DNA from: an uncultured Pelagibacteraceae bacterium
GTDB taxonomy: Bacteria; Pseudomonadota; Alphaproteobacteria; Pelagibacterales; Pelagibacteraceae
DNA: 64,000 bases
Direction: 5' to 3'
Assembly: GCA_902552345.1 (NCBI GenBank)
Contig: CACDGO010000001.1
Location: 186,001 to 250,000, forward strand
Part shown: positions 1 to 64,000 of the stretch, piece by piece
Position numbering within the stretch: the first letter of the stretch is position 1
Layout of the letters: each line of letters opens with the position of its first letter
Made by a program: the position numbers and the translations under genes
The notes under the pieces: generated by a model
The model's database searches: none
What the model was told of the DNA's origin: nothing
The model's input: only the letters and a program-made list of their open reading frames with translations

Positions 1-38
1 GACTTGAAGCCAGTCATCTCTAAATTTTTAAATTTCAT
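1..38 (-). CDS. smc: Chromosome segregation ATPase SMC, N-terminal fragment (cut by window start)
   Basis: Only the first 12 codons lie in the window; the rest lies left of base 1. Reading the minus strand from the ATG at 38 gives MKFKNLEMTGFK, which matches the typical SMC start (a short beta strand followed by GFKSF). The start lies 3 nt after the stop of the dsbA-like gene, and a dsbA-smc order is common in alphaproteobacteria. SMC is the condensin ATPase that compacts and segregates the chromosome. The call rests on a very short peptide plus context; the neighbouring sequence would settle it. Confidence 0.7.
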   Translation of the reverse strand, partial: MKFKNLEMTGFK

Positions 39-41
39 TTA

Positions 42-635
42 TCAAAGTTTTTTTTCTAAAGCTTTTTTAAACTCTTTATAATTAACTTTACCAGTATATT
101 TTTTTTCATTAATAAAAATAGTAGGCGTTGACTCTATTTTATATTTTTTCTGAGCTTCTATTCTTTGGTTCAATATTTCATCCTGCACTTTTTCATTTTT
201 TAAACAATTTTCCATATTTTCATCCGTTAAATCGATAAGTGATCCAATATTTTTTATTGAGTTATTTATTTTGTTTATATCAGATCCTACAGCCCAAGAT
301 TTCTGTTTTTCATATATTTTTTCTAAAAGTTTAAATTTTTTATCGTTATCATTATGGCATCTCACTATAATTTCAGCATTTAATGCAGCCAGGTCCAAAG
401 GAAAAGCATGGTGCTCAAATTTAACCATACCTTTATCTATATAATCTCTCTTTAAATTTTCAAAAATTGAATTATGAAAATCTGCACAATGTGGGCAAGT
501 TAAGGATGAGAAAACTTTTACAACTACTTTAGAATTAGGGTCACCTATACTTAAAATTTTACTTTCTACATTACTAGAAAAAAAAATTAGTAACAAAAAA
601 ATTAAATTATAAAAATTTTTATTTATTTTTTCCAT
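42..635 (-). CDS. DsbA-family periplasmic thiol:disulfide oxidoreductase
   Basis: 197 aa. An N-terminal hydrophobic signal segment (about residues 9-22) is followed by a thioredoxin-fold domain with the redox motif CPHC at residues 47-50 and a cis-proline segment (ESTPTIFIN) near the C-terminus. This is the architecture of DsbA/Com1-like periplasmic proteins that oxidise or isomerise protein disulfides. It overlaps the upstream dciA-like gene by 17 bp and ends 3 nt before smc, so all three probably share one minus-strand transcript. The exact role (DsbA, or DsbG/BdbD-like) cannot be read from sequence alone. Confidence 0.85.
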   Translation of the reverse strand: MEKINKNFYNLIFLLLIFFSSNVESKILSIGDPNSKVVVKVFSSLTCPHCADFHNSIFENLKRDYIDKGMVKFEHHAFPLDLAALNAEIIVRCHNDNDKKFKLLEKIYEKQKSWAVGSDINKINNSIKNIGSLIDLTDENMENCLKNEKVQDEILNQRIEAQKKYKIESTPTIFINEKKYTGKVNYKEFKKALEKKL

Positions 636-1104
636 AAAAAGCTTTCACTAGATTATTAAGAGAACTTTTTAGTTTCTCATTATTAATCTTACTCATTTTT
701 TTTTTAATTTCGCCTAAATTTTGAATTTTTTGAAAATTTCTTTTTTCCCCTTCAATTTTACTTTGAGTAATTTTAAGTTTTATACTCGAGATACAATCAA
801 AGCCAAAAAAACTATTTATTTCATCCATGATTTGATCTTTTTTGTACTCTATATCAACCTCTTTACCGTGTATTACGTTAAGAACTAAAGTTCCATTTTT
901 CATATCTTTCCCCATTTTTATTCTTACTGGATAACAAACATCTGAAATTTTTTTGTTTACCATTTTAGTCCAGTTATCAACTATGCTAGAATAGTTATAA
1001 CCACCTTTTCTCAAATGTTTCTTTAAAGTCTTTGGTATTGAACTCGAAAAAGGACGAAGACCTTGCAAGAAAGAGTGTGTTTTATTATTATTTTTGTTAT
1101 GCAT
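619..1104 (-). CDS. DciA-like DUF721 protein
   Basis: 161 aa, basic, with the DUF721/DciA pattern in the N-terminal half: an RPFSSSIPKTL-like segment, then a W-containing helix (VDNWTKMV), then a beta-rich part (NGTLVLNV). DUF721 proteins related to DciA are proposed loaders of the replicative helicase DnaB in bacteria that lack DnaC/DnaI. The position between mutY and dsbA-smc is usual for alphaproteobacteria. Its ATG abuts the divergent mutY ATG with no base between them. The family call is fairly secure; the helicase-loader role is inferred from family knowledge. Confidence 0.7.
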   Translation of the reverse strand: MHNKNNNKTHSFLQGLRPFSSSIPKTLKKHLRKGGYNYSSIVDNWTKMVNKKISDVCYPVRIKMGKDMKNGTLVLNVIHGKEVDIEYKKDQIMDEINSFFGFDCISSIKLKITQSKIEGEKRNFQKIQNLGEIKKKMSKINNEKLKSSLNNLVKAFYGKNK

Positions 1105-2100
1105 ATATCTGGAACTTTACCAAAAAAAATTTTGGCTTGGTATGATAATAGCAAAAGGAACTTACCTTGGCGTGTTGGCAAAAAGTCACCTAAAAATCTA
1201 TATTATAGGCTTTTAAGCGAATTTATGTTGCAACAAACACAGGTAAAAACGGTTATTCCATATTTCAATAAATTCACAAAAAAATTCAAAACAATAAATG
1301 CTTTATCTAAAAGTAACGAGAAGGAAATTTTAAAAATGTGGGAGGGTCTTGGTTATTACAGAAGAGCAAGAAATCTTCTGGCATGTTCCAAAATTTTAGT
1401 TCAAAATTATAAATGTAAATTACCAAGATCAATTATTGAAATAAAAAAACTTCCAGGAGTAGGCGATTATACTGCAAACGCATTATTAGGATTGGTTTAT
1501 AATGAACCAAGAATAGCAGTAGATGGAAACGTAAAAAGGGTATTCTCAAGATACCTAAACATCGAAGAAATAAAAATAAATTTTAACGAATTTATTAAAA
1601 AAAATAAAAAAAGACTCTTTATCACAAAAAGGAATGATGATTTTGTTGAAGCTTTGATGGAATTTGGTGCATTAATATGCAAACCAAAAGACCCAAATTG
1701 TTTTACGTGTTGTTTGAATAAAACTTGCAAGTATTTTAAGTCTAATAATAAAATTAAGAATATTAGAAATAAAATGATTAAAAATAAAAACTACGATATT
1801 TTTTGTTATATTAACAAAAAAAAACAAATAGCATTGACTAAAAGTAATCAAATTAGTTTTTTAAAGAATTTCAATTTACCAGAAGTAAAAGAAACTAAAA
1901 GTTTTTTAAAAAATCAAAATTGGATATTTCTAAAAAAATATAAAAATTCAATTTCAAATTTGAAATTAAATATAAATTTATATTACAAGTTTTCAAATAA
2001 GATTCCCAAAACGTATAATTGGTACTCTTTAAAAGATAATAGAGATTTTGTTCCAAGTTTTACCAAAAAAATTTTCAGGCAAGTATCAACTTTATTCTAA
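1099..2100 (+). CDS. mutY: A/G-specific adenine glycosylase MutY
   Basis: 333 aa from the ATG at 1099. The ORF track starts 12 codons earlier, but MHISGTLPKKILAWYD matches the normal MutY N-terminus. It removes adenine mispaired with 8-oxoguanine. Visible features are the helix with catalytic Glu41 (SEFMLQQTQV), the HhH motif LPGVGDYTANAL (about 118-129), catalytic Asp142 (AVDGNVKRV) and the four Fe-S cysteines C194, C201, C204 and C210 in C-x6-C-x2-C-x5-C spacing. The C-terminal NUDIX-like domain that senses 8-oxoG is present but weakly conserved. The stop overlaps the next gene's ATG (TAATG). Confidence 0.95.
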   Translation: MHISGTLPKKILAWYDNSKRNLPWRVGKKSPKNLYYRLLSEFMLQQTQVKTVIPYFNKFTKKFKTINALSKSNEKEILKMWEGLGYYRRARNLLACSKILVQNYKCKLPRSIIEIKKLPGVGDYTANALLGLVYNEPRIAVDGNVKRVFSRYLNIEEIKINFNEFIKKNKKRLFITKRNDDFVEALMEFGALICKPKDPNCFTCCLNKTCKYFKSNNKIKNIRNKMIKNKNYDIFCYINKKKQIALTKSNQISFLKNFNLPEVKETKSFLKNQNWIFLKKYKNSISNLKLNINLYYKFSNKIPKTYNWYSLKDNRDFVPSFTKKIFRQVSTLF

Positions 2101-3230
2101 TGAAAAAAAAAATAGCGATCATTGGTGCTGGTATAGCAGGTTTAACCTTTGCAAATTTGATTAAGAGAAATTCTGATTATGAATTTATGTTATATGAAAA
2201 ACAAGAAAGCTTATCTCTTGATGAAGGTTACGGAATTCAACTTTCAACAAATAGTATAAAAATTTTAAATCAAATTGAATTTAGTAAGATAAACGACAAG
2301 AAAATATTTAATCCTAAAGCAGTTGACTTTTATGATATTAAAAATAAAAAAATTTGTGACTTAGATTTAACACAATTTAATACAGTTCAAAATAAATATA
2401 CAACATTACAAAGATCAACTTTAATTGAGTTTTTAAAAGATGAAGTCTATACACAACACTTAAGATTTGGAAAAAAAATTAAAGAAGTTTCTGAACTAAA
2501 AGGTAAAGTGCTTATTAAATTTGACGATAACACAAATGACCTTGTCGATATAGTTGTTGGGGCTGATGGCATCTTTTCAAATACAAGGTCATTTTTTGAA
2601 AAGAAAAAAATTGAACCAAAATTTAAAAAAGCCGTAGCTTTAAGAATAATACTCAAATCAAAATCTGAACTTATGATAGATGAAGAAAATATTAGCCTAT
2701 TGATGGGAAAAAACTGCCATGTTGTCATCTATCCTGTAAATAAAAACAAAGAACTTAATGTTGTCTGTATTATTAGAGAAAAAAAATATGACCCTGATAA
2801 TATTAAATCATTGGTAAACAAAGTCACCGCACAAAATTCTGATTTAGAAAAAGTTTTAAAAGGAGATTTGAAATCTTGGCCTTTATATTTTACTTCTCAA
2901 ATACTTCCGTCCACAAATAGCAAAGTTTTTTATATTGGAGATGCTTTTAATGGCTTTTTACCAACTTTAGCTCAAGGTGCGGGGCAATCGATAGAGAGTG
3001 CTTATGAGTTATTTAATTTAATCAAAGACGATAAAGTGGAAATTCAAAATACTTATTTTCAAAAAAGATCGAAAAGAGCAAAGATAGTCAAGAGAAGAGC
3101 AAATATTAATTTTTTTGCCTTTCATTTTTCAAGTTCATTTATGCAAGTAATTAGGAATTTTTTTATTAAATTTTTAGTTAAAAGAAAGAGCTTCATTAGT
3201 TCTTATTTAGGCACAGTATACAAAAACTAA
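2100..3230 (+). CDS. FAD-dependent monooxygenase (UbiH / salicylate-hydroxylase-like)
   Basis: 376 aa flavoprotein of the group A aromatic hydroxylase fold. It has an N-terminal FAD-binding GAGIAG (residues 9-14), a GADGIFSNTRS motif near 155, and the second FAD motif YIGDAFNGFLPTLAQGAGQ near 280. The start overlaps the mutY stop. The superfamily includes ubiquinone hydroxylases (UbiH/UbiF/Coq6) and 3-hydroxybenzoate or zeaxanthin hydroxylase types. A quinone-biosynthesis role is possible in a respiring marine cell, but nothing next to it proves this. The substrate is unknown. The 3' end overlaps convergent ccrM by 4 bp. Confidence 0.75.
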   Translation: MKKKIAIIGAGIAGLTFANLIKRNSDYEFMLYEKQESLSLDEGYGIQLSTNSIKILNQIEFSKINDKKIFNPKAVDFYDIKNKKICDLDLTQFNTVQNKYTTLQRSTLIEFLKDEVYTQHLRFGKKIKEVSELKGKVLIKFDDNTNDLVDIVVGADGIFSNTRSFFEKKKIEPKFKKAVALRIILKSKSELMIDEENISLLMGKNCHVVIYPVNKNKELNVVCIIREKKYDPDNIKSLVNKVTAQNSDLEKVLKGDLKSWPLYFTSQILPSTNSKVFYIGDAFNGFLPTLAQGAGQSIESAYELFNLIKDDKVEIQNTYFQKRSKRAKIVKRRANINFFAFHFSSSFMQVIRNFFIKFLVKRKSFISSYLGTVYKN

Positions 3231-4300
3231 ATCTGTTTATCCGAAATAAACTTTTGTCTTAAGCTATCAATTAGTACAGTCGCTCCATTAAAATTATAAT
3301 GCCAATAAGTCCAACCATTATAACTCTCTGCCCCCATTATTTTTGCTGCAATTTTATGTATTGATCCCTCTGTATCCTTATATTTTAAACTACCATCAGC
3401 CATTATTTTTGCATTTATTCTCTTTTTTGGATCAAATAAAGATGCTCCAGGTTTAATTATTCCTAATTCAACTAGTGAACCAAAAGGTATTCTAGGTTTT
3501 GTTTTGTTATTTTCAATAGTATCTAGAAAGTCATCAGCTATCTTTTTAGTCTTATTAATTCTCTCTTTTGCTGAAATAAAATATTTTTTATCTTTCTCAA
3601 TTCCGTAATAATTTCTGCCTAATTTTTTTGACACAACTGCTGTGGTTCCAGTACCTAAAAAAGGATCAAATATTGTATCACCTTTATTGGTTGTCGCTAA
3701 TATAATTCTGTGAAGAAGTGCTTCAGGTTTTTGGGTAGAATGTATTTTTTTTCCATTTTTTTTAAGTCTTTCTCTCCCATTACAAATAGGTAATGTCCAG
3801 TCTGATCTCATCTGTAAATCATCATTTAAACACTTAAGAGATTGGTAATTAAAAGTGTATTTTGATTTTTTATTCTTCGAAGCCCATATTAAAGTTTCAT
3901 GAGCATTAGTAAATCTTGTTCCTTTGAAATTTGGCATTGGATTATTTTTTCTCCAAATAACATCGTTAAGCAACCAATAACCTAAATTTTGTAAGTGGTA
4001 TCCTAATCGAAAAATATTATGATACGAACCAATTACCCAAATAGATCCGTTATCTTTTAAAATTCTTTTACATTCTTTTAACCAAGACTTACAAAATTCA
4101 TCGTAATGTTTGAAACTATTAAATTGATCCCATTTATCATTGACACCGTTTACTTTACTAGAGTCTGGACGTGTTAATTTTTCTCCAATCTGCATGTTGT
4201 AAGGAGGATCAGCAAAAACTAAATCAAAGGTTTTGTCTGGAATTTTTTTTAATTCCTTCAAACAATCACCATTAATAACTTTATTTAAAAATTTTAACAT
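3227..4300 (-). CDS. ccrM: Adenine-specific DNA methyltransferase CcrM (GANTC)
   Basis: 357 aa beta-class N6-adenine methyltransferase: DPPY catalytic motif at residues 31-34, then the SAM-binding FDPFLGTGTT at 211-220. The C-terminal extension (about 270-357, with NGWTYWHYNFNG) is the RAMA domain characteristic of alphaproteobacterial CcrM. CcrM methylates GANTC and links DNA methylation state to the cell cycle; it is an orphan methylase, and no restriction gene is nearby. The upstream gap holds four GANTC sites, suggesting methylation-sensitive autoregulation. Specificity is inferred from the family. Confidence 0.93.
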   Translation of the reverse strand: MLKFLNKVINGDCLKELKKIPDKTFDLVFADPPYNMQIGEKLTRPDSSKVNGVNDKWDQFNSFKHYDEFCKSWLKECKRILKDNGSIWVIGSYHNIFRLGYHLQNLGYWLLNDVIWRKNNPMPNFKGTRFTNAHETLIWASKNKKSKYTFNYQSLKCLNDDLQMRSDWTLPICNGRERLKKNGKKIHSTQKPEALLHRIILATTNKGDTIFDPFLGTGTTAVVSKKLGRNYYGIEKDKKYFISAKERINKTKKIADDFLDTIENNKTKPRIPFGSLVELGIIKPGASLFDPKKRINAKIMADGSLKYKDTEGSIHKIAAKIMGAESYNGWTYWHYNFNGATVLIDSLRQKFISDKQI

Positions 4301-4378
4301 TTTCTAGATTCAACTTTAAATTGAATCAAGGGTCAATTGATTTTAGAAAAAAAATGAGTCTTTTTGTGTTTTAGATTC
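4301..4378 (-). promoter_or_regulatory. ccrM upstream region with four GANTC sites
   Basis: The 78-bp gap between rnhB and ccrM holds GATTC (4307-4311), GAATC (4323-4327), GAGTC (4356-4360) and GATTC (4374-4378). All match GANTC, the presumed target of the adjacent methylase. In Caulobacter the ccrM promoter/leader also contains GANTC sites whose methylation lowers expression. By eye I found no comparable cluster in the other intergenic gaps. Core promoter hexamers are not clear to me. Confidence 0.6.
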
Positions 4379-4951
4379 TTAACTCGACAATATCTTGTGT
4401 ATCGGTTTAAAACCTTTTCTATGGTGAGAGGTTACACCAAATTTTTTTAAAGCCTTAAGATGAGCTTTGGTACCATATCCAAAATTTTTTTCCCAAGCAT
4501 AATTAGAAAATTTTTTTGATAACTTTGTCATTAGCCTATCTCTAAATACTTTAGCGATTATTGAAGCTGCACTTATTACTTTTTTTTTTTCATCTCCATT
4601 CACAATAGTTTTAAAATTTTTTAATCCTTTAGGAGCAAAATTTCCATCTATTAAAATTATATCCGGCTTTACAGAAAGTTTTTTTATAGCTCTTTTCATA
4701 GAAAGTAATGAAGCTTGTAAAATATTCAAATTCAAAATTTCTTCTACAGATGCCGTTCCGATAGAATAATAAGAGTTTTTTTTAATATGTTTAGAAATTC
4801 TTTCTCTTTTCAAAAATGATACTTTTTTTGAATCCTTTAAGAGTTTTAAATTTACAGTTTTTTTAAGTATAACAGCTGCGGAAACCACTGGACCTGCGAG
4901 ACATCCTCTACCAACTTCGTCAACCCCAACTATTAATTTTTTTTTTTTCAA
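4379..4951 (-). CDS. rnhB: Ribonuclease HII
   Basis: 190 aa. It cleaves RNA in RNA-DNA hybrids and single ribonucleotides embedded in DNA. The N-terminal motif GVDEVGRG (from residue 9) supplies the first metal-binding acidic pair, LIDGNF (about 100) carries another, and ISAASIIAKVFRD follows, all as expected for type 2 RNase H. Length is normal. It overlaps the upstream UDG gene by 4 bp and is separated from downstream ccrM by the GANTC-rich gap, so ccrM may be transcribed both by read-through and from its own promoter. Confidence 0.95.
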   Translation of the reverse strand: MKKKKLIVGVDEVGRGCLAGPVVSAAVILKKTVNLKLLKDSKKVSFLKRERISKHIKKNSYYSIGTASVEEILNLNILQASLLSMKRAIKKLSVKPDIILIDGNFAPKGLKNFKTIVNGDEKKKVISAASIIAKVFRDRLMTKLSKKFSNYAWEKNFGYGTKAHLKALKKFGVTSHHRKGFKPIHKILSS

Positions 4952-5643
4952 ATATTTAAATTATTATTCTTATCTCTTATCATTTTTAAATCAATCCAAG
5001 CCATCTTTTTTTGAGCAGGTTGCCTCATTAAAAAAGCTGGATGAAATGTAATTATTAATGAGGCTTTACAATTTCCGAATTTTCTTTCTATCCATTTTCC
5101 TCTCATTTTTGAAATTACAACTTCATTTCCAATTAATGCATTCATTGCTGTGCTTCCAAGAAGGACTATTATTTTTGGATTAATAATCTCAATATGTTTC
5201 GTTATAAAAGGTAAATATCTTTTAATTTCTTCATTAGTAGGTTTTCGATTTTCAGGCGGTCGGTAATTGACAATGTTTGATATATATACTTTTTTTCTGT
5301 CTAAATCGATAGCAGATAGCATTTTATCTAATAACTGACCAGCTCTTCCTACAAAAGGCAATCCTTCTTGATCTTCATTTGCACCAGGCGCCTCACCGAT
5401 AAGCATAATTTTTGATTTAGGATTTCCATCACTGAATACAATATTTTTAGCTTGTTTTTTTAAATTACAATTTTTTATATTTAATATTTCTTTTTTTAAT
5501 AATTCCAATTTTTTTACTTTATCTTTTGATATTTCATAATTTTCTTTCTTATATCTATTTATTGGCTTATTATTGTAAATTAAATTATGATTTATAAGCT
5601 TGTAGTAATTTAGAAGTTTGATTGATTTATTTTTTTTTAACAT
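4948..5643 (-). CDS. Family 4 uracil-DNA glycosylase, Fe-S ligands mostly missing
   Basis: 231 aa. The active-site motif GEAPGANEDQEGLPFVGRAG (83-102) and the C-terminal motif TFHPAFLMRQP identify a family-4 (UdgA-type) uracil-DNA glycosylase, which removes uracil from DNA. Family 4 normally binds a 4Fe-4S cluster through four cysteines. Here C59 (IKNCNL) is present, but the C-x2-C partner is Ile56, the KCRPP position reads NYRPP (Tyr127) and the next position is Tyr143. The cluster is therefore probably absent, or not bound in the normal way. The N-terminus carries about 50 residues before the domain. Its start lies 3 nt from the divergent TPR gene. Confidence 0.88.
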   Translation of the reverse strand: MLKKNKSIKLLNYYKLINHNLIYNNKPINRYKKENYEISKDKVKKLELLKKEILNIKNCNLKKQAKNIVFSDGNPKSKIMLIGEAPGANEDQEGLPFVGRAGQLLDKMLSAIDLDRKKVYISNIVNYRPPENRKPTNEEIKRYLPFITKHIEIINPKIIVLLGSTAMNALIGNEVVISKMRGKWIERKFGNCKASLIITFHPAFLMRQPAQKKMAWIDLKMIRDKNNNLNI

Positions 5644-5646
5644 TTT

Positions 5647-7344
5647 ATGATTTATTTTAAATTAAACAAGATTACAAAAAATACCATATTTGTCATCGTT
5701 TTTGTTTTTTTCTTCACATTGCAGGCTTTATGCGTGGAAAAGTTTAATAAAGCAAATAAAATTGCTGATTATTTTTCCGGGATAGTTCTTTTAAACCAAG
5801 ACAATTACAACGAATCTTTTCAATATTTAAGAAAATTAGATGGTCTTGAAAATGTTCACGCATCTTATTCCTTAAAATATTTATATTCTTTAATTAATTC
5901 CGGAAACTTTTACCAAGCATTTGTTTATTCCAAAAAACTTGAAAAACAAAAGGAAAGTAGTTTTGAGAGCAATTTAATAATAGGCATATATTATCTTAAA
6001 AAATCTAAATTTAATGAGTCAAAAAAATATTTTTTAAAAGCAAAACAAAAAAAACCAAAGTTAATCTTAGATAATTACATAATTGACACTTTATCTAACT
6101 GGTCAAGTGTAAGTAGCAGTAATTTAGAAAAATCGAAATTTATTTTAAATAAAATGGACAATAGATTTGACAATTTAAAAAAAATTCAAAAAGTTTTTCT
6201 TAATTGCTTTTTTAAAGATGGTAAAACTGAAGTGGAATTTGAAGCACTTATAAATAATGAAGATACTGATTTTTCTCGATACAACTATTTCTTTGTAAAA
6301 TATCTAGATCGGATAGGTAAAGGAAGCAAAGCTGAAGCGACTTTAAAAAATTCTCTGAAAAAATTTCCAAGAAATCTTTTATTAAATCAGTATAAACTTG
6401 ATCGTAAAAATTCAAAAAATAACTCATACTTTAATTGTGAGAAAGTCGAAGATGTAGTAGCGGAGATATTATATATAACAGCCAATGCATTATCTTCTCA
6501 GTCAATTTATTCTCTCTCAAACTTTTATTTAAATTTAGCAAAATATTTAAATAAGAATTTCCATGCTTTCGATACTCTTCTTGCTGAAAATTTTTATAAT
6601 ATTAATAATTTTGCTAAGGCGAATGAGATCTATAAAAGTCTAATAGTTTATGGGAGCGCTTTTGAGTGGTACTCAAATAAACAAATAGCTAGAATTTTAA
6701 TTCAAGAAAATAATAAAGAATCAGCCCTTAGCCTACTGAGTCGAAGTTATGACAAATTAAATTATAAAGGAATTTACGAAGGATTTGACTATGCTGAATT
6801 TTTAAAAAACAATGAACAATTTGAACAAGCAATTAAACATTACTCTATTATTTTGAATAAAATTGATTTAAGTCATCCTTTGTACCCAGAGGTCACAGAT
6901 GGAAGAGGGGTAGCATACGAGAGATTAGGCAAGTGGGATAAAGCTGAAATAGATCTGAAAGAGTCTCTAAAGGCAAGTCCAAATCAAGCTTACGTTATTA
7001 ATTATCTTGCTTACTCTTGGATAGAACAAGGAAAAAATATTGAACAGTCATTGCGTATGTTAGAAAAAGCAAATGAACTAAAATCAAATGATCCTTATAT
7101 AATAGATTCACTTGGCTGGGCTTTATTTAAATTAAATAGACTCCAAGAATCTAAAAAATATTTACAACTTGCAGTGAGCCTTATGCCAGCTGATCCGATT
7201 GTAAATGACCATTTTGGAGATGTACTGTGGAAAAATGGTAACGAAATTCAGGCTAGGTATTATTGGAAATTTGTTCTAAATCTTGAAAAAGCCGAGGACG
7301 ATTTGAAAAATAAAATTAAAAAAAAATTAATTACAGGCCTTTAA
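5647..7344 (+). CDS. TPR-repeat protein, exported or membrane-anchored
   Basis: 565 aa. One N-terminal hydrophobic segment (about residues 14-28, VIVFVFFFTLQAL) looks like a signal peptide or anchor with no clear lipobox. The rest is alpha-helical with degenerate tetratricopeptide repeats; the clearest lie in the last 170 residues (GRGVAYERLGKWDKAEIDL, then IIDSLGWALFKLNRLQESK). It resembles the large TPR proteins found beside ispE in many alphaproteobacteria. The repeats suggest a protein-protein scaffold in the periplasm; no partner can be named. The ATG is only 3 nt from that of the divergent UDG gene. Confidence 0.8.
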   Translation: MIYFKLNKITKNTIFVIVFVFFFTLQALCVEKFNKANKIADYFSGIVLLNQDNYNESFQYLRKLDGLENVHASYSLKYLYSLINSGNFYQAFVYSKKLEKQKESSFESNLIIGIYYLKKSKFNESKKYFLKAKQKKPKLILDNYIIDTLSNWSSVSSSNLEKSKFILNKMDNRFDNLKKIQKVFLNCFFKDGKTEVEFEALINNEDTDFSRYNYFFVKYLDRIGKGSKAEATLKNSLKKFPRNLLLNQYKLDRKNSKNNSYFNCEKVEDVVAEILYITANALSSQSIYSLSNFYLNLAKYLNKNFHAFDTLLAENFYNINNFAKANEIYKSLIVYGSAFEWYSNKQIARILIQENNKESALSLLSRSYDKLNYKGIYEGFDYAEFLKNNEQFEQAIKHYSIILNKIDLSHPLYPEVTDGRGVAYERLGKWDKAEIDLKESLKASPNQAYVINYLAYSWIEQGKNIEQSLRMLEKANELKSNDPYIIDSLGWALFKLNRLQESKKYLQLAVSLMPADPIVNDHFGDVLWKNGNEIQARYYWKFVLNLEKAEDDLKNKIKKKLITGL

Positions 7345-7348
7345 GAAA

Positions 7349-8200
7349 ATGGTCTTAAAATCATTTGCAAAAATAAATTTATCATTATCAATAAATAGTA
7401 AACTTGCTAATGGTCTTCATAATATCCAGTCAATTTTCTGTTTAGTAAACATTTTTGATAAAATTCAAATTACAAAAATTAAAAAAAAAAATATCAATAT
7501 AAATAAAGATAAAATTTCTTTTTATGGGCCTTATTCAAGCGATGTAGAAAATAAAAACAATTCAATAGAAAAAACTTTAAATATTTTAAGAGATCAAAAA
7601 ATTATTTCAGACTTTTATTCGATTAAGATATTTAAAAATATTCCTGTATTTGCTGGTCTTGGAGGCGGCAGCAGTAATGCTGCAACCGTTTTAAATTTTT
7701 TCGTCAAGAAAAAAAATGAACGTAAAATCATTAATAAGGTAATTAATCAAGTAGGCTCTGATATTAGATTATTTTTTTATACCCAAGGATTTTTAAGAAA
7801 TTTAGATAAAGTGGATAAGTTAAAAAATAATTTTAAATTGCATTTTTTGATAATTTATCCAAAAATTAGATGCTCTACGAAGAATATTTTTTTGAAGGTA
7901 AAAAAATTTTCTAAAAGAGTGTCATTTTCTAATAGATATCTAAAAGATAAAACTATTTTTTTAAAACGCCTTAAGCTTGAAAATAATGACTTACAATCAA
8001 TTGTTGAGAAAAAACATCCAATTATAAGCAAATTATTAGAGGCAATTAGTAATGAAAAGGGTTGCCTTTTTTCAAGATTAACTGGCTCTGGTTCAGTTTG
8101 TTACGGGTTATTTATTAACGAATACAGTTCAAAAGTCGCACTTAAAAGTTTGAGAAAAAGATACCCAAATTTTTGGATTTCAATTGCAAAAACTATTTAA
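7349..8200 (+). CDS. ispE: 4-diphosphocytidyl-2-C-methyl-D-erythritol kinase
   Basis: 283 aa GHMP kinase. It phosphorylates CDP-methylerythritol in the MEP isoprenoid pathway, feeding quinone and undecaprenyl carriers. The N-terminus FAKINLSLSI and the ATP-binding glycine loop FAGLGGGSSNAA (101-112) are typical, followed by a GSDIRLFF segment and a C-terminal LTGSGSVCYG motif. Length matches the family. It starts 4 nt after the TPR gene, probably in the same transcript. Confidence 0.95.
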   Translation: MVLKSFAKINLSLSINSKLANGLHNIQSIFCLVNIFDKIQITKIKKKNININKDKISFYGPYSSDVENKNNSIEKTLNILRDQKIISDFYSIKIFKNIPVFAGLGGGSSNAATVLNFFVKKKNERKIINKVINQVGSDIRLFFYTQGFLRNLDKVDKLKNNFKLHFLIIYPKIRCSTKNIFLKVKKFSKRVSFSNRYLKDKTIFLKRLKLENNDLQSIVEKKHPIISKLLEAISNEKGCLFSRLTGSGSVCYGLFINEYSSKVALKSLRKRYPNFWISIAKTI

Positions 8201-8235
8201 ATCTATTTATTTATGATATATCTGTCATTTGTAAT

Positions 8236-8309
8236 TGGGGCATAGCCAAGCGGTAAGGCAGCGGTTTTTGATACCGCCATCCTAGGTTCGAATCCTAGTG
8301 CCCCAGCCA
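8236..8309 (+). tRNA. tRNA-Gln (anticodon TTG)
   Basis: A 74-nt cloverleaf with encoded CCA. The acceptor stem TGGGGCA pairs with TGCCCCA, the discriminator is G, the anticodon stem is GCGGT/ACCGC with loop TTTTGAT (anticodon TTG at 8268-8270), and the T-arm is CTAGG-TTCGAAT-CCTAG. The U1-A72 acceptor end and G73 fit bacterial tRNA-Gln. It lies 35 bp after ispE and 6 bp before the CCA-adding enzyme gene. Confidence 0.96.
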
Positions 8310-8315
8310 TAGTTT

Positions 8316-9578
8316 ATGTTTAATCTAAAACTTAATCCTATAAAATCTTTTAGAAAATTGTTTTTTCCTTTTTATAAAAATAAAGAACTAAAATTAATTT
8401 TTCAAAAATTACAAGATGGTATTTCTGAGGAAACGGTTGTTTCAAGATTTGTTGGTGGATGTGTTAGGAAACATCTTAATGGTGAAAAAATAGATGATAT
8501 AGATGTAGCAACAATTTTAACAATTGATCAGATTAAAGAAAAACTTAAAGATACTAAATTTAAAGTGATTGACACTGGTATTAAACATGGAACTGTCACT
8601 GTAGTCTCCGACAGACATAAACTTGAAATAACTACTTTAAGAAGAGACGTAAAAACAGATGGGAGACATGCCGAAGTAGAATATATTGAAAATTGGAAAT
8701 TAGATTCTGAAAGGAGAGACTTTACAATTAATGCTATATATCTAGACATTAATGGAAATATCTTTGACCCTCAAATGGGAACAGTCGATCTTCAAAATAA
8801 TAATATAAGATTTATTGGAGATCCTCAAAAAAGGATTGAAGAAGATTACTTAAGAATAATAAGATTTATTAGATTTAAAATTATGTATGATGATAAAATA
8901 GAACCAAGCACAAGCACTGCAATAAAACTAAATTTAGATGGAATTAAAAAAATTTCAAAAGAAAGAATCTTAATTGAATTATTGAAGATTTTGGAATTAA
9001 AAAATATTTTCAATATGAGTAATAATAGTAATTTAAAAACGATATTCTCATTGATTTTTCCAGAATTTCTATACCTTGGTAGACTTGATCGACTTAAAAA
9101 AGTTTATAAATATTCGTCTCTAAATAAGTATATTTTACTGGCTATCTTATTGATTGACGAAAAAGGTAATCATGAATATTTTTCGCATAAATACAGTGTT
9201 TCCAACAAAATAAAAGAAAGTTTGGAAAAATTCAGTACTAATTTATTTAAAATCAAAAAAAACAAAAAATTTTTTGAAAAAGATATACTTAAAAATGTAT
9301 ATCTTAACGGAAAAGATCATATGATAGCGCTAAATTTAATTAATTTTTCTATAAATCAAAAAATTAAATTTCAGGAATTTTCCTTAAATTTAAAAAGAAT
9401 ATTAAAAATTGATATACCTAAATTAGATTTTAATGGAGAATATCTTAAACAGAGTGGATTGAAAGAGGGACTATTACTAGGAAAAGTTCTCTCGATTATA
9501 GAAAAAGAATGGGTTGAAAATAATTTTCAAATCTCAGAGGATAGAGTAAAAGAATTAATTAGAGTTCACTCTAATTAG
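8316..9578 (+). CDS. cca: CCA tRNA nucleotidyltransferase / poly(A)-polymerase-family protein
   Basis: 420 aa class II nucleotidyltransferase. It has FVGGCVRKHL followed by the DDIDVAT metal-binding motif (about 46-68), the RRDFTINAIYLD motif near 140 and an EDYLRIIRFIRF helix near 180, which together fit the tRNA head/neck. It maintains the 3' CCA end of tRNAs. Small alphaproteobacterial genomes usually carry one such gene, so CCA addition is the more likely activity than poly(A) synthesis. The ATG is 6 bp after tRNA-Gln, and the 3' end overlaps convergent greA by 4 bp. Confidence 0.9.
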   Translation: MFNLKLNPIKSFRKLFFPFYKNKELKLIFQKLQDGISEETVVSRFVGGCVRKHLNGEKIDDIDVATILTIDQIKEKLKDTKFKVIDTGIKHGTVTVVSDRHKLEITTLRRDVKTDGRHAEVEYIENWKLDSERRDFTINAIYLDINGNIFDPQMGTVDLQNNNIRFIGDPQKRIEEDYLRIIRFIRFKIMYDDKIEPSTSTAIKLNLDGIKKISKERILIELLKILELKNIFNMSNNSNLKTIFSLIFPEFLYLGRLDRLKKVYKYSSLNKYILLAILLIDEKGNHEYFSHKYSVSNKIKESLEKFSTNLFKIKKNKKFFEKDILKNVYLNGKDHMIALNLINFSINQKIKFQEFSLNLKRILKIDIPKLDFNGEYLKQSGLKEGLLLGKVLSIIEKEWVENNFQISEDRVKELIRVHSN

Positions 9579-10051
9579 ATATATTCAACATTAAGTATTT
9601 CAAAATTTCTTTCTCCTGAAGGGGTTTCTACACTAATCATTTCTCCTTTGTTTTTACCTATTAAAGATTTCCCTATAGGACTTTTAAAAAAAATAAGGTT
9701 TTTTTTAATATCAGCCTCATCTTGACCAACTAGTCTGTAAGAAATTTTTTTGTTCGTCTCTAAATCTTGAACTTCTACAGTTGAACCAAATATCACCTTT
9801 CCAACATTTTCGATTTTTGTTACATCTATTACATTAGCTCTAGCTATTATGTCATTAATAGCAATTACACGACTTTCAATAATTGCTTGTTGTTCTTTCG
9901 CTGCATGATATTCAGCATTCTCTTTCAAGTCGCCATGAGATCTTGCCTCTGCAATAGCTGCAACAATTTTTGGTCTTTGAACATTCTTTAAATTTGCTAA
10001 CTCATTTTTCAAATTTTTAAGACCGCTAATTGTAATTGGTTCTTTTTCCAT
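9575..10051 (-). CDS. greA: Transcription elongation factor GreA
   Basis: 158 aa from the second ATG (10051). The ORF track starts at 10063, but MEKEPITISGLKNLKNEL gives the usual GreA N-terminus and length. The N-terminal coiled coil contains ARSHGDLKENAEYHAAKE with the acidic tip (D, E), and the C-terminal FKBP-like half ends PSGERNFEILNVEY. GreA stimulates RNA cleavage by backtracked RNA polymerase. The start at 10051 falls just past the hemF stop, whereas the longer start would overlap hemF by 10 bp. Confidence 0.93.
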   Translation of the reverse strand: MEKEPITISGLKNLKNELANLKNVQRPKIVAAIAEARSHGDLKENAEYHAAKEQQAIIESRVIAINDIIARANVIDVTKIENVGKVIFGSTVEVQDLETNKKISYRLVGQDEADIKKNLIFFKSPIGKSLIGKNKGEMISVETPSGERNFEILNVEYI

Positions 10052-10053
10052 TT

Positions 10054-10878
10054 TTAATTCCATTTTGCTTCAGGAGGTAAAGACATTAAAATTGAGTCGA
10101 TATTTCCACCAGAGTTTAATCCAAACTTTGTACCTCTATCATATAAAAGATTAAACTCAACATATCTTCCTCTTTTTAATAATTGTTTCTCTTTATCTTT
10201 TTTTGTCCATTTTAATTTTTCTTTCCTATTAATAATTTTTTTTGAAATATCAATAAATGATAAACCAAGTTCTCTAACAAATTTAAAATTTTTTATCCAA
10301 TCTTGTGTCTCGTAGTCAAAAAATATACCACCAATCCCCCTTGGCTCTTTTCTGTGTGGTAAAAAAAAATATTCATCGCACCATTTTTTATATTTTTTAT
10401 AATTTTTTTTATTTTGACTACACACTTCTTTTAAATGCTTATGAATGATTTTCTTTTCTTTTGTATCTACGTGGCTAGGTGTTGCATCCATTCCACCTCC
10501 AAACCACTCTTTTGAGGTAACAATAAATCTTGTATTAAAATGAATTGCTGGAATTTTTGGATTTTTCATGTGTGCTACAACAGATATACCTGAGGCCCAG
10601 TATTTACCTTTTTTTTCTGCACCTAAAATATTAGATCTAAATTTTTTAGGAAAAATTCCCGATACTGTAGATTTGTTTACACCAACTTTATCAAATATTT
10701 TTCCGTTAGTAAGTAGATAAGAAAGACCTCCCCCATCACTTTTCTTTTGTTTACTCCAGTATCTTTTTTGAAATTTTTTTTTATTTTTTTCCAGATTTTC
10801 AAATTCTTTACAAATTTGACTTTGCAGATACGAAAACCAGCTATCAGTCATTTTTTTTCTAAATTCTAATGTCATCAT
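10054..10878 (-). CDS. hemF: Oxygen-dependent coproporphyrinogen III oxidase
   Basis: 274 aa. It converts coproporphyrinogen III to protoporphyrinogen IX using O2 in heme synthesis. Family motifs are HFNTRFIV, WFGGGMDATP (near 128), RGIGGIFFDYET, and the C-terminal RGRYVEFNLLYDRGTKFGL and SLPPEAKW. Length is normal. The ATG overlaps the trmL stop (ATGA); the next codon is also ATG, so the start could be 3 bp later. An aerobic enzyme fits an obligately aerobic cell with a bc1 complex. Confidence 0.95.
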   Translation of the reverse strand: MMTLEFRKKMTDSWFSYLQSQICKEFENLEKNKKKFQKRYWSKQKKSDGGGLSYLLTNGKIFDKVGVNKSTVSGIFPKKFRSNILGAEKKGKYWASGISVVAHMKNPKIPAIHFNTRFIVTSKEWFGGGMDATPSHVDTKEKKIIHKHLKEVCSQNKKNYKKYKKWCDEYFFLPHRKEPRGIGGIFFDYETQDWIKNFKFVRELGLSFIDISKKIINRKEKLKWTKKDKEKQLLKRGRYVEFNLLYDRGTKFGLNSGGNIDSILMSLPPEAKWN

Positions 10879-11324
10879 TTTATCAAACTATTTTGTCTTA
10901 AAGCTTCAGACGCAACTATTGCCACACTAATTGCAACATTAAGCGATCTAGTATTTTTATTCATTGGAATTTTTATCTTATTTTTTAAGATTTTATGCAA
11001 ATGTTCTGGCACTCCTGCGCTTTCTCTTCCAAATAAAAGCATATCATCTTTTTTAAATTTAAATTTATGGTACATTTTTTTGGCTTTTGTTGTCATTAAT
11101 ACTATTCTTGACTTTTTATATTTATTAAGAAATGTTGCAAAGTCTTCGTGCCTGTTAATCTGAGTAAACTTCATATAATCCATGACAACTCTTTTAAATC
11201 TCCTGTCACCCAAATTGAATCCACAAGGTTCAATCAAGTGTATCTTTAAATTCAAGCAAGCACCCAATCTAATTATTGCTGCAGTATTTTGAGGGATATC
11301 AGGTTTATAAAGGACAATGTGCAT
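10875..11324 (-). CDS. trmL: tRNA (cytidine/uridine-2'-O-)-methyltransferase TrmL
   Basis: 149 aa SPOUT-class methyltransferase that modifies the wobble base of some tRNA-Leu. It has the short TrmL form: N-terminal VLYKPDIPQNTAAIIRL, the knot motifs LLFGRESAGVP (about 100) and IPMNKNTRSLNVAISVAIV (about 119-138). It is first in a trmL-hemF-greA minus-strand run and diverges from petA across an 88-bp gap. Confidence 0.93.
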   Translation of the reverse strand: MHIVLYKPDIPQNTAAIIRLGACLNLKIHLIEPCGFNLGDRRFKRVVMDYMKFTQINRHEDFATFLNKYKKSRIVLMTTKAKKMYHKFKFKKDDMLLFGRESAGVPEHLHKILKNKIKIPMNKNTRSLNVAISVAIVASEALRQNSLIK

Positions 11325-11412
11325 TATTTTAGCCTAATTATGTGTCATTCTGACCCTAGAAATTTTAATAATATGGTTTTATTTAATAATTACATTATAA
11401 GCACTAACATAA

Positions 11413-11934
11413 ATGAGCAAAGAAGAAAAAAAAGTTAATCGAAGAGATTTTTTATTTACAGCTAGTTATACGGTTGGGGCAGTAGGTGTTGGAGCAGTTA
11501 TTTGGCCGATGATTGATCAAATGAACCCAGACAAAGCTCAACAAGCGTTAGCTACTACTGAAGTTGATATTAGCAACATTGATCCTGGAAAATCGATCAC
11601 AGTCTTATGGAGAGGTAAGCCAGTTTTTTTAAAAAGAAGAACCCCTGAGGAAATAGCAGAGGCTAGGGCCGTAAACATGGACGATTTGCCTGATCCTCAA
11701 AAGGACGAAGAAAGAGTAAAAGAAGGTAAAGATGAATGGTTAGTTATGTTAGGGGTCTGTACTCATCTAGGATGTGTGCCTTTAAAAGATAAAGGAGACT
11801 TTAACGGCTGGTTCTGTCCTTGTCACGGTTCACATTATGATGTGTCAGGCAGAATTAGGAAAGGACCAGCACCAACAAATATGGAAATACCAAAATTTGA
11901 ATTTGTAGATAATAATACAATTAAGATAGGTTAA
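11413..11934 (+). CDS. petA: Ubiquinol-cytochrome c reductase Rieske iron-sulfur subunit
   Basis: 173 aa. It carries the 2Fe-2S cluster of the bc1 complex: C116/H118 (CTHLGC) and C135/H138 (CPCHGSHYD), with the disulfide pair C121/C137. The N-terminus NRRDFLFTASYTVG is a twin-arginine signal-anchor, so it is Tat-exported and stays tethered to the membrane. It is the first gene of petABC, 6 bp before petB. The 88-bp gap upstream, shared with divergent trmL, must hold the promoter; I cannot assign its hexamers with confidence. Confidence 0.97.
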   Translation: MSKEEKKVNRRDFLFTASYTVGAVGVGAVIWPMIDQMNPDKAQQALATTEVDISNIDPGKSITVLWRGKPVFLKRRTPEEIAEARAVNMDDLPDPQKDEERVKEGKDEWLVMLGVCTHLGCVPLKDKGDFNGWFCPCHGSHYDVSGRIRKGPAPTNMEIPKFEFVDNNTIKIG

Positions 11935-11940
11935 AAAAAT

Positions 11941-13200
11941 ATGAGCGAGCACGAATATACACCGAAATCTAAAGCAGGAAAATGGTTTAACGATCGTTTG
12001 CCGTTGCTCACTCTTGGAGCGCACCTTACAGATTATCCAACACCTAAAAATCTAAATTATTGGTGGACTTTTGGTGGAATTTTAACTTTTTGTTTAATCA
12101 CTCAAATAGTAACAGGAATTGTTTTAGCAATGCATTATGTTGCTCATGCAGATTTAGCTTTTGCAAGCGTTGAACACATAATGAGAGATGTAAATTATGG
12201 TTGGCTAATAAGATATATTCATAGCAATGGTGCATCTATGTTTTTCCTTGCAGTTTATATTCATATTTTTAGGTCTTTATTTTATGGATCATATAAATCA
12301 CCAAGAGAAGTAATTTGGATCATAGGTCTGATGATTTATTTATTAATGATGGCGGCAGCTTTCATGGGTTATGTTTTGCCTTGGGGACAAATGAGCTTTT
12401 GGGGCGCTACAGTAATAACTAACTTATTTAGTGCAATTCCGTTAGTTGGAGACAGCATAACAACTTGGTTGTGGGGAGCATACTCTGTAGATAATCCAAC
12501 ACTAAACAGATTCTTTAGTTTACATTACTTAATACCGTTTTTAATTTTAGGATTAGTAGTTTTACACATTTGGGCTTTACATGTTCCAGGAAATAATAAC
12601 CCTGTGGGAATTGATATAAAGAAACCATCTAAAGATACAGTGCCATTCCATCCTTATATAACAATTAAAGACGCTTTTGCACTTTTAGTTTTTATGATCA
12701 TATTTGCCGGATTTGTATTCTTCACTCCCAATGTTTTGGGACACTCAGACAATTATATTCCTGCAAATCCGTTAGTTACACCTGCTCATATCGTACCCGA
12801 ATGGTATTTATTACCATTTTACGCAATTTTAAGATCTGTACCTGATAAATTAGGTGGAGTAATTTTAATGTTCAGTGCAATTTTTATTTTATTTGTATTA
12901 CCTTGGTTAGATACTTCAAAAGTTAGATCGGCCGTTTTTAGACCGATTTATAGACAGTTCTTTTGGATATTAGTAATAGACGTTCTAATGCTTGGTTATG
13001 TTGGTGCAATGCCAGCTGAAGGAATTTACTTAGTATTAGCTAGAGTGGGAACTATTTATTACTTCTTACATTTTATAGTAGTTATGCCTGTTGTCGGTTA
13101 TTTGGAAAAAACAGATCCGATTCCTATGAGCATCTCGGAGCCGGTATTAACCGGAGGAACAGAACCGTCTTTAGCTAGGAAGGTTAATGATAAAGTCTAA
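11941..13200 (+). CDS. petB: Cytochrome b subunit of the bc1 complex
   Basis: 419 aa integral membrane subunit that oxidises ubiquinol at the Qo site and reduces quinone at Qi. Typical segments are [16 protein letters not shown], a heme-ligand helix with [28 protein letters not shown] (Qo region), the second His-bearing helix [20 protein letters not shown], and PEWY in [16 protein letters not shown]. It has eight or more membrane helices, and the length is normal for a full cytochrome b, not the split b6/subunit IV form. The stop overlaps petC by 14 bp. Confidence 0.98.
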
Positions 13201-13969
13201 TATAAAACTACTCGTTTTATCTTTTTTGTTACTTATTTCACTTAGACCACTACAAAGCGCTGAAATGGTTGATCCAATTAAAGTGGATTGGAGTTTTAAA
13301 GGTTTAACGGGAAAATTTGATAGAGCATCACTACAAAGAGGTTTTCAAGTTTATAAAGAAGTCTGTGCTTCTTGCCATTCAATGCAATATCTAAGCTACA
13401 GAAATCTAGGAGAACCTGGCGGTCCCGAGTTTTCAGAACAAGAAGTAAAAGCAATTGCTGCTAGTTTTGAAATAGAGGATGGTCCAGACTCTCAAGGAGA
13501 AATGTTTACTCGACCAGGAAAACCTTCAGATAAATTTAAAAGTCCGTATCCTAATGTCCAGGCAGCAACAGCTGCTAATGGTGGGGCATACCCGCCTGAT
13601 ATGTCAGTTTTAGTAAAGGCAAGAAAAGGAGGAGCTAACTACATTTATTCAGTTCTTGTCGGTTACGAAGACCCTCCTCCAGGTGTAACTCTTGACGACG
13701 GTGTTTATTACAATAAATATATGGCAGGCAATAAGATAAAAATGCCAAATAATTTAATGGATGGTCTAGTTGAATATGCAGATGGTACCGAGTCTACTGT
13801 TGATCAAATGGCTAAAGATGTAACAACTTTTTTGGCTTGGGCTGCTGAACCAGAGCTTGAGGAAAGACATAAAACTGGTGTCAAGGTAATTATTTATTTA
13901 GTACTTTTAACAATACTTGTTTATTTAAGCATGAAAAAAATTTGGTCAAGGGTTGACTCGGAAGTGTAA
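13187..13969 (+). CDS. petC: Cytochrome c1 subunit of the bc1 complex
   Basis: 260 aa. An N-terminal signal peptide ([12 protein letters not shown]) is followed by the c-type heme site CASCH (C60, C63, H64) and the likely methionine heme ligand in [13 protein letters not shown]-terminal anchor ([16 protein letters not shown]) holds it in the membrane. It passes electrons from the Rieske protein to a soluble or membrane cytochrome c. It overlaps petB by 14 bp, and its 3' end overlaps convergent ychF by 24 bp. Confidence 0.97.
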
Positions 13970-15016
13970 TACATCGCCGTCTTTAACAATATACTCTTTT
14001 CCTTCAATCCTTAATTTTCCATTCTCTTTGCATTTTTCTGCACTTCCATATTTTATGAAATCTTCGCAGCTTACAGCTTCCGCTCTAATAAAATTTTTTT
14101 CAAAATCTGTATGAATGACACTCGCTGCTTTCGGAGCCGGAGTATTTTTTCTTACTGTCCATGCTCTACTTTCCTCTGGTCCGGATGTGAAAAAGGTATC
14201 TAGTTTTAGAAGATCATAGCCTCCTTTAATAAGTTGATTTAAACCTGTTTTGTCTAAACCAATATCCTTCATAAAAGTTTCTTTTTCACTTTTTTCAAGA
14301 CTAGAAAGTTGATCTTCAATATCTGCACAAATGTGAATTATCTTTTCATTTGGGTATTTAATTTTAACCATTTCAGTATATCTATTTCCCTTTGATAGGT
14401 TTTCCTCATCTACATTGCATACTATTATTTTTGGCTTGATACTTAATAATCCAATATTGTAGAGAATTTTTTCCTCTACTGCATTATTGATTATGGCTTC
14501 TTCACCTCTATTTAAACTGTCCAATTTTTCACTTAAAATTTTAATTTCTTTTTCATCGAGTAATTTTTTTTTACTTTTTTCCAGTTTTTTTTGAATTATG
14601 TCTAAATCTGATAAAATTATCTCAGTTTTTATAGTTTCAAGGTCATCAGCTGGATTAATTTTTGAGTTTACATGAGTAATTTTTTCAGAGTCAAAACATC
14701 TTACTAGATGAATAATTGCGTCAACCTCTCTAATGTGGGAAAGAAATTTATTACCTAGTCCCTCACCTTTTGAAGCGCCTTTTACTAAACCTGCAATATC
14801 TACAAATGTAATATTAGTATAAATTTTTTTTTTTGAGTTTGATAATTTTGCAAGCTGATCCAACCTGTAATCAATTACGTCAACAACTCCAATATTAGGA
14901 TCAATTGTGCAAAAAGGAAAATTTGCTGCCTCTGCATTTTTTGAAGCGGTTAGGGCATTGAATAAAGTAGACTTACCAACATTTGGAAGCCCAACGATTC
15001 CACATTTAAATCCCAT
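13946..15016 (-). CDS. ychF: Redox-regulated ATPase/GTPase YchF
   Basis: 356 aa Obg-family P-loop protein. G1 is GLPNVGKST near residue 9, G3 is [17 protein letters not shown], and NVDE occupies the G4 place, a change associated with ATP over GTP preference in YchF. A TGS domain lies at the C-terminus (residues about 270-356). It binds ribosomes and is linked to stress responses. It overlaps pth by 11 bp, and ychF-pth-rplY-prs is a familiar alphaproteobacterial order. Confidence 0.95.
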
Positions 15017-15578
15017 TAAGATTTTGATTAACTTTGCTAGAAAATAAATCTATTTTTTTATCAATTAATGTAGGTATTTGTCTTACGATGTTTTCAGTTA
15101 TTTCTTTAATTTTTTCTTCCTCATCTTCTTTAAAATCCTCTAACACATGGTTATTAACTTTTTTCTTTTGTTTTGGATGACCTATTCCAACTCTTACTCT
15201 GGAGTAATCTTTACCTATAAACTTATCTATTGAATTAATTCCATTATGTCCAGCACTACTCCCTCCAAACTTGGCTTTTATTTTTCCAAAATCTATGTCC
15301 ATATCATCGTGGAAAACTATCACGTCTTTCGCATCAATCTTAAAATAATCTATTAATTCTTTTATAGCTGTGCCTGAGTTGTTCATAAACGTAAGTGGTT
15401 TGATTGCATAGATTTTCTTTTCCTCAATACTACCAGTTGTTAACAATCCTTTAAATTTAGGTTTTTGTTTTGAAAGTTTAAAGTGTTCATTGATTGCATC
15501 AATAATTTTAAAACCAATGTTGTGTCTTGTATTTGTATAGTCTGATCCTGGATTTCCTAATCCAACTAATAAAAGCAT
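15006..15578 (-). CDS. pth: Peptidyl-tRNA hydrolase
   Basis: 190 aa. It releases tRNA from prematurely dropped peptidyl-tRNA. The N-terminal GLGNPGSDYTNTRHNIGF carries the catalytic His (RHN), and KPLTFMNNSGTAI, VFHDDMDIDFGKI and GGSSAGHNGINS follow as in all bacterial Pth1. Length is normal. It lies 5 bp after rplY. Confidence 0.96.
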   Translation of the reverse strand: MLLLVGLGNPGSDYTNTRHNIGFKIIDAINEHFKLSKQKPKFKGLLTTGSIEEKKIYAIKPLTFMNNSGTAIKELIDYFKIDAKDVIVFHDDMDIDFGKIKAKFGGSSAGHNGINSIDKFIGKDYSRVRVGIGHPKQKKKVNNHVLEDFKEDEEEKIKEITENIVRQIPTLIDKKIDLFSSKVNQNLNGI

Positions 15579-15583
15579 ATTAT

Positions 15584-16339
15584 TTATTTCTTTTCAGCAG
15601 GTTTTTTTTCAGCGAGTTTTTTTTCTTCAGGTTTTTTTCCAGCAGAGGTGTCTTTTGTTTTTTCGTCTTTCTTAGCCGCATCTCCTTCTTTAGTTGCACC
15701 TTGAGCTCCATCTGCTTGAACTTCGCCACCTTCAGCTCCCTCTGCAGGTGTTTCCTCTACAGGTTTCTCTGGTTCTTTTATTACAGTTGGAGCCGCAACA
15801 GTTGCAACTACGAAATCACGATCAATAATTGTTGGAATTACGTTATCTGGAAGTTTAACTGACGAGATTTTAATACTAGTTCCTATATCGGTACCATTTA
15901 AATCTACAACTATTTCATTTGGTATATTTTCAGCTGGACATCTTAGCTCAACTTTTCTTCTCACAATATTTAATACGCCACCCCTTTTTAATCCGGGTGA
16001 GTCTGGATGATTGATAAACTTAACTGGTATTTCTAAAACTATTTTTTTACCTGACACTATTCTCATAAAATCTATGTGTATTGGCTCTTCAGAAACTACA
16101 TGATAGGAAACATCTCTTGGTATCACTTTTTCTTTTTTGCCATCAATTTCAATTTCAAGCACTTTTGATAAAAAAGTTTCAGAATTAATTATGTTAGAAA
16201 TTTCTTTTTTACTAATGGAGATATTTTGATTAGGATTTTTTCCACCGTATAAAATTGCAGGTATAAAACCGTTTGCTCTCAGTTTATTATTTGAGCCAGT
16301 TGAAAGATCATCTCTTTTTGTAGCTTTAAGGTTGCTCAT
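15584..16339 (-). CDS. rplY: Large ribosomal subunit protein bL25 (Ctc form) with low-complexity tail
   Basis: 251 aa. The N-terminal 5S-rRNA-binding L25 domain (about 1-95, PAILYGGKNPN) is followed by the Ctc beta domain (to about 190, DIGTSIKISSVKLPDNV). The last 60 residues are a Glu/Ala/Lys-rich tail with repeated EKKPAEKK-like units, encoded by locally more GC-rich DNA. Long acidic/basic tails are common in alphaproteobacterial bL25. The first gene downstream of prs, it is probably cotranscribed with pth and ychF. Confidence 0.94.
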   Translation of the reverse strand: MSNLKATKRDDLSTGSNNKLRANGFIPAILYGGKNPNQNISISKKEISNIINSETFLSKVLEIEIDGKKEKVIPRDVSYHVVSEEPIHIDFMRIVSGKKIVLEIPVKFINHPDSPGLKRGGVLNIVRRKVELRCPAENIPNEIVVDLNGTDIGTSIKISSVKLPDNVIPTIIDRDFVVATVAAPTVIKEPEKPVEETPAEGAEGGEVQADGAQGATKEGDAAKKDEKTKDTSAGKKPEEKKLAEKKPAEKK

Positions 16340-16388
16340 AAAATTATCGAAAGAGGTATATAACTCAAGATATAAATTAAAACAAGTG

Positions 16389-17321
16389 CTAATTGAATAA
16401 ATCTGATACTGAATTTGAATTAGCTATTCTTTTTATGGCTTCTGACATAAGTGAGGCAATAGACAACACCTCTATTTTATTATTATTTTTAATCTTTTGA
16501 GTATTATCAATTGTATCCGTAATTATTAATTTCTTTATTTTTGATTTTTTAATTTTTTGAACTGCATCGCCACTTAGAACAGCGTGAGTTATAAAAACAT
16601 ATACTTCATTAGCTCCATTTCTTTTTAGAGCATCTACAGCATTTACAATAGTGCCTCCGCTATCAATTATGTCATCAACTATAATACAAGTTTTATTTTT
16701 AACATTTCCAATAATATTCATAACTTCAGATTTTCCAGGTGCAGGCCTTCTTTTATCAATGATCGCTAAATCAGCTTTAATCCTTGTTGCTAGCGCTCTT
16801 GTTCTTGCAACACCTCCTACATCAGGTGAAACACAGATCAATTTTTTGTTACTAAATTTTTTTTTGATATATTTTGAAAACAGTGGTGCCGTGTATAAAT
16901 TATCTACTGGCATATCAAAGAAACCTTGTATTTGACCGGCATGTAAATCTACAGTTACAACTCTTGTGGCACCTGCATTCGAAATCAAATTTGCAACAAC
17001 TTTTGCCGAGATTGAAGTTCTCGGAGCTACTTTTCTATCTTGTCTTGCGTAACCAAAATAAGGGATCACGGCTGTTACAGTTTTTGCTGAAGATCTTTTT
17101 AAGGCATCAATAACTAATAAAAGCTCCATTATATTATCATTAGCAGGATTTGACGTTGATTGAATTACAAATACACTATTGCCTCTTATATTTTCATTTA
17201 TCTCAATATAAATTTCACCGTCAGCAAATCTTCTGATATTTGTGTTAATTAATTTAAGTTTAAGGTTTTTAGAAATATCTTTGCTAAGCTTAAGATTGCT
17301 AGTTCCAGATAAAATTTTCAT
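16389..17321 (-). CDS. prs: Ribose-phosphate pyrophosphokinase
   Basis: 310 aa. It makes PRPP from ribose 5-phosphate and ATP for purine, pyrimidine, His and Trp synthesis. Motifs are FADGEIYIEINENIRG near 32, PYFGYARQDRK near 92, VTVDLHAGQIQGFF near 123 and the PRPP-binding VDDIIDSGGTI near 213. Length is normal for class I. It is preceded by a 48-bp gap after pgeF with no recognisable signal. Confidence 0.96.
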   Translation of the reverse strand: MKILSGTSNLKLSKDISKNLKLKLINTNIRRFADGEIYIEINENIRGNSVFVIQSTSNPANDNIMELLLVIDALKRSSAKTVTAVIPYFGYARQDRKVAPRTSISAKVVANLISNAGATRVVTVDLHAGQIQGFFDMPVDNLYTAPLFSKYIKKKFSNKKLICVSPDVGGVARTRALATRIKADLAIIDKRRPAPGKSEVMNIIGNVKNKTCIIVDDIIDSGGTIVNAVDALKRNGANEVYVFITHAVLSGDAVQKIKKSKIKKLIITDTIDNTQKIKNNNKIEVLSIASLMSEAIKRIANSNSVSDLFN

Positions 17322-17369
17322 GAAAGATAATTATTTATACAATTATTTTGTTTAGTTTTCAAATTTAAT

Positions 17370-18122
17370 CTAACTTAGACTTATTATTGATATACATCTA
17401 CCATAATCTTTATGTCCCAAATTTGATGATTTTCTATAGCTAAAAAAGTTATTACTTTCCTTAAAAGTATCATGATTTACATGATCGACCTTAACCTTAA
17501 GCTTCAAAAGTTTATCTGCCACAAATTTTCTCAAATCAAACAATTTTTTCTTTCTATTTTTATATGAAAAAAACTTTTGGTTTTTTTTAGATTGAGACAT
17601 AAATTTACGATAAAATCTTAAATCTACCTCATAATTTTTTTTTCCTATGCAAGGTCCTATAGTTGCATATATTTCATTTTTTGAATTAAGTTTTTTAATT
17701 TTGTTGACAGTATTTTTAATGATACCTGAGAATGCACCTCGCCATCCAGCGTGTATACAAGCGATGACTTTATTTTTATGATCAAAGATTAAAACAGGAA
17801 CACAATCTGCAGTTAAAACTGCCAAGGCTAGACCATTAACATTAGTTATAAGCGCATCAGAATTTATTTTTTTCTTATTATTACACTCATAAATCTCTTT
17901 TACTTTATTGCTGTGAGTTTGATTCATGAGTATCAAGTTTTTATTTTTTATTCCCATTTTTTTTGCCACGTAACTAAGATTTTTAATAATATTCTTTTTA
18001 TTATCGCTTGATCCAAATCCACAATTTAAACTCTTAAATAAACCCTTTGAATAACCTCCATTTCTAGAAAAAAAACAATGGTTTATGTCCTTAAATTTTT
18101 TAAGTTTTCTTGAATAAAACAT
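17370..18122 (-). CDS. pgeF: YfiH/PgeF-family protein (laccase-domain, DUF152)
   Basis: 250 aa. Signature motifs are NQTHSNKV (about 63), LTADCVPVLIFD (about 98) and CIHAGWRGAFSG (about 117), giving the Cys/His metal site of the family. Members act as purine nucleoside phosphorylase/adenosine deaminase in vitro, and E. coli PgeF corrects misincorporated L-Ser in peptidoglycan precursors. Which activity applies here is unknown. The start shares one base with the methyltransferase stop. Confidence 0.88.
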   Translation of the reverse strand: MFYSRKLKKFKDINHCFFSRNGGYSKGLFKSLNCGFGSSDNKKNIIKNLSYVAKKMGIKNKNLILMNQTHSNKVKEIYECNNKKKINSDALITNVNGLALAVLTADCVPVLIFDHKNKVIACIHAGWRGAFSGIIKNTVNKIKKLNSKNEIYATIGPCIGKKNYEVDLRFYRKFMSQSKKNQKFFSYKNRKKKLFDLRKFVADKLLKLKVKVDHVNHDTFKESNNFFSYRKSSNLGHKDYGRCISIISLS

Positions 18123-19186
18123 TACCTGAAACCAAAATATTTATTATTTTTATTGCTATATGCTAAATTTGCTTTGAACAAATCTCCCATTAATTTAGGA
18201 CTAATTAGTCTTTTTAATCTATAAAATAGATTAGCTTGGTCCATGAATTTCATTTTTCTAGATATTATTTCAGCTCTATCTTTAATTCCAAGGTTAATTA
18301 AAAAATCTTTTTGTGAAATTGTTTTTTTAACTTTAAGTTTATTTTTTTTAAAAAATTCGTTAAGGAGAGTAAAATTAACATGTGAGGTCACATCGGCTTT
18401 ACCCAAATTTTTCAAAATATGATTTTTTTTATGTTTGATTACGGACTGCAAAGTGTTCTGATTGTTCGGTTGTTTATATCCATAATCAATTAACAAAATA
18501 CATCCCTTTAATCTAATTACTTGTTTGACAATTTTTTCTAATTCGTCAAAACCAGATTTTGGAAATTCAATAAATTGAAGTTTTTTTAAAGATTTATAAG
18601 AGTTTATAATTTTAAAATTTTCTTTAGATGCTTTTTTATAAACTTCTCTAATTTTATTATTTTTATCAATAAAAAAGTATTTTTCATATAAACGGTTTTT
18701 TAAACGTTTAAATTGTTTTATTGGAATAGCATCGAAAAATTCATTTCCAAAAAAAATAACAGGACCCTTTTTTAAATTATTGAAATTTTTTATCCATTTA
18801 ATATCTTTACTATTAATATTTTTTTTTTGTAATTTTCTCAAAAGTTCACTTTTTTCAAATAAATAAATTTTCTTGGAATCATTAAATTTTGGAAATCTCC
18901 TAAAAACTTTCAATAATATTTTTACTAAGCTACCATCCCCAGGTCCCAATTCTACCACATTAAAATTTTTGGGTTTACCAAAAACTTCCCAAGTAGAAAC
19001 TATCCAAATTGCAATCATTTCAGAAAATAAATTTGAAATATTTGGTGAGGTTACAAAATCACCATAATAGCCAAAAGGTCTTTTTGAATTGTAATATCCA
19101 AATTTTTTATCATAAAGCACATTATTAAAAAATTTATCAATTGGAATAATCTTTAAGTTTTTAAAATATTTAAAATCAGTTTTCAT
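18122..19186 (-). CDS. SAM-dependent methyltransferase, MidA/NDUFAF7 family
   Basis: 354 aa. The N-terminal YYNSKRPFGYYGDFVTSPNIS and SAM-binding motif VVELGPGDGSLVKILL (about 82-97) match the COG1565 family. Its mitochondrial member NDUFAF7 methylates an Arg of complex I subunit NDUFS2 during assembly. A bacterial complex I role is plausible but unproven. It lies between lgt (11-bp overlap) and pgeF, an order common in alphaproteobacteria. Confidence 0.87.
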   Translation of the reverse strand: MKTDFKYFKNLKIIPIDKFFNNVLYDKKFGYYNSKRPFGYYGDFVTSPNISNLFSEMIAIWIVSTWEVFGKPKNFNVVELGPGDGSLVKILLKVFRRFPKFNDSKKIYLFEKSELLRKLQKKNINSKDIKWIKNFNNLKKGPVIFFGNEFFDAIPIKQFKRLKNRLYEKYFFIDKNNKIREVYKKASKENFKIINSYKSLKKLQFIEFPKSGFDELEKIVKQVIRLKGCILLIDYGYKQPNNQNTLQSVIKHKKNHILKNLGKADVTSHVNFTLLNEFFKKNKLKVKKTISQKDFLINLGIKDRAEIISRKMKFMDQANLFYRLKRLISPKLMGDLFKANLAYSNKNNKYFGFR

Positions 19187-19967
19187 TTTTTTTTAAAAAA
19201 TTTAACATCATCAATCCTGCTATAACCATAATAATACTTAAAATCATACCTGTGCTAAAAATACCAAAAAAATAACCGATGTGAGCGTCGGGCTCTCTAA
19301 AAAATTCTGAAATAATTCTAAATACACCATATAAGATTAAAAACATATATGAGCATTTACCTATTTTATAGTTTTGTTTCGACATAAAAACATTAAGTAA
19401 AAAAAATAGAATCAAACCTTCAAAAAAAGCCTCATACAATTGAGATGGATGTCTTGGGATTTGATCAACATTTGGAAACACCACGGCCCAAGGAACTGTT
19501 GTAGCTTTTCCTACAAGTTCACCATTAATAAAATTTGCTATTCGTCCAAAAAAAATACCAATAGGTGAAACACAGGCAATAATATCTAAAAAAATTAATT
19601 TTTTAATTTTTCTTAAATAAGAAAATAAGAAAGTTCCTACTATAATTCCAATTAAAGCTCCATGAAATGACATACCGCCTTCCCAAATTTTAAATATATC
19701 TAGAGGATTCGATAAATAGTAACTAAAATTATAAAAAAACACATATCCGAGTCTTCCACCAACTACTAATGATACAATCAAATAAGTTATTAGATCATCG
19801 AATAGATTTAGTTTTGACTTACCTTTTTCAATTCCAAACAGCCGCGTAATTATTTTTTTTCCATACCACCAACCTATAAGAATACCAAATATGTATGATA
19901 AAGAGTACCATCTTACAGCAATAATCCCAAAATCTAACAACACAGGGTCAAAATTATGGGTAAACAT
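19176..19967 (-). CDS. lgt: Prolipoprotein diacylglyceryl transferase
   Basis: 263 aa with about seven membrane helices. It transfers diacylglycerol from phosphatidylglycerol to the lipobox cysteine of prolipoproteins at the inner membrane. Conserved motifs include RWYSLSYIFGILIGWWYG, GGMSFHGALIGIIVG (catalytic His) and FFGRIANFINGELVGK (essential Arg and Asn), plus RHPSQLYEA. It is the first gene of the lgt-methyltransferase-pgeF run, divergent from the BMFP gene across 51 bp. Confidence 0.96.
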   Translation of the reverse strand: MFTHNFDPVLLDFGIIAVRWYSLSYIFGILIGWWYGKKIITRLFGIEKGKSKLNLFDDLITYLIVSLVVGGRLGYVFFYNFSYYLSNPLDIFKIWEGGMSFHGALIGIIVGTFLFSYLRKIKKLIFLDIIACVSPIGIFFGRIANFINGELVGKATTVPWAVVFPNVDQIPRHPSQLYEAFFEGLILFFLLNVFMSKQNYKIGKCSYMFLILYGVFRIISEFFREPDAHIGYFFGIFSTGMILSIIMVIAGLMMLNFLKKNEN

Positions 19968-20018
19968 ATTTACTTATATCACATTTGAAATTAACATTCC
20001 TATCAAATAAGATAAGTT

Positions 20019-20264
20019 ATGAATAATTCAGAAAAAATTTTAAAAACTTTGTCAAATTTAATTGAAAACGGTATTTTGACATCAAAAGATCTAAAAAAAG
20101 AAATATCAAATGATTTAAAATTCAAAAAAGACAAAATATTAAATAAACTTGAGTTAGTTTCCAGAGAAGAGTTCGAGGTTCTTAAAAGCATTGTTCAAAA
20201 ACAAGATAAGATAATAAAAAAGTTAAAAAATAATACTAAGTCTAAAAAGGTAAAGAAATCTTAA
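20019..20264 (+). CDS. BMFP-domain accessory protein (UbiK/YqiC-like)
   Basis: 81 aa, helical and charged. The second half forms a coiled coil (VSREEFEVLKSIVQKQDKIIKKLK), the standard BMFP (brucella membrane fusogenic protein) pattern. YqiC/UbiK assists ubiquinone biosynthesis under oxic conditions by binding the lipid-associated Ubi complex. That role here is by family analogy. It is alone on the plus strand, and its 3' end overlaps the kinase gene by 23 bp. Confidence 0.75.
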   Translation: MNNSEKILKTLSNLIENGILTSKDLKKEISNDLKFKKDKILNKLELVSREEFEVLKSIVQKQDKIIKKLKNNTKSKKVKKS

Positions 20265-21558
20265 CTTGTAAGCCACTAAATTGGCTTTTTCCTAACTGGA
20301 TATTCCCGCCATGAGAATTGATTATATCTTCTACAATTGCAAGCCCTAATCCAACTCCAGATTTATTAAGACTCCTGCTTTTATCAAGTCTAAAAAAAGG
20401 TTTAAAAACATTTTTAAATTGATCTTCTGGTATTCCAGGACCATCATCATCTATTATAATCATTGCTCGATTTGAAAATTTTTGTAAATTAACAAAAACT
20501 TTTTTTCCATATGTTAAACCGTTCTGTATGACATTTTCAAATGATCTTTTTAATGCTACTGGTCTACCTTTTATGATAATAACTTCGCTGTTATTAATTC
20601 TTAAATTATCATTATTAAAGTTTTTATATATTTCGTCAAACAATGAGTTTAAATTTATATCAATGGTTGTTTCTTGTGCTTGTGTTTTAGCGAATTGCAG
20701 ATAATCATTAAGCATCTTTTCCATTTCATCAATATCCTTAGACATATTCTTGGATAAGTCTTTTTGACTAAGCATTGCTAGTTGTAATTTCAATCTGGTT
20801 AGAGGAGTTCTTAGATCATGACTAATGCCAGATAACATCTCTGATCTTTGATTCAAGTGCCGGTTTATTCTCTTTGCCATTCGGTCAAATTCATAAGCTG
20901 CTTTACGAATTTCTTGTGCTCCCGAAGGTCTAAAATCATTGACATAGTCACCTTTGCCAAATCTTTCAGCTGCTTTAGCTAATTTAACTAAAGGTCTAGT
21001 TTGATTTTTTAAAAATATTAAAGCGATTACAATTAAAACAATTGAAGGTAAAGTTGTCCATAAGACAAATAATCTTACCGAAGAAGTAGAAACCATTTCT
21101 TTTGGGACTAAAAACTCAATTACATCTTTTTCAGATTTAATTTTAATTTCCACTGCTTTTTTGAATTTAGAAGTACTAAACCAATAATTATTATTTCCAA
21201 AAACAGATTTCAGTTCTCTCCTTAAAGATCTATCCATAGGGCTGAACTTTCTTTCACCTGATATTTGAGGGAATTCATTCTGATTAATACCGATTTCAAA
21301 ATTAAAATTATTTTTATAACTATCAGTAAAAAAATCTAAATTTTTTTTATCGTTCTTATAAATTTCTTCTATAGTTTTTAATTGCGCTACAAGAGATCTC
21401 GTAGTATTTTTATTAGCTTTTATCCAAATACTATCATAAAAAACTATTGTAATAATCAATTGAAGCAAAATAGTTGGAGCAGCAACAATTATTAAAGCTC
21501 TATAAAATAGTCTTTTTGGTAAAATAATTTTTAAAATTTTATTGAATCCAGAGAACAT
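20242..21558 (-). CDS. EnvZ-type sensor histidine kinase
   Basis: 438 aa. Two membrane helices (about 22-42 and 163-183) flank a roughly 120-residue periplasmic sensor region. A HAMP linker (about 184-237), the DHp box SGISHDLRTPLTRLKLQL with phospho-acceptor His247, and a HATPase domain with DDDGPGIP and GVGLGLAIV follow. The H-box is of the EnvZ type. It overlaps the response regulator by 20 bp, so the two form a pair. The stimulus cannot be read from sequence; osmotic or redox sensing is speculation. Confidence 0.92.
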   Translation of the reverse strand: MFSGFNKILKIILPKRLFYRALIIVAAPTILLQLIITIVFYDSIWIKANKNTTRSLVAQLKTIEEIYKNDKKNLDFFTDSYKNNFNFEIGINQNEFPQISGERKFSPMDRSLRRELKSVFGNNNYWFSTSKFKKAVEIKIKSEKDVIEFLVPKEMVSTSSVRLFVLWTTLPSIVLIVIALIFLKNQTRPLVKLAKAAERFGKGDYVNDFRPSGAQEIRKAAYEFDRMAKRINRHLNQRSEMLSGISHDLRTPLTRLKLQLAMLSQKDLSKNMSKDIDEMEKMLNDYLQFAKTQAQETTIDINLNSLFDEIYKNFNNDNLRINNSEVIIIKGRPVALKRSFENVIQNGLTYGKKVFVNLQKFSNRAMIIIDDDGPGIPEDQFKNVFKPFFRLDKSRSLNKSGVGLGLAIVEDIINSHGGNIQLGKSQFSGLQVKISLPF

Positions 21559-22213
21559 AGCCTGAGCCCCTTATAGTTTGTAAATATTTCGGATTTTTAG
21601 GATCTATTTCCAATTTTTGTCTAAGTCGAGTTATCATCACATCAATCGATCTTTCTTGACCAATACCTGAAATTATTCCTATTTCCTCACGAGTATAAGT
21701 TTTACCCGGATTTGATAACATTTCTACAAGAACTTTTTTTTCTGAATTATTAATTTTTTTATTTTTATCTTTCAAACTAATAATCATTTTATTTAGATCA
21801 ATACTCGCATCACCTACGATATGTTTTGAATTTAGGTCAATTTTATTTGTAAGTTTTATAATATTTTTTATCCTGAGAAGAAGTTCTTTTGGCTCGAAAG
21901 GTTTCCCAATGTAATCATCTGCTCCAAGTTCAAGTCCTTTAATTCTATTTTCTACTTCTCCTTTTGCTGTCAATAAAATTATTGGAACTTTGATTTCCTT
22001 TTTAATATCTTTTGTTAATTCATAACCATTTTGTCCTGGCATCATCACATCGAGAATAATTATGTCAAACTTAAGATATTCTAATTTCATTTTTGCTTGC
22101 TCTGCATTTTCTGCAGTGGACACAGCAAACTGATTTTCAATTAAGAAATCTTTTAAAAGGCTTCTTATTCTATCATCGTCATCAACAACTAAAATATGTA
22201 ATTTATTTTCCAT
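21539..22213 (-). CDS. OmpR/PetR-type response regulator
   Basis: 224 aa. The receiver domain has acidic residues D11-D13, phospho-acceptor D55 (IIILDVMMPGQNG), the LLTAKG switch motif, and K in GKPFEPKEL. The C-terminal winged helix ends MITRLRQKLEIDPKNPKYLQTIRGSGYVL, the OmpR-family DNA-binding part. In Rhodobacter capsulatus an OmpR-like regulator (PetR) encoded with a MarR-like one (PetP) affects the bc1 genes. Here a MarR gene overlaps the start by 11 bp, and petABC lies about 8 kb away. Calling this PetR is inference. Confidence 0.9.
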   Translation of the reverse strand: MENKLHILVVDDDDRIRSLLKDFLIENQFAVSTAENAEQAKMKLEYLKFDIIILDVMMPGQNGYELTKDIKKEIKVPIILLTAKGEVENRIKGLELGADDYIGKPFEPKELLLRIKNIIKLTNKIDLNSKHIVGDASIDLNKMIISLKDKNKKINNSEKKVLVEMLSNPGKTYTREEIGIISGIGQERSIDVMITRLRQKLEIDPKNPKYLQTIRGSGYVLWIQ

Positions 22214-22643
22214 CTATTATTTTTTTTAAGACATCTTTAAATTTTATAACTGAGTCTGAGCTAGAGTTCTTTAAAGCATTAAATATTCTTTTTTTTTGAG
22301 AATTATAAACACTTTCAAAAAAAATTTTACCCTCCTTATCTAGAAATAGATTTTTTTTTCTTGTATCATTTTCATCCTGTATTTGTTTAATAAATTTGGC
22401 ATTGATTAAATCCCTTAAAACCCTATTTAGACTTTGTTTTGTTACTTTTAATTTAAATATTAATTCGCCCAAATTTATTCCAGGATTACTCTCAATTAAG
22501 TGTAATGCCCTCAAATGTGCTGGACCCAAAAAGTTTTCTGCTAAAATTTTCTTAGGATCCGAAAAGGTTTCGCGGTAGGCATAGTAAAGAAGCTGTATAA
22601 ACTCTTTTATTTGATCGTCTTTAAGATATAATAAATCTTTCAT
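22203..22643 (-). CDS. MarR-family transcriptional regulator (PetP-like)
   Basis: 146 aa winged-helix protein. The central LGELIFKLKVTKQSLNRVLRDLINAKFI (about 55-82) is the helix-turn-helix with recognition helix, and DENDTRKKNLFLDKEGK is the MarR wing. N- and C-terminal helices would form the dimer interface. It is first in a marR-response regulator-kinase run with small overlaps, as in petP-petR loci. A 17-bp palindrome begins 5 bp upstream of its ATG and could be its own operator. No ligand can be proposed. Confidence 0.88.
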   Translation of the reverse strand: MKDLLYLKDDQIKEFIQLLYYAYRETFSDPKKILAENFLGPAHLRALHLIESNPGINLGELIFKLKVTKQSLNRVLRDLINAKFIKQIQDENDTRKKNLFLDKEGKIFFESVYNSQKKRIFNALKNSSSDSVIKFKDVLKKIIDGK

Positions 22644-22648
22644 AATGG

Positions 22649-22665
22649 TAAGTTATATTGACTTA
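22649..22665. promoter_or_regulatory. 17-bp palindrome, candidate MarR operator
   Basis: TAAGTTATATTGACTTA has arms TAAGTTA and TGACTTA that match in 6 of 7 positions around a TAT centre. It sits 5 bp from the marR start codon in the marR-ilvE divergent gap. Its size and symmetry fit the palindromic operators bound by MarR dimers. Its right half overlaps the TTGACT of a candidate ilvE promoter. Confidence 0.45.
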
Positions 22666-22684
22666 TCCTTATTTGGAATATACT
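22658..22684 (+). promoter_or_regulatory. Candidate sigma-70 promoter of ilvE
   Basis: TTGACT (22658-22663) and TATACT (22679-22684) each match the consensus in five of six bases, but the 15-bp spacer is short. They lie 36 bp or more before the ilvE ATG, a suitable distance for a promoter. Transcript-end mapping would decide. Confidence 0.35.
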
Positions 22685-22719
22685 TTTTTAGATAAAAAAA
22701 ATCTATATATTTGCTTTTG

Positions 22720-23607
22720 ATGGAAACTATACCTTACGATAAAAGATCAGGAAAAATTTGGTTCAACGGTAAAACTGTTGATTGGAAAGACGCAAATATT
22801 CACATTTTGAATCATGGTTTACACTATGCAAGTTGTGTTTTTGAAGGAGAAAGAGTTTATGACGGAGATATTTTTAAACTTGAGGAACATACGGAAAGAT
22901 TATTTTATTCTGCAAAAAGAATGGGCATACAGGTCCCATATTCCCAAGAGGAGATAAACAAAGCTTGCAAAAATATTGTTAATATTCAAAAGGTAAAAAA
23001 TGGATATGTAAGACCTTTAATTTGGAGGGGAAGCGAAATGATGGCCATCTCTGCACAAAAAAATAAGATTCATGTAGCAATAGCAACATGGGAATGGGGA
23101 TCATATTTTGATCCAAAATTAAAATTAAATGGAATTAAATTAAATATTTCTAGCTGGAGGAGACCCGCTCCTAATACTATTCCATGGGACACGAAGGCTG
23201 CGGGTTTATATATGATTTGTACACTCTCGAAACATGAGGCGGAAGCCCAAGGTTTTACAGACTCTTTGATGTTAGATCATGAGGGAAATATTGCTGAGGC
23301 AACGGGCGCAAATGTTTTCTTTAAAAGTGAAGGTGGGGAATTACATACTCCAGTCCCAGATTCCTTTTTAGATGGCATTACAAGACGGGAGGTCATAAAA
23401 ATTGCTAAATCAAAAGGAATTAAAGTAATAGAGAGAAAAATTAAACCCGAGGAAATGCAAAATTTTGTAGGATGCTTTCTTACAGGTACAGCTGCAGAAA
23501 TTACTCCTGTATCAAAAATTAACGAGTATAATTTTAAAGTTTGTAATGTAATTTCTGATTTAAATGATGCCTACCAAAGTTTAGTCAGAAAAGATTCTGC
23601 CGCTTAA
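22720..23607 (+). CDS. ilvE: Branched-chain amino acid aminotransferase
   Basis: 295 aa from the ATG at 22720; the track's TTG start 9 bp earlier is less likely. This fold-type IV PLP enzyme catalyses the last step of Leu, Ile and Val synthesis. It shows GKIWFNGKTVDWKDANIHILNHGLHYASCVFEG at the N-terminus (quoted in parts: WFNGKTVDW, HGLHYASCVFEG), AAGLYMICTLSK with the PLP lysine region, EATGANVFF and GTAAEITPV. It is divergent from marR; its neighbourhood with a MarR/response-regulator set recurs in alphaproteobacteria. Confidence 0.94.
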   Translation: METIPYDKRSGKIWFNGKTVDWKDANIHILNHGLHYASCVFEGERVYDGDIFKLEEHTERLFYSAKRMGIQVPYSQEEINKACKNIVNIQKVKNGYVRPLIWRGSEMMAISAQKNKIHVAIATWEWGSYFDPKLKLNGIKLNISSWRRPAPNTIPWDTKAAGLYMICTLSKHEAEAQGFTDSLMLDHEGNIAEATGANVFFKSEGGELHTPVPDSFLDGITRREVIKIAKSKGIKVIERKIKPEEMQNFVGCFLTGTAAEITPVSKINEYNFKVCNVISDLNDAYQSLVRKDSAA

Positions 23608-24188
23608 TCCTTGTTGTCCTCATTGATAGCATAATCTATACCTTTTCTTAAGTAATCGTAACCTGTATATAAAGTTAAAAAAGCAGATAACCATAAAAGA
23701 ATAATTCCTACAGTCTGTGCATTATAATCTTGAAAATTAATTATTTTATTTCCTATATCACCAGTTAAAAGGATAGCAATCGATGTCATCTGAATAAAAG
23801 TTTTCAACTTTGATAAACTTGTAACTTGCATTGCTACTTTTCCTTTTGCTAAATACTCTCTTAATCCTGATACTAAAATTTCTCTAGTTAAAATAATTAC
23901 AGCAGCAATTACTTCATAGTTTTTGATTGTGCCATTCATCACAAGTAAAATAAGCGCTGCTGAAACCAATATTTTGTCTGCAATAGGATCTAATATTTCT
24001 CCTAATTTTGATTCTTCCTTAAATAATCTTGCAAGCAAACCATCTAGATAGTCAGTAAAACTTGCAAGAACAAATAAAAAAAAAGGAATTAGATCTCCAA
24101 AAAAACCTGGAATGAAAAAAGTCACAACAAATATTGGAACAATAATAATTCGACCAATAGTAAGTATGTTAGGTATTTTTAGTTTCAT
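23604..24188 (-). CDS. pgsA: CDP-diacylglycerol-glycerol-3-phosphate 3-phosphatidyltransferase
   Basis: 194 aa membrane enzyme that makes phosphatidylglycerolphosphate, the committed step to phosphatidylglycerol. The CDP-alcohol phosphotransferase motif D-G-x2-A-R-x8-G-x3-D-x3-D is complete (DGLLARLFKEESKLGEIL, then DPIAD). Four or more hydrophobic helices are visible. The 3' end overlaps convergent ilvE by 4 bp, and it starts directly next to the uvrC stop. Confidence 0.95.
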   Translation of the reverse strand: MKLKIPNILTIGRIIIVPIFVVTFFIPGFFGDLIPFFLFVLASFTDYLDGLLARLFKEESKLGEILDPIADKILVSAALILLVMNGTIKNYEVIAAVIILTREILVSGLREYLAKGKVAMQVTSLSKLKTFIQMTSIAILLTGDIGNKIINFQDYNAQTVGIILLWLSAFLTLYTGYDYLRKGIDYAINEDNKD

Positions 24189-26027
24189 TTATTCGTGAAA
24201 ATAATCATATATTTTCTTTGCAATATTGTCTTCTATTCCCTCAACTGATTTTAAATCATCAAAACTCGCTGACTCCACTGCTCTAGCTGACCCAAAATGA
24301 TTTAGTAAAGCCCTTTTTCTTTGTTTTCCTATTCCTTGAATTTGATCAAGCAAAGACTTGCTAAGGTTTTTCTTTCTTTTAGCTCTGTGTGTGCTTATCG
24401 CAAATCTATGTGCTTCATCTCGAAGTCTTTGTACGAAAAATAATAATGGATCATTTCTTTCTAAAATATATTCTTTACTTTTATAATAGATTTTTTCCTC
24501 TCCAGCATTTCTTCTTTTACCCTTCGCTACAGCTAAAATTGGTAAGTCGTGTAATCCTAATTCATTAAGAACTTCTCTAGAAACAGAATATTGTCCTTTT
24601 CCACCGTCTATCATTATTAAGTCTGGCAATGACAGTGAACCAGATTTTTCTTTAATAGCTTTTGAAAATCTTCTAAATAAAACTTCTTTCATCATCCCAT
24701 AGTCATCATTTTTGATTTTTTCATCTTTAATATTGAATTTTCTATATCTTTTCTTAACAAAACCTTCATTACTAAAACAAATTAATGATCCAACTGAGTC
24801 AGTTCCCTGAATGTGGCTATTATCGTAAACTTCTATCAATTCTATATTATTATTAATATTAAATTTAGATGCTAATTCTTCTATAAGATTATTGTTAGTA
24901 TCAGATTGAACAAGTTTTTGTTTTAAAGATTGTTTTGCATTTTTCTCTGCAAGTTTAGAAATACTTATCTCATTTTTACTTTTTGCTAGCTTAATAATAA
25001 TATCTTTTTTATCCTTGTCGGAGAATGTTTTTTCAACAAGTTTTTTATCTTTGACTTCACAGTTAGTTAATATCAGCCTCGGAATAGTTTTGTTTTCATA
25101 AAATTGGGATATAAAAGAGCTTATTATATCTTCTACACTGTCATCTGGATCATGTTTTGGATAAAAAGCCTGATTACCCCAGTTTTGTTTTGATCTAAAA
25201 AAAAACACTTGCACACATGTTTTTCCTGTCTCTTTATAAATACTGATAACATCAGCTTCTGTTAAATTTGTTTGATTTATTTTCTGAGAGGTTTGTATTT
25301 GAGTTAATGCTTTTATTCTATCTCTAGCTATAGCTGCTTTCTCATAATCCAATTCCTTACTAGATTTTTCCATTTCTTTGGATAAGTTTTTCTGAATTCT
25401 TCTAGATTTACCCGAAATAAAATCAATAGCGTCCGCAACTGTAGATCCGTATTCTTTTTGATTTATGTGCCCAACACATGGGGCAGAACATCTTTTAATT
25501 TGATATAAAATACATGGTCTATCTCTATTTTTAAAAACAGTGTCATCACAGACTCTCAAAAGAAAAATTTTTTGTAAAATTTTTATCGTCCAATTAGCAG
25601 AACCAATTGATGCAAATGGACCAAAATAATATCCTGTTTTTGATTTTTTCCCTCTTAATTTTGTAAGTTGTGGCCACTTATCTTTATTCCCAATGTAAAT
25701 ATAAGGAAAAGATTTGTCATCTCGCAAAAGTATGTTGTAACGAGGTTTATGTTTTTTTATTAAATTTGCTTCTAATAGTAGAGCCTCACTTTCATTACTT
25801 GTAGTAGTAGTCTCAAGATTATGCGTAAGCGAAAGCATTCTCTCAGTTCTAATAGGAAGATTAGACTCAGTGACATAGCTTTTGAGCCTATTTGGGATAT
25901 TTTTAGCTTTACCAATATATAGAATTTCACCAGTGGAACTAATCATTTTGTAAACACCGGGGTTTTTTGGTATTAGCGGTATTTTTTCTTTTATTACTTT
26001 TTTTCCTAACTCTAAACTATTAATCAT
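24189..26027 (-). CDS. uvrC: Excinuclease ABC subunit C
   Basis: 612 aa. It makes the two incisions of nucleotide excision repair. The N-terminal GIY-YIG nuclease (GVYKM, then [16 protein letters not shown]), a central UVR motif ([17 protein letters not shown]), the RNase-H-like endonuclease ([25 protein letters not shown]) and a C-terminal pair of HhH motifs are all present. Length is normal. It overlaps folB by 4 bp. Confidence 0.97.
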
Positions 26028-26419
26028 ACTTTTGATTTTGATACCTCAATGCCAACAGATTTGGTTTTCTTTAAGATATCTAACTTTTCTATCTTAAGAT
26101 TAATTTTTTTAACAAGTTTATTTCTAAATATCATATTGAAAATATTTTCTGCTAAGTCTTCAAGTAACTCGTGATGTTTTAGATAAGCGATTTTCTCAAT
26201 TTTACTAACAATTTCCTCATAATTAAGTATTGAATTCAAATCTTTGTTATTTGGAGTCACATATGGATTTGTCAAAATTTCAATATTAAATTTTACTCTT
26301 TGTCTCTTTTTTTTCTCAAAATTGTGTATTCCTATAGAAATATTTAAGATTAAATCTTTTATAATTACTTTTCTTTTATATTTAAATTTTTCTTTTTTTT
26401 TAAATTTAATTATTTTCAT
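26024..26419 (-). CDS. folB: Dihydroneopterin aldolase
   Basis: 131 aa. It cleaves dihydroneopterin to 6-hydroxymethyl-dihydropterin in folate synthesis. [30 protein letters not shown] matches the FolB N-terminus (IGIHNFEK carries the active-site region), and [16 protein letters not shown] includes the conserved Glu. It sits between uvrC and a pteridine-reductase-like SDR with 4-bp overlaps on each side, supporting a pterin role. Confidence 0.88.
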
Positions 26420-27171
26420 TCTTTTATATTAATAATATCTGGTGTTTGCCATGCCAATCTTTGCCCGCTATCAACATTAATTATCTCTCCTGTGATATTT
26501 TTATTTTCAATAAGAAACTTTACTCCATTACATATGTTTTCTAAATCTACTTTTTTTTTTAAGAGCGTAGATTTCCATTGTTTTTTGAAATGCCTTTCAG
26601 ATTGTCTTTTGTTTTTTAATGTTGGTCCGGGTGAAATACCATTTACTCTTATGTTAGGCGCTAATTTCATAGCTGATGTTTTTGTAAAAGTGGCCAACGA
26701 AGATTTACTTAAAGTGTAACAGAAAAAAAAAGGAGTTAATTTTTCAACTCTTTGATCAATAATATTAATGATACATCCCTCTTTGTTTTTAATTAATCTT
26801 TTAAAATTTTGCGTCATGATTGCTGGTGCTTTTAAGTTGACATTCATATGTTTTGTAAAGGATTTTTCAGAAAAATTTTCAAGATTATCGTTTTCAAAAA
26901 TAGATGCATTATTAATTAAACAATCTAATCCTTTCAGAGTTTTATAAGCTTTTTTTATTAAAGTTTCGGTTTGTTTAAGATTATTTAAATCAGCTTTAAA
27001 TAAGTATGCTTCAGCCCCTAGTTTCTCTAATTCTTTTTTTAATTTTAAAGCGCTACTTTTAGATTTGTTAAAGTGAATACCTATTTTTGTTTCAAAGCTA
27101 ACTAAACTTTTAGCGATTGCAGACCCTATTCTAGTAGCTCCGCCAGTGATGATTATTTTTTTGGCTTCCAT
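26416..27171 (-). CDS. SDR oxidoreductase resembling pteridine reductase (PTR1/FolM-like)
   Basis: 251 aa Rossmann-fold dehydrogenase. N-terminal [11 protein letters not shown] and HFNKSKSSA (NADPH 2'-phosphate side) parallel PTR1. The catalytic Ser of ordinary SDRs is replaced by Asp in NIIDQRV, followed 13 residues later by Tyr in YTLSK, giving D-x12-Y-x3-K as in Leishmania PTR1 (D181, Y194, K198). The C-terminal SPGPTL also fits. With folB directly downstream, a dihydropterin or dihydrofolate reductase is likely. The substrate is inferred. Confidence 0.78.
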
Positions 27172-29324
27172 TTTTTTATCGCTTTTCTCGGTTTTGTACC
27201 AGGCATACCCATAGTCGATCTTCCTTTTGGATAAACTTTACTTTTCAAATTATATTGAGATATTTTGGGATTCAAAGTTATTTCAAGTTCACTAGCTTCT
27301 AGTCTTCTCATTTCATCTCTTAGTTTAGCAGCCTCCTCAAATTCCAAATTAGATGCAGCTTCCTTCATTTTTCTGTTTAAAGCTTTAAGATGTTTTTTTA
27401 AGTTTCCACCTACGTTAGAGCCTTCACTGATTTTAACGTAATCTTTTTCATAAACAGATTCTAAAATATCACTTATCTCTTTTTTTACTGACTCAGCAGT
27501 TATTCCATTTTTCTTATTATATTTTAATTGTTTATTTCTTCTTCTGTCTGTTTCCTTAATTGCATTATCAATGCTCTTCGTGACTTTATCAGCATATAAA
27601 ATTACTTTACCATCAACATTTCGCGCTGCTCTTCCAATTGTTTGAATTAAAGAAGTTTCAGACCTTAAAAATCCCTCTTTATCAGCATCTAATATTGCTA
27701 CTAAAGCACACTCGGGAATATCTAATCCCTCTCTCAACAAATTAATTCCTATAAGAATATCAAACACCCCCATTCTCAAATCTCTTATGATCTCAATTCT
27801 TTCAAGAGTATCAATGTCAGAGTGCATATATCTTACTTTAAGACCATTTTCGTGAAGGTACTCAGTAAGATCTTCAGCCATTTTTTTTGTCAACGTTGTA
27901 GCAAGAACTCTATATCCTTTTTTTACAATCTCTTTTGCCTCGTGCATAAGATCGTCAACTTGAGTTTTAGCTGGCCTTATTTCAACCGGTGGGTCTATTA
28001 AACCTGTTGGTCTAATGATTTGGTCAATATATTTATTGCTTGTTTGTTTTAGTTCCCAAGGTCCTGGGGTAGCAGAGACAAAAACAGTTTGTGTTCTCAT
28101 TAAATCCCACTCTTCAAATTTCAAAGGTCTATTATCCATACATGAAGGGAGTCTAAATCCGTATTCAGCTAACGTACTTTTTCTCGTACGGTCACCTTTA
28201 TACATTCCATTTAATTGTGGGACTGTTACGTGGCTTTCGTCTACAAATATAATTGCATTATCTGGAAAATACTCAAATAGAGTAGGAGGAGGTTCACCAG
28301 CTTTCCTTCCTGATAAAAATCTTGAATAATTTTCTATTCCTGCACAAGTTCCGGTAGCTTCAATCATTTCTAGATCAAACTTAGTTCGTTCTCTTAATCT
28401 TTGTTCCTCTAAAAGTTTATTATTTTCTCTATGTTTTTTTAAAGTCTCAGCTAACTCAGATTTAATTTGCCTGATTGCTTGCTCGATTGTAGGCTTAGGA
28501 GTTATATAATGACTGTTAGCGTAAATTTTTATTATTGAGTAATCATTTGTCTTATCTCCAGTAAGTGGGTCAAATTCCTCAATTTTTTCCAATTTATTTA
28601 AATTAAAACTTATTCTCCAAGCTCTATCTTCTAAGTGTGATGGAAAGATCTCTAAATTTTCTCCTCTTACCCTAAAAGTCCCCCTAAAAAAATTTTGATC
28701 ATTTCTTTTGTACTGTAAATTTATAAATGCTCTAATTAAATCGTCTCGCCCGTATTCATAATTTTTCTTTAAAGTAATAGTCATTTTCGAGTATGCCTCT
28801 ACAGAACCTAAACCATAAATACATGATACACTCGCAACAATAATCACATCATCTCTTTCCAACAAAGATCTTGTTGCCGAGTGTCTCATACGATCAATTT
28901 GTTCATTTATTGAGGCCTCTTTTTCAATATAAGTATCAGATCTAGGAACGTATGCTTCTGGAGTATAGTAATCGTAATATGATACAAAATATTCTACAGC
29001 ATTATCAGGAAAAAAACTTTTAAACTCTCCGTACAATTGAGCAGCTAAAGTTTTATTTGGTGCTAGAATTAGAGCTGGTCTATTAGCCTTTTCGATAACT
29101 TTTGCCATTGTAAACGTTTTACCTGATCCTGTGACCCCTAAAAGCACTTGTTCTTGTTTGTTATTTTTTAAGTTTTTTAATATTTGCTTTATGGCTTCTG
29201 GTTGGTCACCGCTAGGTTGAAAATCACTTTTGATTTTAAAATTAATACCTCCCTCTAACTTCTTAATTTTTTTTGAGTTATTAACTTCTAGATCAGCTAA
29301 TTTTTCTTGATAAGTATTTTGCAT
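27153..29324 (-). CDS. uvrB: Excinuclease ABC subunit B
   Basis: 723 aa. It is the damage-verification helicase of nucleotide excision repair. The Walker A motif GVTGSGKT (about 63), the beta-hairpin region [23 protein letters not shown] (seen as [13 protein letters not shown]), DESHVT, the RPTGLIDPP motif, helicase motif [11 protein letters not shown], and a C-terminal UVR motif [14 protein letters not shown] are present. The SDR start overlaps its 3' end by 19 bp. uvrB and uvrC share one minus-strand run with folB and the SDR between them. Confidence 0.97.
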
Positions 29325-29362
29325 TTTGTGTTAATAATAAATTAATTATATTATAAATTTCA

Positions 29363-30550
29363 ATGAGCATAGTTTCCAATAGTTTAAAACGTATAAAACC
29401 GTCGCCTACAATAGCTGTTACCTCAAAAGCAAGGGAAATGAGAGCTGCCGGAAAGGATGTTATAGGTTTAGGAGCTGGAGAGCCTGATTTTGATACCCCA
29501 GACAATATTAAAGAAGCAGCAATAGAAGCGATTAGAAAAGGGGATACAAAATATACTGCAGTGGATGGAACCCCAGCTCTAAAAAAAGCTATCCAAGCAA
29601 AATTTTCTAGAGAAAATGATTTATCATACGAGCTTGATCAAATTTCAGTTGGAACTGGTGGAAAGCAAGTTTTATATAATGCTTTTATGGCAACAATAAA
29701 TAAAGGTGACGAAGTAATTATTCCAGCCCCTTATTGGGTTTCTTACCCTGATATTGTTCTATTAGCTGGGGGAAAACCCAAAATTATAAAGTGCGATGAA
29801 AAAAATAATTTTAAATTAACACCAGAAAAATTAACAAAAGCAGTTTCAAAGAAAACAAAGTGGATAATTATAAACTCTCCATCTAATCCCACAGGCTCTG
29901 GTTATACAAAAGATGAGATAATATCTTTATCGAAGATTTTATTAAAATATAAAAATTTGTATATTTTAAGCGATGATATTTACGAACATATTACTTATGA
30001 CGGTTTTAAATTTTTTACAATCGCACAAATTGAAAAATTAAAAAGCAGAACTCTAACCATGAATGGAGTAAGTAAATCTTACTCAATGACTGGTTGGAGA
30101 ATAGGTTATGCTGCAGGTCCAAAAGAAATAATTAAAGCGATGGCTAAAATCCAATCTCAATCAACTAGTAATCCAACATCCATAAGTCAAGCAGCTGCAG
30201 TCGAGGCTTTAAACGGAACACAAGACTTTATTTCAGAAAGATCAAATTCTTTTAAAGAAAGAAGAAATTTTGTTGTTGATAGTTTAAATAACATAAAAGG
30301 TATAAGCTGTTTAAGTCCCGAGGGAGCTTTTTATGTTTTTCCAAACTGTAAAAAATTACTAAACAAGAAAACAAAACTTAAAACCGATAAAGATTTTGTA
30401 GAAAAACTTTTAGAAAAAGCTGAGGTAGCTGTGGTTCAAGGTTCTGCCTTTGGTTTAGATGGTTACTTTCGGATTTCTTACGCTACTTCAATGGAAAATT
30501 TGAAAAAAGCAATGAATAGAATTAAAACTTTTTGTGACAGCCTTAATTAG
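29363..30550 (+). CDS. aspC: Class I aminotransferase, aspartate aminotransferase-like
   Basis: 395 aa fold-type I PLP enzyme of the I-gamma subgroup typical of alphaproteobacteria (N-terminus RIKPSPTIAVTSKAREM). GLGAGEPDFDTPDNI, NSPSNPTGSGYT, and SDDIYEHITYDG are present, and SKSYSMTGWRIGYAAGP contains the PLP-binding lysine. It makes aspartate from oxaloacetate and may also act on prephenate or other keto acids. Divergent from uvrB, 38 bp apart. Its 3' end overlaps convergent trxB by 8 bp. Confidence 0.92.
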   Translation: MSIVSNSLKRIKPSPTIAVTSKAREMRAAGKDVIGLGAGEPDFDTPDNIKEAAIEAIRKGDTKYTAVDGTPALKKAIQAKFSRENDLSYELDQISVGTGGKQVLYNAFMATINKGDEVIIPAPYWVSYPDIVLLAGGKPKIIKCDEKNNFKLTPEKLTKAVSKKTKWIIINSPSNPTGSGYTKDEIISLSKILLKYKNLYILSDDIYEHITYDGFKFFTIAQIEKLKSRTLTMNGVSKSYSMTGWRIGYAAGPKEIIKAMAKIQSQSTSNPTSISQAAAVEALNGTQDFISERSNSFKERRNFVVDSLNNIKGISCLSPEGAFYVFPNCKKLLNKKTKLKTDKDFVEKLLEKAEVAVVQGSAFGLDGYFRISYATSMENLKKAMNRIKTFCDSLN

Positions 30551-31493
30551 ACTCAGAAAGATATTTTTCTGCTTCAAGTGCTGACATACAACCCATTCCA
30601 GCAGCGGTAACAGCTTGTCTAAAAATTTTATCCTTTACATCTCCTGCAGCAAAAACTCCTGGAATATTCGTTTCAGTAGAGTCAGGTTTTGTAATTAAAT
30701 AACCCTCTTTGTCCATTTTAAGTTGATCTTTAAATAAAGAGGTTGCTGGATCATGACCAATAGCAATAAATAAACCATCAACTTTAAGTTCTTTAACTTT
30801 ATTATCTTTTACATTTTTAACTTTTAATGCATTAACAGTTTTCGGCTCTTTAGTGCCAATAACATCTTCAACCACTGAGTCCCAAATAATTTCTATTTTC
30901 TTATTAGATTTCAATTTTGCTTGGAGCATTTTTTCTGCCCTAAGTTTGTTTCTCCTATGTATCAAATAAACCTTTGAAGCAAATTTAGTGAGGAACATTG
31001 CTTCCTCAACAGCGGCATTTCCTCCACCAACTACGGCTACTTCTTTCTCTTTAAAGAAAAATCCGTCACAAGTAGCGCATGCCGAAACTCCAAATCCTCT
31101 AAACTCTTGTTCAGATTTTAGATTTAACCATCTTGCTTGCGCTCCTGTTGAAATAATAAAACTATCTGCAGTATAAACCTGTCCACTATCACCTGTTGCT
31201 GAAAAAGGTTTTTTTGTTAAGTCAACTTTATTTATATGATCCTGTATCATCTCTGTGCCAACAGCTTCTGCTTGACCTTTCATTTCATCCATAAGCCATG
31301 GGCCCTGAATCACTTTTGAGTAACCAGGGTAATTTTCGACATCAGTTGTAGTAGTTAATTGTCCTCCAGGTTGAGAACCATGAACTAGTATTGGTTTAAG
31401 CATAGCTCTAGCCGCATAAATAGCTGCTGTATAGCCAGCTGGACCAGATCCAAGAATTAACACTTTTGTATGTTTTGTTGATTTATTATCCAT
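30543..31493 (-). CDS. trxB: Thioredoxin-disulfide reductase
   Basis: 316 aa from the ATG at 31493. The track's start at 31535 adds a hydrophobic 14-residue extension and would run into the divergent ELM1 gene. NADPH-dependent flavoenzyme: FAD motif GSGPAGYTAA, redox pair CATC (C139/C142), NADPH motif GGGNAAVEEA and C-terminal GVFAAGDVKDK. It recycles thioredoxin. The start is 23 bp from the divergent ELM1-family gene, so their promoters overlap. Confidence 0.95.
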   Translation of the reverse strand: MDNKSTKHTKVLILGSGPAGYTAAIYAARAMLKPILVHGSQPGGQLTTTTDVENYPGYSKVIQGPWLMDEMKGQAEAVGTEMIQDHINKVDLTKKPFSATGDSGQVYTADSFIISTGAQARWLNLKSEQEFRGFGVSACATCDGFFFKEKEVAVVGGGNAAVEEAMFLTKFASKVYLIHRRNKLRAEKMLQAKLKSNKKIEIIWDSVVEDVIGTKEPKTVNALKVKNVKDNKVKELKVDGLFIAIGHDPATSLFKDQLKMDKEGYLITKPDSTETNIPGVFAAGDVKDKIFRQAVTAAGMGCMSALEAEKYLSESN

Positions 31494-31516
31494 TATGTAA
31501 AGGTATATAATAACTA

Positions 31517-32470
31517 ATGTTAGAATTAAAAGCACTTCTTTTAACGCAAGGTATGCACGGTATGGTTAGTCAAGTAGAGGGATTAGCTAAAGCTTTGGGC
31601 TTAAGTTATAAACACCAAAAAATTGAATTAAAATCTTTTTGGAATTTTATTCCTCCAAAAATCAGCCCAATATCGGAAAACTTGGTAAAAAATAAATTCG
31701 TATGTGATTGTAAAGTTATTATATCCTGTGGAAGAAAAAGTGTAATTCCATCAATAGCTCTAAAAAAAAGGTTAGGAAATCAAATTTTCAATATTCACAT
31801 ACAAGACCCCAAAGTTTCTTTTGAAAACTTCGATCTCATAGTAAGCCCAGAGCATGATAATTTAAAAGGAGAAAATATAATCAATACCACAGGAGCAATT
31901 CATTATCTAAATAAAAAAGAAATTAATGAGAATTCAAAATATCTTGGAATCGAGAAAGATAAGAGAAGACAGCTAGTAGCATTTATAATAGGGGGGCCAA
32001 ATAAGTATTTTAGTTATTCAGAAAAAAAAATTTTTGCACTTTTTAACAAAGTAAAAACTTTATTCACTCCGGATAAATTTAAAATTATTGTCATTCCTTC
32101 TTACAGAACCCCTGAAAATATTTTGAAAATAGCTTTTAATACATTTAGCATAAATCATCATGTGGTAAAAACTATTGATAAAAAAGCTTATCTTTCTGCT
32201 CTAGCAATTTCAAATTATATAGTTGTAACATGCGACTCCACGTCAATGATTTCAGAAGCTGCTATGACCGGAAAACCTGTTTATATTGCTATGATGAAGT
32301 CATTTAAGCCAATCGGAAGATTTAAAAAATTTTATTCACAATTGAGAGATTTAGGTATAACAAGGGAATTAGAAGAGAGAGTTGAAAGTTGGAGCTATAA
32401 TAGTTTAAACGAAGTAAATAGAATTGCTCCAATTGTAAAAACTAAGATGAAAAAAAATGGAATTATTTAA
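31517..32470 (+). CDS. ELM1/GtrOC1-family protein (putative glycosyltransferase-like)
   Basis: 317 aa. The N-terminal LTQGMHGMVSQVEGLAKALG, the middle IIGGPNKYF and the C-terminal VTCDSTSMISEAAMTGKPVYI match the PF06258 family, named for plant mitochondrial fission protein ELM1. Bacterial members look like GT-B glycosyltransferases (the C-terminal loop resembles a nucleotide-sugar site) and are common in alphaproteobacteria, with no firm function. It overlaps the following oxygenase-like gene by 14 bp, so the two probably work together. Confidence 0.72.
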   Translation: MLELKALLLTQGMHGMVSQVEGLAKALGLSYKHQKIELKSFWNFIPPKISPISENLVKNKFVCDCKVIISCGRKSVIPSIALKKRLGNQIFNIHIQDPKVSFENFDLIVSPEHDNLKGENIINTTGAIHYLNKKEINENSKYLGIEKDKRRQLVAFIIGGPNKYFSYSEKKIFALFNKVKTLFTPDKFKIIVIPSYRTPENILKIAFNTFSINHHVVKTIDKKAYLSALAISNYIVVTCDSTSMISEAAMTGKPVYIAMMKSFKPIGRFKKFYSQLRDLGITRELEERVESWSYNSLNEVNRIAPIVKTKMKKNGII

Positions 32471-33122
32471 ATCATTAGAGAAAAGAACTAGATTATTTAA
32501 CGATCCTTTCAAACATTTTGAAATTAATCAGCCACTCACACAAAACGCAATTGATGAGATCAGCAGCGCAGAAATAGCTGATCCTAGAAAACAAAATTTG
32601 AATTATGATGGCACAAGAGCTCTGGATGGAGGCGAAGGAGTCTTTCGAGCTGGAATTAAAGATGGTGGAAAAGCAAAAAAAATAAGATGTTATGTTACTA
32701 AAGAAAACTCAAACTCATTTCCGAATTTAACAAAATTTATTGAAGAATTAAGATCACCTGAAGTTTATAGAAAGATAGGATCACTAATAGGAAAAGATTT
32801 GAGTAATTCTTATGTAAGACTTGAGGTGATTTGTGACCGAGAAGGTTTTTGGTTAAAACCCCACTGCGATATTGAAGAAAAATTAATGTCTTCAATAGTA
32901 TTTGTCAATTTACATAACGAGTCAGAAAATCTAGGAACTGATTTTTATGACGCAAAATTAAATAAAGTTAAAACAGTTCCTTATAAACATAATTATGGAT
33001 ATTTTTTTACTAGTGGGCCTAACACTTGGCACGGAATGGAAAAAAAAGTAATTAAAAAAGAAAGAAGATGTATCCAGATCAATTATGTTACTTTTGAAAC
33101 AGATTGGAAAGTCAAAAGTTAG
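32457..33122 (+). CDS. 2OG-Fe(II) oxygenase-like protein
   Basis: 221 aa. The C-terminal half shows the double-stranded beta-helix pattern of Fe(II)/2-oxoglutarate dioxygenases: H136-x-D138 (KPHCDIEEK), the distal His192 (NTWHGM) and an Arg at 203/204 ([10 protein letters not shown]) that could bind 2-oxoglutarate. Related proteins are annotated as hypothetical 2OG oxygenases and often sit near sugar or lipid genes. Substrate unknown. The coupling to the ELM1-family gene suggests a shared pathway. It overlaps convergent carB by 4 bp. Confidence 0.6.
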
Positions 33123-36100
33123 ATATCTTGCAGAGAGGTAATATTTATATCTCTTAGTTTGAGAGATTTTATACCTTCCAAACAAACTTTTGCCGTGGAC
33201 AAATTGGTACAGTAAGGAACCTTATTAGCTAAAGTAGCTCTTCTTAACGCAACAGCATCGTTCAACTGAGCTTCACTGTTTCCGCCTCCGGTATTTATTA
33301 CCAATGCTATTTTTTTAGCATTTAAAACATCTACAATATGAGGGGAACCCTGATTTACTTTGTTTATTTTTTTACATTTTATCCCATGTTGGTTGATATA
33401 ATTAGCAGTGCCTCCAGTTCCACAAAGTTTAAAATTTAACTTAATTAACTGTTTTGCTAATTTTACTCCTTCTTCTTTATGACTATTTTTCAAAGAGATA
33501 AAAGCTAAACCTTTTTTAGGAAGGGAGTTTGAGGCTGCAATTTGACTTTTAGCAAAAGCCATACCAAAATTTTTATCAAAACCCATGACTTCACCTGTTG
33601 ATTTCATTTCTGGTCCAAGTAAAAGATCACTGTTTGGAAATTTGTTAAATGGAAAAACCGCCTCTTTTACTGCAAACATATTTTTTGTTTTACTTTTTAA
33701 ATTGAACTTTGATAATTTTTCCCCTGCCATTACTCTTGAGGCTATCTTAGCAAGAGGTAAATTTTTTGCTTTTGAGACAAATGGGACAGTCCTGCTAGCT
33801 CTTGGATTAACCTCTATTACATAAATCTTATCTTTTTTTATTGCATATTGAACATTCATGAAACCTTTAACTTTAAGAGCCAATGCCAATTTTTTTGTTT
33901 GATTTTCAATTTCTTTAATCAAAAAAGGTTTTATTGACACCGGAGGCAGACTACATGCAGAGTCACCTGAGTGTATTCCAGCCTCCTCAATATGTTGCAT
34001 AATACCAGCTACAAAAACATTTTTACCATCTGATATTGCATCAACATCAACCTCCATTGCATTATCAATAAATTTATCAATTAAGATTGGATTTTTTTCA
34101 GAAACTTTAAATGCCACTTTTACAAAGTCTTTAAGTTGACTTTTTTCATAAACAATCTCCATTGCTCTTCCACCTAATACATAAGACGGCCTTACCATTA
34201 AAGGTAAACCAATTTTATCTGCAATTTTTATTGCTTGAGAAAAAGTTCTAGCTATACCGCTTTCAGCCTGATTTAAGTTTAGTTTATTTAAAAGTTCTCT
34301 AAATCTATCTCTATCTTCAGCAAGATCAATCGATGAATATTGAGTTCCCAAAATCGGAAGGTAATTTTCATTTAAAAATTTTGCAAGTTTAATTGGAGTT
34401 TGTCCCCCAAATTGAGTAATGACACCTTTTACATTACCTTTCGATTTCTCTTTTTTAATAATATTAAAGACATATTCCTCTATTAAAGGTTCAAAATATA
34501 ATCTATCACTTGTATCGTAATCTGTTGATACGGTTTCTGGATTACAATTAACCATGATTGTTTCATATTTTGCCTCCTTAAGAGCAAAACTAGCTTGGCA
34601 ACAACAATAATCGAACTCAATTCCTTGACCAATTCTATTAGGTCCTCCTCCAAGTATTATAATTTTATTTTTATTCGTAGGGTTAGCTTCACATTCTGAA
34701 TTAGAGGAGAAATTTCTTTGATAAGTAGAATACATATAGGGAGTGAAAGATTTAAATTCTGCAGCACAAGTATCAACTTTTTTATAAACCGGTAAAACTT
34801 TTAAAGCAGTTCTCTTCTTTCTAATTACTGCCTCTGAAATATTAGTAAGTTCAGATAATTTTTTGTCAGAAAATCCTATAGACTTGATATAATTAAACTC
34901 GTTGAAATTTTGAGGAAGACCTTTTTTCTTTAATTTTATTTCATTGTCTATTATTTCTTTTATTTGATTTAAAAACCAAGGATCAATTTTTGATAGTTTA
35001 TTTATTTCCTTTAAATTTATATTTTTTCTTATAGCCTCACCAACTAGCAAAATCTTATTTGGTATATTTTCTTTAAGTTTTTTTCTAATTTGTTTCGTAT
35101 TTAAATTAAATATTTGGTCTAATCCTGAGAAACCTGTCTCTAAAGAAACTAAAGCTTTTTGAAGAGATTCTTTAAAATTTCTTCCAATTGCCATTGCCTC
35201 TCCCACTGATTTCATCGATGTACCCAAAACCGGAGCTGATGAAGAGAATTTTTCAAAAGTAAATCTTGGAATTTTCGTAACTACATAGTCTATTGTAGGC
35301 TCAAAAGATGCAGGTGTTACTTTTGTAATCTCATTTTTTAATTCATCTAGAGAGTATCCTACAGCTAACTTAGCTGCTACTTTTGCTATTGGAAACCCTG
35401 TAGCTTTAGAAGCTAGCGCTGATGATCTTGAAACCCTAGGGTTCATTTCGATAATTACCATTCTTCCATTTTTTGGATTTATTGCGAATTGAACGTTTGA
35501 TCCTCCAGTTTCTACACCAATTTTTCTTAAGCAAGCTATAGAGGCATTCCTCATTACTTGATACTCTTTATCAGTTAAAGTAAGTGCTGGGGCGATAGTA
35601 ACCGAGTCCCCCGTATGAATACCCATGGGATCTAAATTTTCTATTGAACAAATGATAATACAATTGTCATTTTTATCTCTAACAACCTCCATTTCAAATT
35701 CTTTCCATCCTTCTAAACACTCTTCTACCAAAACTTGATTAACCGGTGACTCATGAAGACCGTTTTTTATAATCTTGTAAAAATCTTTTTTACTTTTAGC
35801 AATTCCACCTCCTAAACCACCTAGAGTGAAAGCTGGTCTTATAATGGCTGGTAATCCGATTTGTTTTAATACTTTGGAAGACTGGTTGAAGTTACTCACT
35901 ACTTTTGATTTGGGAAGATCTAACCCAATATCTAACATATTTTTTCTAAATTTTTTTCTATCTTCTGCATTGGATATTGCTTTTGAATTAGCACCTATGA
36001 GTTCAATTTTATATTTTTTAAGAATTCCTTTTTTCTCAGCTTCCATTGCTAAATTTAAAGCAGTTTGACCACCCATGGTTGGCAAAATTGCATCAGGTTT

Positions 36101-36343
36101 TTCTTTGATAAGAATTTTTTCAAGAACTTCTAGTGTGATAGGTTCAATATAAGTTTTATCAGCAACGTTTGGATCGGTCATAATTGTTGCTGGGTTTGAA
36201 TTTATAAGAATTACTTTAAACCCCTCATCTTTCAAAGCTTTGCAAGCTTGAGTACCCGAATAGTCAAATTCACAAGCTTGTCCAATAATTATTGGACCAG
36301 CACCAACAACTAAAATCTTTTTAATATCTTTTCTTTTTGGCAT
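33119..36343 (-). CDS. carB: Carbamoyl-phosphate synthase large subunit
   Basis: 1074 aa. Two ATP-grasp halves are visible: N-terminal ([31 protein letters not shown]) and C-terminal ([29 protein letters not shown]), separated by the oligomerisation domain and followed by an MGS-type allosteric domain (from about residue 930). It makes carbamoyl phosphate for pyrimidines and arginine. It overlaps carA by 23 bp. Length and motifs are normal. Confidence 0.97.
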
Positions 36344-37529
36344 TTTTTTTCATACTCTTCACAAATTTATCAAATAAATAAACACTATCTTGAGGACCAG
36401 GGTTGGACTCTGGATGATACTGAACTGAGAAGACAGGTCTATTTTTTAACTCGATACCCTCAATACTGTTGTCAAATAAAGACTGATGAGTGATTCTTAT
36501 ATTTTTAGGCAAACCTTTTTTCACTACTTCAAACCCATGATTTTGACTTGTGATCTCAACATTTCCTTCAATTAAATTTTTAACAGGGTGGTTGGCGCCT
36601 CTATGACCTAATTTCATTTTTTCTGTCTTAGCACCAAGTGCTAAAGCTAACATTTGATGGCCTAAACAGATCCCAAATAACGGTAATTTTTTTTTGATTA
36701 ACTCTTGAATTATCGGGATAGCATATTTCCCAGTCGCAGCAGGATCCCCAGGCCCATTTGATAGAAATATCCCGTCAGGGTTCAGTTTAAGAATTTCTTT
36801 TGAACTTGTCTTGCATGGCACGATTGTAACTTTACAATTAAAATTTGAAAAGTATCTTAAAATATTCTTCTTGATACCATAGTCTACGGCAATTACATGA
36901 AATATCTTTTTTTTGTTTTTTATATATCCATTTTCCTTTTTCCAGGTTTTATAACCTTGCCATAAATATTTCTTCTTGGTGGTAACTTGTTTAGCTAAAT
37001 CTAAGTTTTTAAGACCGCTCCATTTATTAGTTATCTTAATGAGTTTTTTTATATTTAATTTATTTTTGTTGTAAAAAGATATTGTTCCTTTGGGAGCACC
37101 TTTATCTCTTATGAAATTCGTTAAATTTCTTGTATCAATACCTGTTATTCCTACTATCTTATTTTTTTTTAACCATTGATCCAAATGTTTTAAAGATCTG
37201 TAATTTGATGGACTAGTTATTTCAGTGTTTATTATTACTCCTTTAGTCCATATTTTGTTAGACTCAAGATCTTCTTTATTTGTTCCTACATTACCCACGT
37301 GAGGAAAGGTAAAGTTAATAATTTGATCTGCATAAGAAGGATCGGAAATAATTTCCTGGTAACCAGTAATTGAAGTATTAAAACACACCTCACCAGTTGT
37401 GGTGCCTTTAAAACCTAAACCTATACCTTTAAAAAATTTTCCATTTTGAAGGACTAAAATAGCATTTGAATCGATCTCTTTAAGATTTTTTTTAGAGTTT
37501 ATATTTAGACTAGACTTATTCAAATACAA
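36321..37529 (-). CDS. carA: Carbamoyl-phosphate synthase small (glutaminase) subunit
   Basis: 402 aa. The CPSase small domain (about 24-170, [29 protein letters not shown]-like) is followed by a class I glutamine amidotransferase with the nucleophile in [13 protein letters not shown] and the His-Glu of [11 protein letters not shown]. It hydrolyses Gln and channels NH3 to CarB. The first 20 residues are not well conserved, so translation might begin slightly later; no better ATG is available. It is divergent from yqeY across 122 bp. Confidence 0.96.
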
Positions 37530-37651
37530 CTCATGAGTTAAAGTAAAAAACTTATAAACATGATTTTGCGCAACATATGAAATACTAATAAAATCGTCAA
37601 GAAAGTTCTTTTTATTTTAGACAAGAATTGTGATTAAAATAATTTTTAAAG

Positions 37652-38107
37652 ATGTCTTTAAAAAAGCAAATTGAAGAGAAACTTAATAAGGCACTTAAGT
37701 CGAAGGATAAGAACACCTATTCGACACTAAGGTTAGTTGTATCAGCTATCAAAGATGCCGAGATAGCAAGTCGAACTAGAGGTCAAAAGGAATTGTCAGA
37801 TGGTGAATTGACCGCTATTTTGAAAAAAATGATAAAACAGAGAAATGAGTCTTGTGAAGTGTATAAAAAAGCAGGACGTAAAGAACTTCTAGAAAACGAG
37901 ACCAAAGAAATCGAGGTTATAAGCGCTTTTCTACCTAAACAACTTAGCGAAGCGGAAACTAAAAAAATATGTGAAGAAGCAATAAAATCATCTGGAGCAT
38001 CTTCAATGAAAGATATGGGAAAAGTCATGGGAATTTTAAAATCAAAACATGCAGACACTCTTGATTTTTCAAAAGTAAGCTCAATTATAAAAGATCTTTT
38101 AAATTAA
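37652..38107 (+). CDS. GatB/YqeY-domain protein
   Basis: 151 aa helical protein of the YqeY family, related to the tail domain of the GatB/GatE amidotransferases that touches tRNA. Segments such as KQRNESCEVYKKAGRKELLENE and AFLPKQLSE are typical. Function is not established. It is immediately followed by dnaG (0 bp gap) and rpoD, the position rpsU or yqeY takes in the macromolecular-synthesis operon. Confidence 0.88.
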   Translation: MSLKKQIEEKLNKALKSKDKNTYSTLRLVVSAIKDAEIASRTRGQKELSDGELTAILKKMIKQRNESCEVYKKAGRKELLENETKEIEVISAFLPKQLSEAETKKICEEAIKSSGASSMKDMGKVMGILKSKHADTLDFSKVSSIIKDLLN

Positions 38108-39895
38108 ATGAAATATCCAAAAGAATATCTCGACGAAATAAAATTAAGACTTAAAGTATCCCAAGTTGTGGGAAAAACAGTTCAATTAAAAAAAAGGGGG
38201 AAGGAATTTATTGGACTTTCACCTTTTAAAAATGAAAAAAGTCCATCATTCACTGTAAATGATGAAAAAGAATTTTATCATTGTTTCAGTAGCGGAGAAC
38301 ATGGAAATATTTTTGATTTTTTAATGAAAACAAAATCTATTGGATTCGGAGAGGCAGTTAGGTCATTGGCGGCTGAAGCAGGGATGCAGCCCTACAGATT
38401 TTCCAATTTTGATCAAAAGAAAGAACAAAGATTTCAGACCTACAAAAATATTTTTATAGATTATTCTAACTATTTTCATCAACAATTATTTAATTCTGAT
38501 AATAAAGAAGCAAAAGAATACCTTTCAAAAAGAAGTTTAGATAACAATACTATTAAGGAGTTTAAATTAGGTTTTGTGCCCTGGAAAAATAACTTTTATG
38601 AAGAATTATTAAAAAAATATTCTGATGAAGAAATAAATTTGACGGGCCTGTATTATAAAAATGATAAAACCGGGAAATTTATAGACAGATTTAATTCAAG
38701 AATAATATTTCCCGTAAATAACATTACTGGTGACACAATAGCTTTTGGTGGAAGAACTATTCTAGAAGGCAAATTAGCAAAATATATTAATTCACCAGAA
38801 ACAGAATTTTATAAAAAAGGCAATATGATTTTTAACTTAGATAAAGCAAAAGATACTAGATCTGAAACAGATGAAGTTTTAATCGTAGAAGGTTATATGG
38901 ATGTTGTAAGCGTTTACTCATCAGGAGTTAAAAATGTGATTGCAAATTCAGGAACTGCACTAACAGAAAGGCAGATAGGTTTAGTCTGGAAATTTTTTTC
39001 AAACCCAATTATTTGTTTAGACGGAGATGAAAGCGGACAAAAAGCTGCTTTAAGAATCGCAGAAAAATTATTCCCATATATCAATGAAAAAAATAAAATT
39101 TATTTTTCTACTATGCCCGATGGAACTGACCCGGATGACTTTATTAAACAGAAAGGCAAAGATGGTTTAATAAATTTACTTAAAGAAAAAGAAATAATCC
39201 AATCTTTTATATGGAATTACCATCTAAATAAAATAAATCAGAGTGATCCATATGAAATTTCAAAATTTGAAAAAGAAATCAAAACTTTGGCATATTCTAT
39301 TCAAGATGAAACGCTAAAAAAATATGTTTTGGAAGATTTTCTAGAGAGAATAAACAGATTAACTCCATTTCAAACTTCTAGAAAAAGTTACAAATATCAA
39401 TCATATAAAAAGAAAAAAGATTTCCAAATTCTTAAAGAGACAAAACTTTTACATCAAAAAAGAAAAGACTTATCTAAAATACAAATAATCGAATTTTCGA
39501 TACTGTTTATTATTTTAAACTACTTAGACATAGCTTCTAAAAAATTAGAAGATTTATCTGAAATAGAATTTTTAGCAGATAAAAATGAAAGTCTAAAAAA
39601 AGAGATAACTTCTTATTTAATTGAAGGAAATGATAAAGAGGCTTTTGATAAAAAAATAAATTTTGGATACGATAAAATAATTAATGAAATTAATGAAAGC
39701 TCAAATATTCAAATTATAATAAAAGATAAAAACGAGGAGGAGATTACTTATCTACTTGATGAATTACTTATAGATCACAAAGAGCAAAGTAATTTACGAA
39801 AGATAGAATCTCTCGAGCAAAAATTAATTAACAACCTTGATGAAAACTCATATTCTGAATTAATTAAGCTTAAAAGTCAGCTAAATAGGGATTAA
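38108..39895 (+). CDS. dnaG: DNA primase DnaG with degenerate zinc finger
   Basis: 595 aa. It makes RNA primers for replication. The Toprim core has VLIVEGYMDVV and CLDGDESGQKAALR, intact for catalysis. The N-terminal zinc-binding domain keeps the fold pattern (LSPFKNEKSPSF, YHCFSSGEHGN), but the four ligands C-x2-H-x17-C-x2-C read S38, K41, C59 and S62, so zinc binding is probably lost. The C-terminal domain (about 430-595) that should contact DnaB is weakly conserved. It follows yqeY directly and precedes rpoD by 53 bp. Confidence 0.94.
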   Translation: MKYPKEYLDEIKLRLKVSQVVGKTVQLKKRGKEFIGLSPFKNEKSPSFTVNDEKEFYHCFSSGEHGNIFDFLMKTKSIGFGEAVRSLAAEAGMQPYRFSNFDQKKEQRFQTYKNIFIDYSNYFHQQLFNSDNKEAKEYLSKRSLDNNTIKEFKLGFVPWKNNFYEELLKKYSDEEINLTGLYYKNDKTGKFIDRFNSRIIFPVNNITGDTIAFGGRTILEGKLAKYINSPETEFYKKGNMIFNLDKAKDTRSETDEVLIVEGYMDVVSVYSSGVKNVIANSGTALTERQIGLVWKFFSNPIICLDGDESGQKAALRIAEKLFPYINEKNKIYFSTMPDGTDPDDFIKQKGKDGLINLLKEKEIIQSFIWNYHLNKINQSDPYEISKFEKEIKTLAYSIQDETLKKYVLEDFLERINRLTPFQTSRKSYKYQSYKKKKDFQILKETKLLHQKRKDLSKIQIIEFSILFIILNYLDIASKKLEDLSEIEFLADKNESLKKEITSYLIEGNDKEAFDKKINFGYDKIINEINESSNIQIIIKDKNEEEITYLLDELLIDHKEQSNLRKIESLEQKLINNLDENSYSELIKLKSQLNRD

Positions 39896-39948
39896 ATAAA
39901 GTATAGATTTTTTAAATTCAGATATTATATATATTCAACATTTCATTT

Positions 39949-41808
39949 ATGGCTGAAAAACTAATTACCAAATCTTTTGAAAGGCTTCTAGACAAAGGAA
40001 AGCATAGAGGTTTTATAACCTATGAAGAATTAGGCAAATCTCTAGGAAAAAGAAATGGTACAAACGAAAATTTAGAAAAAGCCTGTCTAATACTTGTAGA
40101 TGAGAAAATTACTTTAGTAGAAAAAAAATCACAATACCAGTCGAACAAAAAGAAAGAAACAACTACCACATCTGAGGAAAAAACATCTGATAAAAGTGAT
40201 GATCCGATTAGAATGTATTTAAGGGAAATGGGAGGCGTAGAGCTTCTTTCTCGAGAGGGAGAAATCGCAATCGCAAAAAGGATCGAGGCTGGCAAAGATG
40301 TAATGATAAACGCATTAACTCAAAGCCCAATTGTTGGAAAAAAAATATTTGAGTGGAAGGAACAAATTGAAAACCAGTCATTATTAGTCAGAGATATAAT
40401 CGATATAGACTCAACTTATGAAGATTTTGAGGCTCTCGGCGATGATGATGATTTAAAAATAAACAAAAAAACAAAAACAACAAAAGAAAAAGAAGAAGAA
40501 AACAAGAAAGATGAAGAAACCAATTCATCAGAGGATGACGAATTTAATGTTTCACTAGCCAAGATGGAGGAAGAAATAAAACCCAAAATTATAAAAATTT
40601 TGGACTCTTTGAATAAAAATTACTTAAAACTAAAAAAATATCAACTTGAAAAATTAGAGTGTATTTTAGCATCGAAAGAACTTTCTGTTTCTAAGAATAA
40701 AAATTTTAAAAAGATACAAGAAATCTTAGTAGATAATTTTAAAAATCTCCAACTTGCTCCTCATATAGTTGAGGAATTAGTTCAGTCACATTATAAAGAA
40801 AACAAAAAAATTGTTTCTTTAGAGGGAGTATTATTAAGATTAGCTATAGATAACCGGATTTCGCGTGAGGAATTTTTAAAATATTATATAGGCAATGAGA
40901 TCAATCCAAAATTTGAGTCATTTTTAAAAGAGAATCAAGCATGGAAATCTTTTTTCAAAAAACATAAAAAAGATTTTTCAGAAATTAGAGATAGACTAGT
41001 AGAATTTAGTAAAAAAATTGGCCTATCTGTAGGTGAATTTAAAAGGTTAGTAAGCAGGATTCAAAAGGGTGAAAGAGAGTCAAGGATTGCAAAAAAAGAA
41101 ATGGTAGAAGCAAACTTAAGATTAGTTATTTCGATAGCAAAAAAATATACAAATCGTGGTCTACAATTTTTAGACTTAATCCAGGAAGGAAATATTGGAT
41201 TAATGAAAGCAGTAGATAAATTCGAATACAGAAGAGGATACAAATTTTCTACATACGCAACATGGTGGATCAGGCAAGCTATAACTAGATCAATTGCAGA
41301 TCAAGCAAGAACTATCAGAATTCCTGTTCATATGATTGAGACTATTAACAAAATAGTAAGAACTCAAAGGCAAATTATGAGTGAGTTTGGGAGAGAGCCC
41401 ACTCCAGAAGAATTAGCAAAAAAACTGGCTATGCCAATCGAAAAGGTTAGAAAAGTTTTAAAAATTGCAAAAGAACCAGTATCTCTTGAGACACCTGTTG
41501 GAGATGAGGAAGATAGTAGTTTAGGAGATTTTATAGAGGATAAGAATGCACTTCAACCTCTAGATACAGCAATCCAATCTAATTTAAGTGAGTCAACTAC
41601 TAAAATATTGGCATCACTTACACCCAGGGAGGAAAGAGTACTAAGGATGCGTTTTGGAATTGGAATGAATACAGATCATACTTTAGAAGAGGTTGGTTTA
41701 CAATTCTCAGTAACTAGAGAAAGAATAAGGCAAATTGAGGCTAAAGCTTTAAGAAAGCTCAAACATCCAAGCAGATCAAAACAGTTGAAAAGTTTTTTAG
41801 AAAAATAG
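39949..41808 (+). CDS. rpoD: RNA polymerase primary sigma factor RpoD
   Basis: 619 aa. Region 1.1 (about 1-80), a linker and an acidic stretch ([17 protein letters not shown]) in the non-conserved region, region 2 ([34 protein letters not shown]), region 3 and region 4.2 ([19 protein letters not shown]) are visible. It recognises the -35/-10 promoters of housekeeping genes. It is last in yqeY-dnaG-rpoD. Confidence 0.98.
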
Positions 41809-41823
41809 GCTTTAAAAAACTAA

Positions 41824-43407
41824 ATGAAAATAAAAGATTCATTTATTCATTATAATTTATACATATATTTATTTTTTTTAGTTTTACTTTCTTTCTCAAT
41901 AAACCAATACTACGCTTACAAAGGAGTTTTACCTGTAGATAGTTTTTCAACATTTAATGCTGGATTTGATATCTTAAATGGATCATATCCATTTAAGGAT
42001 TTTTGGACAATAAAAGGACCAGTCCTTGATATTATACAATCATTTTTTTTTAAATTTCTTGGAGTATCATGGTTTAGCTATGCTACTCATTCTTCTACTT
42101 TTAATACTATTTTTGCTTTATCAACTTTTTTTACTCTTAAGAAATTTGATATTGATTTAAGATATTGTTTTACATACTCAGTTCTTGCATCAATTCTGAT
42201 GTATCCAACTTATGGTATTCCTTTTACAGATCATCATGTTTCAATTTTTTCTATGTTATCAGTATATAGTTTAATTCTAGCAATAAAAACAGATGAAAAT
42301 AAGTATTGGTTTTTTATACCTTTATTATTATTTTTAGGATTTTTTACGAAACAAACTCCAGCAGCCTATTTTGGACTTTTAATTTCATTAATTTCAATTA
42401 TTTATCTATTTCAAAATTTCAGAAAAGAAATTATCTTTTTTGGTTTAGCTGGAGTTTTTATATCAATTTTATTATTTTTCGCATTAATATTAATATATAA
42501 AATACCTATTAGCTCAATAATCACACAATACTTTTTATTTCCAATGTCACTTGGAGAAACAAGGATTGAATGGCTATTACCCTTTGAATTTCAAAGATTT
42601 GTATTAAGGCACAAATTAATTTATATAGCACTTGCAGTACCTTTTTTTTTACTTTTCAAAAATATATTTAAAAATTTTTACAGCTTATTTAACAAAGATA
42701 ATCTAATTTTTTTTCTTTTAATAGGTACATTAATTATATTTGTCACACATCAATTGATGACAATAAATGGATTATTTATATTTTTTTTAATACCAGTTTT
42801 TTCAGCTTTTTCTCATATATATTCCAAAAAATTTAAAAATAAAAAAAATATTTATCTTTTTTTTTTACTTTTAAGCTTTATTTCAACAATTTATTATCTT
42901 CAAAAATATATTGATAAGAGAGATACGTTAATTTTAAGAGATTTAAACTTAAAAAACTCAATTAATGCATCAATTCTAGGGAATGAGCTTAAAAATTTAA
43001 AATGGATCACTCATCATTATCCAAACAATCCATCTAAAGAAATAAAAAACTTACTAGACACTATAGATAAAATAAAAAAAGATAATAGAAAAAAAATGTT
43101 AGTGACTGATTATCAATTCATTTCAGTTTTATTACAAATAAATGATAACTCAGCAGCTAGAATATGGTGGCGACATCATATTTATCCTGAGCCAGGAAAA
43201 CCTTATTTTGCAAACTGGAAAAAGTTTCTCTTAGATAAAATATCTAAAGAAAAAATAGAAGTAATTTATACAATTCATCCTCTTGAGGGAGAAAAAAACA
43301 TATTTGATGGTTTAATCAAAGGAAGTTGTTATAGCAACGATTATTTAAATGAAATTTTACTTGTTCAAAATTTAAAAGAATGCAAGGAATTAAAATCTAT
43401 AAAATAA
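41824..43407 (+). CDS. Multi-pass membrane protein, GT-C glycosyltransferase-like
   Basis: 527 aa with about ten hydrophobic helices over residues 10-370 and a soluble C-terminal 150 residues. The first periplasmic loop carries an acidic VDSFSTFNAGFDILNG followed by GSYPFKDFWTIKGP, the pattern of GT-C enzymes that use polyprenyl-phosphate sugars (PMT/ArnT-like). I do not recognise a specific family. It starts 15 bp after rpoD and is followed 12 bp later by a methyltransferase, so the pair may modify a surface glycan or lipid. The coding DNA looks even more AT-rich than its neighbours. Confidence 0.55.
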   Translation: MKIKDSFIHYNLYIYLFFLVLLSFSINQYYAYKGVLPVDSFSTFNAGFDILNGSYPFKDFWTIKGPVLDIIQSFFFKFLGVSWFSYATHSSTFNTIFALSTFFTLKKFDIDLRYCFTYSVLASILMYPTYGIPFTDHHVSIFSMLSVYSLILAIKTDENKYWFFIPLLLFLGFFTKQTPAAYFGLLISLISIIYLFQNFRKEIIFFGLAGVFISILLFFALILIYKIPISSIITQYFLFPMSLGETRIEWLLPFEFQRFVLRHKLIYIALAVPFFLLFKNIFKNFYSLFNKDNLIFFLLIGTLIIFVTHQLMTINGLFIFFLIPVFSAFSHIYSKKFKNKKNIYLFFLLLSFISTIYYLQKYIDKRDTLILRDLNLKNSINASILGNELKNLKWITHHYPNNPSKEIKNLLDTIDKIKKDNRKKMLVTDYQFISVLLQINDNSAARIWWRHHIYPEPGKPYFANWKKFLLDKISKEKIEVIYTIHPLEGEKNIFDGLIKGSCYSNDYLNEILLVQNLKECKELKSIK

Positions 43408-43419
43408 AGTAATATATTC

Positions 43420-44226
43420 ATGCTAAAGATAATTAAAAAAGTAGAATTTTTACAAAAAGATAATAAAATGCAAAGTGTCGCTGACACCGCAACAGCGAAA
43501 AAAATTTTTTCTTCAAGTAAATCTAATAATTTGAGATTTCTTTTAAAACAAAGGTTTGAATGGATGAATAAATTTATTGAAGAAAATGATGAAGGAATTG
43601 AATTTGGTTCTGGAGCAGGTTTTGCTAAATACTATATTAAAAATAAAAATTTTAAATTATCAGACCTAAGCGAAGATGATCATTTGGATTTTAAAAAAGT
43701 TGATGCTCAATCCACTAATTTTGAAAATCAAAAATTTAATTATGTTGTTGCATCAAATATGATTCATCATATTCCATATCCAATAAAATTTTTCAAGGAA
43801 ATGAATCGAATATTAAAAAAGGATGGCAAATTAATAATATTCGAATCCTATTGCTCCATCTTTTTTCAACTTGCAACTATTATTATGAAACATGAAGGTT
43901 TTGATTTTACAAAGAACGTTTGGGATGAGAATAATCCAAAAAGCGATGAACACAATGCTTGGGCTGGAAATATTGCAGTGCCTCACCTAATTTTTGATAA
44001 AAAAGACGACTTTGAAAAAAATTTGGGGAGATATTTTTCTTTAGAATTTGAGGAGTTGACTGAGTGTCTTATTTTTTTAAACTCTGGAGGAGTAACTTCA
44101 AAAACTTTTTATATTCCCCTTCCGACTTTTTTACTAAAAATTCTTAATCAAATCGATAAAGTTTTAATTAAACTTTTCCCTCAAATTTTTTGTATGGGTA
44201 GAAGAATAGTTTTAAAAAAGGTTTAG
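43420..44226 (+). CDS. SAM-dependent methyltransferase (class I, Methyltransf_11-like)
   Basis: 268 aa. GIEFGSGAGFAKYYI (about 47-62) is the SAM-binding motif I. FNYVVASNMIHHIPYPIKFFKEMNRILKKDGKLII shows the later strand motifs typical of small-molecule methyltransferases (read as VVASNMIHHI, then RILKKDGKLIIFE). Substrate unknown. Closeness to the upstream membrane protein suggests a joint surface-sugar or lipid function. It lies 81 bp before a tRNA gene. Confidence 0.68.
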   Translation: MLKIIKKVEFLQKDNKMQSVADTATAKKIFSSSKSNNLRFLLKQRFEWMNKFIEENDEGIEFGSGAGFAKYYIKNKNFKLSDLSEDDHLDFKKVDAQSTNFENQKFNYVVASNMIHHIPYPIKFFKEMNRILKKDGKLIIFESYCSIFFQLATIIMKHEGFDFTKNVWDENNPKSDEHNAWAGNIAVPHLIFDKKDDFEKNLGRYFSLEFEELTECLIFLNSGGVTSKTFYIPLPTFLLKILNQIDKVLIKLFPQIFCMGRRIVLKKV

Positions 44227-44307
44227 CAAGTTCGTGTTTTTAAAATAAAAAATATTGTTTTAATCAAATACGATTAAGTGATATAAAACTAATGTTATTA
44301 GATTATT

Positions 44308-44384
44308 GGGCCTGTAGCTCAGTTGGTTAGAGCAGTACACTCATAATGTATTGGTCCCAGGTTCGAGTCCTGGCGGGCCCACCA
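44308..44384 (+). tRNA. tRNA with CAT anticodon, probably tRNA-Ile2 (lysidine) rather than Met
   Basis: 77-nt cloverleaf with encoded CCA: acceptor GGGCCTG/CGGGCCC, D-stem GCTC/GAGC, anticodon stem GTACA/TGTAT with loop CTCATAA (CAT), T-arm CCAGG-TTCGAGT-CCTGG. CAT serves elongator Met or Ile2, where TilS converts C34 to lysidine. The pairs C4-G69 and C5-G68 match the known TilS determinants in E. coli tRNA-Ile2 (tRNA-Met has U4-A69, A5-U68). I therefore lean to Ile2. The 3' end lies 1 nt from the convergent mlaC stop. Confidence 0.85.
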
Positions 44385-44385
44385 A

Positions 44386-44988
44386 CTAATTATTTACGAA
44401 TTCTTTTAATTTTATAATAAGATTATTAATATCATTATCATTTGAACTTAATATTGAAGCAAACTCCTCCTTCTGAGTTCTGGCTAAACTTAAACCTTCA
44501 ACTATTAAGTCTCTTATGAGTGGTTTATCTGGATTTTTGGTATAAACCCTCCAGTCAATTTTGATTTCTGGCTCACCGCTGCCTGGAATAACTTTTGTAT
44601 TAACTATTGTGTAATTAGAACTTTTTTTTTCAGCTCCAGTTACCTCGAATTTACTTGAGGAATAATCGGATAACCTAGAAGTTAAACTTTTAAGGAAATA
44701 AAGTTTAAATATGCTCTGATATCTAGCAACATCTTCTTTTTCTGAAGATTTTCTTATCTCTCCTAATGTGTAAAGCCCAAGAGCATTAATATCTACATTT
44801 TCTAACGCAATTTCTGAAATAAAATCTGCCTTTTGATCTTTAGTTAAATCTTTATTTGAAAGTTTTTCTATTGCGTCCATCACTAATTCATTAATAAATT
44901 GTTCAGGATCAGAACTGTAAGCATAAATCTTGGCACTATATGAATATGAAAATAGAATAATAAGTAAGAAAATTACTATTTTTTTCAT
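44386..44988 (-). CDS. mlaC: MlaC-like phospholipid-binding ABC transport protein
   Basis: 200 aa. A signal peptide (IVIFLLIILFSYSYS) is followed by a MlaC/Ttg2D domain (YQSIFKLYFLKSLTSRL, DWRVYTKNPDKPLIRDLIVEGLSLARTQKEEF). MlaC carries phospholipids across the periplasm between the outer-membrane MlaA complex and the inner-membrane MlaFEDB. It is 7 bp downstream of mlaA, so the two are cotranscribed. The ABC parts are not in this window. Confidence 0.85.
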   Translation of the reverse strand: MKKIVIFLLIILFSYSYSAKIYAYSSDPEQFINELVMDAIEKLSNKDLTKDQKADFISEIALENVDINALGLYTLGEIRKSSEKEDVARYQSIFKLYFLKSLTSRLSDYSSSKFEVTGAEKKSSNYTIVNTKVIPGSGEPEIKIDWRVYTKNPDKPLIRDLIVEGLSLARTQKEEFASILSSNDNDINNLIIKLKEFVNN

Positions 44989-44995
44989 TAAATAA

Positions 44996-45736
44996 TTAAT
45001 TATCTAAGTTTTCCCATTCAGCCTGACTAGAATCTGAATTATTAATTTTATTTTCTCTATTTTGTAAATAAACACTTTTTAACGAGGAATATAAGTCAAT
45101 TGAGTTTTTCTCTAAACTTTCAAAACTTATTAAGTTGTCAGATCTAAAATCTATTGCATTAGTTCCTCTTACAGAATAATAATCTAGACTATTTCCAGAA
45201 ACTCCAAACAATTCATTTTCTCTTAGTGTGATGTGAGCAAATGGATCAATGTATGTATCAGCAAGCAAGCCAAAAGAGTCCCTAACTGTTGTTGGGCCTA
45301 AAATAGGTAATACAAAATAACATCCTGAACCAATTCCGTATTTTGCTAAAGTTTGACCAACATCCTCTTTGTGTGGTTTAAGACCAATTTTTTCAGCTGG
45401 ATTAAAAAAACCTAATATTCCAATACTTGTATTAACAATAACGCTACCTGTTGCGTGTCCAAATTGTTTAAAATTTCCCTGTAACAATGTATTTGGTATA
45501 GACAGAAAAGTTGATATATTTGAAGTAAAGTTACTAGTTCCTTTTTTTATCTGTTCAGGAAGCTTGTTATAACCTTTTGCTACTGGCTCTAAAATCATAT
45601 TATCAAAAGCCATATTAAATTTAAAAACACTTCTACTTAAGTCTTCAAAACACTCTTCCGTTGCTTTAGCATTTGATAAAATGCTAAAACTTAAAATCAA
45701 CAAAAGTAAGAATTGAGAAATTTTTTTTTTAATCAT
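44996..45736 (-). CDS. mlaA: MlaA (VacJ)-family outer-membrane lipid transport protein, no lipobox
   Basis: 246 aa. After the signal peptide (LLLLILSFSILSNAKA) the protein shows MlaA motifs: SVFKFNMAFDNMILEPVAKGY, GILGFFNPAEKIGL and FVLPILGPTTVRDSFG. MlaA removes mislocalised phospholipid from the outer leaflet. E. coli MlaA is a lipoprotein; here the signal ends in a signal peptidase I-like AKA, and the only nearby Cys (TEEC) is not in a lipobox, so lipidation is unlikely. It starts 97 bp from the divergent amidase gene. Confidence 0.88.
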   Translation of the reverse strand: MIKKKISQFLLLLILSFSILSNAKATEECFEDLSRSVFKFNMAFDNMILEPVAKGYNKLPEQIKKGTSNFTSNISTFLSIPNTLLQGNFKQFGHATGSVIVNTSIGILGFFNPAEKIGLKPHKEDVGQTLAKYGIGSGCYFVLPILGPTTVRDSFGLLADTYIDPFAHITLRENELFGVSGNSLDYYSVRGTNAIDFRSDNLISFESLEKNSIDLYSSLKSVYLQNRENKINNSDSSQAEWENLDN

Positions 45737-45833
45737 TTATAAGCTATATATATAGTTTTTCACTATATTCTATATAAATAATTATAAAAAAGGTTTAAAA
45801 TTTGTTGAGTTTTTGGCAAAATCAGAGGTCTAA

Positions 45834-46556
45834 ATGATGAAAAAAATTGATTTATCTAGAAATTTTTCAAAAAAAAAAAGACCTAAAAAGGATGTAAAAT
45901 TTGTAATTATTCATTATACAGGTATGCAATCTAAAATTGAATCAATAAAACGCTTAAAAGACGAAGACGCAAAAGTAAGTTGCCATTATCTATTAGACAG
46001 AGGAGGCAACGTTATTCAGATGGTTAAGGAGGATTATATTGCATGGCATGCGGGAAAGTCAAAATGGAAAAATTTTAAAGACTTAAATAAATTTTCAATA
46101 GGTATAGAGCTCGTGAATAGAGGTCATAATTTTGGTTATGAAAATTTTCCTAATAAACAAATACAAAGCTTGATAAAATTATGCAAAGCTCTTAAAAGAA
46201 AATATAAAATTAATAACCAAAATTTTTTAGGTCATTCTGATATTGCTCCATTAAGAAAAATGGATCCTGGAGAGAAATTTCCATGGAAAAAACTCAGTAA
46301 ATCTAATTTAGGTATTTGGTATAAAATAGAAAAAGCAAATCTAGCAATTAAAAAAAATGATATCTATAAATCATTTTTTGTTAATTTATTTAAAATTGGT
46401 TATCGATATTTTAATCAGAACAAAAGTTCTTACAGAGATCAATTAATAATCAAAGCTTTCCAGAGAAGATATTCACCTGAGAAAATTACAGGTCGCATAG
46501 ACCTAAAATTACTGAAAATAAGCCATTTTTTAACAAAAAATCAGAAAATTTCTTGA
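45834..46556 (+). CDS. N-acetylmuramoyl-L-alanine amidase (AmpD/AmiD type)
   Basis: 240 aa. Amidase_2 domain with zinc ligands in VIIHYTG, LGHSDIAP and RKMDPGEK, plus HYLLDRGGNVIQMV and IGIELVNRGH. The last 60 residues (NQNKSSYRDQLIIKAFQRRY) resemble a C-terminal peptidoglycan-binding domain as in AmiD. It splits MurNAc-L-Ala bonds, probably for wall turnover. No signal peptide is evident, which favours cytosolic AmpD-type recycling, but the domain layout is AmiD-like. The start is ATG 45834 or 45837. Confidence 0.87.
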   Translation: MMKKIDLSRNFSKKKRPKKDVKFVIIHYTGMQSKIESIKRLKDEDAKVSCHYLLDRGGNVIQMVKEDYIAWHAGKSKWKNFKDLNKFSIGIELVNRGHNFGYENFPNKQIQSLIKLCKALKRKYKINNQNFLGHSDIAPLRKMDPGEKFPWKKLSKSNLGIWYKIEKANLAIKKNDIYKSFFVNLFKIGYRYFNQNKSSYRDQLIIKAFQRRYSPEKITGRIDLKLLKISHFLTKNQKIS

Positions 46557-46585
46557 ATTGTTTGATTTAATTTTATAAAAGTAGA

Positions 46586-46946
46586 TCGCCAGATAATTGG
46601 ATTGTTGCTAATAGAAAATTTATTAGAGGAAAGTCCGGGCTCCGAAAAGACACAGTGCCAGTTAACAACTGGCGAAGGTGACTTTAGGGATAGTGCCACA
46701 GAAAATAAACCGCCTTATCGAGGCAAGGGTGAAACGGCGAGGTAAGAGCTCACCGGTTTTTTGGTAACAAAAAACGCATGGCAAACCCCACTGGGAGCAA
46801 GGTTAAATAGAGGAAACATTACGTTTTTACGTTAAAAACAGTCTTTTGTTAGTTTCCTGGGTTAACCGCATGAGCTTAAGCGCGAACTTAAGCCTAGATA
46901 AATAACATCTTCAATGACAGAACCCGGCTTATAGATTATCTGGCTT
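46586..46946 (+). ncRNA. rnpB: RNase P RNA
   Basis: Conserved bacterial class A landmarks are visible: GAGGAAAGTCCGGGCTCC near 46623, GGGTGAAACGGCGAGGTAAGAGCTCACCGG near 46730 (read as GGTGAAACGGCGAGGTAAGA), and the 3' element CAGAACCCGGCTTA near 46919. The ends pair as GCCAGATAAT (46588-46597) with ATTATCTGGC (46935-46944), the P1 helix. This is the catalytic RNA that matures tRNA 5' ends. Boundaries are approximate to a few bases. It is placed between the amidase gene and mraZ. Confidence 0.95.
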
Positions 46947-46999
46947 TAATTAATATATAATTGTTCTTCTTTTGTACTTAAAAGTAATTTACAAAATTA

Positions 47000-47027
47000 T
47001 TGACTATTCTATAAAAACCCATACTAT
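47000..47027 (+). promoter_or_regulatory. Candidate promoter of the dcw cluster
   Basis: TTGACT (47000-47005) matches the -35 consensus in five of six, and after a 16-bp spacer TACTAT (47022-47027) is a weaker -10. The -10 overlaps the first two CCCA boxes, so MraZ binding would block it. Confidence is limited in such AT-rich DNA. Confidence 0.4.
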
Positions 47028-47041
47028 CCCATATTATCCCA
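47018..47041 (-). promoter_or_regulatory. MraZ-binding repeats (three TGGG boxes, 10-bp period)
   Basis: CCCA occurs at 47018-47021, 47028-47031 and 47038-47041, so the complement has TGGG-N6-TGGG-N6-TGGG with exact 10-bp spacing. This is the array recognised by MraZ in other bacteria, (G)TGGG direct repeats one helical turn apart just before mraZ. It lies about 50 bp upstream of the mraZ ATG, and is the likely autoregulatory operator of the dcw cluster. Confidence 0.72.
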
Positions 47042-47089
47042 ATATGGAGGGGAATTTGAAAAATATATTTAATAAAGGATTTTTTTACA

Positions 47090-47554
47090 ATGATGTTTTT
47101 ATCAAGTTACGAAAACAAAATAGACAAGAAAGGTCGAGTTTCAGTGCCAGCAGCATTTAGATCTAACTTGAACTCTATGGGTTATAACGGTTTTGTTACT
47201 TATCCATCATTTAATCACCCTGCTCTTGAAGCCTGCTCCCAAGAAAGAGTAGAACAATTATCAAATACTATTGACTCTCTCAATCCATTTGAGGAAAAAA
47301 GAGATTATTTTGCAACATCAGTTTTGTCAGAAAGTGAAAATTTACAATTTGACACTGAAGGCAGAGTTTCTATTTCAGAAAAACTATTAAAACATGCAAA
47401 AATTAAAAATAATGTTTTATTTGTTGGGTTAGGTAAAACTTTTCAAATTTGGGAACCTAAAAATTTTGAAAAATTTAAAGCTTTTGCTAGAAAAAAAGCT
47501 TTTCAAAATAGATCAAATTTAAAATGGGAAAACAATCAGAAAGGAGAAAAGTGA
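47090..47554 (+). CDS. mraZ: Transcriptional regulator MraZ
   Basis: 154 aa. Two AbrB-like MraZ repeats, each with the D-x3-R motif: DKKGRVSVPAAFR (about 12-24) and DTEGRVSISEKLL (about 88-100). MraZ represses its own dcw operon by binding TGGG repeats upstream; those repeats are present. Start ATG at 47090, or 47093 which gives MFLSSYEN, the more typical start; AAAGGA precedes both. Its stop overlaps the ftsZ ATG (TGATG). Confidence 0.95.
   Translation: MMFLSSYENKIDKKGRVSVPAAFRSNLNSMGYNGFVTYPSFNHPALEACSQERVEQLSNTIDSLNPFEEKRDYFATSVLSESENLQFDTEGRVSISEKLLKHAKIKNNVLFVGLGKTFQIWEPKNFEKFKAFARKKAFQNRSNLKWENNQKGEK
47541..47546 (+). promoter_or_regulatory. Strong Shine-Dalgarno AAGGAG of ftsZ
   Basis: AAGGAG sits 7 nt before the ATG at 47554, inside the 3' end of mraZ. 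It fixes the ftsZ start at that ATG instead of the upstream ATG at 47524 used by the ORF track, and suggests efficient re-initiation after mraZ. Confidence 0.75.
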
Positions 47555-49050
47555 TGAGTATAAATGTTGGAGGCGGAGAATTGAGAGAATTAAAACCAAG
47601 GATTTTGGTAATTGGTGTGGGAGGTGCTGGTGGCAATGCTATAAACGCTATGATCGAGGCCGGCATGCAAGGTGTAGAGTTTGTTGCAGTCAACACAGAT
47701 GCCCAGGATTTAAAAATGAGTAAAGCAGATGCAAAAATACAAATAGGTATGAATTTAACTAAAGGACTTGGTGCTGGAGCTAAGAATGACATTGGTCAAG
47801 CAGCAGCGGATGAGTCTATAAATGAAATAGTAAACTATATTCAGGGAAGCAACATGGTATTTATTGCATCAGGAATGGGTGGTGGAACTGGTACAGGAGC
47901 CTCTCATGTCATTGCAAAGGCTGCAAGAGAAATGAATATTCTAACTGTAGGTGTAACTACACTACCGTTTTCTTATGAAGGGCCGAAGAGAATGAGGAGA
48001 GCAGTAACCGGACTTGAAGAATTAAAAAAATACTTAGACACTACTATTGTAGTTCCAAATCAAAATCTTTTTAAAATTGCAAATGAACTAACAGGTTTTG
48101 AAGAGTCTTTTAGTCTATCTAACGATGTGCTTAAACATGGTGTTCAAAGTATTACTGACCTGATGGTAAGACCTGGCATGATAAATTTAGATTTTGCAGA
48201 CGTTGAAACGGTCATGAGTTCTAGTGGAAAAGCAATGATGGGAACTGGTGAAGCCGAGGGTGATAACAGAGCCATGGCAGCTACAGAATTAGCTCTCAAT
48301 AATCCATTAATTGATGAATACACGTTACAGGGAGCTAAAGGTTTACTTGTAAATATTACAGGAGCAAGTGATATTAAACTTTTCGAAGTTGATGCTGCTG
48401 TAAATAAAATAAGAGCCGAAGTTGATCCGGAAGCAGAACTTATATTTGGAGCTATAAAAGATGAAAATATGAATGGAAAAATTCGTGTTTCAATTGTTGC
48501 AACTTCTCTGAAAGGATCATCAATTTCTCCCGAATCTAAACCAGTTTTCAACGTTGTCAATGGGTCTAATGATAAACAAACTTACTTATCAGATCATCTT
48601 TTTTCAAAAAGTAATTTTGAGCAAAACGTGGTTAATTCTATAGACGGTGCAACTGCGTTAAAATTAGATGAAAGTTATGCGATAAAAAATAATGATGAAC
48701 AAAATGCTCTGATAGAACGTTATGAAAATGAAGAGGAAAGACAGTTGTCCGATAATGTATCTTTATCTAGTCATAAAGATGAAATTCCGACTGGAGTATC
48801 TATTGAAAGTGCATCTTATATAGAAAACAATAAAGAATCAAAGACTGATGATTATACACAAGATGAAATTTTAAGTGGTAACTCAGAGGAAGAATACACT
48901 CCTAAACTTTTTTCTGAGGATCAAAATCATGAAGATGAAATTTCTAAAATTAAAGATGAGAGAAACGAAACAGATCGTTTATTTGATCAAGATACAAACG
49001 AGGATGAAGATTTTGAAATTCCTGCATTTTTAAGAAGACAAAAGTTTTAA
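47554..49050 (+). CDS. ftsZ: Cell division GTPase FtsZ
   Basis: 498 aa from ATG 47554. It is the tubulin homologue that builds the Z-ring. The tubulin signature GMGGGTGTGAS begins at residue 107; GVGGAGGNAI (about 21), GPKRMRRAVTG and the T7 synergy loop NLDFADVETVM follow. A long acidic linker (about 330-480) ends in the conserved tail EIPAFLRRQ that binds FtsA and other partners. Position is unusual: directly after mraZ (TGATG overlap) and before rsmH, rather than after ftsA. Confidence 0.97.
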   Translation: MSINVGGGELRELKPRILVIGVGGAGGNAINAMIEAGMQGVEFVAVNTDAQDLKMSKADAKIQIGMNLTKGLGAGAKNDIGQAAADESINEIVNYIQGSNMVFIASGMGGGTGTGASHVIAKAAREMNILTVGVTTLPFSYEGPKRMRRAVTGLEELKKYLDTTIVVPNQNLFKIANELTGFEESFSLSNDVLKHGVQSITDLMVRPGMINLDFADVETVMSSSGKAMMGTGEAEGDNRAMAATELALNNPLIDEYTLQGAKGLLVNITGASDIKLFEVDAAVNKIRAEVDPEAELIFGAIKDENMNGKIRVSIVATSLKGSSISPESKPVFNVVNGSNDKQTYLSDHLFSKSNFEQNVVNSIDGATALKLDESYAIKNNDEQNALIERYENEEERQLSDNVSLSSHKDEIPTGVSIESASYIENNKESKTDDYTQDEILSGNSEEEYTPKLFSEDQNHEDEISKIKDERNETDRLFDQDTNEDEDFEIPAFLRRQKF

Positions 49051-49068
49051 TGATCAAATTAAATATTA

Positions 49069-50079
49069 ATGAAAACTCAACCATCATCACAGGATTTTTC
49101 TCATTTTCCAGTGATGTTGAGCGAAGTCATTCAAATCTCTTCACCAAAAAATGGAGGAATGCATCTTGATTGTACTTTTGGTGGAGGCGGGTATTCCAAA
49201 GAATTTTTAAAATTTCAAAATACAAGAGTGATTGCAATTGATAGAGATAACGCTGTTGTCTCTATTGCTAATAAATTACAAAAAAAATTTCAAAAAAGAT
49301 TCAAATTTTTCAGACTAAAATTTAGTCAAATAGATAAAATTTTAACTAGGGATTTTGATACTATAGTTTTTGATCTTGGTCTTTCTTCTATACAACTTAA
49401 TAATCTTAAAAGAGGTTTTTCTTTTAAGTCAAAGGACAGTCTAGATATGACGATGGGTCTTTCTGATATATCAGCACAAGACGTTATAAATAATCTTAGT
49501 GAGGAAAAATTAAAATTGATTATAAAAATTTTGGGAGAGGAAAAAGATGCATCAAAAATAGCAAAAAATATAGCCACTGCTAGATTGGAAAAAAAAATTA
49601 CAAGAGTAGATGAGCTTGTAAAAATAATCGAAAGAAGTAAAAAAAAGAAATTTACTCAAAAAATTAATCCTAGTACAAAAACTTTTCAAGCATTAAGAAT
49701 TTTTGTTAACAAGGAAGTAACAGAACTTGTAAAAGGAATTACAAATGCAAGCAAGTTATTAAAACCTGGAGGAAAAATTATAGTTGTAAGTTTTCACTCC
49801 ATAGAGGACAAAGTTATAAAATATTTTTTTAATAATTATTCTTCAAATAAGTCAAGACCCTCAAGATATTTACCAGAAAACTTGAATGATAATCATTTTT
49901 TATTTGAAAAATATAATAGAAAAGTTTTTAAACCTTCTTCTAATGAAGTTTCAATAAACTATGCCTCACGATCGGCTAAATTAAGATTTGCTATAAGAAG
50001 TAAAAATAATTTCATCAAACCAACTGACTTATTTAAAAAGTTTAGAAAATTTTTAGAAATCGAGGCTATCAATGTTTAA
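49069..50079 (+). CDS. rsmH: 16S rRNA m4C1402 methyltransferase RsmH (MraW)
   Basis: 336 aa. The N-terminal HFPVMLSEVI and SAM-binding LDCTFGGGGYSKEFL are typical, as are FDLGLSSIQLNN, RGFSFKSKDSLDMTM and the C-terminal VVSFHSIEDKVIKYFF. It methylates N4 of C1402 in the 16S rRNA P-site. Start ATG at 49069, 18 bp after ftsZ; it overlaps ftsL by 8 bp. Confidence 0.96.
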   Translation: MKTQPSSQDFSHFPVMLSEVIQISSPKNGGMHLDCTFGGGGYSKEFLKFQNTRVIAIDRDNAVVSIANKLQKKFQKRFKFFRLKFSQIDKILTRDFDTIVFDLGLSSIQLNNLKRGFSFKSKDSLDMTMGLSDISAQDVINNLSEEKLKLIIKILGEEKDASKIAKNIATARLEKKITRVDELVKIIERSKKKKFTQKINPSTKTFQALRIFVNKEVTELVKGITNASKLLKPGGKIIVVSFHSIEDKVIKYFFNNYSSNKSRPSRYLPENLNDNHFLFEKYNRKVFKPSSNEVSINYASRSAKLRFAIRSKNNFIKPTDLFKKFRKFLEIEAINV

Positions 50080-50410
50080 ATTGAGAATATTCATCTCTAT
50101 TATCACTTTTTCTTCACTAATGATATTTACTTCTTTTATAAAAAATCAAACTCGAGAAATAGAGAAGAATATTTCAAATTTAAATAAAGAAATTTTAATC
50201 AAAGAAAAAGACCTAAATGAATCAGAATTGGATTTCTCATATTTAACTTCACCTGCTGTCATCCAAAGTAAAATTGAACATTTAGATAACGAAAATTATT
50301 TGATTATGGAATATTCAAAAATATATTTGAGTCTTTCAGATTTTACAAATGTGGAACATAAGTATGCGATCCAGGAAAATAAAAATGAGAAAAAAACAGA
50401 AAAAAATTAA
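50072..50410 (+). CDS. ftsL: FtsL-like division protein
   Basis: 112 aa. One membrane helix near the N-terminus (IFISIITFSSLMIFTSFI) is followed by a coiled coil (REIEKNISNLNKEILIKEKDLNESELDFSYL, quoted in part), the FtsL architecture. Sequence conservation is low, as usual for FtsL, so identity rests on position between rsmH and ftsI and on topology. FtsL joins FtsB and FtsQ to activate FtsWI. Confidence 0.78.
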   Translation: MFKLRIFISIITFSSLMIFTSFIKNQTREIEKNISNLNKEILIKEKDLNESELDFSYLTSPAVIQSKIEHLDNENYLIMEYSKIYLSLSDFTNVEHKYAIQENKNEKKTEKN

Positions 50411-52112
50411 AAATCTTGATATAAATCAAACTAGTTTTTATTTTGAAGATTATTTAGAGACAAATAAAAAAAATAAATCTCTACATAAAAATAAGTTATT
50501 CCAGGACAGAATATATCTACTATTTTTTTTATTTTTTTCACTCATTTTTATATTTAGTATAAGAATAATTCATGTCTCTTTAAACAAAATTCAAATTTTT
50601 AGTCATGAAAGTATATCAAAAAAAAATAATCTACTTAGGAGAGATATTGTTGATCGACATGGAGAATTAATTTCACGAAATATAAAATCATTTCATGCTG
50701 CAATTAATCCTAAGTACATAAAAAACAAAAATAATTTTTTATTAAAATTAAGAATTAATTTTCCAGATCTTCCATTCAGAAAAATTGAAAACAATTTAAA
50801 TAAAGGAAAATATTTTTATCTAAAGAAACGAATTACTCAATTTGAGAAAGAAAAGTTATGGGCTTTAGGTGAAAAAGGTATTATTTTTGAACCATTCCAA
50901 ACTAGAGTATATACACACTCAAATTTGTATAGTCATATTATTGGTCAAGTTGATTATGATAATTATGGCATTTCAGGAATAGAAAAATATCTTGACAAAG
51001 AGCTTCGAGATAAAAATTTGACTAATTTCCCAATAGTTTTAACTTTAGATACAAATATTCAACACCTGATTAACCAAGAACTTAATAAAGCTCTTTTAAC
51101 TTTTAAAGCAACCGGCGGCGCATCGCTTTTAATGGATGTAAATAATGGAGACATCTTATCTTTAGTATCCCTGCCAAATTATGACATAAATTTAAGATCT
51201 GATGTAAAAGATATTAAGTATATGAATAAGATTTCGAAAGGTGTTTACGAGTTAGGCTCAATTTTTAAAACATTCACCGTCGCTTTAGCTCTGGACAATG
51301 ATATTGTTACACCTAAGACAATAATAAAAAATTTACCTCAATCTGTAAGTTGTTCAAAATATGAAATTTCAGATATTAAAAATTTTCCAAAGAATTTGTC
51401 AGTCGAGGATATTTTGGTTAGGTCCTCAAATATTGGAACATTGCTTATTGCAAGAAAAATTGGAGAGGAAAAATATAAAAAGTTTATCAATGATGCCAAA
51501 TTACTTAAAAGTCCTGAAATTCAGTTAGAGGAAGTGGGAAATCCAATAAATTTTGATTGGAACAGATGTAAATTAGAAACTGTTTCATATGGACATGGTA
51601 TTACTACAACACCATTGCAGGCCGCAACAGTTTATGCATCCTTAACTAATGGTGGAAAATTAATTAGACCAAACCTAATTAAAGGCAAAAATGAGCTAAA
51701 TTTTGAAAGAATAGTTTCTAAAAAAACTAGTAAACAAATTAATGATATTTTAAGAAAAGTAGTTACTGAAGAAGAAGGAACCGCTAGTTTAGCCGATGTT
51801 TTCGGTTATAATGTTGGAGGAAAAACAGGAACTTCTGAAAACTATCATAATAAAAAAGAAAATTTGAATACTTTTATATCTGTTTTTCCATCACAAAACC
51901 CTAAATATGTTTTGTTAGTAATGCTTGAAAATCCACAAGTTGCAGAAGATTTAATCTATGATTATAGAGGGTTGAAAATAAAAGCCTCTAGGAATGAGGC
52001 TGGATGGAATTCAGTCTATGTATCAGGCAAAATAATAAAAAAAATTGGACCAATTTTAGCCATAAAAGATAAAGATTTTAATAGTCAATATGTTGCTGAA
52101 AAAGTTAATTAA
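50385..52112 (+). CDS. ftsI: Septal peptidoglycan transpeptidase FtsI (PBP3)
   Basis: 575 aa from the ATG at 50385; the track's start at 50349 would deepen the ftsL overlap to 62 bp without adding conserved sequence. One N-terminal membrane helix, a PBP dimerisation domain, then the transpeptidase with the SxxK active Ser (GSIFKTFT), SxN (RSSNIGT) and KTGT (GGKTGTSE). It cross-links septal wall and partners with FtsW. It overlaps the murE/F gene by 23 bp. Confidence 0.95.
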   Translation: MRKKQKKIKNLDINQTSFYFEDYLETNKKNKSLHKNKLFQDRIYLLFFLFFSLIFIFSIRIIHVSLNKIQIFSHESISKKNNLLRRDIVDRHGELISRNIKSFHAAINPKYIKNKNNFLLKLRINFPDLPFRKIENNLNKGKYFYLKKRITQFEKEKLWALGEKGIIFEPFQTRVYTHSNLYSHIIGQVDYDNYGISGIEKYLDKELRDKNLTNFPIVLTLDTNIQHLINQELNKALLTFKATGGASLLMDVNNGDILSLVSLPNYDINLRSDVKDIKYMNKISKGVYELGSIFKTFTVALALDNDIVTPKTIIKNLPQSVSCSKYEISDIKNFPKNLSVEDILVRSSNIGTLLIARKIGEEKYKKFINDAKLLKSPEIQLEEVGNPINFDWNRCKLETVSYGHGITTTPLQAATVYASLTNGGKLIRPNLIKGKNELNFERIVSKKTSKQINDILRKVVTEEEGTASLADVFGYNVGGKTGTSENYHNKKENLNTFISVFPSQNPKYVLLVMLENPQVAEDLIYDYRGLKIKASRNEAGWNSVYVSGKIIKKIGPILAIKDKDFNSQYVAEKVN

Positions 52113-54867
52113 AAATATTCCATTAGATAAAAAAAAAATTAAAATAAATGGTTTAGCAATTAATAGTAAAAAAGTTCAAAAAGGATATATTTTTTTTGCA
52201 ATAAAAGGCCATAATAATAATGGTGAAAAATTTATTAAAGAAGCAATTAAAAAAGGGGCCTCTGTAATAGTATGTTCAAAAAGTTGTAAATATTTTAATA
52301 AAAGTATTGTCACAATTAAGACATCTAATGTAAGATATTTGTTAAGTGAAATATCATCAAAATTTTTTAATTTAAAACCTAAAAATATAATAGCTGTGAC
52401 TGGAACTAATGGCAAAACTTCAGTAGCAGATTTATTTTATCAAATTTTGTTGATAAACAAGGTACCTGTAGCATCAATCGGTACCCTTGGAATTAAGTTT
52501 AAAAAAAAAATAATTAAATCTAATTTAACTTCACCTGACACGATTTTTCTTCATCAAACTCTTGAAAAAATAAAAAAAGAGGGTATCGATAACGTCATCA
52601 TCGAAACTTCTAGCCATGGATTAATCCAACATAGAATTGATCATATAAATTTTAATGCAGGTATTTTCACTAATCTCAGCCAAGATCATTTAGATTATCA
52701 CAAATCAATGCGTTCCTACCTTAAGGCAAAAATGATTTTATTTAACAAAATAATAACAAAAAAAAAGATAATAATAACTGACAAAACACTGAAACAGTAT
52801 GAGCTTTTAAAAAGGATTTCTGAAAAAAGACAATTACAACTAGTCGATATTAGTTTAATTGAAAAAAAATTAATTAAGAATAAGAATATTAAATTTAAAA
52901 ATTTCCAAATAAAGAACCTTTCTATGGCTATTGCAGCTGCAAAGTTATGCAATTTAAAAGAAAAAAAAATTTTTCGTTCAATAAATAAAATTAAAGATGT
53001 AGATGGTAGATTAGAACTAGTCAAAATATTTAGCAACAATGTCAGTGTCTATGTTGACTTTGCTCACACACCTGATGCGCTTCTTAAATCTATTACAGCA
53101 CTTAAAGACTCAGATAATAAAGATGTATCAATTATCTTTGGTTGCGGCGGTAATCGTGACTTTAAAAAAAGACCCTTAATGGGAAAAATAGCTAGTCAAA
53201 ATTGTAAAAATATTTACGTAACTGATGACAATCCAAGAGATGAAAAACCTGAGAAGATAAGAAATGAAATTATTAAAGTCATTAAAAATAAAAATTGCTT
53301 TAACATTAAAGATAGATCAATTGCTATTAAGACGGCAATAATTAATGCTGAACCAAATGAAAAAATTTTAATTGCTGGTAAAGGACATGAGAGTCAACAA
53401 ATATATAAAAAAAAAACAATTTCGATTTCAGATAAAAAAATTGTTAGTAATTTTAATTATAAAAATAAAAAATTATCAAATAAACAATTAACTTTTCTAC
53501 AAAATAAAAAGATTTTCAAACAAATAAAAAAAAATACAAAGATAGAAGATTTCCATGGTCTTGCGATTGACTCTAGATTAGTGAAAAAAAATAATTTATT
53601 CTTAACAATTAAAGGTAAAAACCATGACGGATCAAACTTCATCTCTTCTGCACTTGACAAGGGAGCAAAACATATTGTTTCATCGAAGAAATTAAAAAAA
53701 TATAAAAATAAGATCATTAAAGTAAAAAACGAAATAAAATTCTTAAATAGTTTTGCTAAAAAAAAAAGGGATATCTCTCGAGCTAAAATATTTGCTGTTA
53801 CCGGTAGTGCTGGCAAAACTTCTTTAAAGGATTTGATAAAAGGACTATTGCAACACTATGGAGAAACACAAAGTTCCCCTAAATCATACAATAATCACTT
53901 TGGAGTGCCACTTAGTCTGTCAGAATTAAGTGTAGGTCACAAATATGGAGTATTTGAAGTAGGTATGAGCAAACCTGGTGAAATTAATAATTTAAGTAAA
54001 TTAATAAAACCAGATATTGCTATTATAACAAACATTGGAGAGGCTCACATTGAAAATTTCAAAAGCCTTAAGGGTATCGCAGATGCTAAAGGAGAAATCA
54101 TTAATAATGTAAATAAAAATGGAACTATAATTTTAAATAAAGACGATAAATACTTTAATCATTTGAAAAAGAAGGCAAAATTAAAAAATCTAAATATTGT
54201 TTCATTCGGCCTTAGTAAAAAATCTGAAGTTTTCCCAATTAACTTTAACAATAAAAGTAGTAATCTTTATAGAATAAGAGTAAAAGATCAAATTTTAAGT
54301 CTTAAACTAAAGAATCTTAATATATACAATGTCTTATCATCCCTCGCTTTATTGAAAACATTAAATCTTAACTTAAACGAAGTTGTAAATTTTTTAAGCA
54401 ATTATAAATCTGGAGAGGGACGAGGAAGAGTGCACAATGTCAAAAGATACGGAAAATTGTTTAAATTTATCGATGAGAGTTACAATGCCAATCCTCTGTC
54501 TGTAAAAACAGCAATTAATAATTTCAGAAAAATAAAGAAAAAAAATTTTAAAAAATATTTGTTTCTTGGAGATATGCTTGAGCTAGGTAAAAAATCCTAC
54601 TCTCTTCACAAAAGTTTATCAAAAGTTATTAACAATTCTGATATAGACAAAGTCTTTATTAAAGGTGATAAATCTCTCATCACATATAGGAATTTAGATA
54701 AAATTAAGCGTGGAAATATTTTTCAACAGGATGAAGATGTAGATTTTACTTTTAAAAGTATTATAGCTAATAATGATTATTTAATGATTAAAGGATCTAA
54801 TGCAACTGGTTTAAATAATTTAAGCAAAAAAATAATCAAAGGTAATCTAATTAAAAAAAGTAATTAA
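52090..54867 (+). CDS. murE/murF: Bifunctional MurE-MurF: mDAP ligase and D-Ala-D-Ala ligase fusion
   Basis: 925 aa in one uninterrupted frame. Residues about 1-455 are MurE: VTGTNGKTSVADLF (ATP loop), SSHGLIQHRID, YLKAK (carbamylated Lys) and DDNPRDE, the meso-diaminopimelate signature. Residues about 465-925 are MurF: FHGLAIDSRLVKKNNLF, AVTGSAGKTSLKDL, the NHFGVPLSL motif and ADAKGEI. The two catalyse successive additions of mDAP and D-Ala-D-Ala to the UDP-MurNAc peptide. No stop, start or frameshift is visible at the junction. Confidence 0.95.
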   Translation: MLLKKLIKNIPLDKKKIKINGLAINSKKVQKGYIFFAIKGHNNNGEKFIKEAIKKGASVIVCSKSCKYFNKSIVTIKTSNVRYLLSEISSKFFNLKPKNIIAVTGTNGKTSVADLFYQILLINKVPVASIGTLGIKFKKKIIKSNLTSPDTIFLHQTLEKIKKEGIDNVIIETSSHGLIQHRIDHINFNAGIFTNLSQDHLDYHKSMRSYLKAKMILFNKIITKKKIIITDKTLKQYELLKRISEKRQLQLVDISLIEKKLIKNKNIKFKNFQIKNLSMAIAAAKLCNLKEKKIFRSINKIKDVDGRLELVKIFSNNVSVYVDFAHTPDALLKSITALKDSDNKDVSIIFGCGGNRDFKKRPLMGKIASQNCKNIYVTDDNPRDEKPEKIRNEIIKVIKNKNCFNIKDRSIAIKTAIINAEPNEKILIAGKGHESQQIYKKKTISISDKKIVSNFNYKNKKLSNKQLTFLQNKKIFKQIKKNTKIEDFHGLAIDSRLVKKNNLFLTIKGKNHDGSNFISSALDKGAKHIVSSKKLKKYKNKIIKVKNEIKFLNSFAKKKRDISRAKIFAVTGSAGKTSLKDLIKGLLQHYGETQSSPKSYNNHFGVPLSLSELSVGHKYGVFEVGMSKPGEINNLSKLIKPDIAIITNIGEAHIENFKSLKGIADAKGEIINNVNKNGTIILNKDDKYFNHLKKKAKLKNLNIVSFGLSKKSEVFPINFNNKSSNLYRIRVKDQILSLKLKNLNIYNVLSSLALLKTLNLNLNEVVNFLSNYKSGEGRGRVHNVKRYGKLFKFIDESYNANPLSVKTAINNFRKIKKKNFKKYLFLGDMLELGKKSYSLHKSLSKVINNSDIDKVFIKGDKSLITYRNLDKIKRGNIFQQDEDVDFTFKSIIANNDYLMIKGSNATGLNNLSKKIIKGNLIKKSN

Positions 54868-55952
54868 TGTTATTTCATTTTTTCACATCATTGATTGATC
54901 AATATTCTTTTTTTAATGTTTTTAAGTATTTAACTTTTAGAACAGGATTATCAGTAATAACTTCTCTGATTGTTGTTTTTATCATTGGTGCACCTCTTAT
55001 AAAAATTTTCTCTGAAAAAATGATAACTGGACCTATCAGACAGGATGGTCCAATCGATCATATTGTAAAAAAATCTGGAACACCAACAATGGGAGGAGTT
55101 ATTATTATTATAGGTATTATCTTGAGTACGTTATTATGGGCAGATTTAACTAACATTTATGTTTGGACATTAATATTTGTTTCTTTAAGTCTTGGAGCAT
55201 TAGGACTCTTAGATGATATTTTAAAAATAAAATTGAAAAATTCCAGCGGTCTTAAATCAAGTTATAAATTCCTTGGGCAATTGATTATTGGGATGATTAC
55301 TTTATTAATTCTTATATATTATTCTGAGCACCAGTATCTTTATGAACTTTATTTTCCATTTTTTAAAAATTTTGTTTTACAAATGGGGTTACTTTTTATT
55401 CCTTTTGGTTTGTTTATAATTATTGGGGCATCAAATGCTGTAAACTTAACTGATGGTCTTGATGGACTTGCTACAGTGCCTGTAATGTTAGTTGCTTCAT
55501 CTTTCACTTTAATTTCATACGTGGTTGGAAACACCATTTTTTCTGAGTATCTTCAAATTCAATATATTCCTGATGTTGGCGAGCTCTCAATATTTTGTGG
55601 GTCTATAGTTGGAGCATGTCTAGGTTTTCTATGGTACAACGCCCCTCCTGCAAAAATATTTATGGGTGACACAGGATCATTATCTTTAGGCGGTTCCTTA
55701 GCAGCAATAGCTATAATCGTGAAACATGAGATAGTTTTAGGTATTATTGGTGGGCTTTTCGTTCTAGAAACAGTTTCAGTAATTATCCAAGTAATATCTT
55801 TCAAATTGACTGGAAAAAGAATATTTAAAATGGCTCCTATTCACCATCATTTTGAAAAAAAAGGGTGGGCAGAGTCAACGATAGTAATTCGTTTTTGGAT
55901 TATAGCAATAATCTTAGCATTGGTAGGACTAGCGACATTAAAACTAAGGTAA
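54867..55952 (+). CDS. mraY: Phospho-N-acetylmuramoyl-pentapeptide-transferase
   Basis: 361 aa with about ten membrane helices. It transfers phospho-MurNAc-pentapeptide to undecaprenyl phosphate (lipid I). Signatures are RQDGPIDHIVKKSGTPTMGG (about 55), GLLDDILK with the catalytic Asp pair, NAVNLTDGLDGLA (about 190), FMGDTGSLSLGG and the HHHFEKKGW motif near 325. Start ATG shares one base with the murE/F stop (TAATG). Confidence 0.97.
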   Translation: MLFHFFTSLIDQYSFFNVFKYLTFRTGLSVITSLIVVFIIGAPLIKIFSEKMITGPIRQDGPIDHIVKKSGTPTMGGVIIIIGIILSTLLWADLTNIYVWTLIFVSLSLGALGLLDDILKIKLKNSSGLKSSYKFLGQLIIGMITLLILIYYSEHQYLYELYFPFFKNFVLQMGLLFIPFGLFIIIGASNAVNLTDGLDGLATVPVMLVASSFTLISYVVGNTIFSEYLQIQYIPDVGELSIFCGSIVGACLGFLWYNAPPAKIFMGDTGSLSLGGSLAAIAIIVKHEIVLGIIGGLFVLETVSVIIQVISFKLTGKRIFKMAPIHHHFEKKGWAESTIVIRFWIIAIILALVGLATLKLR

Positions 55953-55955
55953 CAA

Positions 55956-57242
55956 ATGTTCTTTGACAAAAAATTAACTGAATTATCTTTTTTAGTTTAT
56001 GGCTTGGGTTTGACTGGTCGTTCAGTAATTAATTTTTTAAAAAAGAATAATATAAATAATTACACAGTATGGGATGATAATAATAAGAATATGACCAAAA
56101 AAAAAAAGACTTTTAATATAAATAAATCTTTCAAAAGTGTAGATTTTATAGTGTTGAGTCCTGGAGTAAGTTTAAATAATTCAAAAAATAAAAAAAATTT
56201 AATCAAATATAAAAAAAAAATTATAACTGATATAGATCTCATTTTTTTATTTAAAAAATTTTCAAAAAGTATCGTTGTTACTGGGACTAATGGGAAATCA
56301 ACTACATGCAAAATAATAGATCATGTTCTAAAAAAAAATGGATTTAAAACTGTAATTGGTGGAAATATTGGAACCCCGATTCTTGATCTTAATATAAATA
56401 AAAATAGTTACTTAATTATTGAAGCTTCATCTTTTCAGCTATCTCACTCTAAATTTATACGTCCAGACTTTGCAGTTTTACTAAATATCTCAAACGATCA
56501 TTTAGACTGGCATGGGAGTATGAAAAATTATGTTAATTCAAAATTTAAGCTTTTTAGACTACAAAAAAATAATCAGTACTCTTTGATAAGCAATAAATAT
56601 AAACTAAGTTATAAAAAAAAAAAATTTCTTGGTAAATTAATTATTCCTAAAATTCATGTTTATAAAAAATTTAAAATTAAAATTAAAAATTCCTATTTTA
56701 ATTCTAATATAAATGATGAAAATATGTCTTTCGTTTACTCACTTGCAAAAAAATTAAAAATTAGCAATAGCTCTTTTTTTAGATCATTAAAAACCTTTAA
56801 AGGATTAGAACATAGATATGAAGTATTTCTTAAAAAGAAAAATCATACATTTATAAATGACTCCAAAGCGACTTCATTTCAAGCAACTAAATTTGCTTTA
56901 GAAAATACAAAAAATATTTTTTGGATAGTTGGGGGCCTTCCAAAAAAAAATGATAAAATTCAACTTAAAAATTTAAAAAAAAATATAGCTAAATCTTACA
57001 TAATAGGTAGACATACTAACTTTTTCAAAAAACAAATTAAAAATGAAATTGATTACAAAGTAACCAAAAATTTAAAAAATTCAATAATTCAGGTTTTAAA
57101 AGATATAAAAATACTAAAATATAAATATAATAATATATTATTAAGCCCTGCCTCAGCGTCATTTGACCAATTTATTAACTTTGAAAAAAGAGGAGAAAAA
57201 TTCAAAGAATTAAGTCGTCATTATGCAAGAAAATATATTTAA
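55956..57242 (+). CDS. murD: UDP-N-acetylmuramoylalanine-D-glutamate ligase
   Basis: 428 aa. It adds D-Glu to UDP-MurNAc-L-Ala. The N-terminal Rossmann part (VYGLGLTGRSVINFL), the ATP loop VTGTNGKSTTCKI (about 106-118), SSFQLSHSKFIRPDFA, NISNDHLDWHG and NDSKATSFQATKFA are standard for MurD. It is only 3 bp after mraY and overlaps ftsW by 20 bp. Confidence 0.95.
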   Translation: MFFDKKLTELSFLVYGLGLTGRSVINFLKKNNINNYTVWDDNNKNMTKKKKTFNINKSFKSVDFIVLSPGVSLNNSKNKKNLIKYKKKIITDIDLIFLFKKFSKSIVVTGTNGKSTTCKIIDHVLKKNGFKTVIGGNIGTPILDLNINKNSYLIIEASSFQLSHSKFIRPDFAVLLNISNDHLDWHGSMKNYVNSKFKLFRLQKNNQYSLISNKYKLSYKKKKFLGKLIIPKIHVYKKFKIKIKNSYFNSNINDENMSFVYSLAKKLKISNSSFFRSLKTFKGLEHRYEVFLKKKNHTFINDSKATSFQATKFALENTKNIFWIVGGLPKKNDKIQLKNLKKNIAKSYIIGRHTNFFKKQIKNEIDYKVTKNLKNSIIQVLKDIKILKYKYNNILLSPASASFDQFINFEKRGEKFKELSRHYARKYI

Positions 57243-58350
57243 AATATTTTTCGTTAATTATTGGCGAACTATCGATAAAAAAATTCTTATTTGTTTTTTA
57301 ATTTTGTTTTTTCTTGGTTTATTTTTTTCATTCTCTTCTACTTCATCCTTAGCAGGCGAACGTTTAAATAAGAATTACTATTTCTTCTTTTCAAAGCATT
57401 TAATATTTACGATCATATCTCTTGTTATTATGATTTCGATTTCAATAATAGAAACTTCAGTTTTTAAGAGATTTATAATTCCCTTATTTATACTATCTTT
57501 TATTTTTTTAGCTTTAGTTCCTCTAATTGGAATTGAAGTTAAAGGAGCAAAAAGATGGCTAGATTTTTATCTTTTTAGATTGCAACCTATAGAACTTTTA
57601 AAGCCTTTTTTTATTCTTGCAACAGTCAAAATTTTAACATTCAATAGTTTTAAAAATTCTCAAATTAAATACTTATTAAGTTTTTTATTATTATCTTCAG
57701 TAATTATCTTATTAATTGATCAGCCTGATCTAGGTCAGTCGATCTTACTGATAATAAGTTGGGTCGCAACTGTTTTCATTTCAGGAGTAAGTTTATTGTA
57801 TCTATTAGGTTTTTTCTCAGTTTTTTTAATATTAATCAGCTCAATTTTATTTCTAATGCCTGAGAAATTTGGCTATGTTATCAATAGGTTAATCTCGTTT
57901 GTTGACCCAAGCCAAGGTGATAAGTTTCAATCTTCTTCTGCACTTGATGCAATTAAACTTGGAGGTCTTACTGGGCAAGGAATGGGTGAAGGAATTTTAA
58001 AAGACAGTGTTCCTGAGGCACATACTGATTACATTATAGCAATAATTTCAGAAGAATATGGATCAATTATTTCTATAATGATCATTATATTGTTTCTTTA
58101 TATTTCATTTAGAATAATAAAAAATTGTATTAATCAAGAAGATCCATTAATTAAAATTTCTTTATGTGGTTTGGCTGCTTTATTAGTATTCCAAACATTT
58201 ATTCATGTTGCTGTTAATACAAATCTCATACCCACAACAGGCATGACGTTACCATTTCTAAGTTATGGGGGCTCCTCTTTAATTGGAAGTGCAATACTTG
58301 CTGGAGTAATTCTTAATTATACAAAAAATAAAACATATTTATATGAGTAA
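57223..58350 (+). CDS. ftsW: Septal peptidoglycan polymerase FtsW (SEDS)
   Basis: 375 aa with about ten membrane helices. SEDS glycosyltransferase that builds septal glycan with FtsI. GAKRWLDFYLFRLQPIELLK, DQPDLGQSILL, the periplasmic acidic loop and the LPFLSYGGSSLIGSAIL motif near the end identify it. The dcw position distinguishes it from RodA. Start at 57223 inside murD; it overlaps murG by 8 bp. Confidence 0.94.
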   Translation: MQENIFKIFFVNYWRTIDKKILICFLILFFLGLFFSFSSTSSLAGERLNKNYYFFFSKHLIFTIISLVIMISISIIETSVFKRFIIPLFILSFIFLALVPLIGIEVKGAKRWLDFYLFRLQPIELLKPFFILATVKILTFNSFKNSQIKYLLSFLLLSSVIILLIDQPDLGQSILLIISWVATVFISGVSLLYLLGFFSVFLILISSILFLMPEKFGYVINRLISFVDPSQGDKFQSSSALDAIKLGGLTGQGMGEGILKDSVPEAHTDYIIAIISEEYGSIISIMIIILFLYISFRIIKNCINQEDPLIKISLCGLAALLVFQTFIHVAVNTNLIPTTGMTLPFLSYGGSSLIGSAILAGVILNYTKNKTYLYE

Positions 58351-59443
58351 AAAGATAAAAATAATTATTGTTGCTGGCGGTACAGGAGGCCATGTGTTTC
58401 CAGGCATTAACTTAGCAAAACATTTAATCAATAAAAGTTTTTACGAGGTTAATTTAATAACAGATAAAAGAGGGCAGCGATATTTAAATAATTCCCAAAA
58501 TATTCAAACATCTATATTACCTTCATCTCCATTTAAAACAAAAAATCTATTAGTAAAGTTATTTTCAATAATTCATATTATTTACTCAATTCTCAGATCT
58601 TTAATTCATCTGATATTAAAAAAGCCGTCAATAATTTTTGGGATGGGAGGATACGCATCTTTTCCAATTTGTATTGCAGCAAGTTTATTAAGAATAAATT
58701 TCGTGATTTATGAGAACAATTTAGTTGTAGGTAAAGCAAATAAATATTTACTTCCATTTACAAAAAAAATACTTATTTCGAATGATGAACTTGAGGGAAT
58801 TCCAAGTAAATTTCAAAACAAAATTTACAAAATTGGTAATATAATAAAAACAGAAATATTGAACTCATCGAATTTAAAAAAAAAAATAGTAGATGACAAA
58901 AAATTAAATTTACTTATTCTTGGTGGAAGTCAAGCAGCTAAAGCATTTGCAGAATTACTTCCTCATATTTTTAAGAAATGTTATGATCAAGGTATTAAAC
59001 TAAAAATTTACCAACATTGCCTTACAAGCCAAAATGATAATCTTAAAAGATTTTATAAAAAAAATAATATTGAGTCAGAAATATTTAATTTTAGTTACAA
59101 TTTAGAAAAATATTTTTTACAAACCAATTTAGCAATTACAAGATCTGGCTCTTCAATGTTAGCAGAATTAACAAATGCAAAATTACCTTTTATTTCTGTT
59201 CCATTACCTTCTTCTGCTGATGACCATCAGCTTAAAAATGCTCTTTATTATCAAAGAAAAAAATTAGCTATGATGATAGAGGAGAAAGAGTTAGACAGCA
59301 AGTTGGCTAATGTCATCAAAGATATTTACATGAATAGATCAATTTTAGATGAAATTTTACAAAATCAAAGACAATTTTCTGACAAAAATGTTTATAAAAA
59401 TATAGACCATGCATTAGAAGAGATGATTGATGAAAAAAATTAA
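58343..59443 (+). CDS. murG: Undecaprenyl-PP-MurNAc-pentapeptide GlcNAc transferase MurG
   Basis: 366 aa GT-B enzyme making lipid II. The N-terminal GGTGGHVFPGINLA binds the acceptor side. FGMGGYASFPICIAA, YENNLVVGKAN, LLILGGSQAAKAF and ITRSGSSMLAELT with the UDP-GlcNAc site are present, and PLPSSADDHQLKNA follows. Length is normal. It overlaps murC by 14-17 bp. Confidence 0.96.
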   Translation: MSKKIKIIIVAGGTGGHVFPGINLAKHLINKSFYEVNLITDKRGQRYLNNSQNIQTSILPSSPFKTKNLLVKLFSIIHIIYSILRSLIHLILKKPSIIFGMGGYASFPICIAASLLRINFVIYENNLVVGKANKYLLPFTKKILISNDELEGIPSKFQNKIYKIGNIIKTEILNSSNLKKKIVDDKKLNLLILGGSQAAKAFAELLPHIFKKCYDQGIKLKIYQHCLTSQNDNLKRFYKKNNIESEIFNFSYNLEKYFLQTNLAITRSGSSMLAELTNAKLPFISVPLPSSADDHQLKNALYYQRKKLAMMIEEKELDSKLANVIKDIYMNRSILDEILQNQRQFSDKNVYKNIDHALEEMIDEKN

Positions 59444-60827
59444 TTTAGGTCAAAAAGAAATAATTCATTTTGTAGGCATAGGTGGAATTGGCATGAGCGG
59501 TTTAGCTCAAATTATGAAAAATATGGGTTTTAAAATTCAAGGCAGCGATCAACAAAGAAATAAAAATACAAAAAGCTGTTCAAAAGCTGGAATAAAAGTT
59601 TTTATAGGGCATTCTAAAAATAATGTCAAAAGTTCAACTATATTAGTAAAATCCTCTGCTATAAAAAATAATAATAACGAAATTGTTTATGCAAAATCAA
59701 AAAGAATACCAATTTATTCTAGAGCAGAAGTTTTAGCAGACGTAGTTTCACTCAAAAAAAATATTATAATTACAGGATCTCATGGAAAAACAACCACAAC
59801 TTCCCTTGTTTCAAAAATATTATCAGACCAAAAGCTAGATCCAACTATTATAAATGGAGGCGTTATTAATTCTTTAAAAAGTAACGCGAAATTAGGAAAA
59901 GGTGAATGGGCGATTTTAGAGGCCGACGAGTCTGATGGTAGTTTTTTAAAATTACCCATAAACTATTCGATAGTTACTAATATTGATTATGAACACGTAG
60001 ATTATTACAAAAACATTAGAAATTTAGAAAATGCTTTCATACGATTTATAGAAAAAACTCCCCCAACTGGAAAAGCAATAATTTGTATTGATAGTAAAAA
60101 AATAAAAAAAATTTTTAATAAGATAAGAAATAAAAATATTCTTACTTACGGAGAAAGCAAAAATGCCAATTATCAAATCTCAAATATTAGATATAATGTT
60201 GACTACTCAATTTTTGATATAAGCTACAAAGATATTAAAAAAAGAAGTAAAAGGATTAGTAATATTCAATTGAGTTTGCTTGGAAAACATAATGTCTTAA
60301 ATGGAGCTGCCGCAGTAGCGGTTTGTCTTAATTTAGGCATTAATCAAAAGGTTATAAAAAAATCTTTAAGAAAATATTCAGGAGTTCAAAGAAGAATGAC
60401 TAAAATATTTTCAAAAAATCAAAATGATTTCTATGATGATTATGCACATCATCCAACTGAAATAACTTCTATTTTGGAAGGAGTAAGAAATGTTTATAAA
60501 AAAAGAAAAATTGTATCGATTTTTGAACCTCATCGTTATTCAAGAGTAATCTCATTAAAAAAAAATTTTAGTAATTCTTTTTCAAACTCTGATGTGGTAC
60601 TTCTCTGCCCGATGTACGCTGCAGGTGAAAAAAAAAATCAAAAATACGATCAAATAAAATTTGCAAAATTAATTTCTAAATTTTCTAAAACTCAAGTAAT
60701 TTTGATAAGAGATAAAAATCAAATAAAAGAATATTTAAAAAAAAATCTAATAAGTAATGAAATAGTCATCGGGATGGGAGCCGGACTAATTTCTAAATGG
60801 ATGAACGAACTAAAAACCGATTTATGA
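59427..60827 (+). CDS. murC: UDP-N-acetylmuramate-L-alanine ligase
   Basis: 466 aa. It adds L-Ala to UDP-MurNAc, the first peptide step. FVGIGGIGMSGLAQIM (about 16), the ATP loop ITGSHGKTTTTSLV (about 112), EADESDGSF and DDYAHHPTEI are typical MurC motifs. The first codon pair is ATG ATG, so the start could be 59430. Confidence 0.96.
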   Translation: MMKKINLGQKEIIHFVGIGGIGMSGLAQIMKNMGFKIQGSDQQRNKNTKSCSKAGIKVFIGHSKNNVKSSTILVKSSAIKNNNNEIVYAKSKRIPIYSRAEVLADVVSLKKNIIITGSHGKTTTTSLVSKILSDQKLDPTIINGGVINSLKSNAKLGKGEWAILEADESDGSFLKLPINYSIVTNIDYEHVDYYKNIRNLENAFIRFIEKTPPTGKAIICIDSKKIKKIFNKIRNKNILTYGESKNANYQISNIRYNVDYSIFDISYKDIKKRSKRISNIQLSLLGKHNVLNGAAAVAVCLNLGINQKVIKKSLRKYSGVQRRMTKIFSKNQNDFYDDYAHHPTEITSILEGVRNVYKKRKIVSIFEPHRYSRVISLKKNFSNSFSNSDVVLLCPMYAAGEKKNQKYDQIKFAKLISKFSKTQVILIRDKNQIKEYLKKNLISNEIVIGMGAGLISKWMNELKTDL

Positions 60828-61729
60828 GTTTAAGAGAGGAAATAACGAAAAGATTTAAAAGTATTACAAGCAATATTGATCTATCTAACTACAGCTGGTT
60901 TAATCTGGGTGGTCCAGCTGAATATTTGTTCAAACCAGAGAATAAAGAGCAATTAATTGAATTTTTGAAACAAAATAAAAAGGACAAACTTAACATAACA
61001 ATCCTGGGAGCTGGTTCAAACACGCTCATAAGAGACAAAGGCGTAAAAGGAGTAGTCATAAAACTTAGTTCAAATTTTTCAAATATTAAGCTTATTGATA
61101 ATTGTATAATTGAAGCAGGAGCAGCAACATTAGATAGAAAGGTTTCTAATTTTGCAAAAGAAAATAGAATAGGAGATTTAGAATTTCTGTCATGTATTCC
61201 AGGTTCAATCGGTGGTGCAGTAATTATGAATAGCGGATGTTATGGAAATGATATTTCTAAAATTTTAGAGTCAATTAAAGTGATTGATATGGAAAAATGT
61301 GAGGAAATAGAGATAAAACGTAATGAAATAGATTTTTTTTATAGAGGCACCAATCTGTCAAACCGATTTATAATAATTTCAGCAAAGTTTAAGGGAAAAA
61401 TCAAAGAAAAAAAAATTATTGAAAAAATTCAAAATGAATTAGTAGAAAAAAAAAAATTGTCTCAACCAAGTAAAATTAAAACATGTGGAAGCACTTTTAA
61501 AAACCTAAATGATAATAACAAAAAGGTATGGCAGTTAATAAGAGAAACTGGTTGTGATAATTTTACAGAGGGAGATGCAGCAATTTCTAAGAAACATTGT
61601 AATTTTTTTGTAAATCATGGAAAAGCAAAGTGCTCTGATATTGAAAAATTAATAAATAAAGTAAAAAAAACAGTCAATAAAAAAACAGGTATTAATCTTG
61701 AATTAGAGATTAAAATTATAGGTGAGTAA
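60824..61729 (+). CDS. murB: UDP-N-acetylenolpyruvoylglucosamine reductase
   Basis: 301 aa from the ATG at 60824, which overlaps the murC stop as ATGA. The track's 60797 start would extend nine residues into murC. FAD enzyme that reduces enolpyruvyl-UDP-GlcNAc to UDP-MurNAc: NLGGPAEYLFKP, ILGAGSNTLIRDKG, CIPGSIGGAVIMNSGCYG and KTCGSTFKN carrying the proton-donating Ser. Length is normal for the short type-II-like form. It overlaps ddl by 8 bp. Confidence 0.94.
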   Translation: MSLREEITKRFKSITSNIDLSNYSWFNLGGPAEYLFKPENKEQLIEFLKQNKKDKLNITILGAGSNTLIRDKGVKGVVIKLSSNFSNIKLIDNCIIEAGAATLDRKVSNFAKENRIGDLEFLSCIPGSIGGAVIMNSGCYGNDISKILESIKVIDMEKCEEIEIKRNEIDFFYRGTNLSNRFIIISAKFKGKIKEKKIIEKIQNELVEKKKLSQPSKIKTCGSTFKNLNDNNKKVWQLIRETGCDNFTEGDAAISKKHCNFFVNHGKAKCSDIEKLINKVKKTVNKKTGINLELEIKIIGE

Positions 61730-62660
61730 AAAAAAATTTAAAAAGGTATTAGTTGTTTTAGGTGGAACTTCTGACGAAAGAAAAATAAGTCTGGAAAGTG
61801 GAAAAGCATGTATTAAAGCTCTAAGAAAAAAAAAGTATAACGTAAAATCTTTTGATCCGAAATTTAAGAACTTCAATTTAATTAATAAAGAAAAAACAGA
61901 TGTTATTTTCAATGCTTTGCATGGAAAAGATGGTGAAGACGGAGTAGCACAGAGTTATTTTGAATATTTGAAAATTCCTTACACACATTCAGGAGTTGTG
62001 AGCTCTTATAATGCTATGAACAAAACAATATCCAAAGAAATTTTTAAAAAAAAAAAAATTTTAACTCCAAAATATTTTGTAATTAAAAAAGAGGAACACA
62101 ATCAAATTTATTTAAGAAAATTATTAATCCAAAAAAAAATTAAATTTCCAGTTGTTATCAAGCCAGTAAATGAAGGTTCTAGTATTGGGATTAAAATTTG
62201 TAAAAATCTTTTCAATCTAAGTAATTCAGCTAAAAAACTTTTTAAAAAATATAATAAACTCATATTTGAGCAGTTTGTAGGAGGTCAAGAAATACAAGTT
62301 GCAATTTTAAATAATCGAATACTAGGAGCTATTGAATTAATACCTAAAAGATCCTTTTATGATTACAAGGCCAAATACACCAAGACAGCTAATACAAAAC
62401 ATATAATGCCCGCGAGGCTTGAGAAAAAAAAATATAAAGAGGTTATGTATATAGCAAATAAAGCACATAAAGCTCTGAGCTGCAGAGGTATAACAAGATC
62501 AGATTTTAAATTTCAAAATAACAAATTTTACCTTTTAGAAATAAATACTCAACCGGGTATGACAAATCTTTCTTTGGCCCCTGAAATAGCTAATTACAGA
62601 GGAATCGATTTTCCTGCACTTGTCGAAAAAATATTATTGGATGCAAGTATCAATAGATGA
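61722..62660 (+). CDS. ddl: D-alanine-D-alanine ligase
   Basis: 312 aa beginning with GTG at 61722. ATP-grasp enzyme joining two D-Ala. VVLGGTSDERKISLESG (about 10-26) binds the first substrate, NALHGKDGEDG is the second family signature, VIKPVNEGSSIGIKI is the ATP-grasp strand, and ITRSDFKF plus EINTQPGMTNLS complete the metal and second D-Ala sites. It overlaps ftsQ by 4 bp. Confidence 0.94.
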   Translation: MSKKKFKKVLVVLGGTSDERKISLESGKACIKALRKKKYNVKSFDPKFKNFNLINKEKTDVIFNALHGKDGEDGVAQSYFEYLKIPYTHSGVVSSYNAMNKTISKEIFKKKKILTPKYFVIKKEEHNQIYLRKLLIQKKIKFPVVIKPVNEGSSIGIKICKNLFNLSNSAKKLFKKYNKLIFEQFVGGQEIQVAILNNRILGAIELIPKRSFYDYKAKYTKTANTKHIMPARLEKKKYKEVMYIANKAHKALSCRGITRSDFKFQNNKFYLLEINTQPGMTNLSLAPEIANYRGIDFPALVEKILLDASINR

Positions 62661-63310
62661 ATAAACGACTTTTCATCGCCTTAACCCTAATATTACTTTT
62701 AACTACGTATAAATTAGGAAATGAAATAAATCTAAATTTAGGAGTAAAAAAAATAATTATAGAGAATAATAATATTTTGAGCGAAAAACAAGTAAAAGAA
62801 GATCTTCTTTTTCTCTATGAAAAAAATTTGTTTTTTTTAAATAACAATTTAATAAAAAAACAAATAGATAAAAATAGCTTAATCGAAAGTTTCAAAATAA
62901 AAAAAATTTATCCTAATACCGTAAAAATTCAAGTATTTGAAAAAGAACCAGTTTTTATTTTACAAAATAAAAAAAAAAGATATTACTTCACAAAAAAAAA
63001 CTTATTAATAAATTATACTAATATTAAAAAATTTGAGGATTTGCCTATTGTTTTTGCTGAAAAAGAGAATTTTGAAAAATTTTATAGTGAGCTAAAAAAA
63101 ATTAAATTTCCAATTAAAATAGTAAAGGCTTTTTATTTCTTTGACTCAAAAAGATGGGACTTGTTAACAGTCAATAATAAAACGATAAAACTACCAATTA
63201 AAGATTATGATATAAGCTTAAAAAATTTTATAAATATTCAAAAAAAAGAAAGTTTTAAAAAATATACAATTTTTGATTATAGAATTACAGATCAACTTAT
63301 TTTAAAATGA
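62657..63310 (+). CDS. ftsQ: FtsQ-like division protein
   Basis: 217 aa. A single N-terminal membrane helix (LFIALTLILLLTTYKL) is followed by a POTRA-like segment (IIIENNNILSEKQVKEDLLF, quoted in part) and the FtsQ beta domain (IKKIYPNTVKIQVFEKEPVFIL). FtsQ bridges cytoplasmic and periplasmic divisome parts. Position between ddl and ftsA supports the call. Slightly short, but within family range. Confidence 0.88.
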   Translation: MNKRLFIALTLILLLTTYKLGNEINLNLGVKKIIIENNNILSEKQVKEDLLFLYEKNLFFLNNNLIKKQIDKNSLIESFKIKKIYPNTVKIQVFEKEPVFILQNKKKRYYFTKKNLLINYTNIKKFEDLPIVFAEKENFEKFYSELKKIKFPIKIVKAFYFFDSKRWDLLTVNNKTIKLPIKDYDISLKNFINIQKKESFKKYTIFDYRITDQLILK

Positions 63311-63313
63311 TTA

Positions 63314-64000
63314 ATGAAAATAAATTCACCAAAACTTGTTATTGAGATAAATAAATTTGAAATATATATTGCAGTTATCGACGAGACTCTAGAAAATAAA
63401 TTTGATTTAATTTATTCACATAAAACCCCAATTATTGATAATCAGAATAAGATAATTAATTTCGAAACTATTTATAATAATTTAAAAAAAAATTTATTTT
63501 TAGCTGAACAAAAACTAAATTTTATTTTTAAAGAATCCGTGGTTATTATCGACTCTTTTGAAGACTCGCTTATAAATTTTAGTAGTTTTAAAAAGTTAAA
63601 TGGGTCACAGTTAACTAAACAAAACATTACTTATATGATAAATTCCCTTAGATCAAAAATTGATGAAATTGAGATTAACAAGAAAGTAATTCATATTTTT
63701 AACTCTAATTATATTTTAGATAAAAAAAGAACAAATAATTTACCAATTGGTCTTTTTGGAAATTTTTATTCTCAAGAATTAAATTTTATGCTGATAAATT
63801 TAAATTATTATGAAAATTTAGTAAAAATTTTTAAAAAATGTAATCTAAGAATTAAAAAGATTATCTCAAAAAGTTTTGCTGAAGGTGTATATTTGATAAA
63901 TGAAAATTCAAATTTAGATACTTTTTGTCGAGTAGAATTAAATGAAAATTGCTCAAAAATATTTTTTTTTGAGAATTTTTCTCCTAAATTTATTCAGGAA
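63314..64000 (+). CDS. ftsA: FtsA-like division protein with degenerate nucleotide-binding motifs (cut by window end)
   Basis: 229 codons are visible, open to the window end, so absent from the ORF track. ATG at 63314 is 3 bp after ftsQ. The pattern LPIGLFGNFYSQELNFMLI and the following NLRIKKIISKSFAEGVYLI align with FtsA (NPVGLSG..., LKVDQLIFAGLASSYSVL in E. coli). Where FtsA has DIGT (phosphate 1) this protein has EINKFEIYI, and where it has DIGGGTMD (phosphate 2) it has ELNENCSKI. The actin-type ATP site therefore looks eroded. Identity rests on position and weak similarity. Confidence 0.68.
   Translation, partial: MKINSPKLVIEINKFEIYIAVIDETLENKFDLIYSHKTPIIDNQNKIINFETIYNNLKKNLFLAEQKLNFIFKESVVIIDSFEDSLINFSSFKKLNGSQLTKQNITYMINSLRSKIDEIEINKKVIHIFNSNYILDKKRTNNLPIGLFGNFYSQELNFMLINLNYYENLVKIFKKCNLRIKKIISKSFAEGVYLINENSNLDTFCRVELNENCSKIFFFENFSPKFIQE

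Follow-up and report, generated by a model that had tools for sequence, protein, structure and literature searches.

GcrA prefers methylated GANTC, and mutation or loss of the site cripples the GcrA/CcrM promoters (PMC3667746, PMC3885167). In Caulobacter, a GANTC site placed between the −35 and −10 elements goes with activation in S phase, at 40–60 min of the cycle (PMC4287350). The methylase gene ccrM is itself predicted to be among the core targets of GcrA in most of 13 alphaproteobacteria, a status lost in Caulobacterales (Adhikari et al. 2021, PMC7987155), and few Pelagibacter orthologs have a high probability of GcrA regulation (PMC7987155). In Pelagibacter other than the one considered here, GANTC is methylated, with an origin-to-terminus methylation gradient (PMC9516812).

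SAR11 bacteria, among the most abundant cells of the ocean, make do with very few regulators and seem to time DNA methylation without CtrA. Here, we analyse the gap between rnhB and ccrM in a SAR11 genome, identified as such by its relatives, HIMB058 and single-cell genomes of uncultured Pelagibacteraceae. The gap lies in a stretch of 64,000 nucleotides that was analysed as a whole (hereafter, the window). According to the original prediction, four GANTC sites lie upstream of a presumed GANTC methylase gene; in Caulobacter, methylation of such sites dampens ccrM transcription, and conservation of the sites would imply a cell-cycle-like feedback loop in a streamlined genome.

The ccrM locus

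The presumption about the gene is upheld: its product is a true CcrM. The protein matches the structure of Caulobacter CcrMI (6pbd) with 469 bits over residues 7–350, is colinear with it over 344 residues, DPPY included, and carries the methylase domain PF01555 (229.9 bits) and a C-terminal RAMA domain (PF18755, 55.8 bits). Its score with the NCBIfam CcrM model is 569 bits, under a cut-off of 830 tuned to Caulobacter. As in other orphan methyltransferases of this type, the methylase domain with DPPY is joined to a CcrM-type C-terminal domain, no partner restriction enzyme is found and the rnhB–ccrM neighbourhood is kept. By reading, ccrM is flanked by rnhB and by a gene resembling those of FAD-dependent oxidoreductases. 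rnhB adjoins ccrM in all aligned loci of the genus, and the gap between the two measures 73–79 bp in nearly all of ~110 genus loci (55 bp in L038). The features of the locus are listed in Table 1. In a complete SAR11 genome of genus g11, ccrM appears split over two frames (G094:C1:621783-622831, L226), which could reflect a pseudogene or a sequencing error.

Table 1. Features of the rnhB–ccrM region, in window coordinates.
Feature	Position	Strand	Remarks
ccrM, GANTC adenine methyltransferase, 357 aa	3227..4300	-	structure, Pfam and NCBIfam matches
Proximal GANTC site nearest ccrM (GAATC on the ccrM strand)	4307..4311	-	overlaps putative −10 TTGAAT; in 80/87 loci
Inverted repeat GATTCAA-N7-TTGAATC	4307..4327	.	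arms ATTCAA / TTGAAT invariant in genus (0 changes)
Putative −10 TTGAAT	4308..4313	-	weak match, without A at position 2; 0 changes in 87 loci
Proximal GANTC site (GATTC on the ccrM strand)	4323..4327	-	+4 after TTGAC; in 80/87 loci
Putative −35 TTGACC	4331..4336	-	TTGAC invariant in 87/87 genus loci
Conserved T-run between distal and proximal pairs	4347..4354	-	no supporting hairpin
Distal GANTC site (GACTC on the ccrM strand)	4356..4360	-	in 49/87 loci
Distal GANTC site (GAATC on the ccrM strand), directly after rnhB stop	4374..4378	-	in 59/87 loci
rnhB (ribonuclease HII), upstream neighbour of ccrM	4379..4951	-	

Number and rarity of the GANTC sites

The 78 bp gap holds four GANTC sites, starting at 4307, 4323, 4356 and 4374, and the original prediction had placed them exactly (GATTC at 4307–4311, GAATC at 4323–4327, GAGTC at 4356–4360 and GATTC at 4374–4378). 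Across 436 kb of the same assembly, GANTC has a density of 1.58/kb, so that ~0.12 sites are expected in a gap of this length; the claimed excess over chance stands, and the expectation of ~0.2 sites originally attached to it does not. For this single gap, the Poisson probability of at least four sites is ~7e-6 and, by our own arithmetic, ~0.002 once corrected for all gaps of the genome. Counting sites gap by gap, which had been set beforehand as a test, showed that unrelated gaps lack a comparable density: of the 111 gaps of at most 150 bp in the 436 kb, 102 have no site, seven have one, one has two and the ccrM gap, alone in exceeding two, has four. Seven 78-bp intervals with four sites occur in the 436 kb; they overlap, and all hold the sites of the ccrM gap. 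A genome-wide search for triplets within ~70 bp gave a dozen overlapping matches, two of which are the ccrM gap, and the others are mostly coding-sequence-like. The cluster upstream of ccrM is real and well above chance.

Over the whole window, GANTC is depleted (115 sites observed versus 179 expected from dinucleotide shuffles); its under-representation has been published for Alphaproteobacteria. A second intergenic triplet, which includes TTGACATGAATC, lies at G000:C2:113600-113672 (L006:1501-1573) and is flanked by the gene for a tiny Lys/Arg-rich protein and an acyl-CoA synthetase-like gene.

Conservation within the genus

Distinct loci of the genus were compared (n=87), with the changes in each column counted by parsimony on the ccrM tree. 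The gap holds one to four GANTC sites across ~110 genus loci; among the 87 distinct ones, four sites are present in 36, three in 29, two in 17 and one in five, which puts at least three sites in 65 of the 87. Close relatives thus keep the sites upstream of ccrM, and the second test set beforehand, loss of the sites in relatives, does not refute the original prediction. All four sites recur in the genus, though unequally: the column counts separate a proximal pair inside an invariant inverted repeat from a distal pair with no excess conservation.

Changes in the proximal sites are confined to the outermost bases: the site at 4307–4311 has 0 changes inside and 7 at its outer C (4307), and that at 4323–4327 has 7 at its outer G (4327) and 0 at its other columns. 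The columns just beyond the outer G (4327) and the outer C (4307) have 26 and 23 changes, versus 7 each. The fixed columns of the distal sites change about as often as the remainder of the gap, and per-column parsimony over the 87 loci does not demonstrate selection on the distal pair. The zero-change block, together with the scarcer changes at the outer G and C, indicates that the proximal pair is constrained in two ways, as part of a block serving as promoter or operator and, to a lesser degree, as GANTC.

Putative promoter block and inverted repeat

On the ccrM strand, the gap contains an indel-free block, TTGACC-N3-GATTCAATTT-N3-GTTGAATC-N4/5-ATG, in which TTGAC, ATTCAATTT and GTTGAAT have zero changes and zero indels in the 87 loci, the N3 between the last two varying freely. 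TTGACC and TTGAAT are separated by 17 bp, a spacing that is fixed in the 87 loci, and would form a −35/−10 pair that places the start on ATG or immediately upstream of it; we infer the −10 because a consensus scan gave no match to TTGAAT. Every Pelagibacteraceae genus has TTGAC upstream of ccrM, as do 43 of the 56 regions sampled across the class.

The two proximal sites form the ends of the inverted repeat. Its outer G and C, which complete GANTC, change sometimes in the 87 genus loci, and its inner part never does; the arms show no co-variation because they are invariant. The full repeat is present in one copy per genus genome, at ccrM, with zero control matches. In genus g4, a looser inverted repeat overlaps the −35, and in other SAR11 genera the inverted repeat is present without GANTC.

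These observations bring up a dimeric transcription factor, a repressor by position, that would bind ATTCAA-N7-TTGAAT over the −10; the proximal GANTC sites would then be largely a by-product of its operator, and methylation would at most tune the binding of the factor. Such an operator would suit arms with 0 changes in 87 loci around a middle that is free to vary, the single occurrence of ATTCAA-N7-TTGAAT in the 436 kb, at ccrM, and the looser ATTCWA-N7-TTGA that stands upstream of ccrM in every sampled Pelagibacteraceae genus except g5, the GANTC-less g9 included. We nevertheless judge it unlikely that this is the main explanation, as constraint on the outer G and C is far stronger than on the adjacent columns (7 versus 23–26 changes), GANTC is enriched class-wide where no such repeat is evident, part of the repeat also serves as the putative −10 and no candidate factor was identified.

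Several other constructions were rejected. A regulon built on the inverted repeat has no second copy in 436 kb, at one copy per genus genome. A wider TTGAC-GANTC regulon in this genome was discarded as well, since reversed-pattern controls matched as often; the pattern has 14 matches, three of them outside open reading frames (at ccrM, at a helicase-like gene and in a basic-protein/ligase gap). An RNA hairpin or terminator in the gap was dismissed with a fold z-score of −0.04 and no terminator-like site on the ccrM strand.

The layout across SAR11 and the Alphaproteobacteria

The class was sampled with one genome per family of Alphaproteobacteria, yielding 56 ccrM upstream regions of 200 bp each. 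These regions contain 168 GANTC sites versus 20–37 occurrences for seven anagram palindromes, and TTGAC-N1-6-GANTC is found in 32 of the 56 versus 0–2 for the anagrams. Measured from the end of TTGAC in 43 promoters, the offsets of GANTC peak at +3 to +5, at +14 and at ~−20; sites at +3 to +5 and +14 give the layout known from promoters of the GcrA/CcrM type. The +14 peak comprises 16–19 of the 43, and a site at +14 shares its final C with the start of a CANNNT-type −10 (spacing judged by eye). The exact arrangement TTGAC-N3-GANTC-N6-GANTC is kept by most members of f2, the sister SAR11 family. In the window's genus, the first proximal site is found where the class prefers it (+4), whereas the second is shifted to +20, 6 bp off the class position, into the putative −10 and a repeat arm. 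The TTGAC-GANTC layout of genus g4 is a close variant with its sites placed differently, suggestive of turnover under selection.

Chance, or an AT-rich promoter composition inherited by descent with no role for methylation, would be compatible with the two distal sites, which are conserved no more than the local average. As an account of the cluster, it is already disfavoured and highly improbable: the anagram palindromes, which match GANTC in composition, occur several times less often (2–36 for each of the seven versus a GANTC total of 266 in 86 distinct genus gaps), and the offsets are fixed across the whole class.

The class position at ~−20 is often TTGATTCAAAA and resembles the ATTCAA-N7-TTGAC of g4 at the −35. 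Genus g9 offers a natural case in which the architecture has been lost: its seven sampled ccrM gaps (L216–L222) all lack GANTC and retain the −35 along with an inverted repeat in degenerate form, and GcrA is present. The ccrM layout is matched at ftsB-like genes (DivIC, PF04977), most of which sit just upstream of pdhA: in at least ten alphaproteobacterial families (L332–L336, L338–L341, L343), the promoter TTGAC-N-GAATC-N5-7-GATTC stands right before their start codon. This shared layout argues for a general type of methylation-read promoter, not one peculiar to ccrM.

GcrA and CtrA

GcrA is encoded in the source genome (PF07750, 132.9 bits) and in 40 of 41 other genomes of the family. GANTC sites lie between or touch the putative −35 and −10 elements, as in GcrA/CcrM promoters. 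The extended motif YGAKTCK (PMC7987155, where no strong preference was seen in Brevundimonas) is absent from the promoter sites: by reading, the proximal TGATTCA and TGAATCT (reverse AGATTCA) misfit it, and the distal TGAGTCT at 4356 fits. Upstream of gcrA itself, the source genome has one GANTC ~240 bp before the start, in or near the neighbouring gene, and none closer.

The presence of GcrA was rejected as a predictor of the ccrM architecture, with which it has no association, g9 having GcrA and no sites. Twelve class genomes without an above-cut-off GcrA match keep a GANTC-rich ccrM promoter, with a mean of 3.75 sites versus 2.80 in genomes with GcrA; hence, the reader may be something other than GcrA, or divergent copies may escape the Pfam model. 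Persistence of the architecture in genomes without a detected GcrA, together with the density of CcrM's own sites at its own promoter, would also accord with CcrM binding un- or hemimethylated promoter sites and blocking RNA polymerase, as a sensor of free targets. CcrM, however, has no helix-turn-helix or regulatory domain besides RAMA, and the literature searched offers no precedent for such repression by it, which make this role very unlikely.

CtrA was rejected as the driver of ccrM: none of the four OmpR-type regulators found in the assembly, which is 86% complete, is CtrA by NCBIfam, the best CtrA score being 144.6 with a cut-off of 350. The absence of CtrA in Pelagibacter has likewise been reported (Brilli et al. 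2010, PMC2877005). ccrM control of the Caulobacter type has CtrA present and activating; with no CtrA found, the Caulobacter circuit is not simply transferable to this genome.

Proposed mechanism

The binding preference of GcrA, activation through GANTC in the spacer, methylation in Pelagibacter and the prediction of ccrM as a GcrA target together make a methylation-read ccrM promoter the best reading. Judging from sequence, we find it reasonably likely that the gap is a methylation-reading sigma70 promoter coupling ccrM transcription to its own methylation; CcrM would probably sense its own marks, thereby setting its own production. The promoter would be of the sigma70 type (TTGACC, 17 bp, the weak −10 TTGAAT) and apparently leaderless or nearly so, with CcrM target sites built into the stretch contacted by RNA polymerase. 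Replication would turn the fully methylated promoter hemimethylated, and CcrM would afterwards restore full methylation. The methylation state, read by GcrA as a retained GANTC-m6A reader or by RNA polymerase itself, would alter promoter firing, and CcrM would thereby be made in step with replication of the ccrM locus, with no part for CtrA. What we infer in this scheme are the promoter elements, methylation at these particular sites, the identity of the reader and a transcriptional effect. Against the best reading count the inner repeat, more conserved in the window's genus than the bases that complete GANTC, and the small number of Pelagibacter orthologs with a high probability of GcrA regulation (PMC7987155); against GcrA as the reader counts g9, with GcrA and zero GANTC in the ccrM gap.

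As to the sign, analogy points both ways: the logic of GcrA favours methylation- or hemimethylation-dependent activation, and the Caulobacter ccrM precedent favours damping. In negative feedback of the Caulobacter type, full methylation would lower ccrM transcription, with shut-off upon remethylation, which is one sign of the best explanation and not exclusive of a methylation-read promoter. We regard it as possible, if doubtful. In Caulobacter, ccrM most probably responds to GANTC methylation of its own sequence (as cited in a passage of PMC3973325), and one proximal site here overlaps the putative −10; yet, Caulobacter ccrM is under the control of CtrA, a regulator not detected in this assembly (PMC2877005), and the +4 site between −35 and −10 occupies a position associated with activation in Caulobacter (PMC4287350).

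Self-methylation at the ccrM promoter, as first suggested, thus appears right in kind, the GANTC-rich promoter being conserved; its sign, reader and circuit are putative. Damping by methylation had been borrowed from Caulobacter and may not carry over: the SAR11 sites occupy the −35/−10 spacer and its surroundings, where GANTC in Caulobacter goes with activation (PMC4287350, PMC3667746). Of the Caulobacter-like loop, conservation of the sites in the genus and, in modified form, in the class is upheld, and simple transfer of the circuit is not, no CtrA having been found.

A ccrM promoter that carries the marks of CcrM, without equal in the sampled part of the genome, and whose pattern is conserved across the class points to a self-contained replication-coupled loop, which is testable with a short DNA fragment. 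In a more specific, minimal and CtrA-free SAR11 loop, methylation of the two repeat sites over the −10 would switch the binding of a dedicated regulator, and ccrM would be timed by replication of its locus; to this version we assign a low probability.

Comparison with known systems

The Caulobacter crescentus ccrM promoter resembles the present one in having its own methylation sites in the ccrM regulatory region. It is CtrA-activated, whereas no CtrA was found in the SAR11 genome, and the SAR11 sites lie in and around the spacer, one of them over the putative −10, within an inverted repeat undescribed for Caulobacter. The GcrA/CcrM sigma70 promoters of Caulobacter mipZ, podJ, ftsN and tipF (PMC3667746, PMC3885167) share GANTC in the −35/−10 region, the presence of a GcrA homolog and a weak −10; the SAR11 promoter is a putative member of this type, and its second site is 6 bp off the class position. 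Class-wide control of ccrM by GcrA was predicted by Adhikari et al. (2021, PMC7987155) for most of the 13 alphaproteobacteria. Their prediction disregards site position and is weakest for Pelagibacter, whereas here the geometry of +3 to +5 and +14 after TTGAC is resolved, persists in SAR11 and is remodelled in the window's genus. The idea of self-methylation of the ccrM promoter is already known, and its SAR11 version is new in detail; as far as the literature searched shows, what is new is a geometry fixed across the class, the remodelled form of it in a SAR11 genus and the invariant single-copy repeat.

Follow-up and report, generated by a model that had tools for sequence, protein, structure and literature searches.

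The window, by which we mean the whole stretch of 64,000 nucleotides analysed here, ends inside ftsA. The 5' part of the gene (63314..64000, + strand; residues 1-229 of 397) was assigned from its open reading frame and a match to NCBIfam TIGR01174, and the frame continues in the assembly to G000:C1:250507, giving a full-length product of 397 AA residues (G000:C1:249314-250507). Directly upstream lies ftsQ (62657..63310, + strand; POTRA_1, E 7e-13), and the gene order of the assembly, murB-ddl-ftsQ-ftsA-lpxC-bamD, places ftsA between ftsQ and lpxC in the ddl-ftsQ-ftsA neighbourhood typical of this gene. ftsZ (47524..49050, + strand; TIGR00065, E 1.6e-112) is situated between mraZ and a mraW-like gene; its listed start overlaps mraZ, and the true start may be downstream. 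The C-terminal peptide of FtsZ, EIPAFLRRQKF (49015..49047, + strand), corresponding to the FtsA-binding tail, is intact in the sequence. Between ftsI and mraY, a single ORF of 925 AA residues (window 52090-54867) reads like a MurE-MurF fusion.

The ftsA product matches TIGR01174 with an E-value of 2.1e-21 and 76 bits, under the curated cut-off of 176 bits, and Pfam returned SHS2_FTSA alone, the FtsA-specific 1C insert (E 7e-4, likewise under its cut-off). A profile of 78 orthologues matched the solved structure of E. coli FtsA (7q6d, E 3e-17), colinear over 308 residues (8 to 315). Structural modelling (AlphaFold, AF2) was carried out on a same-genus orthologue approximately 55% identical to the window protein. 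The resulting model (pLDDT 82.8, pTM 0.79) displays an actin-type fold whose 1C domain is placed as in FtsA, and a Foldseek search against the PDB gave FtsA structures as its best 19 matches (3wt0, 6e-22), with PilM next and MreB lower in the ranking. The window protein is FtsA by profile, fold and synteny, in agreement with the first-pass annotation. All named relatives found belong to Pelagibacteraceae/SAR11, including HIMB058, presumably a member of SAR11 clade II. The HIMB058 subclade is distant from Ia.3 in a published SAR11 study (PMC7542561).

Loss of the ATP-binding motifs in the window's genus

Where canonical FtsA carries the phosphate-1 motif D-I/V-G-S/T, the alignment places EINKFEI in the window protein (residues 11-17; 63344..63364, + strand), and the phosphate-2 motif D-I-G-G-G-T is replaced by ELNENCS (residues 208-214; 63935..63955, + strand). 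To place these sites in context, 79 sequences from the window's genus (g1) were aligned with 19 canonical alphaproteobacterial FtsAs, a small set chosen for canonical-looking motifs, whose 19/19 figures are therefore partly by construction: the phosphate-1 pattern [DE]xG[ST] is present in 0/79 genus sequences vs 19/19, the phosphate-2 Asp in 2/79 vs 19/19, and the adenosine-motif glycine in 0/79 vs 19/19. The phosphate-1 glycine survives in two of the 79, while 71/79 retain E or D at the acidic position of this motif, so that the Gly-Ser/Thr is the part lost; E. coli FtsA itself has a glutamate, E14, at the acidic position. The aligned genus sequences show no intact phosphate motif at any other place, and the 79-sequence alignment contains no alternative glycine-rich motif conserved genus-wide. 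Eighteen columns are invariant over 78 sequences, none of them within the three ATP-motif segments.

The genus orthologues are intact ORFs of 395-400 AA residues (29 loci read, including that of the window), and the 78 sequences from the related-locus search show the same motif loss, so that neither chance nor an error of assembly accounts for it. The replacement of both phosphate motifs noted in the first-pass annotation was thus borne out by the full-length alignment. Lacking the actin-type nucleotide motifs that characterise the family, the window protein is described here as an FtsA orthologue that, judged by its residues, has lost the ATPase feature, rather than as an ATP-binding FtsA. 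A second, normal FtsA in the window genome was considered and rejected, as a search with PF14450 (domain II) recovered MreB alone; in three further genus genomes of 95-98% completeness the same search gave only MreB, DnaK-length frames and weak matches under the cut-off. PF14450 matches FtsA in genomes G065, G066, G068 and G161, and g1 FtsA falls under the cut-off though domain II is physically there.

Features retained by FtsA of the window's genus

In the profile alignment with 7q6d, R296 and E299 of the window FtsA correspond to R300 and E303 of E. coli FtsA, and this Arg and Glu of the IIB helix, the predicted FtsZ-tail site, are each invariant in the genus (79/79). E303 of E. coli FtsA lies within the FtsZ-tail binding site and faces R379 of FtsZ (PMC13423804). 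Domain 1C, with its conserved core FKKLNGSQ ... NLPIGLFG (63587..63760, + strand; SHS2_FTSA, E 7e-4), is the best-conserved large region in the genus (mean conservation 0.76 vs 0.60 overall). The GWKKEAIP linker reaches 0.84 and precedes a C-terminal amphipathic helix, KKSIITRIFDLFFG (residues 384-397), which is helical over residues 387-396 in the orthologue model; both the actin-type fold and the membrane helix therefore remain in the predicted structure. Several of the 18 invariant residues cluster in the 1C domain and the FtsZ-tail helix. Pairwise dN/dS values of 0.15 and 0.22 indicate that ftsA of this genus is under purifying selection.

Compared with canonical FtsA (E. coli, Thermotoga and Vibrio; TIGR01174), the window protein has in common the gene position, the 1C fold, the R..E helix for the FtsZ tail, the terminal amphipathic helix and a matching tail peptide on FtsZ, whereas the phosphate-1, phosphate-2 and adenosine motifs are absent and the score of 76 bits stays below the cut-off of 176.

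FtsA across SAR11

Genomes of several SAR11 groups, many of them incomplete assemblies, were compared, including the neighbouring large genus g6, which we take to be Pelagibacter (SAR11 clade I), and the groups g5, g7 and g8, presumably SAR11 clade III, alongside those of f2, a family further removed. A tree built from four genes (FtsZ, Ddl, LpxC and BamD; a quick method with 36 rows, rooted on a single f2 genome) placed g5/g7/g8 outside the clade of g1+g9 and g6. FtsA of g5/g7/g8 occupies the same operon slot and is accompanied by the same FtsZ tail as in the window genome, but differs in keeping the motifs DIGS, DFGxxKTS and GxGS. Since these deeper branches keep recognisable motifs, the loss of the ATP motifs is derived within SAR11. 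FtsA of family f2 is intermediate, with the phosphate-1 glycine gone in 15/16 and the phosphate-2 glycine in 16/16 sequences while the adenosine glycines remain. In a class-wide sample, 219/241 genomes scored above the FtsA cut-off, so that an eroded FtsA is not an alphaproteobacterial norm.

The first-pass annotation had also tied a relocated ftsZ to the remodelling of FtsA. This part was not sustained, as all SAR11 groups checked, including those with a motif-bearing FtsA, have ftsZ some 14-17 kb upstream of ftsA, and the arrangement is ordinary for SAR11. The FtsZ C-terminal tail is likewise intact in every group.

Two side observations concern other lineages. In family f81 (L274 and L294; genomes of 1.3-1.4 Mb), the FtsA-position protein directly upstream of ftsZ has an eroded phosphate-1 motif, possibly an independent erosion in another reduced lineage. 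In two 0.9-Mb alphaproteobacterial genomes of one family (L273:739-2523 and L276:691-2469), FtsA is apparently fused in-frame to a ribulose-phosphate 3-epimerase-like part, giving products of 592-594 AA residues.

A mini-FtsA in genus g6

FtsA of one set of g6 genomes has 368-388 AA residues and still readable ATP motifs, and another set carries a mini-FtsA of 220-244 AA residues, or up to 248 in the wider survey below, in the same gene slot (L179-L196, e.g. L183:2057-2758). The gap in the latter, approximately 140-160 residues, opens immediately behind the [CS]SYxKS turn at the end of domain IA and closes immediately ahead of the final IA helix. The missing stretch comprises the whole of domain II (IIA and IIB), and thereby the site for the FtsZ tail and the greater part of the ATP site, while IA, 1C and an amphipathic membrane helix of the GFFEKFFHFF type are retained. 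Mini-FtsA therefore resembles the window FtsA in its slot, its conserved IA/1C half, its terminal membrane helix and the absence of an ATP site, and differs from it in the excision of domain II, the loss of the FtsZ-tail site and its length. Of 299 g6 genomes surveyed, 256 gave a match, and 138 of the best 150 matches listed are complete mini-FtsA ORFs of 220-248 AA residues, corresponding to at least 138 of the 299 genomes; the remaining 12 of the listed matches fall short of this length, and several of these lie at the end of a contig. One single-contig genome (L187, G073) has a frameshifted frame in the mini-FtsA slot, which may be either a sequencing error or a real loss.

Homology to domain I of FtsA was evident from hhalign, in which mini-FtsA aligned to the genus profile at 98.9% over 185 columns (residues 4-193). 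TIGR01174 matches 8 of 15 members (best 5.9e-13), and the mini-FtsA profile matches residues 53-196 of E. coli FtsA (2e-4). dN/dS values range from 0.19 to 0.32. The idea that domain II persists as a separate gene was rejected after a search of five single-contig mini-FtsA genomes. The four-gene tree needs three changes between the mini and long labels, two of which are forced by well-supported branches, and because regain is implausible, domain II has probably been excised at least twice in g6. A parallel loss of the FtsZ tail proved false, as every mini-FtsA genome read has an intact tail; that it persists though mini-FtsA is without the site for it implies another FtsZ anchor.

Discussion

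Taken together, it is quite probable that the window FtsA is an orthologue from a branch of SAR11 in which nucleotide binding has been abandoned, and that it acts as an ATP-independent membrane adaptor, the adaptor step being deduced from what the sequences retain. In such a protein, the C-terminal amphipathic helix would sit in the membrane, the FtsZ tail would dock on domain IIB and later division proteins on the IA-1C half, all without an ATP-controlled cycle of polymerisation. In studied FtsA, FtsN binds the IA-1C cleft, and 1C provides the lateral contacts of FtsA double filaments whereas IIA/IIB provide the longitudinal ones (PMC7613929). ATP promotes FtsA polymerisation, and active-site substitutions in E. 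coli FtsA are usually harmful (PMC10213515), so compensating changes must exist in the window protein. An FtsN-like protein as the 1C partner was not found in a SPOR search of 13 SAR11 genomes. The SPOR proteins recovered there (L300-L304) have lipoprotein-type N-termini and an RlpA-like look, and within these genomes FtsN was rejected as the 1C partner. Since mini-FtsA keeps only the IA/1C half and the membrane helix, the function on the 1C side is apparently the most persistent, and the last to be given up.

Two other readings leave the protein more of its actin-like character. If the motifs had merely drifted, the window FtsA could still bind ATP or another nucleotide through a rearranged pocket and polymerise under its control; the fold retained in the orthologue model and recovered by Foldseek is compatible with this, and the acidic phosphate-1 residue kept in 71/79 sequences counts against a pure adaptor, as some nucleotide contact may be possible. 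We nevertheless regard such binding as improbable, given that the phosphate-1 glycine and the phosphate-2 Asp are each present in 2/79 and the adenosine glycine in 0/79, that no alternative glycine-rich motif is conserved genus-wide and that 0/18 invariant columns fall in the motif segments. Alternatively, the full-length protein might polymerise constitutively in the absence of ATP, forming a static filament rather than a monomeric adaptor. The modelled actin fold could polymerise without nucleotide, and the window genus, unlike mini-FtsA, keeps domain II and the whole fold in the orthologue model, including the regions whose IIA-IIB longitudinal contacts build FtsA filaments (PMC7613929). 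However, mini-FtsA is under selection without IIA/IIB, indicating that close relatives have no need of filaments, and polymerisation of studied FtsA is promoted by ATP (PMC10213515), so we consider a static filament unlikely, though deserving of some weight.

That ftsA of the window is a decaying, non-functional gene is very improbable. The divergence within the genus is high (31-52% identity) and the genome is AT-rich and reduced, as might be expected during decay, but the ORF of 395-400 AA residues is intact in 29/29 genus loci read, dN/dS of 0.15-0.22 rejects a pseudogene, and 18 residues are invariant over 78 sequences, several of them in 1C or the FtsZ-tail helix. There is hardly any probability left for a different actin-fold adaptor of the PilM type in the ftsA position. 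PilM, the next Foldseek family after FtsA, has an actin fold with a 1C domain in common with FtsA, and it uses this 1C domain to bind the tail of PilN, its partner in the membrane; to our knowledge, PilM is not known to bind an FtsZ tail. Against this, the match to TIGR01174 is FtsA-specific, the Foldseek values of FtsA structures are several orders of magnitude better than those of PilM, the protein carries FtsA-type FtsZ-tail residues and a terminal amphipathic helix, and in the SAR11 loci read the gene is flanked by ftsQ and lpxC.

An ATP-independent adaptor remains the preferred reading of the window FtsA. The interpretation in the first-pass annotation stands as to FtsA identity, motif loss, fold and membrane anchor, but not where it ties the relocated ftsZ to these changes; its suggestion of a remodelled divisome gains weight from the mini-FtsA in neighbouring SAR11 and receives none from the position of ftsZ. 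Extended to the clade, there is about an even chance that the actin-like activity of SAR11 FtsA was dismantled by two routes, point erosion in the window clade and excision of domain II at least twice in g6, leaving a membrane-bound 1C adaptor, with an unrecognised protein anchoring FtsZ where FtsA is without the site. Literature on FtsA in SAR11/Pelagibacter and, among the papers listed, on FtsZ in SAR11, covered mainly as titles and abstracts and excluding subscription journals and preprints, yielded nothing on FtsA motif loss or mini-FtsA.

The usual picture of FtsA is that of an actin homologue dependent on ATP, which controls division by polymerising and by tethering FtsZ. In the lineages described here, which belong to a bacterial group that ranks among the most numerous in the ocean, this ATP-driven, actin-like form is apparently dispensable. 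In natural evolution the window's genus has apparently shed the ATP site, and g6 the entire half of FtsA responsible for FtsZ binding and polymerisation, while selection still maintains the 1C half together with the membrane helix. The SAR11 variants thereby separate the functions of FtsA from one another and make two questions directly testable: whether polymerisation of FtsA is needed for division at all, and which anchor serves FtsZ in cells whose FtsA is unable to hold it.
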